From Candidatus Bathyarchaeota archaeon (GTDB lineage: Archaea; Thermoproteota; Bathyarchaeia; Bathyarchaeales; WUQV01): DNA of 32,429 nt. Below are positions 1 to 32,429 of this stretch, in pieces. The stretch covers positions 1 through 32,429 of the forward strand of contig JAOZNA010000004.1 of NCBI GenBank assembly GCA_029934005.1. The letters are read 5' to 3'. The translations under genes and the position numbers were made by a program. The notes under the pieces are model-generated. The model saw nothing but the letters and a program-made list of their open reading frames with translations, was not told the origin of the DNA and made no database searches. How positions within the stretch are numbered: the stretch's first letter is position 1; every line of letters begins with the position of its first letter.

Positions 1-2
1 TC

Positions 3-428
3 CTAGGCACAACCGATGAAACATTCAATTTAACATTCTACGTAGAATCACAAGCCACCAACAAGACGGTTTCTATCCAAACACAGAACATAAACCTTAA
101 ACATGCCACATCAACGATAATCACATTCATCTGGAACACATCTGGTTTTGATATAGGCCAATACACTGTAATTGTTTACGCGTGGCCCGTTCTAAACGAG
201 TCCGAAACAGATGATAATATACTCTATGATGAAGTTTACGTTACAATTCCTGGCGACGTTAACGGAGATAAAGAAGTCAACATAATCGATGTGATACTTA
301 TAACTGGAATTTACGGAGCAAAACGAGGAGACCCGACTTTTAATCCGAATTCAGATTTAAAAGAAGATGGAGTTATCGATATTTTTGATGTTATTTTATG
401 TACTTCTCACTATGGAGAAAAAGGCTAA
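3..428 (+). CDS. C-terminal end of a secreted/surface protein with a dockerin-like repeat pair (5' end outside window)
   Basis: Open frame from position 3 to TAA at 426-428. Ends ...VTIPGDVNGDKEVNIIDVILITGIYGAKRGDPTFNPNSDLKEDGVIDIFDVILCTSHYGEKG*, two Ca-loop-like DxNxDxxVxxxD / DxxxDGVIDIFD repeats as in dockerin type I. Confidence 0.75.
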   Translation, partial: LGTTDETFNLTFYVESQATNKTVSIQTQNINLKHATSTIITFIWNTSGFDIGQYTVIVYAWPVLNESETDDNILYDEVYVTIPGDVNGDKEVNIIDVILITGIYGAKRGDPTFNPNSDLKEDGVIDIFDVILCTSHYGEKG

Positions 429-475
429 TTATTTATTTAACATTCTAGTTTAAGCAACAAGGGAGGTTGGTTCGA

Positions 476-1447
476 TTGAGTTTTGAGATGTGGACGGAGA
501 AGTATAGACCGAAAAGCCTAGATGAGATGGTTAATCAATCGCATATAGTTCAACGTTTAAAAAGCTTTGTTGAAGCAAAGAATATTCCGCATTGCATTTT
601 TGCTGGGCCGCCTGGAACCGGGAAAACCACGGCGGCTTTATGTTTGGCTCATGACTTGTATGGTGAGGTTTACCGTGAATATCTGATGGAGCTTAATGCA
701 AGTGATGAAAGGGGCATTAATGTTATTCGAGAAACGGTGAAGACTTTCGCTAGAGCTAGGTCGATGGGTGAGATTCCATTTAAAATTTTGATTTTGGATG
801 AAGCGGATAATATGACTGCTGATGCTCAACAAGCCTTAAGAAGAACAATGGAGCGTTATACTGAAACTTGTCGTTTCATTCTTATTGCCAACTACAGTGG
901 AAGAATAATTGAGCCTATTCAGTCTCGCTGTGCACCTTTCCGTTTCACCTATTTGCCTAGAGAAGAACATGATAAATATTTAATGTATATTGCTGAAAAC
1001 GAGAAAGTTGAGCTTTTAAAAGATGGTTTAGATGCTATCTACGAGGTTTGCGGTGGAGATTTAAGGAAAGCAATTAACACTTTGCAAGCAGCAGCTTCGC
1101 TTGGAAAGCCAGTTAACGCTGAAGTAGTCTATTCGGTTGTAGGACATGCAAATCCCGTTGACGTTAGAGAAATGATTAAACTTGCGATGAAAGGCGATTT
1201 TATAAAAGCCAGAGATAAGCTTCGGGAAATGATTTTCCGTTATGGAGTCGCAGCCTCAGACATAGTACGTCAAATCCACACCGAAATTTTTAGACTCGAC
1301 GTTCCAGAAGCATGGAAAATTAAGCTAGCTGATATTGTGGGTGAAATAGACTTCCGCATAACTCAAGGTGCAGACGAAGAAGTACAACTAAGCGCTTTAC
1401 TAGCCCAGTTAGTTGAAGCGGGCTATCAAATCGGCAAAGAAACCTAA
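476..1447 (+). CDS. rfcS: Replication factor C small subunit
   Basis: MWTEKYRPKSLDEM, Walker A GPPGTGKTT, Walker B ILDEADNMT, LNASDERG and sensor/SRC motif QSRCAPFRF. TTG at 476 has GGAGG 9 nt upstream, a better spacing than TTG 467. Confidence 0.95.
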   Translation: MSFEMWTEKYRPKSLDEMVNQSHIVQRLKSFVEAKNIPHCIFAGPPGTGKTTAALCLAHDLYGEVYREYLMELNASDERGINVIRETVKTFARARSMGEIPFKILILDEADNMTADAQQALRRTMERYTETCRFILIANYSGRIIEPIQSRCAPFRFTYLPREEHDKYLMYIAENEKVELLKDGLDAIYEVCGGDLRKAINTLQAAASLGKPVNAEVVYSVVGHANPVDVREMIKLAMKGDFIKARDKLREMIFRYGVAASDIVRQIHTEIFRLDVPEAWKIKLADIVGEIDFRITQGADEEVQLSALLAQLVEAGYQIGKET

Positions 1448-1451
1448 TCGC

Positions 1452-2693
1452 ATGGTGTTTAAATCGATGTGGACTGCTTGGACAGTTAAGCATAAACCTA
1501 GAACCCTCGCAGGAGTTATTGGCAATAAGGAAGCAATTCAAAAACTTGTTGAATGGGTAAAATCTTGGGATAAAGGGATTCCTAAAAAACGCGCTGCTTT
1601 TCTTTATGGTCCGCCTGGCATAGGAAAGACTGTTACGGTTGAAGCGTTAGCTAACGATTTGAAGATGGAGCTTGTTGAGAAAAATGCAAGTGATTACCGA
1701 ACTGAAAAAGCTATCCAACGTTTTGCTGGATTAGCCTCACAGTACGGAACCCTATTTGGAAGAAAACGTCTAATTTTGCTGGATGAACTGGATGGAATAA
1801 CTGGCAGAGAAGATGCTGGCGGTCTTAAAGCAATAATGAACATCGTAAAAACTGCAAAGTGCCCAATAATTTTGATTGCCAACGATCCTTACGATCCTAG
1901 ATTTACAGCGTTACGTCAACTTTGCTTGATGATTGAATTTAAAAAACCTCGTGTTCGTGAAGTCCAAAGGCTTTTACAGAGAATCTGCATGCTCGAGGGA
2001 ATTAACGCTGAAGAAGCCGCGTTAAGGTTTATAGCTCAACGCTCCCAAGGTGATGTACGCTCAGCAATAAACGATTTACAAGCGTTGGCGCAAGGTAAAA
2101 AACGCCTAACCTTCGATGATGTTTCTTGGCTGGCTTACCGCGACAGAAAAGAGAAAATCTTTGAAGTTTTACGGTTAATTTTCTATTCTAGAACCTGCGA
2201 TGGAGCAAAAAGAGCAGTTGCAATGGCTGATGTAGATTTAGATATGCTTTTCGAATGGGTCTACGAGAATTTACCATACCATATACGTGACCCGCAAGAT
2301 TTGGCAGAAGCCATGGAATCCCTTGCAAAGGCGGATTTATACCGCGGAAGAATACGCTTAACCCAAGACTGGAAGCTCCAAAGCTACGTAATAGACTTCA
2401 TGACTGCAGGAGTTGCAATGGCTAGGAAAAGAACAAAACCAGCAGGATGGGTTCCATTAAGATTTCCGGAAAGAATAAAATGGCTTTCAAAAACAAAAGC
2501 TGAAAGAGAACTAAGAGCAGCCATTGCCAAAAAAATTAAGCGAAAATGCCATATTTCCGCAACAAGAGCCATAAAAGAATACATACCTTACCTTCGCATA
2601 ATATTTGAAAACAACTCTGAAATGGCGAATAAAATTGCAGAATGGCTTGACTTAAATGAACATATGAAAGCGTATCTAAGTGGGAAGAATTAG
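1452..2693 (+). CDS. rfcL: Replication factor C large subunit
   Basis: WTVKHKPRTLAGVIGN, GPPGIGKT, LLDELDGI, KNASDYRT. Lies directly downstream of rfcS. ATG 1452 preferred over the upstream TTG 1413, which overlaps rfcS. Confidence 0.93.
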   Translation: MVFKSMWTAWTVKHKPRTLAGVIGNKEAIQKLVEWVKSWDKGIPKKRAAFLYGPPGIGKTVTVEALANDLKMELVEKNASDYRTEKAIQRFAGLASQYGTLFGRKRLILLDELDGITGREDAGGLKAIMNIVKTAKCPIILIANDPYDPRFTALRQLCLMIEFKKPRVREVQRLLQRICMLEGINAEEAALRFIAQRSQGDVRSAINDLQALAQGKKRLTFDDVSWLAYRDRKEKIFEVLRLIFYSRTCDGAKRAVAMADVDLDMLFEWVYENLPYHIRDPQDLAEAMESLAKADLYRGRIRLTQDWKLQSYVIDFMTAGVAMARKRTKPAGWVPLRFPERIKWLSKTKAERELRAAIAKKIKRKCHISATRAIKEYIPYLRIIFENNSEMANKIAEWLDLNEHMKAYLSGKN

Positions 2694-2733
2694 TCAAGAC
2701 AACTTACACAGTAAATTTTGAAGATTAAACAGC

Positions 2734-3702
2734 CTAAAGTTCTTCCTTCTTTTGTCCAGTTCCTTTTCTTTCTATACTGAAAAATGGTTCTCTTCTTCTT
2801 ATAGCTTCGAGGAAAAGTTGCTCGAGCTCTTTATCGCTTGCACCGTTACGTAGGGGTGTTAAAACATCCACGAGGTTATCGTTTCTCATTAAACATGGCT
2901 TCAATTTTCCATCACTTGTTATTCGCAGTCTTGTGCAATGAGCACAAAATTCAGTGTTCTCCATCGGATGGATAACTTCAACTTTAGCTTCTGGCAAATG
3001 GTAAATCCGTCTGTTATGCATAAAACGCCTAGTTTCAACACTTATAGCTTTCCTTCCCAATTCTAATTCATAATCGTCAAGTGCACAATGATGTTGTAGG
3101 TAGTAGGATTTGCTTATATTTATTGGCTCAAGCTCAATCAATTGGAGAATAGTTCCAGTTTTAGACGCAAAATTTACCATACTCCAAACCTCATGATCAT
3201 TTACACCCTTCAAAATAAGCATGTTAAGTTTTACGGGATAAAGCCCAGCATCAACTGCCGCTTTTATACCTTCTAAAACGTCTCTAAGCCTTCCGCCAGT
3301 AAGCTTTGAGTAGGTTTCCGGATTTAAAGTCGGAATGTTCACGTTAACTCGCATTAATCCTTTCTGGTAGAGTTCCTCAGCATATTTTGCCAGTAGGGTT
3401 CCGTTAGTAGTCATTGACAAATCCTTCAAGCCTGAAATCTTCCCTAAACTTTCTACAATTTCTAAAATGTCGTTTCGAACTAAGGGTTCGCCACCAGTAA
3501 GCTTTACACGATTCATTCCCATTCTAACTGCAATTTTAACAAGACGAACAATTTCATCAACAGACATCTCAACAACTTTGTTTTCAACGGTCTTCTCTTG
3601 ACCTTCTCTGTGACAGTAAGAACAATGCAAATTACAGCGTTGGGTAACTGAAACGCGTAGGTTGAGGACTGGACGCCCAAAACGGTCCTTTAGAACCATC
3701 AC
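2734..3702 (-). CDS. moaA: GTP 3',8-cyclase MoaA (radical SAM)
   Basis: DRFGRPVLNLRVSVTQRCNLHCSYCH (CxxxCxxC), KLTGGEPLVR, and C-terminal cluster CAHCTRLRITSDGKLKPCL. Confidence 0.93.
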   Translation of the reverse strand: MMVLKDRFGRPVLNLRVSVTQRCNLHCSYCHREGQEKTVENKVVEMSVDEIVRLVKIAVRMGMNRVKLTGGEPLVRNDILEIVESLGKISGLKDLSMTTNGTLLAKYAEELYQKGLMRVNVNIPTLNPETYSKLTGGRLRDVLEGIKAAVDAGLYPVKLNMLILKGVNDHEVWSMVNFASKTGTILQLIELEPINISKSYYLQHHCALDDYELELGRKAISVETRRFMHNRRIYHLPEAKVEVIHPMENTEFCAHCTRLRITSDGKLKPCLMRNDNLVDVLTPLRNGASDKELEQLFLEAIRRREPFFSIERKGTGQKKEEL

Positions 3703-4235
3703 CTTTCACGTGCATGCTTTACGATGTGAGATGCTTCGGGTAATATAAGTTTTTCAAAACAAAGCCTAACAGCTCGAGGAGAACCAGGAATGCAGAAAAC
3801 AGCTTTTCCTTCGGTAACTCCTCCTAAAGCACGACTTAAAATGACAGCAGACCCCGTTTCTTGGTAACTAAGCCAACGGAATAATTCTCCAAATCCAGGC
3901 AGAATTTTCTCCAGAAAGGGCTCAATGGTTTCAATAGTAACGTCGGAAGGACTTACTCCAGTTCCACCACAGAAAACGATTACATCTACTTCTTTAGATA
4001 ACATTGCCTTTCTAAGCTCGGTTCGAATCATGGCTTGGCTGTCTGGAATAATTGATTTAAAAATCACTTTATGTCCAGCTTTTTCAATGAGAGAAACTGC
4101 TAAGTCTCCAGAAGGGTCTTCTACAATTTTTCCGGTTTTAGCCTTTTCGTATCGGCTTGTACTAACCACTATTACAGCGAAGCCTAGGGTTTTGGGAGCA
4201 TGTTTCTTATGCATCTTTGTGGTGTTACTTTCCAA
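3699..4235 (-). CDS. moaB: MoaB/Mog-family molybdopterin biosynthesis protein
   Basis: VIVVSTSRYEKAK, DVIVFCGGTGVSPSDVTIETIEP, and VFCIPGSPRAVRLCFEKLILPEASHI. Next to moaA and moaC. Start (TTG 4235 or ATG 4214) uncertain. Confidence 0.9.
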   Translation of the reverse strand: MESNTTKMHKKHAPKTLGFAVIVVSTSRYEKAKTGKIVEDPSGDLAVSLIEKAGHKVIFKSIIPDSQAMIRTELRKAMLSKEVDVIVFCGGTGVSPSDVTIETIEPFLEKILPGFGELFRWLSYQETGSAVILSRALGGVTEGKAVFCIPGSPRAVRLCFEKLILPEASHIVKHARER

Positions 4236-4677
4236 ACTTTTCCTCTTCCTTAAGCTTTTTTACTACACGGATTCCTTCAATAACCGTGTGTGGATATTGC
4301 CCAAACTCGTTCTTTTCATACGTTTTAACCATATCCCAGATCGTGAGCAAAGCGGTAGCGGTTCCTACTAAAGCTTCCATTTCAACTCCCGTTTGGGCAT
4401 GAGTTTTAACGGTGGTTGTTACCCTAAGAGTTTCTTTATCTTCGATTTGAATTTCGACTTTAACGTTTGTTAATGGTAGGGGATGACATAAAGGTATCAA
4501 ATTACATGTGTTTTTTGCCGCAAGTATTCCGGCAATCTTCGCTATTTCAATTGGATTACCCTTCTCTATTTTGTTCTGCTTAATTAAACCGACTGTTTCT
4601 GGTCTGAGTTTAATAATTCCTGTTGCTGTGGCTTCTCGGTAAACCTCTGGTTTTCCCGTGATATCAACCATACTCAT
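4225..4677 (-). CDS. moaC: Cyclic pyranopterin monophosphate synthase MoaC
   Basis: MVDITGKPEVYREATATGIIKL, AGILAAKNTCNLIPLCHPLPLTNVKVE, TGVEMEALVGTATALLTIWDM. The track start at 4752 overlaps the upstream gene; ATG 4677 fits the family N-terminus. Confidence 0.94.
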   Translation of the reverse strand: MSMVDITGKPEVYREATATGIIKLRPETVGLIKQNKIEKGNPIEIAKIAGILAAKNTCNLIPLCHPLPLTNVKVEIQIEDKETLRVTTTVKTHAQTGVEMEALVGTATALLTIWDMVKTYEKNEFGQYPHTVIEGIRVVKKLKEEEKFGK

Positions 4678-4681
4678 TATT

Positions 4682-5389
4682 TTATTCTCCTTTTGACCTA
4701 AATTGAGAGAGCGAAAGTTGTTTTTTCTCCTTTTCTTCCTTTTTTGGCTCATAGTTTTGTTCGGATTTTTCTAAAGCTTTCTTTTCTGTGCTAAAATGTA
4801 AGCTTTCTTCTTCAAGAAGTTTTATTTGATGTTTAACTTCGGCTAATGCTTTTTCAGCCATAAGTAAGGAAGCCCTTAACTTTTCTATTCTTTGAAATAT
4901 ACGATTTAAAATTGGTTGTAGGTCTTCTGAGGCTTGAATGGTGATTACTGGTCCTTTAGTTTGGGCTGCTTCCCTCAATCGTAAAATTGTGTCGATTATG
5001 GGAGATGGGTTGTCCCGTATTTCTCTCATTAAAATTAGGTAATCGGAACCGTCGGTTACGGCTTTTCTTAACTGTTCAAATGCAAGCTTTGAATTTGCCA
5101 ATGGTTCTGGGGATTTCTGAAATAAAATCTCCTTGAAGTTTTTCAGAGTTTGAGCCATGTTTAGGTAATATTTGTTTATTGTTGGTTCCTTTTCGGGCTT
5201 TAGCATCAGCATCATGTCTTTTAGACTTTCATTTAGTTCTATGAGTCTATTGGTTGAATTTTCTGTTTTCTTCCAGATTTCCATGGGTTGGAGTCTTTCG
5301 AAAATTATTCCGCTTGCTATTTCGGTTGCCAATTTTTGAAGTATTTCCTCAAATTCTGCTATTTGACTTCTAAATTTTTCGTAAATCAA
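4682..5389 (-). CDS. Hypothetical coiled-coil protein
   Basis: Long open frame, 235 aa, helix/coiled-coil-rich with charged C-terminal tail, ending just before moaC. No family recognised. Confidence 0.6.
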   Translation of the reverse strand: MIYEKFRSQIAEFEEILQKLATEIASGIIFERLQPMEIWKKTENSTNRLIELNESLKDMMLMLKPEKEPTINKYYLNMAQTLKNFKEILFQKSPEPLANSKLAFEQLRKAVTDGSDYLILMREIRDNPSPIIDTILRLREAAQTKGPVITIQASEDLQPILNRIFQRIEKLRASLLMAEKALAEVKHQIKLLEEESLHFSTEKKALEKSEQNYEPKKEEKEKKQLSLSQFRSKGE

Positions 5390-5426
5390 ACTTCACACTC
5401 ACACCGAATTAACAAGGTATTTAAGG

Positions 5427-5702
5427 CTAAACTTGTTTTATTTGTTGCCATTCATTAATGAACCTTTGAATAAGTCTTACATACGGGTTACCCTCATTAA
5501 GTTTAACAAAACGTATCCTACCGAATTTTTTCTGTTTAACTATTCCTAATCCTTCAAGAAAAGTTAGATATTCGCTAATCACCTTATGGTTAAGCTTTGT
5601 ACGTCTAGAAAGCTCCTTAATATGCACCTCTTCCAATTCAACCAAAACCTTCAAAATTCTAATTTTGCCACGAGAAGAAAAAATATCTTCTATTTCTAAC
5701 AT
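5427..5702 (-). CDS. Winged helix-turn-helix transcriptional regulator (ArsR-like)
   Basis: MLEIEDIFSSRGKIRILKVLVELEEVHIKELSRRTKLNHKVISEYLTFLEGLGIVKQKKFGRIRFVKLN. GGTGAG-type RBS upstream of ATG 5702; starts 11 bp after the Cdc6-like stop. Confidence 0.8.
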   Translation of the reverse strand: MLEIEDIFSSRGKIRILKVLVELEEVHIKELSRRTKLNHKVISEYLTFLEGLGIVKQKKFGRIRFVKLNEGNPYVRLIQRFINEWQQIKQV

Positions 5703-5712
5703 AACCTTTCTC

Positions 5713-6888
5713 TCACCTTTTTTCAACAATAATGGTAAGTAACCTTTCAAGCTCTGACGCTGGAATATATGGAAGGCTAATTAAACTTGTTTTTCCCCTC
5801 TGTCCTTTACCTGAAACTTGTATACGAAGTATTCCATAAGCTGAAAGTTTCCTAAGGTAATTCCAAAATTGAGTATGCTTTCTTGGTTTTTCACCGTACT
5901 CCTCGCAAACAACAGCATAAGCTTCCTCGGCTTCACTAGTTTTTATATATGCCTTCGCCGATTGCTGAAAAACTCGTGCTATTCCCAGCAATAATAATTG
6001 TTCGTGTAAGTCTAAATCTGCAATTTCATCTTTCCGTATGGTTGGATAAACGCTTGCGGATGCCTCCCGAACACATTCAGGAATAACTTCGAAGAGTCCA
6101 TTTGCATCTGCATATTTTCCTGCTCTCCATAGAAGTTCTATAGCATAACGTGCATTTCCACCTTCGAGTTCGGCGAGTTCAGCAATTAATTCGATTGCTT
6201 CATTTAAGACTGTGTTGGGTTTGAAAGCAAGTTTGACTCTTTCTCTTAAAATATCTACTAGTTGATGTTTCGAGTATTCTTCGAGATGTATTATGTTTTT
6301 CTGAAGGGTGCTCCTTGTGCTTTCATCAAGCTTTTCTAAATATTCGATTTCCCGAAGTATGCAGATAAGTGAAAGCCTTGATGGTTTGCCAAGCCTCGAT
6401 TCATGAATGCGTGTAAGCTTATAAACCGCCTCGGTTCCTTCATTAGCAATTAGAGATTCTAGTTCGTCTAAAGCTAAAATCAGATAAGCATTCTTATCAT
6501 CCAGCATTTCCATTAAAAATTGGAGCAGTTCCTCTGTGGAATAACCTCTCTTAGGAAAGTTGGGTCTAAAAGCAGTAATAACCCTTTGTAAAATAAGGAA
6601 GAATTTGCCTTTGCATTCTCGACAATTCACATGTAAATAATTAAGGTTAATACCTCTCCTTCTGGCTTCAGCCATGAGGTTAAGACCAAACCTTTGCGCT
6701 AAAGCCGTCTTTCCAGTTCCAACTTTTCCAGTTATCAAAACCCTATGGGACATTTCACCTGGAGATTCAATTAGTAGGCGGAAGAATTGGTATAAAAGGT
6801 TGAGCTGTTTTTCTCTGTGAACGAGTCTTAATGGAACATAGCTTAGGTCAAGTTTGCTTTCATCCTTGAAAACGCTGGAGTATATCAT
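5713..6888 (-). CDS. cdc6: Orc1/Cdc6-like AAA+ ATPase with C-terminal winged helix
   Basis: VLITGKVGTGKTALAQRFG (Walker A), LILALDELESL (Walker B), sensor region RLSLICILRE, EGGNARYAIELLWRAGKYA, C-terminal wHTH (FWNYLRKLSAYGILRI). Start taken at ATG 6888. Confidence 0.85.
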   Translation of the reverse strand: MIYSSVFKDESKLDLSYVPLRLVHREKQLNLLYQFFRLLIESPGEMSHRVLITGKVGTGKTALAQRFGLNLMAEARRRGINLNYLHVNCRECKGKFFLILQRVITAFRPNFPKRGYSTEELLQFLMEMLDDKNAYLILALDELESLIANEGTEAVYKLTRIHESRLGKPSRLSLICILREIEYLEKLDESTRSTLQKNIIHLEEYSKHQLVDILRERVKLAFKPNTVLNEAIELIAELAELEGGNARYAIELLWRAGKYADANGLFEVIPECVREASASVYPTIRKDEIADLDLHEQLLLLGIARVFQQSAKAYIKTSEAEEAYAVVCEEYGEKPRKHTQFWNYLRKLSAYGILRIQVSGKGQRGKTSLISLPYIPASELERLLTIIVEKR

Positions 6889-7079
6889 ATTTCTCTTTTC
6901 ACCATTCAGCCTTCCTAGCAATAAGTAGTTTATCAAGTTAAAAATTAGTTTGGTGGGCTTCCGCACTCAAGATCTCAATCATTCAGTTCAGGGGGGCCAG
7001 AGTCGTCATTGCCCACCGACAAACACTAATTAATATCATGAATAAAAATATATAGTCTACGTTAACGGTTTGAAATTCG

Positions 7080-8060
7080 ATGCTTAAAAAAATTAGGGTT
7101 GTTCCTTTAGCGGCGGAAAGCTTAGGCGTTAGGTCTATGGCAACTTTTGTGGAAACCGTAGACATTAAAATACTTCTTGATGCAGGAGTATCTCTAGCTC
7201 CAAACAGATTTGGTTTCCCACCACATCCACTTGAATATAAAGCGATAATTGAAGCTAGAGAGAAGATAAGAAAAGCGGCTGAAAAAGCAGAGGTAGTAAC
7301 TATAAGTCATTATCATTTCGACCATCATACGCCTTCCTACGTGGATTGGTGTTATAACTGGACGAATAATGAAACAGCTCGGCAAATATACAAAGACAAG
7401 ACAGTGCTGGTCAAAAATTACAAAGAGAAGATAAATTTTAATCAACGTCGAAGGGGATGGATGTTTACCAAGACAAGTGGAAAAGCCGCTAAAAAAATTG
7501 AAGTAGCTGATGGAAAAACGTTTAATTTTGGCGAAACTAAACTAATCTTTTCTGAACCAGTTTTTCATGGACAAGAAAACACGGCGTTAGGATGGCTTCT
7601 AATGGTAACGATTCAACATGAAAATGAAAGGGTGATGTTTGCACCAGATGTGCAGGGACCAATGTATAGTCCAACATTGGATAAAATTCTGGACATGAAG
7701 CCAGACATGCTCATAATAGGTGGACCACCGCTTTATCTTTCAGGTTTTAGAGTGAAAGAAGAACAGATAACTGTGGCTGTTCGAAATTTGGAAAAAATAG
7801 CCGAAAAAGTACCATTGACGATTTTGGAACATCACCTTTTAAGAGATGAAAAATGGAAGGAAAACGTGGAAAGAGTATTTGAAAAAGCAAATGAAAAATC
7901 CCATAAAGTCTTAACAGCAGCGGAGTTTTTAGGTTTAAAAAATAGGTTGTTAGAAGCAATAAGAGACAAGTTATATGAAAGGTATCCGCCAAGTAAGGAG
8001 TTCGAAAAGTGGTCCAAGCTTCCGTTAAAAGAGAGAAAGAAAGTTATGCCGCCTATTTAG
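7080..8060 (+). CDS. MBL-fold metallohydrolase, UPF0282-like
   Basis: RVVPLAAESLGVRSMATFVET and SHYHFDHHTPSY metal-binding motif, then FAPDVQGPMY and EHHLLRD. Confidence 0.87.
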   Translation: MLKKIRVVPLAAESLGVRSMATFVETVDIKILLDAGVSLAPNRFGFPPHPLEYKAIIEAREKIRKAAEKAEVVTISHYHFDHHTPSYVDWCYNWTNNETARQIYKDKTVLVKNYKEKINFNQRRRGWMFTKTSGKAAKKIEVADGKTFNFGETKLIFSEPVFHGQENTALGWLLMVTIQHENERVMFAPDVQGPMYSPTLDKILDMKPDMLIIGGPPLYLSGFRVKEEQITVAVRNLEKIAEKVPLTILEHHLLRDEKWKENVERVFEKANEKSHKVLTAAEFLGLKNRLLEAIRDKLYERYPPSKEFEKWSKLPLKERKKVMPPI

Positions 8061-8611
8061 CTTATGTCTAATGCCATTCGAATTTCATCTACATATTCCC
8101 CTTTCCAAAAAATTGCCTTCGGAACCCTTCCAACTTCTTTAAATCCAAACTTTTTGTACAAAGCCCTAGCCGGATAGTTGTTTTCATAAACATCAAGCAC
8201 TATCAATTTTAAACCATGCTTCTTAGCTTCTCGAACTAGTACTTCCATAAGCTTCGTGGCAATTCCAATTCTTCTATAACCATTTTTCACAGCTATTCCC
8301 AAAGTTCCAACATGGCTTTTATGCCCCTTATGCATGTTTATTTCTGCACCAGCCACAACCCTACCATCAACTTCAGCCACCAAATAAATCATTTCACCTT
8401 TCTCAACACTTACCAACCGTCTCGCAAGCCATTCCGCCTCTTCAATCCTACTAACTTCCCTTGTTCCCAAAATAGGTGCTTCTTCCCTAACAAGCGAATT
8501 AATAAAATCCAATAAATCGTCTAAATCCTCCCACCTCGGAGTTCGCAACACCACGATTTTGCCATTCCTAGCAATAAACTTTTCTACAATCATGTTTTCC
8601 ACAACAAACAT
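8057..8611 (-). CDS. GNAT-family N-acetyltransferase
   Basis: LVAEVDGRVVAGAEIN, VGTLGIAVKNGYRRIGIATKLMEVLVREAKKHGLKLIVLDVYENNYPARALYKKFGFKEVGR. Confidence 0.9.
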   Translation of the reverse strand: MFVVENMIVEKFIARNGKIVVLRTPRWEDLDDLLDFINSLVREEAPILGTREVSRIEEAEWLARRLVSVEKGEMIYLVAEVDGRVVAGAEINMHKGHKSHVGTLGIAVKNGYRRIGIATKLMEVLVREAKKHGLKLIVLDVYENNYPARALYKKFGFKEVGRVPKAIFWKGEYVDEIRMALDIS

Positions 8612-8663
8612 AAACCATTTGAGAAAAATTAATTAAACTTTCCCAGCGAAAGGTTAAGCAGAT

Positions 8664-8741
8664 GCGGCCGTAGTCTAGCCTGGACTAGGACGTCAGCCTG
8701 CCACGCTGAGGACCCGGGTTCAAATCCCGGCGGCCGCACCA
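8664..8741 (+). tRNA. tRNA-Gly(GCC) with encoded CCA
   Basis: Acceptor GCGGCCG/CGGCCGC; anticodon stem TCAGC-CTGCCAC-GCTGA gives anticodon GCC; T-arm CCGGG-TTCAAAT-CCCGG; discriminator A then CCA at 8739-8741. Confidence 0.96.
8716..8741 (+). repeat. 26-bp direct repeat, tRNA-side copy (candidate att core)
   Basis: GGGTTCAAATCCCGGCGGCCGCACCA, identical to 11474-11499. Confidence 0.92.
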
Positions 8742-8895
8742 CTTATCACAGTTATTTTTGCCATAAACTTTCTTCATTTGCTCTATTGCTCGCTTTAAAG
8801 CATTTTCACAAACTTTAGAAACGTTTAAGCCTAATTCATGGGGATTCTTTGACTAATTCTTTATCAACTTCAACAGTTGTTTTAGCCTCTGGTAT
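8716..8895 (-). pseudogene. N-terminal fragment of an archaeal split (SSV-type) tyrosine integrase, frameshifted
   Basis: Minus strand translates (I)PEAKTTVEVDKELVKES / frameshift / ELGLNVSKVCENALKRAIEQMKKVYGKNNCDKWCGRRDLNPG, running into the tRNA. Removing one base from the GGGG at 8840-8843 joins the two frames. Confidence 0.6.
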
Positions 8896-9099
8896 ACCTG
8901 AGTATACTTTTCAACATTCTTCCATTTAAGAATGGCGTGTGCAGAGCCATACAGTTTAAGAATGGAAAATATAATCCAAAATTGATGTTACTTAGCTTAG
9001 CTTGACTGATCAATTATTTTTTTATTAAATTTCTCTTTGTTTTATATTCTTCTTTCTAGTCCTTCAGCAAAGTTAAAATATAAAAAGGATAAGAAAAAT

Positions 9100-11313
9100 A
9101 TGAGTAAAATGTGTAGGGCAATATTTCTGATCATTGCGATGTTACTGCTTATTTCTCCACAGAACTTTTTAAGTCAAGAAAATAGACAAGTTTCACATGA
9201 AACTGCTTACGTGTTTGCAAGGGCCTCTTCGTTTGAAGAATCTACGCAATTTGGACCGAGAATTGATGAACTTTTGATTAAAATGCCTGCAGATTTTGAG
9301 CTACTGGAAACCGATGAAATTCACATCGCTGATTGGCCATTGCCTAAGGAATTAGTTGATAGGTGGTCTAAGCCGCCATATAACGAAACAATAGCTTTGG
9401 CAAAATATGCACAGACAGTTATGTATCAGCTCGACATCAACAATAATGAGACGATTCCCACATATTCAGGCTGGCGCTCTCCAACAAGTTACACACAGTT
9501 TAGACAGGCCATAGCGCATTTAGTGAACAGAACAAGGATTATAACAGAAATTTTAAATGGTTCTGGTATGCCGTTAACTACGCCTATTTTTCCTTGGCTT
9601 GAAAAATGGTTTAATCCTAATGCGGATGCTTATCCCTATAATCCCATAGAAGCTGCTAATATATTAGATGAAGCTGGCTTCGTCCAAGGCTCAACACCAA
9701 ATCCATATTATGATCCTTCAAAACCTGGATCTGCACAGTTCATTAGAGTATATCCGCCAGGACATGAAAAGGCTGGGCAAGACCTCGATCCCCTAATATT
9801 CTATGTGAGATTCGACCATCCTGAAATGAACTCTACGGGTTACATCATCCGAGATGAGCTATTAAGTTTGGGAATACCAGTGGAAATACCCCGGATAGAA
9901 ATACAAGAGATGATACTGAAAGTAATGTGTTATGGCGATTATCATCTCTATACCGGGTGCTGGAGTTTGGGCATCGAACCAACCTATTTATATGGACTCT
10001 ACCATTCTGAACAATATTGGAAACCAGGCTATTGTTATAACTATAACAACGTTCACGATGATGAACTGGATTACTGGCTTGAAAAACTTCTATATGCAAC
10101 GAATCAAGATGAAGCGGCAGTCGCATGTAGAGAAGCCCAGAGAAGACTCGCAGAAATCGTGGGCATCATACCCTTATGGGCACCTATAAAGGTTAAAGCA
10201 TATAGAAACGATTTAAGAGGAGTGGTTAACGAGGAAAGTTTTGGAGTCAACAGTTGGTGGACATTTGTTAACGCCCATCCAAAAGATGTCAAGATCGGCG
10301 GAACCATTAGGTATGGAATTTCGTATGAAATAGGAAGCTTAAATCCTGTCTGCAGCAGTGGCACGTACTCGGATTGGCTAGTGTTAGACAAAATCTATGA
10401 TACGCTGATAAAACGAGATCCTTATAATGTTACGGAGGCTGTTCCATGGATAGCCAAGAGTGTAGAAGTGCAAACATGGAATGGAAATAACACGAAGCTT
10501 GTTTTTGAACTGAATGATAACATTTGCTGGCATGACGGTGTCAAATTAACATCTGAGGACGTAAAGTTCACCATCGAATACATACAATCATTCTGGGACG
10601 CGCCGATGTGGGGGCACTCACTTCCAGACTTCTATCACCATGTTGCGGACGTTGATCACGTCGAGACCCCTGACCCCTACACCGTAATCATTTACATGAA
10701 CTCTCCAAGGATATGGTCTCTCTATGACGTGGGGGAGGTGCCGATACTGCCAAGGCATATATGGGAAAACATAACTGAGCCTTGGGGATTTCAGCCTGAC
10801 CCCCAACTTGTGGGTACGGGTCCCTTTAAGTTCTCAGAGTATGTTAACGGAAGCCACGTGCTTCTTATAGCTAACAGGGAATACTTTAAATTTTTCACTC
10901 CCCGCGTACAGTTGAAGCCAAAAATGCTGCGAATCACCAAAGAAATGGAACAATTAGCTTGCGTCTTAGAAACATGCATATTTGAAATTCAAAGCTTCTT
11001 CAACATCGCTGACATTAACGTGACATTAATTATCCAAGATAACCGAACAGTTCTCCACCTGATATATACATCTATTGGCGATCAAAATAACAATGGAGTG
11101 CCGGATTTCACAACATACTTCAGTTCGCACGAAATAATCGGATATGTCCTCTTCCATTTGGGTGAGAACGCGAGAAACTACAAGTTCTTTCATGGATTCG
11201 CATTTCCAATGAATCTGACGGTAAGCGGAAAAATAGGAAAAATAGGAAACATAACCTTTGAAAAATCAGACAAGATCACCGTCACATCCTCGGTACCTGC
11301 GATACCACGCTAA
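9100..11313 (+). CDS. Secreted ABC-type solute-binding protein, family 5-like, with permuted lobe order
   Basis: Signal-peptide-like N-terminus (MSKMCRAIFLIIAMLLLISPQNFLS). SBP_bac_5 C-lobe motifs (FRQAIAHLVNRTRIITEIL, EAQRRLAEIVGIIPLWAPIKVKAYRNDLRGVV) come before N-lobe motifs (IGGTIRYGISYEIGSLNPV, NDNICWHDGVKLTSEDVKFTIEYI, GTGPFKFSEYVNGSHVLLIANREYF). Confidence 0.82.
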   Translation: MSKMCRAIFLIIAMLLLISPQNFLSQENRQVSHETAYVFARASSFEESTQFGPRIDELLIKMPADFELLETDEIHIADWPLPKELVDRWSKPPYNETIALAKYAQTVMYQLDINNNETIPTYSGWRSPTSYTQFRQAIAHLVNRTRIITEILNGSGMPLTTPIFPWLEKWFNPNADAYPYNPIEAANILDEAGFVQGSTPNPYYDPSKPGSAQFIRVYPPGHEKAGQDLDPLIFYVRFDHPEMNSTGYIIRDELLSLGIPVEIPRIEIQEMILKVMCYGDYHLYTGCWSLGIEPTYLYGLYHSEQYWKPGYCYNYNNVHDDELDYWLEKLLYATNQDEAAVACREAQRRLAEIVGIIPLWAPIKVKAYRNDLRGVVNEESFGVNSWWTFVNAHPKDVKIGGTIRYGISYEIGSLNPVCSSGTYSDWLVLDKIYDTLIKRDPYNVTEAVPWIAKSVEVQTWNGNNTKLVFELNDNICWHDGVKLTSEDVKFTIEYIQSFWDAPMWGHSLPDFYHHVADVDHVETPDPYTVIIYMNSPRIWSLYDVGEVPILPRHIWENITEPWGFQPDPQLVGTGPFKFSEYVNGSHVLLIANREYFKFFTPRVQLKPKMLRITKEMEQLACVLETCIFEIQSFFNIADINVTLIIQDNRTVLHLIYTSIGDQNNNGVPDFTTYFSSHEIIGYVLFHLGENARNYKFFHGFAFPMNLTVSGKIGKIGNITFEKSDKITVTSSVPAIPR

Positions 11314-11388
11314 ATTTAGTAAATCTTATTGATTTCTAACATTTTGTGATATTCTTTATGAATTTAAATAAATGTGAAATAAAAATTT

Positions 11389-11499
11389 TTAGCAATATCG
11401 TTTTAATATGGAATGAAACGAGCTTAGAAAAAGTGGAGTTTGCGGGGGATATCTCCAAGCGTTAGTGTTCCGGGGGTTCAAATCCCGGCGGCCGCACCA
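11389..11499 (-). pseudogene. Truncated int(C)-like stub of the split integrase
   Basis: From the 26-bp repeat the minus strand reads WCGRRDLNPRNTNAWRYPPQTPLFLSSFHSILKRYC*. It shares the att-encoded WCGRRDLNP segment with the 8716-8895 fragment, then stops. Confidence 0.45.
11474..11499 (+). repeat. 26-bp direct repeat, distal copy of tRNA-Gly 3' end (candidate att core)
   Basis: GGGTTCAAATCCCGGCGGCCGCACCA identical to 8716-8741. Upstream sequence does not form the rest of the tRNA (no GCGGCCG partner). Confidence 0.92.
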
Positions 11500-11658
11500 G
11501 TTGTTAACGTTAAAGCTGTCTTTACTCCTTTCATGAATCTTACAATTCCATTTTTGAATCAAATTTGAACGATTATTAAAGCCTCTTAAGGGTAGTTTAA
11601 GATGCTGTTTCGAAGAAATTTTATCTTGGTAACATATTATTAGGTCGTTGAACATTTA

Positions 11659-12495
11659 ATGGACGGATGTGAATTTAGTTTGTTTGATTTGCTTGAGAAA
11701 TGCGCTTTAAAAGTTAGGGAAGCAGTTATCCCATTGCTGGGTGAAACCTTAGCTTCGAAACCAGTTGGGCGTGGAGCTGGTGGTGATTTAACAAAAATTA
11801 TTGATTTAAAGGCTGAGCAAGCAATTATGAATGAATTAAAGGAAGCTGGAATTTCTTGTACCATAATAAGTGAGGAGGCTGGAATAGTAAGGATTGGTGC
11901 AAGTCCCGACAGGTTTTATGTGGTGACTGATCCGTTGGACGGGACGACTAATGCTACTCATGGAATTCCGTTTGCGGCGACTTCTATTGCTGTTGCGACG
12001 AAGCCGTTTTTTAGTCATTTAACAGCAGCGGTGGTCTTGGATTTGGTTCATAACGTTTTGTATAGGGCTGAAAGAGGGAAGGGCGCTTACCGTAACGATG
12101 AGAGGATAAGGTCTTCGCAGAATGATGATATTGTGAATTCGGTTTTAGGAGTTGATGTCAACATTTACAAGGCTTTAGATGGCAAATTACGTGAAAAACT
12201 TGGGAGAATTCTTTCAATAACTAAGCATCCGAGGTATTTTGGAGCTAACGCCTTGGAACTTTGTTTTGTTGCCGCTGGAGTTTCAGACGGATTCGTAGAT
12301 TTAAGAAGAAAACTTCGAGCTTTAGACATTGCTGGTGGATACTTGATTGCGAAGGAAGCTGGAGCAATAATAACAACTCCAGACGGCAAAGAAATTGAAG
12401 CTGAAATAACTCCTCAAACTAGGATAGCATTAGTGGCTGCTGGAAACAAGAGGCTTCACAAGAAGATTTTAGAAATTTTAAATAGGGAAAAATGA
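11659..12495 (+). CDS. Inositol monophosphatase / archaeal fructose-1,6-bisphosphatase family phosphatase
   Basis: ISEEAG, DPLDGTTNATHGIPFAATSIAV, LDIAGGYLIAKEAGAIITTPDG. Confidence 0.9.
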   Translation: MDGCEFSLFDLLEKCALKVREAVIPLLGETLASKPVGRGAGGDLTKIIDLKAEQAIMNELKEAGISCTIISEEAGIVRIGASPDRFYVVTDPLDGTTNATHGIPFAATSIAVATKPFFSHLTAAVVLDLVHNVLYRAERGKGAYRNDERIRSSQNDDIVNSVLGVDVNIYKALDGKLREKLGRILSITKHPRYFGANALELCFVAAGVSDGFVDLRRKLRALDIAGGYLIAKEAGAIITTPDGKEIEAEITPQTRIALVAAGNKRLHKKILEILNREK

Positions 12496-13337
12496 TGATT
12501 AAGCCAGTTCAGCCTTTTCCAGCACTTCTCATAAAAAGAGGGAAAAGAAAAACCCTTGTAATAGCTGACCTCCACATAGGATGGGAAGTTCCACTCTCTG
12601 AAGAAGGAATACATGTACCTTCACAAACTCCTAAACTTCAACAAAAACTTGAAGAAGTAATAGCCAAGGCGAAGCCTCACGACCTCTTGGTGCTTGGAGA
12701 TGTAAAACATACCATAGCAAAAGCTGAAATCGAAGAGTGGAAGGACGTACCAGAATTTTTCGAGTCATTGAAAGAAAAATTTCAAAATTTCTATGTGATT
12801 CCGGGAAATCATGATGGAAATTTAGAGCCTTTACTTCCCGAATATGTTGAAATTCTACCTTCAACAGGAATAAGAATCGGAGACGTTGGATTGTTCCATG
12901 GTCATACTTGGCCTTCACCAGAACTTTTAAGTTGCAAAACTCTGGTAATGGGACACCTTCATCCCGTTGTAGTTTTCCGTGACCCTCTAGGATTTAAGAT
13001 AACTAGTCAGGTTTGGGTTAAAGCAAAAGTTGATCAGAACAGATTTGTTAGTTCTTTGTTAAAGAGGATGAATGTTAAAATGAAGGTGAAGTGTCCCATA
13101 GAGGTTTTTGAAATGGAGTTTGGAGTTAAAGTTAGAACTTCTGAACTTATTATCATTCCGGCTTTTAACGATTTCCTCGGTGGTCAGCCAGTTAACACGG
13201 CAAGGGTTGCGAGAGAAAACAAATATAAAGAATTTATTGGGCCTGTTTTACGTTCTGGATGTATAAATATGGATTTCTCGGAACTATACCTTTTAGATGG
13301 AACATTCATCGGAAAGTTGGGACAAGTAAAATTTTAA
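12492..13337 (+). CDS. Metallophosphoesterase, MJ0037-like
   Basis: VIADLHIGWE, LVLGDVKHT, VIPGNHDGNLEPLL, GLFHGHTWPSPELL, MGHLHPVV. Confidence 0.88.
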   Translation: MMIKPVQPFPALLIKRGKRKTLVIADLHIGWEVPLSEEGIHVPSQTPKLQQKLEEVIAKAKPHDLLVLGDVKHTIAKAEIEEWKDVPEFFESLKEKFQNFYVIPGNHDGNLEPLLPEYVEILPSTGIRIGDVGLFHGHTWPSPELLSCKTLVMGHLHPVVVFRDPLGFKITSQVWVKAKVDQNRFVSSLLKRMNVKMKVKCPIEVFEMEFGVKVRTSELIIIPAFNDFLGGQPVNTARVARENKYKEFIGPVLRSGCINMDFSELYLLDGTFIGKLGQVKF

Positions 13338-13360
13338 TAATTTAAAAGTCGAGTTTGTAC

Positions 13361-13380
13361 GAAATTTTTATAATATAGCT
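13361..13380 (+). promoter_or_regulatory. Candidate archaeal promoter (BRE/TATA) for Hsp20
   Basis: cGAAATTTTTATAATATAG about 30-45 nt upstream of ATG 13408. Confidence 0.4.
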
Positions 13381-13407
13381 TTCTTGTTTGTTGTTTGGTG
13401 TATAATC

Positions 13408-14004
13408 ATGGACTGGGAAGATTTTCCAAGCTGGTTTAGGCGAAGATGGAGAAGATACCCCTTCTTCAGAAGTTGGTTTTTCGAAGACATAGACGAAATA
13501 TTTAGGGAAATGGAAGAAATCATGGAACGTGAGTTCCGAGAAATCACTTCAAAGGCACCGAAAAGTTATATCCGTGAAAAGAAACTTCCAGATGGGACCA
13601 CTGTACGTGAATTAGGACCATTTGTATATGGATATAGCATAAAAATTGGACCAGACGGCAAACCTGAAATCAGAGAGTTTGGTAATGTGCGACCAACACG
13701 TTTTGGTCCACAGATAAGGGAGGAACGTGAGCCACTCGTTGATGTTTACGCAACGGATGGAGAAGTAAAAGTCATAGCGGAGCTTCCTGGCGTAGAGAAA
13801 GAAGATATTCAACTTCATGGAACAGAAGATACATTGACCATATCTGTGGATACGCCTCAACGTAAATATTTCAAGGAAGTTAAGCTTCCAGCCAAAGTGA
13901 ACCCGAAAGCTGCGAGAACAAGTTATAAGAATGGTGTTTTAGAAGTTACATTGCCTAAAAAAGAAGGAGAAAAACCAAAAGGCGAACCAATAAAGATTGA
14001 ATAA
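13408..14004 (+). CDS. hsp20: Hsp20/alpha-crystallin family small heat shock protein
   Basis: EPLVDVYATDGEVKVIAELPGVEKEDIQLHGTEDTLTISVDTPQRKYFKEVKLPAKVNPKAARTSYKNGVLEVTLPK. Confidence 0.92.
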   Translation: MDWEDFPSWFRRRWRRYPFFRSWFFEDIDEIFREMEEIMEREFREITSKAPKSYIREKKLPDGTTVRELGPFVYGYSIKIGPDGKPEIREFGNVRPTRFGPQIREEREPLVDVYATDGEVKVIAELPGVEKEDIQLHGTEDTLTISVDTPQRKYFKEVKLPAKVNPKAARTSYKNGVLEVTLPKKEGEKPKGEPIKIE

Positions 14005-14058
14005 TGTAGATAAACATTTACGCTCCTAATATTATTTATTTTAATTTGGAGAAACTAG

Positions 14059-14469
14059 TTGGGAAAAAAGGAAATTAAACTGCTAAAGCAGATTTTTGAA
14101 AGGGTAAAGGAAGAAGGAAAGCTCACTGGAGAATCCTTTCAAAAGTTGCATTCTATTTTTGGTGAAAGATTTATACGTGCATGGAAAACTTTGCAAGAAA
14201 AACGAGTCAAAAAATACGTTTTTAAACCAAGTGGAAAAACCGTTTGGATTGTGGTAGGCAAAGAAAAAGATTATCTCATTTTGCCTGAAGCCGAATTTTG
14301 CACATGCGACGACTTCTACTTCCGCGTAATGGACCATGAGGTACATCTTTGCTATCACTTACTTGCCCAAAAATTGGCAGACTTGTTGGGATTGTATGAG
14401 AAAATAGAGGAGTCGGATGAAATATACGAAACATTAATGAAAGAGTGGAAAGAAATCACTAACAAGTAA
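14059..14469 (+). CDS. Stand-alone SWIM zinc-finger protein
   Basis: YLILPEAEFCTCDDFYFRVMDHEVHLCYHLLAQKLADLL (CxC...CxH SWIM pattern). TTG start with upstream GGAG. Confidence 0.75.
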   Translation: MGKKEIKLLKQIFERVKEEGKLTGESFQKLHSIFGERFIRAWKTLQEKRVKKYVFKPSGKTVWIVVGKEKDYLILPEAEFCTCDDFYFRVMDHEVHLCYHLLAQKLADLLGLYEKIEESDEIYETLMKEWKEITNK

Positions 14470-14492
14470 TAAACAAAAGAGGAGAAAATGGT

Positions 14493-14606
14493 ATGCCCCC
14501 GGAACAATACTTTCAAGTAATCATTTATATCCTAATGGCTTCAAGCCTAATAACTCTTGCAATAATATTTCTACAAATGATTTATGGAGAAAGAAAGAAA
14601 AAATAG
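14493..14606 (+). CDS. Small (37 aa) single-pass membrane protein
   Basis: ATG 14493 to TAG 14606: MPPEQYFQVIIYILMASSLITLAIIFLQMIYGERKKK. AGAGGAG RBS at 14478-14484, one TM segment with basic tail. Not in the ORF track because of length. Confidence 0.6.
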   Translation: MPPEQYFQVIIYILMASSLITLAIIFLQMIYGERKKK

Positions 14607-14616
14607 CTTAGTTAGA

Positions 14617-15099
14617 CTATTTTTTAAGCTTCTCAGCCAAAAAAGCAACTCTTTTTCCTAACGCTCTACATTCCTTTTTCGCTTGTTCATCTGGGCTTCC
14701 CTTAGCTGCTGCACCATAATGACCTCCAACAGAAAGTGGGTCTCCACAAACAACCATACCATGAATAAGTAACGCTTGAAGAATTGAAAGCATTGTTGAC
14801 TCTCTTCCACCAGCCCTGTGCCCAGACGATGAAAATGCAGCTCCAATCTTATTCTCCAGTTTTCCCCTTATACTAACAGATTCATCTATGAACTTTTTTA
14901 TCTCAGCAGATGGCAACCCGAAATATGTTGGACTTCCAATTATTATGCCGTCAGCCCAAACCAAATCGTCGTTTGTGGCTTCCTCAACCCTTTTCAACCT
15001 AACCTCAGCTCCAGCCTCCTCAGCTCCCTTTGCAACCTCAAAAGCCATTTTCTCAGTGTTTCCAGTTTCTGAGTGATAAACTATTAACACACGAGCCAT
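14617..15099 (-). CDS. Flavodoxin-fold NAD(P)H:quinone oxidoreductase, WrbA-like
   Basis: MARVLIVYHSETGNTEKMA, GIIIGSPTYFGLPSAEIKKFID, IGAAFSSSGHRAGGRESTMLSI. Confidence 0.88.
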   Translation of the reverse strand: MARVLIVYHSETGNTEKMAFEVAKGAEEAGAEVRLKRVEEATNDDLVWADGIIIGSPTYFGLPSAEIKKFIDESVSIRGKLENKIGAAFSSSGHRAGGRESTMLSILQALLIHGMVVCGDPLSVGGHYGAAAKGSPDEQAKKECRALGKRVAFLAEKLKK

Positions 15100-15132
15100 G
15101 TCGCTCCCTACCAGATTTATAAGCAATAAACC

Positions 15133-15549
15133 TTAAACAATTTTAATTTTACGAGTAAAGATGTAGAAGAATAGTAGAAGGGGAATAATCCATATTAAGA
15201 CCATTAAAATTAGTGCCAAAAGGTTTAGTTCTCCTTTTCCAAAAATGAAAGGAACGAATGGAAATATCCAGACGCCACCGAATACAGATGTTTTATTACT
15301 CAAGAAAGCTGAAACTATTAGAAGCATCATACCAACTAAGGTTATTACAAAGCCAGCAATAAACAACTTAAATGGTGCAGCAAAACTGAGTGTGGAATTT
15401 TCGAAGGTTTTCTCTCTAAATTTATCATAACAGTTTATACACATCCATTCCTGTGGAACAAAACATTGTAAGCAAACGTTGCTTCCACATTCTTGACAAA
15501 CATACCTTGCGGGACGTTGTTGACATATATCACATTTCTTGGCTACCAT
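15133..15549 (-). CDS. Membrane protein with N-terminal B-box-like zinc finger
   Basis: CDICQQRPARYVCQECGSNVCLQCFVPQEWMCINCYDKF followed by two or three hydrophobic segments. Confidence 0.7.
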   Translation of the reverse strand: MVAKKCDICQQRPARYVCQECGSNVCLQCFVPQEWMCINCYDKFREKTFENSTLSFAAPFKLFIAGFVITLVGMMLLIVSAFLSNKTSVFGGVWIFPFVPFIFGKGELNLLALILMVLIWIIPLLLFFYIFTRKIKIV

Positions 15550-15869
15550 AGCCTAATGGCTCCTACTATGAATATAAACTGCAGAATTACAAGCAGAAAG
15601 AAGAGAACTAAGAAGGCTATTAAACATAATAAAATGGCAAGTCTCAGCGTTTCCTTGTCTGTGCCCCAAACTATTGGGAAAGGCCCTATCAAAACTGCTC
15701 CGCCGCTTTTAACCTTAGTATTCTGCATTCCACGTAAGATGGAGAGTAAGAACGCAAGTACTATGATGATGATTCCTGCGAAAATCAGCATTATTCCTGA
15801 AACACCTAGCATTTCGGAAATGTCCATTGCATGATTAAAAGGAAAACTGGATTTAGATAAACTTTTCAT
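15543..15869 (-). CDS. DUF131 / TIGR00304-like small membrane protein
   Basis: Two TM segments separated by RGMQNTKVKSGGAVLIGPFPIVWGTDKET, typical of this archaeal family. Confidence 0.8.
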   Translation of the reverse strand: MKSLSKSSFPFNHAMDISEMLGVSGIMLIFAGIIIIVLAFLLSILRGMQNTKVKSGGAVLIGPFPIVWGTDKETLRLAILLCLIAFLVLFFLLVILQFIFIVGAIRLW

Positions 15870-15902
15870 GAAGAATTACTAATTGCTAAGGGGTAATGCG
15901 GT

Positions 15903-16733
15903 TTGGATTTGAAGGAAATATTTCAGCTTGTACTTTCAAAAAATCCTAGCTTAACAAAGGAAGAATTTCTGAGAATGATTGAGGAAAAAAAGAAAGCTTT
16001 AGGCGAATATTTCACAGATGAAGTTATAGCCAAAGTGGTAGCTTCAGAGCTAGGCGTATCCATCAATCAAAACAGAGGAAAAACGTTGGAAATGACCTTT
16101 AAAGATTTAATTTCAGGCTTAACAGATGTTACAGTTTCTGGACGTGTAATAAAAGTAAGTCAAGTTAGAACATTTAGGAAAGGAATTAAAAGCGGAAAAA
16201 CAGCTTCTCTGCTTTTAGCTGACAATGAGAATAGAACGTTGAGAGTTGTTTTATGGAATGATAAAGCGGATATAATTTCAAAAAAAGACATAGGAATTAA
16301 CAGTCTGATTAGGGTTTCACATGGTTACGTTAAAGAGGGAAGAATGGGACAACTTGAACTTCATTTAGGAAAAAGGGGGCAAATAGAGGTTCTTGGAGAA
16401 GCATATATGAAAATTGGAAGTTTAAAGGAAGGAGACGGCCCAGTAAATGTAAAAGGGAAGGTTATTTCAGAAAAACCCCTCATCAGAAAGGTTCAAACTT
16501 CAAGAGGAGAAGAAGTTTTAGTTGCTAGTTTTGAAGTTGAAGATGAAACTGGAAAAGTATGGGTTTCATTTTGGAGAGAACACGCTGAAAAAATAAGAAA
16601 AATGCAGATTTCAAAAGGCATAAAATTGAAACTGAAAAACTTCTACGTTAAGAAAGGATTCAGCAAAGGCTTAGAAATCTTTACAAGGAAAAACTCAAGT
16701 TTCGAAATACTCAACAATAACTCATCCGGATAG
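15903..16733 (+). CDS. OB-fold single-stranded DNA-binding protein (RPA-like)
   Basis: Two OB-like repeats: DVTVSGRVIKVSQVRTFRK...GKTASLLLADNENRTLRVVLWNDKAD and VNVKGKVISEKPLIRKVQTSRGEEVLVASFEVEDETGKVWVSFWREHAEKI. Confidence 0.82.
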   Translation: MDLKEIFQLVLSKNPSLTKEEFLRMIEEKKKALGEYFTDEVIAKVVASELGVSINQNRGKTLEMTFKDLISGLTDVTVSGRVIKVSQVRTFRKGIKSGKTASLLLADNENRTLRVVLWNDKADIISKKDIGINSLIRVSHGYVKEGRMGQLELHLGKRGQIEVLGEAYMKIGSLKEGDGPVNVKGKVISEKPLIRKVQTSRGEEVLVASFEVEDETGKVWVSFWREHAEKIRKMQISKGIKLKLKNFYVKKGFSKGLEIFTRKNSSFEILNNNSSG

Positions 16734-16742
16734 GTGAATAAA

Positions 16743-17201
16743 ATGAAAATAGTTAGTGCGTGTCTAGTTGGAATAAACTGCAGATTTAACGGAAAAAATA
16801 AAGCTAATGAAAAGCTCGTAGAACTATTTAAAAAAGGAATTCTTATTCCGCTTTGTCCAGAACAGCTTGGCGGACTCCCAACCCCTAGGCCTCCATGCAC
16901 AATTGTTGGAGGAGACGGCCATGATGTTTTAAAGGGGAAGGCGAAAGTGTTAACTAGGAAAGGTGAGGATTTAACAGCGTATTTTGTTAAGGGTGCCCAT
17001 GAAGTTTTAGCTATAGCTCATCTTCTAGACATAAAAGAGGCTATCCTTAAATCTAGAAGCCCATCATGCGGTTGCGGAAAAATATACTGTGAAGATTTTA
17101 CACGTAAACTGAGAGATGGGGACGGAGTAACCGCAGCGCTTCTTAAAGAAAACGGAATAAAAGTATATACTGAAAGAAATTTTAATTGCAGTGACTACTG
17201 A
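16743..17201 (+). CDS. DUF523 family protein
   Basis: MKIVSACLVGINCRFNGKNK, LIPLCPEQLGGLPTPRPPCTIVGG, ILKSRSPSCGCGKIYCEDF. Confidence 0.9.
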   Translation: MKIVSACLVGINCRFNGKNKANEKLVELFKKGILIPLCPEQLGGLPTPRPPCTIVGGDGHDVLKGKAKVLTRKGEDLTAYFVKGAHEVLAIAHLLDIKEAILKSRSPSCGCGKIYCEDFTRKLRDGDGVTAALLKENGIKVYTERNFNCSDY

Positions 17202-17250
17202 ATATTTTTATTCCACAACACGTAATTATGCCTTCAATTAAGGTGATAAC

Positions 17251-18552
17251 ATGAACAAAAATCAAATTCTAATTCCAGTTGATGAACTCCCAAACAAATG
17301 GTACAACATTATTCCAGACCTACCAGAGCCTCTACCACCACCCAAAGAACCAGAATCTGGACCTTCCAGAATGGAATTTTTACAAAAAACAATGATTCAT
17401 GAATGTTTAAGGCAAGAGTCAAGCACAGAAAATTGGATTAGAATGCCGGACGAGATTTGGGAACTTTATGTCCAAGCTGGGAGACCTAGACCGCTTTATA
17501 GGGCTTTAAGACTTGAAAGAAGACTTGGTTTGAAAAGGGTTAGATTGTACTATAAACGTGAAGACTTATCACCTACTGGTTCACATAAAGTGAACACTGC
17601 ACTTGCTCAAGCTTATTATGCGGCAAAAGAGGGGAAAACAACGCTTGTTACTGAAACTGGAGCTGGACAATGGGGCACTGCCCTTGCTTATGCAGCAAGC
17701 CTGATGAATTTGGACTGCGTCATTTTTTGGGTTAAATCCGTTTATGACTGGAAAGTGGACAGAAGAACTCTTATGAAAGTTTATGGCGGAAAAGTTTATG
17801 CTTCACCTAGCAAGGAGACAAAAATCGGCGAAGAAATTTTAGCTAAAAATCCGAATCATCCAGGCTCACTTGGAATAGCAGTTTCAGAAGGGCTTGAGTA
17901 TACGGCTGAACATGAAGGAAGTATCTACTGTCTCGGCTCTGTTTTAAATCATGTTTTAATGCATCAAACCATTATAGGATTAGAAACCAAAAAGCAGTTT
18001 GAGCTTATAGATGACAAGCCAGACTTAATAGTGGGCTGTTTAGGCGGAGGCTCCAATTTTGGCGGAGTATCACTACCGTTTATTGGAGATGTATTGAAAG
18101 GTAAGCTTGAATGTGAATTTTTGGCGGCTCAATCAGAAGCTGCGCCTAATCTTGTAAAGGGTGAGTACCGATACGATTTCGCTGATGTGGGCGAACATAC
18201 GCCGCTGCTAAAAATGTATACGCTTGGCCATAAAATTGAGATGCCTCCGATAAAAGCGGATGGGTTACGTTACCATGCTGCAGCTCCAATAATAAGCTTA
18301 CTTAGACATTTAGGCATAGTCAAAGCCATAGCATATCCAGTTGACGAAAAAGCAATTTTCGAAGCTGCGAGAATATTCTTGCAAAGCGAAGGATGGTTAA
18401 TAGCGCCCGAATCTAGCTATGCTGTAAGGGCTGGAATAGATAAAGCCCTAGAATACGAGAAGGCTGGAGAAGAAAAAGTTATATTGATGAACATTAGTGG
18501 ACACGGATTCCTTGACTTACAAGCATACAAAGAAAAACTTGGAATACCATAA
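17251..18552 (+). CDS. trpB2: TrpB2-type (TrpB-like) PLP-dependent tryptophan synthase beta chain
   Basis: GRPRPLYRALRLERRLG, KREDLSPTGSHKVNTALAQAYYAAKEG, TETGAGQWGTALAYAASL, GCLGGGSNFGG, APESSYAVRAGIDKALE. Confidence 0.94.
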   Translation: MNKNQILIPVDELPNKWYNIIPDLPEPLPPPKEPESGPSRMEFLQKTMIHECLRQESSTENWIRMPDEIWELYVQAGRPRPLYRALRLERRLGLKRVRLYYKREDLSPTGSHKVNTALAQAYYAAKEGKTTLVTETGAGQWGTALAYAASLMNLDCVIFWVKSVYDWKVDRRTLMKVYGGKVYASPSKETKIGEEILAKNPNHPGSLGIAVSEGLEYTAEHEGSIYCLGSVLNHVLMHQTIIGLETKKQFELIDDKPDLIVGCLGGGSNFGGVSLPFIGDVLKGKLECEFLAAQSEAAPNLVKGEYRYDFADVGEHTPLLKMYTLGHKIEMPPIKADGLRYHAAAPIISLLRHLGIVKAIAYPVDEKAIFEAARIFLQSEGWLIAPESSYAVRAGIDKALEYEKAGEEKVILMNISGHGFLDLQAYKEKLGIP

Positions 18553-18641
18553 ACTCTACAATTCTTTTCTTTCATAGTAACTTCTAATTTTAGTGATGCA
18601 CATATTCTTCTAAGGTAGGATAAACGTTTAACAGTGGTTTC

Positions 18642-19415
18642 ATGGAAAAATATCCGCGTTATTTAACTCCAGATTCGCAACCATTTAATCCTTTAGAAAT
18701 AGCCAAAAAGACAGAGGAGATTGTTTGCAGAAACAGTATGAGAAAGTATACAGCGTTTTACACGGTTGGAGTTTATCGCGGTATTGCTACGGGCTATGCG
18801 GTGGGTTGCTGCCTAAGATGTTTTTATTGCTGGGTTGGATTAGGCAGAGATTTTCCGGAAAGGTATGGAGAGTTCTTTTCACCATTGGAAGTTGTAAAGA
18901 ATTTAGAGAGGGCTGGTAGAAAGCGTGGAGTTCGAAAATGTAGAATTTCAGGTGGAGAACCAACTCTTTGCAGGAACCACTTACTTAATGTATTGAAGCT
19001 TATTGAAAATAACAGCTGGTTTGAACTTTTTATTTTAGAAACAAACGGCATACTTTTTGGAGCTGATGAAGGCTACGTTAGAGCTCTTACACCATTCACT
19101 AAAATTCATGTAAGAGTTTCTTTAAAAGCTGGAAATGAAGATGGATTTCAGCAAAGAACTGGTGCAATTGGAAAATTTTATCAACTTCCGTTCAAAGCTA
19201 TTGAAAATTTGTTTGAGGCGGGGATAAGCTTTCACGTAGCAGCCATGACCGACCCAAGAATAATGCCAAAAGAGGAGAGAAAAGCATTAATTAAAAGACT
19301 TGCAGAGATTGACAGCAGAATAGCGTTGAATCTAGAAGAAGAGGTAGTAGACCCCTACGAAACCACACTTTTCAGATTGAAAAAGGCTGGAATAAAGCTT
19401 GCTTGGTATAGATAA
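18642..19415 (+). CDS. Radical SAM protein
   Basis: AVGCCLRCFYCWVGLGRDFPERYGEFFSP (CxxxCxxC), RKCRISGGEPTLCRNHLLNVL, ILETNGILFG. Confidence 0.88.
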   Translation: MEKYPRYLTPDSQPFNPLEIAKKTEEIVCRNSMRKYTAFYTVGVYRGIATGYAVGCCLRCFYCWVGLGRDFPERYGEFFSPLEVVKNLERAGRKRGVRKCRISGGEPTLCRNHLLNVLKLIENNSWFELFILETNGILFGADEGYVRALTPFTKIHVRVSLKAGNEDGFQQRTGAIGKFYQLPFKAIENLFEAGISFHVAAMTDPRIMPKEERKALIKRLAEIDSRIALNLEEEVVDPYETTLFRLKKAGIKLAWYR

Positions 19416-19455
19416 ATGTAATAAAGGTTTAAACTACAATTTATAGAGTGGTGAT

Positions 19456-19749
19456 TTGTTGCCTTTCTACGTGCTACTCTCAAAACTAACAGATGAAGGA
19501 TGGAAAACAATAAGGGAAAGACCTGAAAGAATCAAGGAAGTCAACAAGGAACTTGAAGCCTTCGGAGTTAAAGTATTAAACCAATACGCAGTTTTAGGAC
19601 AATACGACTTCGTGAACATAATTGAGGCACCAGACAACGAAACCGTGGCAAAAATTTCAGTAGAACTAGGCTCAAGAGGCACAATACACATAATGAGCAT
19701 GCCAGCAATCCCAATAGACAAATTCATAGAATCAATAAAGAGAAAATAA
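19456..19749 (+). CDS. GYD domain-containing protein
   Basis: MLPFYVLLSKLTDEGWKTIRERPERIKEVNKELEAFGVKVLNQYAVLGQYDFVNIIEAPDNETVAKISVELGSRGTIHIMSMPAIP. Confidence 0.9.
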   Translation: MLPFYVLLSKLTDEGWKTIRERPERIKEVNKELEAFGVKVLNQYAVLGQYDFVNIIEAPDNETVAKISVELGSRGTIHIMSMPAIPIDKFIESIKRK

Positions 19750-19823
19750 TTCCACTCTCACATTTTTTATATTTTAAAAGCAGTTTTCAATAAGTAAACG
19801 AAATACTTCGGGAAGATACGTGA

Positions 19824-19982
19824 ATGAAAAAGGAAGAGTATCGTTGCAGAGTTTGCGGTCGGAAAATAAGCAGAGAAAAATACGAGGCGTTTGACGGTCT
19901 TTGTGAAGAATGTTGGGAGGACGAAATGACAGAAGAAATCGACGCAACAGAAGGAACAGATGAAGAATTCGTTCCAATATGA
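19824..19982 (+). CDS. Small (52 aa) zinc-ribbon-like protein
   Basis: ATG 19824 to TGA 19982: MKKEEYRCRVCGRKISREKYEAFDGLCEECWEDEMTEEIDATEGTDEEFVPI. CxxC-CxxC pair; below ORF-track cutoff. Confidence 0.6.
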   Translation: MKKEEYRCRVCGRKISREKYEAFDGLCEECWEDEMTEEIDATEGTDEEFVPI

Positions 19983-20131
19983 GATCAACATGACAAGCAT
20001 CCAGAAGAACACCATCAACTACACACTTCCCAAAAATCACCTAAATGATAAAATATGCAGTTAAACACCATTAAATGAACACGTATATTTTAAGTTCTTG
20101 CAGCGATGTAAAAAGAAAAGGGGGATTGACT

Positions 20132-23100
20132 TTATTTGTTTGTTTGGAATTGGAAGCTGCCTATTAGCATGTCTTTTCTCCAGATTTCGACTGTGTAGGT
20201 TTTTGGTTTTTTGAGGGTTTTGAAGTTTGTTATGTAGTGTTCGTCGATTGTGTTTATGCGGTAGTCTCTCGCTGTGTCGCCAAATGTTGAACTTTGCAGA
20301 ATATTGTTCGGGTCGTCTGCAGCATATATCTTAACAGTAAGTTCCTCGTTATAAACAAAGGGTTGATTTGGGTCTACTGAGGCAGCAACTCTTAGGGCGA
20401 ATTTTACGGGCATTGTTCTCCCAGCTTTATTATTTTCAGAAGCTGGTAACAGTTCCAGTACAGCCCAGTTTCTAATGCTATATGGGTGTATAGTTGACTT
20501 AAGATTTCCAAGATTATCTCGAGCCTTTATAACAACAACATAGTATCCATCTGGAAGCTGAAGAGTATCGAAGAATAGAGTCCATTTGCCCGTGGTTGAA
20601 TCATAAATGGCCTTCATATCCTCAAAACCTACGGGTATCCCCTCGCCTCCATCTGCCTCACGTAGGGATAAGGTAACTGAGGAAACACCGCACCCGGTAT
20701 CTGTGGCGGATATTATGAAGGTGACACCATCTTGTAAAGCCCACCCAACAGGAGGATTGACGATATCTATCGAAGGGGCAGTATTGTCAAGAATTACTGT
20801 GACTGTATTTAATGGTTCCACATTACCGACATTATCTATGCTGTAATAATCAATCTTGTATTCACCGTCATTGAGTCCAACCATCTTAAAAGATAGTGGA
20901 GGAACCCCCATGATCCATCCTGTACTATATGTAGCATTGTAGATTCTATATCGAGTGTTTGCAACTCCAGATCCAGCACCATTATTGTCTACGGCAGTCA
21001 AAACAATAGATGTATTAGACGTTACATACACGTTTCCAGAAGCATTGACATATTGAGGGATACCTATTAATAATGTTGTCTTCGGCGGGTTAGTATCTAT
21101 GGGCACGCCAGAAACTAAAACTGTCCTTTGGTCTTCTCTAGTAAAATTCTGCCCTGCTAATGTGGTTCCAAAAGCGGTTACTTTGATAGTATAACTACCG
21201 TCTTCCGTAAATTCTAGGAAGTAATTTGTGTAGATTCCATCATTAGCTGTCAAATCTCCATGATCGTCGGAACCATCATCAAATAAATCAAAACTTACTT
21301 CAGAAGAGTCGGGTCTTATTACTGTGGCCCGAACATGCACACCAGTAATAGGTATGCCACCCTCTTCCAGGATTGCCATAATTTTTATTGGCTCTGGAAA
21401 TGAATATGCACTTTTGTCCGTGACCACGCTAAGAGTGACAAGGGTGATCGCTGTTACTTTGGCGATAAAGTTCTCTGTTCCGATAGGGACATCCACGCCA
21501 ATTACATTTATCGTCCATGTTCCAGCCATCGGATTATCCAATCGATATAACTCGTATTGCGCTTCCTCTACATACTCGATACTGGGATCAGTTTGGGCGA
21601 TGCTAGGATCTATAATTGAACCGTCAGGCCTCGTCAGGATTAGGTCTAGGTCGCTCCCACCCCAACTTAATGTAAAAGTAGCTTGGGCAATACTTGAATC
21701 TATATCAACACTCGATTGAGTTATTTCACCTTGTGCTACCGATCCTTTGATAGATGCTACGGTTTGAGCCTGTGTTACTTGCGCTGCTATATCGTTGTAA
21801 ATTTCTAAAAGCTGTTCAGGAGAAGGCGCGAAACGGTAAAAACCACCTGTTTTACTTGCAATATATCCTAGTAGTCCTGCATCAGCACCTGCACCTAACC
21901 CTATCGTGTAGACTCTAATGTTTCTAGACTTCAAATCTGGAATAACATTATATGGATGCTCTCCTGTATTGTGCCAACCATTTGACATCAGAATAATAGC
22001 CCAAGGATGTGAGGGATCACCATAGCTTACTAACTGATTATAGGCAGTACGCAAACCCAGCCCCATTGCTGTTGACCCTGATGCATATATAGGATCAATC
22101 GCATTTTTTGCGGCTATTTTAGTTGCCGTTGAAGTAATCTCGGAGAGCTGGAAGTTAACAGTTGCTGTACTGGCATAAGATACTACGCCTATTCTATCTC
22201 CGATTTTCATCAAATCGACGAAAAGTTTCGCAGAGGTTTTTGCACCATTAATCTTTGCAGGGTCCCATCCCATGCTGCCCGATCTATCAATTACCAAAAC
22301 TACGTCAATGTTAGTCGTACGTGGTTGTATGATAACTCCATCAAGTTTAGCGTTCAAACTGATTGATCCGCCAGCTACTGCTCCTGGAAGAGGATATGGT
22401 AACCCGACAGCCGACGCTGCGACCCAGCTTGTTAGCGTTGTATACCACCTGTATGTTTCTCCTGATTGTAATCTGACCAGAAGCTTTAGGGTTGCACTTC
22501 CGGCGATAACATACTCCTCCGGAATTCCTACAATAAATGATTCTTTTTGGAAGATCGTCATTTCGCTCTCTCTATCACCGAATGAGGCCTTTATTTTGGC
22601 GAAAATCCCGAGGAAGCTACCTGACGGTAATGGAAGATCAAATTTTCTTGCTACACCATCATAGGACCATACAAAGTAGACTTCATAAAGTCCAGTTTTA
22701 GGACATACCCACTCATCTGCTAAACCGAACCACGCATCTGCCCTCGCAGCACCTCCAATAAATGCTTCTGCAAGGGCGTAAGTGGTGCCCGTTCCTTGCA
22801 AGCTATTAACAGACGAACTCCACTCTGCTGTGGCTAAAAGTATCTCCTCTTCATCACCGCTGTTCCAACCTTCCGAAAAAGGCTTCATTTCAAATTGACT
22901 CTCGTCAAGCTCTTTCAGAGCCGAATAAGCGTTAACTCGTCCAAATCCATAGTACTGATCCCACCCCTTTACACCGAGATCATCAGCTGTTTTTCTTAAT
23001 AAAGCTCTAATCATCCCACTACTCCAGTCCGGACGCATTGACCAAAGTAGAGCAGCAGTACCACTTACATGAGGTGTGGCCATAGATGTACCCCAATACA

Positions 23101-24139
23101 AATAGGAGTATGTATCGTCCCATTCGGTCGAGTAAACCCCTTCATTAATAGAGTCAAGTACTCTATCACCGTCAAGATCTCCCCCTCCTGGAGCACATAA
23201 CTCAATTTCAGGTCCATAATTAGTCCCCTTTCCAGGACCGAATTTTGAAGGGTTGTTGTTATAATCGATGGCAGAAACAGCTACCACGGTAGGAAACTTT
23301 GCTGGATATGCGACTTCGTTTCTATCGTCATTTCCAGCGGCAGCTATCAGTAAACAACCTTTGCTGTGGGCATAATTAACTGCGTTTTCGAGCGTTCCGC
23401 TGTAAACGTATCCTCCAAGGCTTAGGTTTATAATGTGTGCGCCATTGTCTGCAGCGTATATTATTCCTCTCGCGATGTCATCCCAAGAACCGTAACCATC
23501 CGTGTCGAGCACTTTTACTGCCATAAGTTTGACATTTGGTGCTACGCCGGTACCACCTAAATTATTGTCCATCTCAGCTGCAATAGTTCCAGCAACATGC
23601 GTTCCGTGGCCGTTATCATCCATTGGATCGTTATCATCGTTGACAAAATCGTACCCATAGAATCCATTTGCATCTTTCCACATATTATCATTAAGGTCGG
23701 GATGATTGTAATCAATTCCTGTATCTACAACTGCTACGATAATGCTGCTACTTCCCTTCGTTATATCCCACGCTTCAGGGGCTCTAATTCGATCATAGTG
23801 CCATTGGTTTCCATAATTTGGATCGCTGGGCGTGTAAAAAGAGGTATAATAGCTATTTCGTTCAGCAAACTTGACCTTTTTGTTCGAAAGTATGGCATCA
23901 ATAAAGTCATCTTCTGAGCCGATCGGGACGCTTACTAGGACCGTATTAATTTTTGTAAATTCTTGAACTATAGATCCGCCCAATGAAGTTATTAAATACT
24001 CGTCTACTTCATCGACGAAACCAACTAGAATTTCACCAGGGATATTGTCTCTAAAAGTTGCTTTAACATTCGGCAATGGTAGTGCAAATGCTGATAGACT
24101 GATGATGAAAATAATGATCAACAATGCTGGTTTTTTCAT
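20132..24139 (-). CDS. Secreted multidomain S8 (subtilisin-like) serine protease with vWA domain and Ig-like/PxKF-like C-terminal domains
   Basis: Signal peptide and propeptide; S8 triad AVVDTGIDYNHPDL / NGHGTHVAGTIAAE / GTSMATPHVSGTAALLW; vWA MIDAS VVLVIDRSGSMGWDPAKINGAKTSAKLFVDLM; then FDDGSDDHGDLTANDGIYTNYF and NKAGRTMPVKFALRV. Confidence 0.9.
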   Translation of the reverse strand: MKKPALLIIIFIISLSAFALPLPNVKATFRDNIPGEILVGFVDEVDEYLITSLGGSIVQEFTKINTVLVSVPIGSEDDFIDAILSNKKVKFAERNSYYTSFYTPSDPNYGNQWHYDRIRAPEAWDITKGSSSIIVAVVDTGIDYNHPDLNDNMWKDANGFYGYDFVNDDNDPMDDNGHGTHVAGTIAAEMDNNLGGTGVAPNVKLMAVKVLDTDGYGSWDDIARGIIYAADNGAHIINLSLGGYVYSGTLENAVNYAHSKGCLLIAAAGNDDRNEVAYPAKFPTVVAVSAIDYNNNPSKFGPGKGTNYGPEIELCAPGGGDLDGDRVLDSINEGVYSTEWDDTYSYLYWGTSMATPHVSGTAALLWSMRPDWSSGMIRALLRKTADDLGVKGWDQYYGFGRVNAYSALKELDESQFEMKPFSEGWNSGDEEEILLATAEWSSSVNSLQGTGTTYALAEAFIGGAARADAWFGLADEWVCPKTGLYEVYFVWSYDGVARKFDLPLPSGSFLGIFAKIKASFGDRESEMTIFQKESFIVGIPEEYVIAGSATLKLLVRLQSGETYRWYTTLTSWVAASAVGLPYPLPGAVAGGSISLNAKLDGVIIQPRTTNIDVVLVIDRSGSMGWDPAKINGAKTSAKLFVDLMKIGDRIGVVSYASTATVNFQLSEITSTATKIAAKNAIDPIYASGSTAMGLGLRTAYNQLVSYGDPSHPWAIILMSNGWHNTGEHPYNVIPDLKSRNIRVYTIGLGAGADAGLLGYIASKTGGFYRFAPSPEQLLEIYNDIAAQVTQAQTVASIKGSVAQGEITQSSVDIDSSIAQATFTLSWGGSDLDLILTRPDGSIIDPSIAQTDPSIEYVEEAQYELYRLDNPMAGTWTINVIGVDVPIGTENFIAKVTAITLVTLSVVTDKSAYSFPEPIKIMAILEEGGIPITGVHVRATVIRPDSSEVSFDLFDDGSDDHGDLTANDGIYTNYFLEFTEDGSYTIKVTAFGTTLAGQNFTREDQRTVLVSGVPIDTNPPKTTLLIGIPQYVNASGNVYVTSNTSIVLTAVDNNGAGSGVANTRYRIYNATYSTGWIMGVPPLSFKMVGLNDGEYKIDYYSIDNVGNVEPLNTVTVILDNTAPSIDIVNPPVGWALQDGVTFIISATDTGCGVSSVTLSLREADGGEGIPVGFEDMKAIYDSTTGKWTLFFDTLQLPDGYYVVVIKARDNLGNLKSTIHPYSIRNWAVLELLPASENNKAGRTMPVKFALRVAASVDPNQPFVYNEELTVKIYAADDPNNILQSSTFGDTARDYRINTIDEHYITNFKTLKKPKTYTVEIWRKDMLIGSFQFQTNK

Positions 24140-24260
24140 TTCTCCCTACAACCTCTTTTTGGAGTAGAAATTTAATGTCATAATGTTTAACTATATATAG
24201 TTTCGGAAACTTTGTTCTATAAGGTTACGCGCGGAAGAATATAGGGTGAAACTCACCGAT

Positions 24261-24776
24261 TCATGATTCAATTTTAAACTCGGTGCTTCCGCCCATTACA
24301 AATTTTCCTTTTAATTCAGCTCCGGGTCTTTGCAGCACATATGCGTATACATAGTATTTCCCTGGAGAGACTTTAAATGTTGCATCATCCCTTTGATCCC
24401 ATGTCCAAACAAAGCTACCAGAAACAGTTTGCCTGAAATTCTCATACGGTACTTCATGTACAGGTAATGTTTTAACAATATTTCCCGAAGAATTCACAAT
24501 CCAACCCACCACGATATATCTAGGTGTCTCTGCACCCAAGGTTACGTCTGGATAAACGATTCGATATTCGACCAAAATCCGTATAAGCTCCTTTTGATTA
24601 TACGAAGGTTTTTCCGTTTCTACTGATAATGAATGAGAATTGCTTTGAAGCCCGGACCTCGACATATAATTTAAAGCCCCACAGAAATATAGTACTATGA
24701 AAAATATTAAGAGAGCAACAAGTAAAACAACAGCGAAAGGTAACTTGGTATTGAGGCTTTTGATTTTTAACTTCAA
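24261..24776 (-). CDS. Membrane-anchored/secreted BsuPI-like (putative proteinase inhibitor) domain protein
   Basis: N-terminal TM segment; SVETEKPSYNQKELIRILVEYRI...GSFVWTWDQRDDATFKVSPGKYYVYAYV resembles BsuPI domains (W.WDQ.D....V.PG.Y). Confidence 0.6.
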   Translation of the reverse strand: MKLKIKSLNTKLPFAVVLLVALLIFFIVLYFCGALNYMSRSGLQSNSHSLSVETEKPSYNQKELIRILVEYRIVYPDVTLGAETPRYIVVGWIVNSSGNIVKTLPVHEVPYENFRQTVSGSFVWTWDQRDDATFKVSPGKYYVYAYVLQRPGAELKGKFVMGGSTEFKIES

Positions 24777-24897
24777 GTTATCACCTACTTATTTAGTTAT
24801 CGTTTGTTGTTTATAAACCTACTATTTCGAACACTACGTTTTAAGTTCAAGGGCCATTCTTAATATAACTTCATACCTCACTAATAATTAACTAATG

Positions 24898-24922
24898 TTC
24901 TTTTAATTTCTCTTAACAGAAA
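24898..24922 (+). repeat. 25-bp exact direct repeat, copy 1
   Basis: TTCTTTTAATTTCTCTTAACAGAAA, identical to 25931-25955. Confidence 0.9.
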
Positions 24923-25237
24923 TCAAACCGGACTACTGAAAATAAAACACCATAATAGAACGGCCGCAAAATTAATTGTAAGGAAATATAATCAAACGAA
25001 AGTCTTGATAAGTGATTGATGAAACGATATATTTCGGATGAAAGTGTTCGACTCGTTTTGAAAAGCTTGGGAAGCTTAGGTATGAAGGATTTACTATAAA
25101 GCTGGTATATCTATGAAAAATTCTTTCATCCATAAGGGGCTACTGCAAAAACGCTTGAATAAAAATAAGAAAGTAAATCAGTAATTGTGATAGATCAGAA
25201 GACTTATAGGAAGAAATTAAATTATGGCTTTTCGGAG

Positions 25238-25357
25238 ATGAAGTTGCGAATTTATATGCAGGCTATCATCTCAGCCATGCTATTTTTCACCGCTATTTTC
25301 ATTGCTTTAGATTGCTTACTGCAAAGCATTCTGTTCACTCAAGCGTCTTTTGAATAG
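25238..25357 (+). CDS. Small hydrophobic ORF (39 aa), possibly part of a degraded gene
   Basis: MKLRIYMQAIISAMLFFTAIFIALDCLLQSILFTQASFE*; followed immediately by a second small hydrophobic ORF in a different frame. Confidence 0.25.
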   Translation: MKLRIYMQAIISAMLFFTAIFIALDCLLQSILFTQASFE

Positions 25358-25359
25358 GA

Positions 25360-25476
25360 GTGGAATGCGGAGCATTTGCAATTCTGTTATTTGGAATTCT
25401 TCTTCTTGGCTTCTATCTGCTTACACGCTTAGCAATACAAAGTGATAAGCCAAAACAACGCTTCTTTGAGAAATAA
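25360..25476 (+). CDS. Small hydrophobic ORF (38 aa), possibly translationally coupled or a frameshifted continuation
   Basis: GTG start in TAGGAGTGG: VECGAFAILLFGILLLGFYLLTRLAIQSDKPKQRFFEK*. Confidence 0.25.
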   Translation: MECGAFAILLFGILLLGFYLLTRLAIQSDKPKQRFFEK

Positions 25477-25573
25477 ATATACAAAACATAGTGTAGAGTC
25501 TTGATAGTACTCTGTTTATCGAACAAACTTAAAATAAGGGTATTGGAGTAATTGGTTCTGAAGTGATGGGGGT

Positions 25574-25894
25574 ATGGCGTTTAAGGTTGTTTTTCTTGCT
25601 CATGCTCCTGACGCGGATGCTGAGAAACACAGGTGCATAATTGATACTGGCAAGTATAAACTATTCGTAGTAGTTGTCAAAAACCAGAGGGAAGCAGTTG
25701 AAGTTTGTAGAAAACTCGTCAGAGACGAAGGCATCCACTCGGTCCTGCTCTGCCCAGGATTTACACACAGAGACGTCGCAGAAATAGCCGAAACCGTCGG
25801 AGAGAACGTCGGCGTCTTCGTAGCCAGAGGAGACGGCCCAAGCAACAGAACTTCGTTAGAAATAAGGGAAAAAGAAGGCTTGTTTTCAGAATAG
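25574..25894 (+). CDS. DUF6506-like protein
   Basis: KVVFLAHAPDADAEKHRCIIDTGKYKLFVVVVKNQREAVEVCRKLVRDEGIHSVLLCPGFTHRDVAEIAETVGENVGVFVARGDGPS. Confidence 0.7.
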   Translation: MAFKVVFLAHAPDADAEKHRCIIDTGKYKLFVVVVKNQREAVEVCRKLVRDEGIHSVLLCPGFTHRDVAEIAETVGENVGVFVARGDGPSNRTSLEIREKEGLFSE

Positions 25895-25930
25895 GCCATC
25901 AAAGCAGAAACTGAAGAAATGCGGTTCGTA

Positions 25931-25955
25931 TTCTTTTAATTTCTCTTAACAGAAA
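25931..25955 (+). repeat. 25-bp exact direct repeat, copy 2
   Basis: TTCTTTTAATTTCTCTTAACAGAAA, identical to 24898-24922. Confidence 0.9.
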
Positions 25956-26077
25956 GTAGATTTAGATTAGACAATATTAACAATGTGACGAATTATCTAT
26001 CTGTTCAAATCATGAAATATGTAATTTACAATTTTGTCTTAGAGTGCAATTTTTCATAAACTGGATTTGCTCAAGGT

Positions 26078-27103
26078 TTATAGCTTCTTTGCGAGGTTGA
26101 TAGATATTTCTGCTATATCTGCGCCGTACTCTGCTGATCTTCGGATACTTTCTAATATTAGCCTTAAGCCGATTGTCGTTGTGATATGTAGTTTGGTTTC
26201 TAAAATTAGTTTAATTGCTCGGCTTTCCAATTCTGTTATTTGGGTGATCTTCGCTATAGACTGGTTTGCTTTTTTGGTGTTGAGTTGGTATAGGGCTTTC
26301 ATAGCTTCTTGGCAGATTTCCCTTGAAAGCGTACTTATGTTTGTGATTAGGGCTATAATGTTGCTCGGAATACTTTGATATTCCATAGTTGGTATTGTTT
26401 GCGCTATCCTTGCAGCGTGATCCGCTATCCTTTCGATGCTTTTAGCGACCAGCCTATAGCCCATACAGTCTCTTGGACTTGTAAGGCCAATTTCATTTAT
26501 CATAAGTCTGTTCTCAATAGCCATTTTCAACTGTCTTATAACAAAAAAGTAAAGGCGGTCTACTTCATCGTCTCTCTGCGTAACATCATGGGCTAGGGAT
26601 AAATCTCTTTCTTTCAGCGCTGCTACCGCATCTTTATGCATTGATAAGGCCATTACGTGCATTCTGCTGAGCGCGTCTTTAACTGGAAACTCGATATGCC
26701 CGAGTAGGCAACGAGCGGTAAGATAGTGGGCTGATTCATCAATAACTTCGACGCCAACTAGCTTTCTTTTTATAACATCTTTAATGTAAGCTCGATGTTC
26801 AGAAGATTTGGAGGCAAATCTCAAATGTATGATGTCATAGCCAACTAGATAGCAGGCGATTAGTTCTCTTGCAATGTTTTCGGGATCAAGGGTTTGAGGA
26901 GCGTCTATAAGAAATTCAGACTGCCTTTCCTCTTTTTTCTCCTTTCCGGGAACCAGAAGTAAGGAGTTGTCGGGTTGAGGTATCAGCCTTACGTAATCTC
27001 CAGGCTTCAAGCCCGAATCTTTAGCCCAGCTCTTCGGAAGCGAAACTATGTAGGTTGAACCTCCTGTTAATTGAACTCTTCTCAATTGAGCCGTAGTTTT
27101 CAT
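26078..27103 (-). CDS. phoU: PhoU-domain protein with N-terminal SpoVT/AbrB-like DNA-binding domain
   Basis: N-terminal RRVQLTGGSTYIVSLPKSWAKDSGLKPGDYVRLIPQPDNSLLLVPG (AbrB) followed by two PhoU-like helical repeats. Divergent from pstS. Confidence 0.9.
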   Translation of the reverse strand: MKTTAQLRRVQLTGGSTYIVSLPKSWAKDSGLKPGDYVRLIPQPDNSLLLVPGKEKKEERQSEFLIDAPQTLDPENIARELIACYLVGYDIIHLRFASKSSEHRAYIKDVIKRKLVGVEVIDESAHYLTARCLLGHIEFPVKDALSRMHVMALSMHKDAVAALKERDLSLAHDVTQRDDEVDRLYFFVIRQLKMAIENRLMINEIGLTSPRDCMGYRLVAKSIERIADHAARIAQTIPTMEYQSIPSNIIALITNISTLSREICQEAMKALYQLNTKKANQSIAKITQITELESRAIKLILETKLHITTTIGLRLILESIRRSAEYGADIAEISINLAKKL

Positions 27104-27126
27104 ATATTTTCACCAAGGGGAATTTA

Positions 27127-27167
27127 CATAGATTATGTAGTTTTGATATTTATATATAGATTATGTC
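27127..27167. promoter_or_regulatory. Paired dyad sites in the phoU-pstS divergent promoter region
   Basis: ACATAgatTATGT (27127-27139, perfect dyad) and ATATAgatTATGT (27155-27167), 28 bp apart centre to centre. The second overlaps the TATA-like TTTATATATA. Confidence 0.5.
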
Positions 27168-27185
27168 CAGAAACTATATAGAATT

Positions 27186-27211
27186 TTTCACCATTAAAGT
27201 TTCTGGTGAAA
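27186..27211 (+). promoter_or_regulatory. Hairpin overlapping the pstS ribosome-binding site
   Basis: TTTCACCA-ttaaagtttc-TGGTGAAA, perfect 8-bp inverted repeat; 3' arm contains GGTGA upstream of ATG 27215. Confidence 0.45.
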
Positions 27212-27214
27212 GTG

Positions 27215-28159
27215 ATGGGAAAAGCTGGAATTTTAACCGTTGTCATCGTGGCATTTATCATAGGACTCCTTTCCGGATCATTTGCCTTAGCCCCTCTGCT
27301 TTCGGCAAATCAGGAATCAACTTATGCTTATTCTGAAGATAGTTTGTGGAGAACCGATAGCATAAGAGTGGTAGGCTCAACAACGGTACTTCCAATAGCC
27401 AACGCATGCGCACTAAGATTCACTGAACTCTACAATACAACCAACATAATAGTTGAGGGCGGCGGGAGCGGACGAGGATACAGCGAACTCATCGGTGGCC
27501 TATGCGATATTGCAGATGCTTCAAGAGAACCTAAACAAAGCGAGCTAGACAAGGCGAAACAAAAGGGAGTAACGTTAATTCTTCATGAAATAGCCATTGA
27601 CGGAATAGCCATAATAGTTCATCCAAGCGTAACTCAAAACTTGAACGGGCCTCTAAATCTGACCTTAGAGGAGATTGGGAAAATTTTCGCCGGAGTCTAC
27701 TCAAAATGGAGTGAAGTTAAGGAGGGTCTTCCAAACGAGGAAATTGTAGTATTTGTGCGTGAATCTGGCTCAGGAACCAGAGCGACATTTGAAGAGTTCT
27801 GCATGGAGCCTTTCGGTCTCGAAGTCAAAACTGGAGCTTCAGAAGTTCTAAGCAATCCCGCAATGAGGCAAAGTGTGGAGCAAACACCCTATTCGATAGG
27901 ATATGTTGGCCTAGGCTTCCTATCAGGTAATGTTGAAGCTGTCCACGTAGCCGAAGAAAGCAGCGGACCCTTCTATGCTCCAACATATGAGAACGTAAAA
28001 GAAGGAATTTATCCACTCTCAAGATACCTATACATGGTAACCAATGGAATTCCAGAAAGCGGCTCCCTAACCGACCGTTTCATAGACTTTGTAAAGAGTC
28101 CCGAAGGCCAGAGGATAGTTGAGCAGTGCGGCTACATAGCCATATACCCGAAAGAGTAA
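27215..28159 (+). CDS. pstS: Phosphate ABC transporter substrate-binding protein PstS
   Basis: Signal anchor; IRVVGSTTVLPIANACALRF, VEGGGSGRGYSELIGGLCDIADASR, VVFVRESGSGTRATFEEFC. Confidence 0.94.
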   Translation: MGKAGILTVVIVAFIIGLLSGSFALAPLLSANQESTYAYSEDSLWRTDSIRVVGSTTVLPIANACALRFTELYNTTNIIVEGGGSGRGYSELIGGLCDIADASREPKQSELDKAKQKGVTLILHEIAIDGIAIIVHPSVTQNLNGPLNLTLEEIGKIFAGVYSKWSEVKEGLPNEEIVVFVRESGSGTRATFEEFCMEPFGLEVKTGASEVLSNPAMRQSVEQTPYSIGYVGLGFLSGNVEAVHVAEESSGPFYAPTYENVKEGIYPLSRYLYMVTNGIPESGSLTDRFIDFVKSPEGQRIVEQCGYIAIYPKE

Positions 28160-28172
28160 AAGGGTGAGAGTA

Positions 28173-29072
28173 ATGCGCCTTAAATGCCCCAAATTTTTAT
28201 GCTTTAAGGATAAAGCTGAAATTTTCTTGTTTATATTAGCATCAATCTCAATCATAATTTTATTTCTGATAATTGTTTTTGTTCTAAATGAGGGCGTTCC
28301 CGCATTCATAGAGTTAGGTTTTTCAAATTTTCTGTTTGGACACAGATGGTCACCCTACTATGGGAATTTTGGAGCATTTCCACTTATTTACGGTTCAATT
28401 CTGATAGTTCTTGGAAGTCTAGCAATTTCTGTTCCATTGGGCGTTTTTACAGCGATATTCTTGGCAGAATACTCTCCAAGATGGTTAAGCAATATGCTAA
28501 AGCCGATAATAGAATTGTTAGCTGCCATTCCGTCCATAATTTACGGCTTTTTCGGATTTGTATTTTTGGCTCCCAAAATTATGGAGTTTTTGAATGTAGG
28601 TATAGGAGAGGTTGCGTTAACTGCCTCCATAATCCTATCAATAATGACCGTACCGACAATCGTAAGCATTTCCAGCGAAGTTATCGCGTCGGTTCCAAAA
28701 GAATACCGAAAAGCATCTTTGGCTTTGGGCGCAACAAAATGGCAGACTATAAAATCTTTGGTTCTACCCACGGCGAAGCCCGGCATAATAGCCTCATTAT
28801 TGCTTGCCTTTGGAAGAGCCGTAGGAGAAACCGTAGCTGTTCTAATGGTATGTGGATGCGTGCCTCAAATTCCCTCTCCGCCATGGAATTACCTTGAACC
28901 AGTTCACGCCTTAACGGCGGCTATAGCCTTGGACATGGGCGAGGTCTCTTGGGGAAGCCTTCATTATCATGTTCTTTTCGGGTTGGGAGTAATACTTCTA
29001 GTTATTACATTCATAGTTAACATGATTGCAGATTTCTTCATAAAAAAGGCTCCAAGAGGGGTTCAGATATGA
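28173..29072 (+). CDS. pstC: Phosphate ABC transporter permease PstC
   Basis: ELLAAIPSIIYGFFGFVFLAPKI, IASVPKEYRKASLALGATKWQTIKSLVLPTAKPGIIASLLLAFGRAVGETVAVLMV. Confidence 0.94.
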   Translation: MRLKCPKFLCFKDKAEIFLFILASISIIILFLIIVFVLNEGVPAFIELGFSNFLFGHRWSPYYGNFGAFPLIYGSILIVLGSLAISVPLGVFTAIFLAEYSPRWLSNMLKPIIELLAAIPSIIYGFFGFVFLAPKIMEFLNVGIGEVALTASIILSIMTVPTIVSISSEVIASVPKEYRKASLALGATKWQTIKSLVLPTAKPGIIASLLLAFGRAVGETVAVLMVCGCVPQIPSPPWNYLEPVHALTAAIALDMGEVSWGSLHYHVLFGLGVILLVITFIVNMIADFFIKKAPRGVQI

Positions 29073-29899
29073 AAACCGTCAAAGAGAAAACTGTTCTATT
29101 TCTTTTGGGCTTTTCAGCAGCTATACTCCTTCTGGCATTCGTTGCAATAACCCTATTTATTGGAGTTGGAGGCTTATCAGCAATAAACTTTAGGATGATA
29201 ACCACAAGCATTCGCAAAGGCGGAATATTTGAACCCATTATAGGAACATTATACCTTCTAGCTGGAACTATAGCTATGGCAACACCGCTAGGATTGGCTA
29301 CAGCTATTTACCTTGCAGAATATGCTCCGAAAGGAAAAATTAACCGAATAATAGTTCAAGCATTAAATAATCTAGCGGGGGTACCTTCAATTATTTTCGG
29401 CTTGTTTGGATACGCATTTTTCTGCAGATTTCTGGGGCTGGGAATCTCTCTTCTTTCCGGCTGGTTGACACTTACATGTATGACTCTTCCAATAGTAGTG
29501 AGAGGCTCCCAAGAAGCCTTGAAAATGGTACCAAAAGACTTTAGGGTAGCCGCTGAGGCTTTAGGGGCGCCAAAATGGAAAACAATAAAAGACATAGTGT
29601 TACCAACGGCAACTCCCGGCTTGGCGACGAGCATCATACTTGGAATAAGCAGAGTGGCCGGAGAGACAGCAGCCATACTTTTTACATGCTCCGTATTCTT
29701 GACGAAAGGTCTCCCTACCTCACCTCTTCAGCCAGTCATGGTGCTCACATACCATCTCTATACGTTACTAGTAGCATCTCCCGGCACTTCAACAGACCGT
29801 GCATTCGCAATTGCCTTGATTCTGCTTGGATTAGTTATTTTGCTTAATCTTCTTGCCTACTTGATAAGAATGCGTTACCGAAAGAGATGGAAGTGGTAG
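29069..29899 (+). CDS. pstA: Phosphate ABC transporter permease PstA
   Basis: [84 protein letters not shown]. Start overlaps the pstC stop. Confidence 0.94.
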
Positions 29900-29901
29900 G
29901 T

Positions 29902-30657
29902 ATGAAACCAAAAATAGAAGTTGAAAACTTGAACGTATGGTATGGAGCCAACCATGTTCTAAAGGATATAAGCATGGAAATTCCGGAAAAGAGAGTTACA
30001 GCCATTATTGGGCCTTCCGGATGCGGAAAATCAACCTTCCTTATGACGTTAAACCGCCTTATTGATTTAGTTAATGGAGTATGTGTCAAAGGAAAGGTTC
30101 TACTTGACGGAAAAAACATTTACAATCCCGGAATAGATCTTACTGAATTAAGGAAAAAAGTCGGAATGGTTTTTCAAAAACCAAATCCTCTCCCAAAGTC
30201 GATTTACGAGAATATTGCATATGGACCAAAAATACATGGAGTAAAAGATAGGAAGACTCTAGATAGTATTGTAGAGAAATGTTTACGTGTGGTTGGGTTA
30301 TGGGATGATGTTAAGGATAGACTTCGAGATTCTGCATTCGAGTTGTCGGTCGGTCAGCAACAAAGACTTTGTATAGCAAGGGCATTAGCCGTGAAGCCAG
30401 AAGTACTATTAATGGACGAACCATGCTCAGCGCTGGATCCAACAACAACAAGGAAAATCGAAGAATTAATCCAAACATTAAAAAATGACTATACTGTGGT
30501 CGTGGTTACACATAACATGCAACAAGCAAACCGCGTTTCCAATTATACCGCATTTCTCTACCTAGGAAAGCTCATAGAATATGGACCTACCCAAGAAATC
30601 TTCACAAATCCGAAAAACAAATTAACAAAAGATTATATCAACGGAAAATTTGGTTAG
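29902..30657 (+). CDS. pstB: Phosphate ABC transporter ATP-binding protein PstB
   Basis: [17 protein letters not shown] (Walker A), [19 protein letters not shown] signature, [16 protein letters not shown] 29902 preferred over 29887. Confidence 0.95.
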
Positions 30658-30683
30658 CCGCAAATAGTGAGCGCATTGCACTA

Positions 30684-31955
30684 TTATTTTATTCTTCTTC
30701 CCTTTTCTGCAACCAATTTTCCATTTTTGAAGACTTTTTCCGCTAGGTTAACGCCATAATGGTATGGGAAGAACTTATGATTCGGAGCGTCAAAAATAAC
30801 TATGTCCGCCTTTTTCCCCTCTTCCAAACTTCCTATTTCATAAGCACGCTCTATAGAATGCGCCGCATTAATAGTTGCAGCCACAAGCGCCTCTTCCGTA
30901 GTCATTTTCATTTGTAAAACCGCAATCGCCATCATCATCTGCATAGATTCACACATGTTCGCTGCACTCAAATCCGTAGCCAACGCAACCGGCAACCCTT
31001 TATTAATTATTTCCCTCGCCTTTGCATAAGTACCCAAATAACAAAACGGAGTAGTTGGTAGGAAAATTCCAATCGTACCCTTACGTACTAAGGCTTCAAT
31101 ATCTTCCATCGGCGTAAAAATCAAATGATCAGCAGACACAACTCCCAACTCCGCTCCTAACCTCGCTCCTCCGCTATGAACAAGCCAGTCCGCATGAATC
31201 CTCAATTTCATTCCGTATTTTCGGCCCGTTTCAAGAATACGCCTTGACTGCTCAATGTTAAAGTATCCCTTTTCACAGAACACATCACAATATTCAGCCA
31301 ATCTCCTTTTCGCAATTTCAGGAATCCACTTTTCAACAATTTCCCTTGTTAATTCATCAACCCTATTTTCATATTCAAATGGAATGCCTTGAGCCAAAAA
31401 AGTTGGCACCAAATCAATTGGATGAATTTTATTTAGAATGTTTATTATTTCCAGCTGCCTAATTTCTCCATGAAAAGTCATCTCATACCCGCTTTTTGCC
31501 TCAATAGTTGTTGTGCCATGAACAAGCATAGTATCAAGTATCTTACTTGTTTTTTCAAGCAATTCTTCCGTTGAAGCCTCACCAGTTTTTTTAAGAGTTG
31601 TCGGCATTCCTCCACCCCTTTCCTTAATTTCCAAGTACGAAACCCCCTTCACAGCCATCATTTCAAGTTCCTCTTCCCTAGAACCAGCAAAAATCAAGTG
31701 AACATGCGGGTCAATAAGCCCTGGCGTAACAAGTTTTCCACTCGCATCTATAACCTCAAACCCCTTCTCAAGCTTACCCAACACTTCCTTTGTAGTTCCA
31801 ACAGCCACTATTCTATCATCCTTAATTGCAACAGCACCATCCTTTATTATTCCAAGATTCCTCATCTCCTCTCCAACTAAAGGCCTACTACTTGTTCCCT
31901 TCAGAGTAACCAGCTCTTCAGCGTTAATTATTGCAAAATCAGCCTTTATCACCAT
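30684..31955 (-). CDS. hutI: Imidazolonepropionase
   Basis: GKLVTPGLIDPHVHLIFAGSREEELEM, GTTTIEAKSGYEMTFHGEIRQLEI, LRIHADWLVHSGGARLGAELGVVSADHL, ALATDLSAANMCESMQMMM. GGAGGG RBS before ATG 31955. Confidence 0.92.
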   Translation of the reverse strand: MVIKADFAIINAEELVTLKGTSSRPLVGEEMRNLGIIKDGAVAIKDDRIVAVGTTKEVLGKLEKGFEVIDASGKLVTPGLIDPHVHLIFAGSREEELEMMAVKGVSYLEIKERGGGMPTTLKKTGEASTEELLEKTSKILDTMLVHGTTTIEAKSGYEMTFHGEIRQLEIINILNKIHPIDLVPTFLAQGIPFEYENRVDELTREIVEKWIPEIAKRRLAEYCDVFCEKGYFNIEQSRRILETGRKYGMKLRIHADWLVHSGGARLGAELGVVSADHLIFTPMEDIEALVRKGTIGIFLPTTPFCYLGTYAKAREIINKGLPVALATDLSAANMCESMQMMMAIAVLQMKMTTEEALVAATINAAHSIERAYEIGSLEEGKKADIVIFDAPNHKFFPYHYGVNLAEKVFKNGKLVAEKGRRIK

Positions 31956-31981
31956 ACAATACCCTCCTTCTTGGACATTAC

Positions 31982-32429
31982 TTAAACATCCAAATATTTC
32001 TCTCTTTCCCACTCATGCACAAAAACGTTAAACTCCCTCCACTCCCTAGTTTTAAGCTCCAAAAACTTCTCGCAAAACTCCTGCCCTAAACTTTCCCACA
32101 AATATTTATCCTTAGAAAACTCCTTTAAGGCTTCCCCCAAATTTTCCGGTAAAGTTTCTATTCCCCTTTCAGCCCTCTCTTTCACACTCATTTTATAAAT
32201 ATCCTCTTCCACAGGCTCAGGAGGCTCAACCTTCCTCTCAATTCCATCTAATCCAGCAGATAGGATGCCAGCAAACGCCATATAAAAATTGCATGAACCA
32301 TCGGTAGGACGATACTCAAGCCTAGTTCTAAGCTCCTTTCCAGGAGGAACCCTAACAAGAACTGAACGATTATATTTAGCCCATGAAATGTAAACCGGAG
32401 CCTCCCAACCCGGCACAAGCCTCTTATAA
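31982..32429 (-). CDS. glnA: Glutamine synthetase, C-terminal part (5' end outside window)
   Basis: Frame stays open to the window edge: (YKRL)VPGWEAPVYISWAKYNRSVLVRVP...RLEYRPTDGSCNFYMAFAGILSAGLDGI. Confidence 0.9.
   Translation of the reverse strand, partial: YKRLVPGWEAPVYISWAKYNRSVLVRVPPGKELRTRLEYRPTDGSCNFYMAFAGILSAGLDGIERKVEPPEPVEEDIYKMSVKERAERGIETLPENLGEALKEFSKDKYLWESLGQEFCEKFLELKTREWREFNVFVHEWEREKYLDV

Follow-up and report, generated by a model that had tools for sequence, protein, structure and literature searches.

We propose that positions 8742-11499 of the window, by which we mean the whole 32,429-nucleotide stretch of Candidatus Bathyarchaeota DNA analysed here, are quite probably a composite relic, in which a class-A-type integrase-less unit with a solute-binding protein (SBP) gene adjoins the int(N) scar of an SSV-type integrase at a single tRNA-Gly gene. 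The evidence comes from the two ends of this segment, which bear the marks of different integrase families, and from comparable units and elements in related genomes.

Integration at a tRNA-Gly gene

The anchor, on the attL side, is a complete tRNA-Gly(GCC) gene on the forward strand at 8664-8741 (ARAGORN; Rfam tRNA, 64 bits). Its last 26 nt (GGGTTCAAATCCCGGCGGCCGCACCA, 8716-8741, forward strand), comprising the T-arm and 3' acceptor half and ending at the tRNA CCA, form the att core and recur exactly and in the same orientation at 11474-11499, the attR core, where the rest of the tRNA is absent. The exact-repeat search and ARAGORN agree on this arrangement, which an earlier note on this DNA had described, and the direct repeat supports its proposal of site-specific integration into the 3' half of tRNA-Gly. 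By our own arithmetic, a 26-mer would recur by chance within 32 kb with a probability of about 1e-7; exact repeats reaching 18 nt number just two in the whole window, of which this is the longer. The other, a direct repeat of about 25 bp (TTCTTTTAATTTCTCTTAAC...), lies at 24898-24922 and 25931-25955, its copies about 1 kb apart. No empty tRNA-Gly site for the segment was found in G001, G003 or G011, where synteny is not kept; tRNA-Gly adjoins the downstream IMPase gene in neither family relative, and no genomes of the same genus were returned.

A scar of an SSV-type integrase at the left end

Next to the left repeat, the earlier note had read a minus-strand peptide ending in WCGRRDLNPG and had assigned it to int(N). 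The peptide (TTVEVDKELVKES/HELGLNVSKVCENALKRAIEQMKK...WCGRRDLNPG, 8742-8898) is indeed present and runs into the repeat, but three-frame translation places it in two frames, since an extra G in GGGG (8840-8843) splits the reading frame and makes a stop; a clear start codon is absent. When the two frames are joined, the peptide matches the Pfam CcdA family (2.2e-6), a ribbon-helix-helix that reads into the att core. The same architecture is found in the intact integrase L090 (G028, 393 aa; CcdA, PF00589 and PF16795), where the ribbon-helix-helix is followed by att read in frame, and, throughout the order, in short int(N) ORFs that extend over tRNA 3' ends, for example at the tRNA-His of G044. 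Judged from its sequence, the left end is a real SSV-type int(N) scar that carries a frameshift, and the earlier assignment is upheld.

A second SSV-type element lies elsewhere in the same genome (L093, G000:C25, ~7713-12764), at tRNA-Val(CAC). Its int(N) ribbon-helix-helix ORF, on the sense strand, enters the 5' half of tRNA-Val; about 5 kb upstream there is a partial copy of the 5' part of a tRNA, with a frameshifted int(C) after it.

A conserved DNA motif at the right end

The note had paired this int(N) with an int(C) reading inwards from the right repeat. As a reading, the minus-strand peptide WCGRRDLNPRNTNAWRYPPQTPLF exists and continues for 28 codons past att before a stop; as a gene it does not hold. 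It has no Pfam match, no int(C) with a catalytic domain (PF16795/PF00589) is present at the right att, and in SSV-type genes, whether intact or int(C) (L090, L113), the sequence beyond att is unlike it. An order-wide search with WCGRRDLNPRNTNAWRYPPQTPLF gave matches in several families, in which the conserved object was DNA (an A-run, a G-run and TTTGCGGGGGATATCTCCA) and not protein; 'AWRYPPQTPLF' is the antisense of this DNA motif, which is found at many intergenic places. We therefore rejected int(C) on the right, the domain being absent and the peptide being motif antisense, so that of the proposed split SSV-type integrase the left half stands, while in place of the right half there is a conserved attR motif, non-coding and belonging to another integrase family. 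It should be noted that 'GRRDLNP...' peptides read antisense at the end of a tRNA could likewise be taken for integrase halves.

The motif occupies 11426-11457 on the forward strand, with a 19-bp core at 11439-11457, and is joined to the right repeat by the linker AAGCGTTAGTGTTCCG (11458-11473). It occurs at a single site in the window. Allowing up to two mismatches, the 19-mer was found in 92 of the 163 genomes of the order and in 55 of 69 genera, and the reversed pattern gave one match among the genomes listed. A scan of 84,980 species with the pattern TTTGCGGGDGAYATCTCCA returned 104 stretches; nearly all of the 80 listed with titles are from Bathyarchaeota, and the matches outside this group amount to a handful, with about 11 expected by chance (our own arithmetic). 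The motif is essentially confined to Bathyarchaeia, far beyond chance. Rfam returned nothing relevant except tRNA for the tRNA-Gly segment and six motif loci. As a terminator of a particular gene the motif was rejected, since it has no strand preference relative to neighbouring genes.

The motif as the attR arm of class-A elements

Across 130 copies, the sequence logo has a near-invariant core, in part by construction because copies were chosen by similarity to the 19-mer, and, at a fixed distance, the tRNA T-arm GGTTCAAATCC as a further signal. That selection has no bearing on the T-arm, tRNA, integrase and attR tests; some loci from separate searches share genomes, duplicates having been removed by sequence only. 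A T-arm (score at least 9 of 11) follows 44 of 134 motif copies, mostly at an offset of 9-10, and 0 of 125 control segments, and the motif often lies 9-10 nt ahead of a partial tRNA 3' end. Complete tRNAs within 4 kb are one-sided: eight are upstream on the same strand, against zero, two and two in the other three arrangements. Pairs of tRNA and partial tRNA were found at motifs for tRNA-Leu(GAG) (L276, with a 33-bp exact repeat), tRNA-Asn (L219) and tRNA-Ala (G080), whereas at the first site after tRNA-Ala in G041 degradation has obscured any repeat.

Several motif sites lie beside a class-A tyrosine recombinase (PF00589, 2e-22; ~400 aa when complete). Its nearest NCBIfam model is archaeal XerA, although it scores far below that model's cut-off, and the N-terminus of the G131 protein is a zinc ribbon of the IS1/IS1595 type. 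In 23 of 30 class-A loci fetched across the order, a complete tRNA (Ala, Arg, Pro, Leu, Cys, Met, Asn and Ser were represented) is on the opposite strand, with its 3' end 18-73 bp from the integrase stop. As to integrase polarity, C-terminal remnants of class-A genes were found on the att side of 7 of 153 motifs, each of them antisense, whereas the opposite side had 0 of 152, and every class-A gene found within 6 kb on the motif side is antisense.

Ten class-A elements on long contigs have a located direct repeat, a small sample for which repeats were sought by exact seeds, and in six the motif immediately precedes the attR repeat. These are at tRNA-Phe in G113 (10.9 kb), tRNA-Ala in G127 (11.4 kb), tRNA-Pro in G116 (7.9 kb), tRNA-Pro in G131 (11.9 kb, where attR has the motif's first half), and tRNA-Leu and tRNA-Phe in G099, the former with two successive motif sites at 6.1 and 8.1 kb and the latter 5.4 kb long. 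No clear motif was seen at the located repeat of the other four (G077, G029, G126 and G053), and G077, G078 and G097 have none despite many class-A integrases each. Genomes of this group are mostly fragmentary metagenome assemblies in which contig breaks hide element ends.

In two IMG/VR contigs, L298 (~3952-4925) and L300 (~1-790), the motif lies beside a class-A-family integrase; L300 also encodes a major head protein and a head maturation protease, and L298 a tail protein. The L298 integrase frame starts inside the T-arm, directly after the motif. The elements L374/L373 (G131), L381 (G113) and L383 (G127) look complete at 11-12 kb, and by eye they seem to carry restriction-modification or primase-helicase genes and, in one of the three, a subtilisin-like gene beside attR. 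At L381/L392 (G113:C4 ~420 kb and C9 ~198 kb), class-A integrases occur in pairs on opposite strands with ~150 bp between them; the two appear to face each other, perhaps with a tRNA gene in the interval.

From the T-arm spacing, the one-sided tRNAs, the integrase polarity, the motif at located attR sites and the viral contigs, our conclusion is that class-A elements, of which some are viral, have the motif as their attR arm, though it is not universal among them. Class-A elements are widespread tRNA-targeting mobile elements in Bathyarchaeia that apparently have not been described before. A search of the open-access archaeal literature for the letters TTTGCGGG gave nothing relevant by title or abstract, which is weak evidence of novelty; a review of archaeal tyrosine recombinases lacks the word 'zinc' and has 'Bathyarchae' in one place, and 'Bathyarchae' is absent from the archaeal integron paper PMC9668308.

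Integrase-less units and the history of the segment

In the window, the attR arm motif stands just before the partial tRNA 3' end, as it does in those class-A elements that have it at attR. The distance from motif to T-arm is 17 nt here and about 15 nt in a tRNA-Gly unit of another family (G003), against the usual 9-10; this spacing is usual and not universal, and therefore we class the window unit as one that lacks an integrase but has the attR arm of the family, and not as a full member. The two tRNA-Gly units have the same motif and a near-identical linker (most of its length, AAGCGTTGGTGTTAC in G003, with AAGCGTTRGTGTT common to both) but different cargo. Since the right end is the attR motif of a different integrase family, the two ends of the segment most likely derive from two elements at the same tRNA.

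Comparable units, all without an integrase, are found behind tRNA genes of relatives. L276 at tRNA-Leu(GAG), 3.1 kb in size and with a 33-bp exact repeat, carries radical SAM and cation efflux genes; the G003 unit at tRNA-Gly (1.9 kb, motif and 20-bp repeat) has an HTH gene, and L301 in G041 at tRNA-Ala (0.5 kb) a SemiSWEET gene, while the window unit measures 2.8 kb, with motif and 26-bp repeat around the SBP gene. A search for an empty L276 site gave no genome with clear synteny among the matches listed. Successive motif copies in G041 share one orientation and are separated by about one gene, and when G041 is compared with G080 of the same genus, the homology that runs from ilvD ends exactly at the tRNA-Ala 3' end, after which different units follow. 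One of the G041 arrays (L172, L173, L180 and L301) is downstream of tRNA-Ala(TGC), and their genes include a PQQ-propeller, a methyltransferase, HTH_10 and DUF1254/1214. The ends of the G041 contigs overlap (by 33 and 94 bp), and the arrays are therefore probably longer than the contigs.

On this evidence the right end (motif and 26-bp core) is the attR of a Bathyarchaeia-wide element family whose XerA-like, zinc-ribbon class-A recombinase would act at the 3' half of tRNA genes, and the SBP unit is a one-gene cargo unit without integrase, like those at tRNA-Leu, tRNA-Ala and tRNA-Gly in relatives. The left end is int(N), half of a distinct SSV-type (suicidal) integrase at the same tRNA, to which the unit was probably fused; a single int(N) fragment is the evidence for this composite origin. 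The simplest history would be two integrations at one tRNA, followed by a deletion joining them, by which the rest of the SSV-type element, its attR and the cassette's left end would have been lost. The SBP cassette could have been placed by a class-A integrase in trans or be what is left after internal deletion of a larger element.

A related reading, which we consider rather unlikely, is that the segment is a living integrase-less cassette, which a class-A integrase acting in trans put in whole, with int(N) incidental at its left edge. It overlaps our preferred explanation and differs in the unit still being movable. The exactness of the 26-bp repeat and the comparable units L276, L301 and G003 would fit it; against it, the left end no longer resembles that of a class-A unit, and no class-A integrase was found in the unit's own genome (85.7% complete) at E<=1e-10, nor any class-A integrase or remnant in the window. 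With no such integrase in its own genome, the unit is stranded, barring an integrase that escaped detection or one that enters later. The alternatives offered by the earlier note, an inactive relic or a cargo-only unit, are supported.

More broadly, we speculate, tentatively, that class-A recombinases may see the 19-bp arm together with the universal tRNA T-arm and so run an integron-like, tRNA-anchored cassette system, in which single-gene units would be added in trans behind many tRNAs and build tandem arrays, the window SBP being one cassette.

The cargo gene and its origin

The only long gene between the two 26-bp copies (9088-11313, forward strand) encodes in an intact frame an orphan family-5 solute-binding protein of 741 aa (SBP_bac_5; PF00496, 1.9e-40), with an apparent signal peptide and a divergent C-terminus; neither this gene nor the 19-bp motif figured in the earlier note. 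Its GC3, 0.41, is somewhat higher than that of its neighbours (0.33 +/- 0.03). The protein (9088-11310) looks circularly permuted, residues ~400-610 matching the N-terminal half and ~124-365 the C-terminal half of family-5 SBPs; its Bathyarchaeia relatives are collinear with it, and NCBIfam matches of the G003 protein have the same order. By eye, the G003 and G017 relatives end in an apparent dockerin-like repeat that the window SBP lacks.

The best relatives (51-54%) are from another family; no close match was found in two family relatives, nor any relative by peptide patterns in GTDB contigs. An SBP relative sits between CinA and GPN in G003 and G017, but these genes are adjacent without an SBP in G000 (the window's own genome), G001 and G002, and the SBP gene has therefore moved at some time. 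The CinA-GPN position was accordingly rejected as ancestral for the window's family. Replication-factor-C genes lie within 7 kb of the SBP gene in both the window and G003:C26, which leaves room for an older chromosomal neighbourhood.

This last observation is among the points in favour of taking the SBP for an ordinary chromosomal gene, the motif for a dispersed intergenic repeat (a terminator, small RNA or MITE-like sequence) and the partial tRNA for an old scar. Many motif copies, moreover, have no T-arm and are solitary intergenic copies whose strand bears no relation to that of neighbouring genes, and the minus-strand poly-T resembles a terminator. Such an account is nevertheless improbable in view of the fixed spacing to tRNA 3' ends, the one-sided tRNAs, the integrase polarity and the motif at the attR of tRNA-bounded elements; it also has to contend with the lack of an Rfam match, with an SBP missing from the alternative site in the window's family and with family relatives that have no close match. 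Least likely of all is a single decayed SSV-type element, with int(N) at its left end, int(C) at its right, SBP cargo and most of the interior and int(C) deleted, which can draw on the real int(N), the 28-codon right frame and the tRNA-Val element of the same genome (int(C) ~5 kb from int(N)) but is largely refuted by the motif, which yields the right peptide when read antisense and which recurs in much intergenic DNA and at the attR of non-SSV elements; the dissimilar sequence after att in L090 and L113 also speaks against it.

Implications

If our explanation, a composite relic with a class-A attR arm, is true, a 19-bp signature finds one end of integrative elements across a class of uncultured archaea, and integrase-less cargo units that are invisible to gene-based annotation become locatable. 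Such a signature would provide a direct map of the genes that Bathyarchaeia exchange and of the tRNA genes at which they do so, and would tie these exchange units to contigs of head-tailed viruses with the same site and integrase family (L298, L300). Mobilisation in trans would become testable with a defined att pair.

Comparison with known systems

Tycheposons and other tRNA-anchored islands of marine bacteria have a complete tRNA at one end, a partial tRNA at the other and cargo units between. The window and class-A units are alike in their complete and partial tRNA ends and in their cargo units, but differ in the domain of life and in the integrases, and we know of no signature that tycheposons share with the Bathyarchaeia units.

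Among archaeal elements, SSV-type (type I, suicidal) integrases and the elements captured with them are reviewed in PMC8371274. These elements resemble the window in targeting the tRNA 3' half and in a left int(N) with read-through of att, whereas the window has no int(C), a conserved non-coding motif at its right end and a single orphan cargo gene. Type II (lambda-like) elements, which keep an intact integrase and include the cryptic integrated elements of Thaumarchaeota (PMC6563490), are like class-A elements in that the recombinase gene lies intact beside att in a tRNA 3' end, and small cryptic elements occur among them as well. Class A differs from them by the N-terminal IS1-like zinc ribbon, by a 19-bp attR arm common to many genera and several tRNA isotypes, and by integrase-less units and tandem arrays.

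Integron cassettes, which have been reported in archaea too (PMC9668308), resemble the Bathyarchaeia arrays in having about one gene per interval, similarly oriented sites and no integrase nearby; several genes between similarly oriented sites are present in the G041 arrays, but not in the window, which has one site. The Bathyarchaeia site is a linear motif with a tRNA T-arm at tRNA genes, and the class-A integrase gene lies inside the element and not, as in integrons, in the platform.
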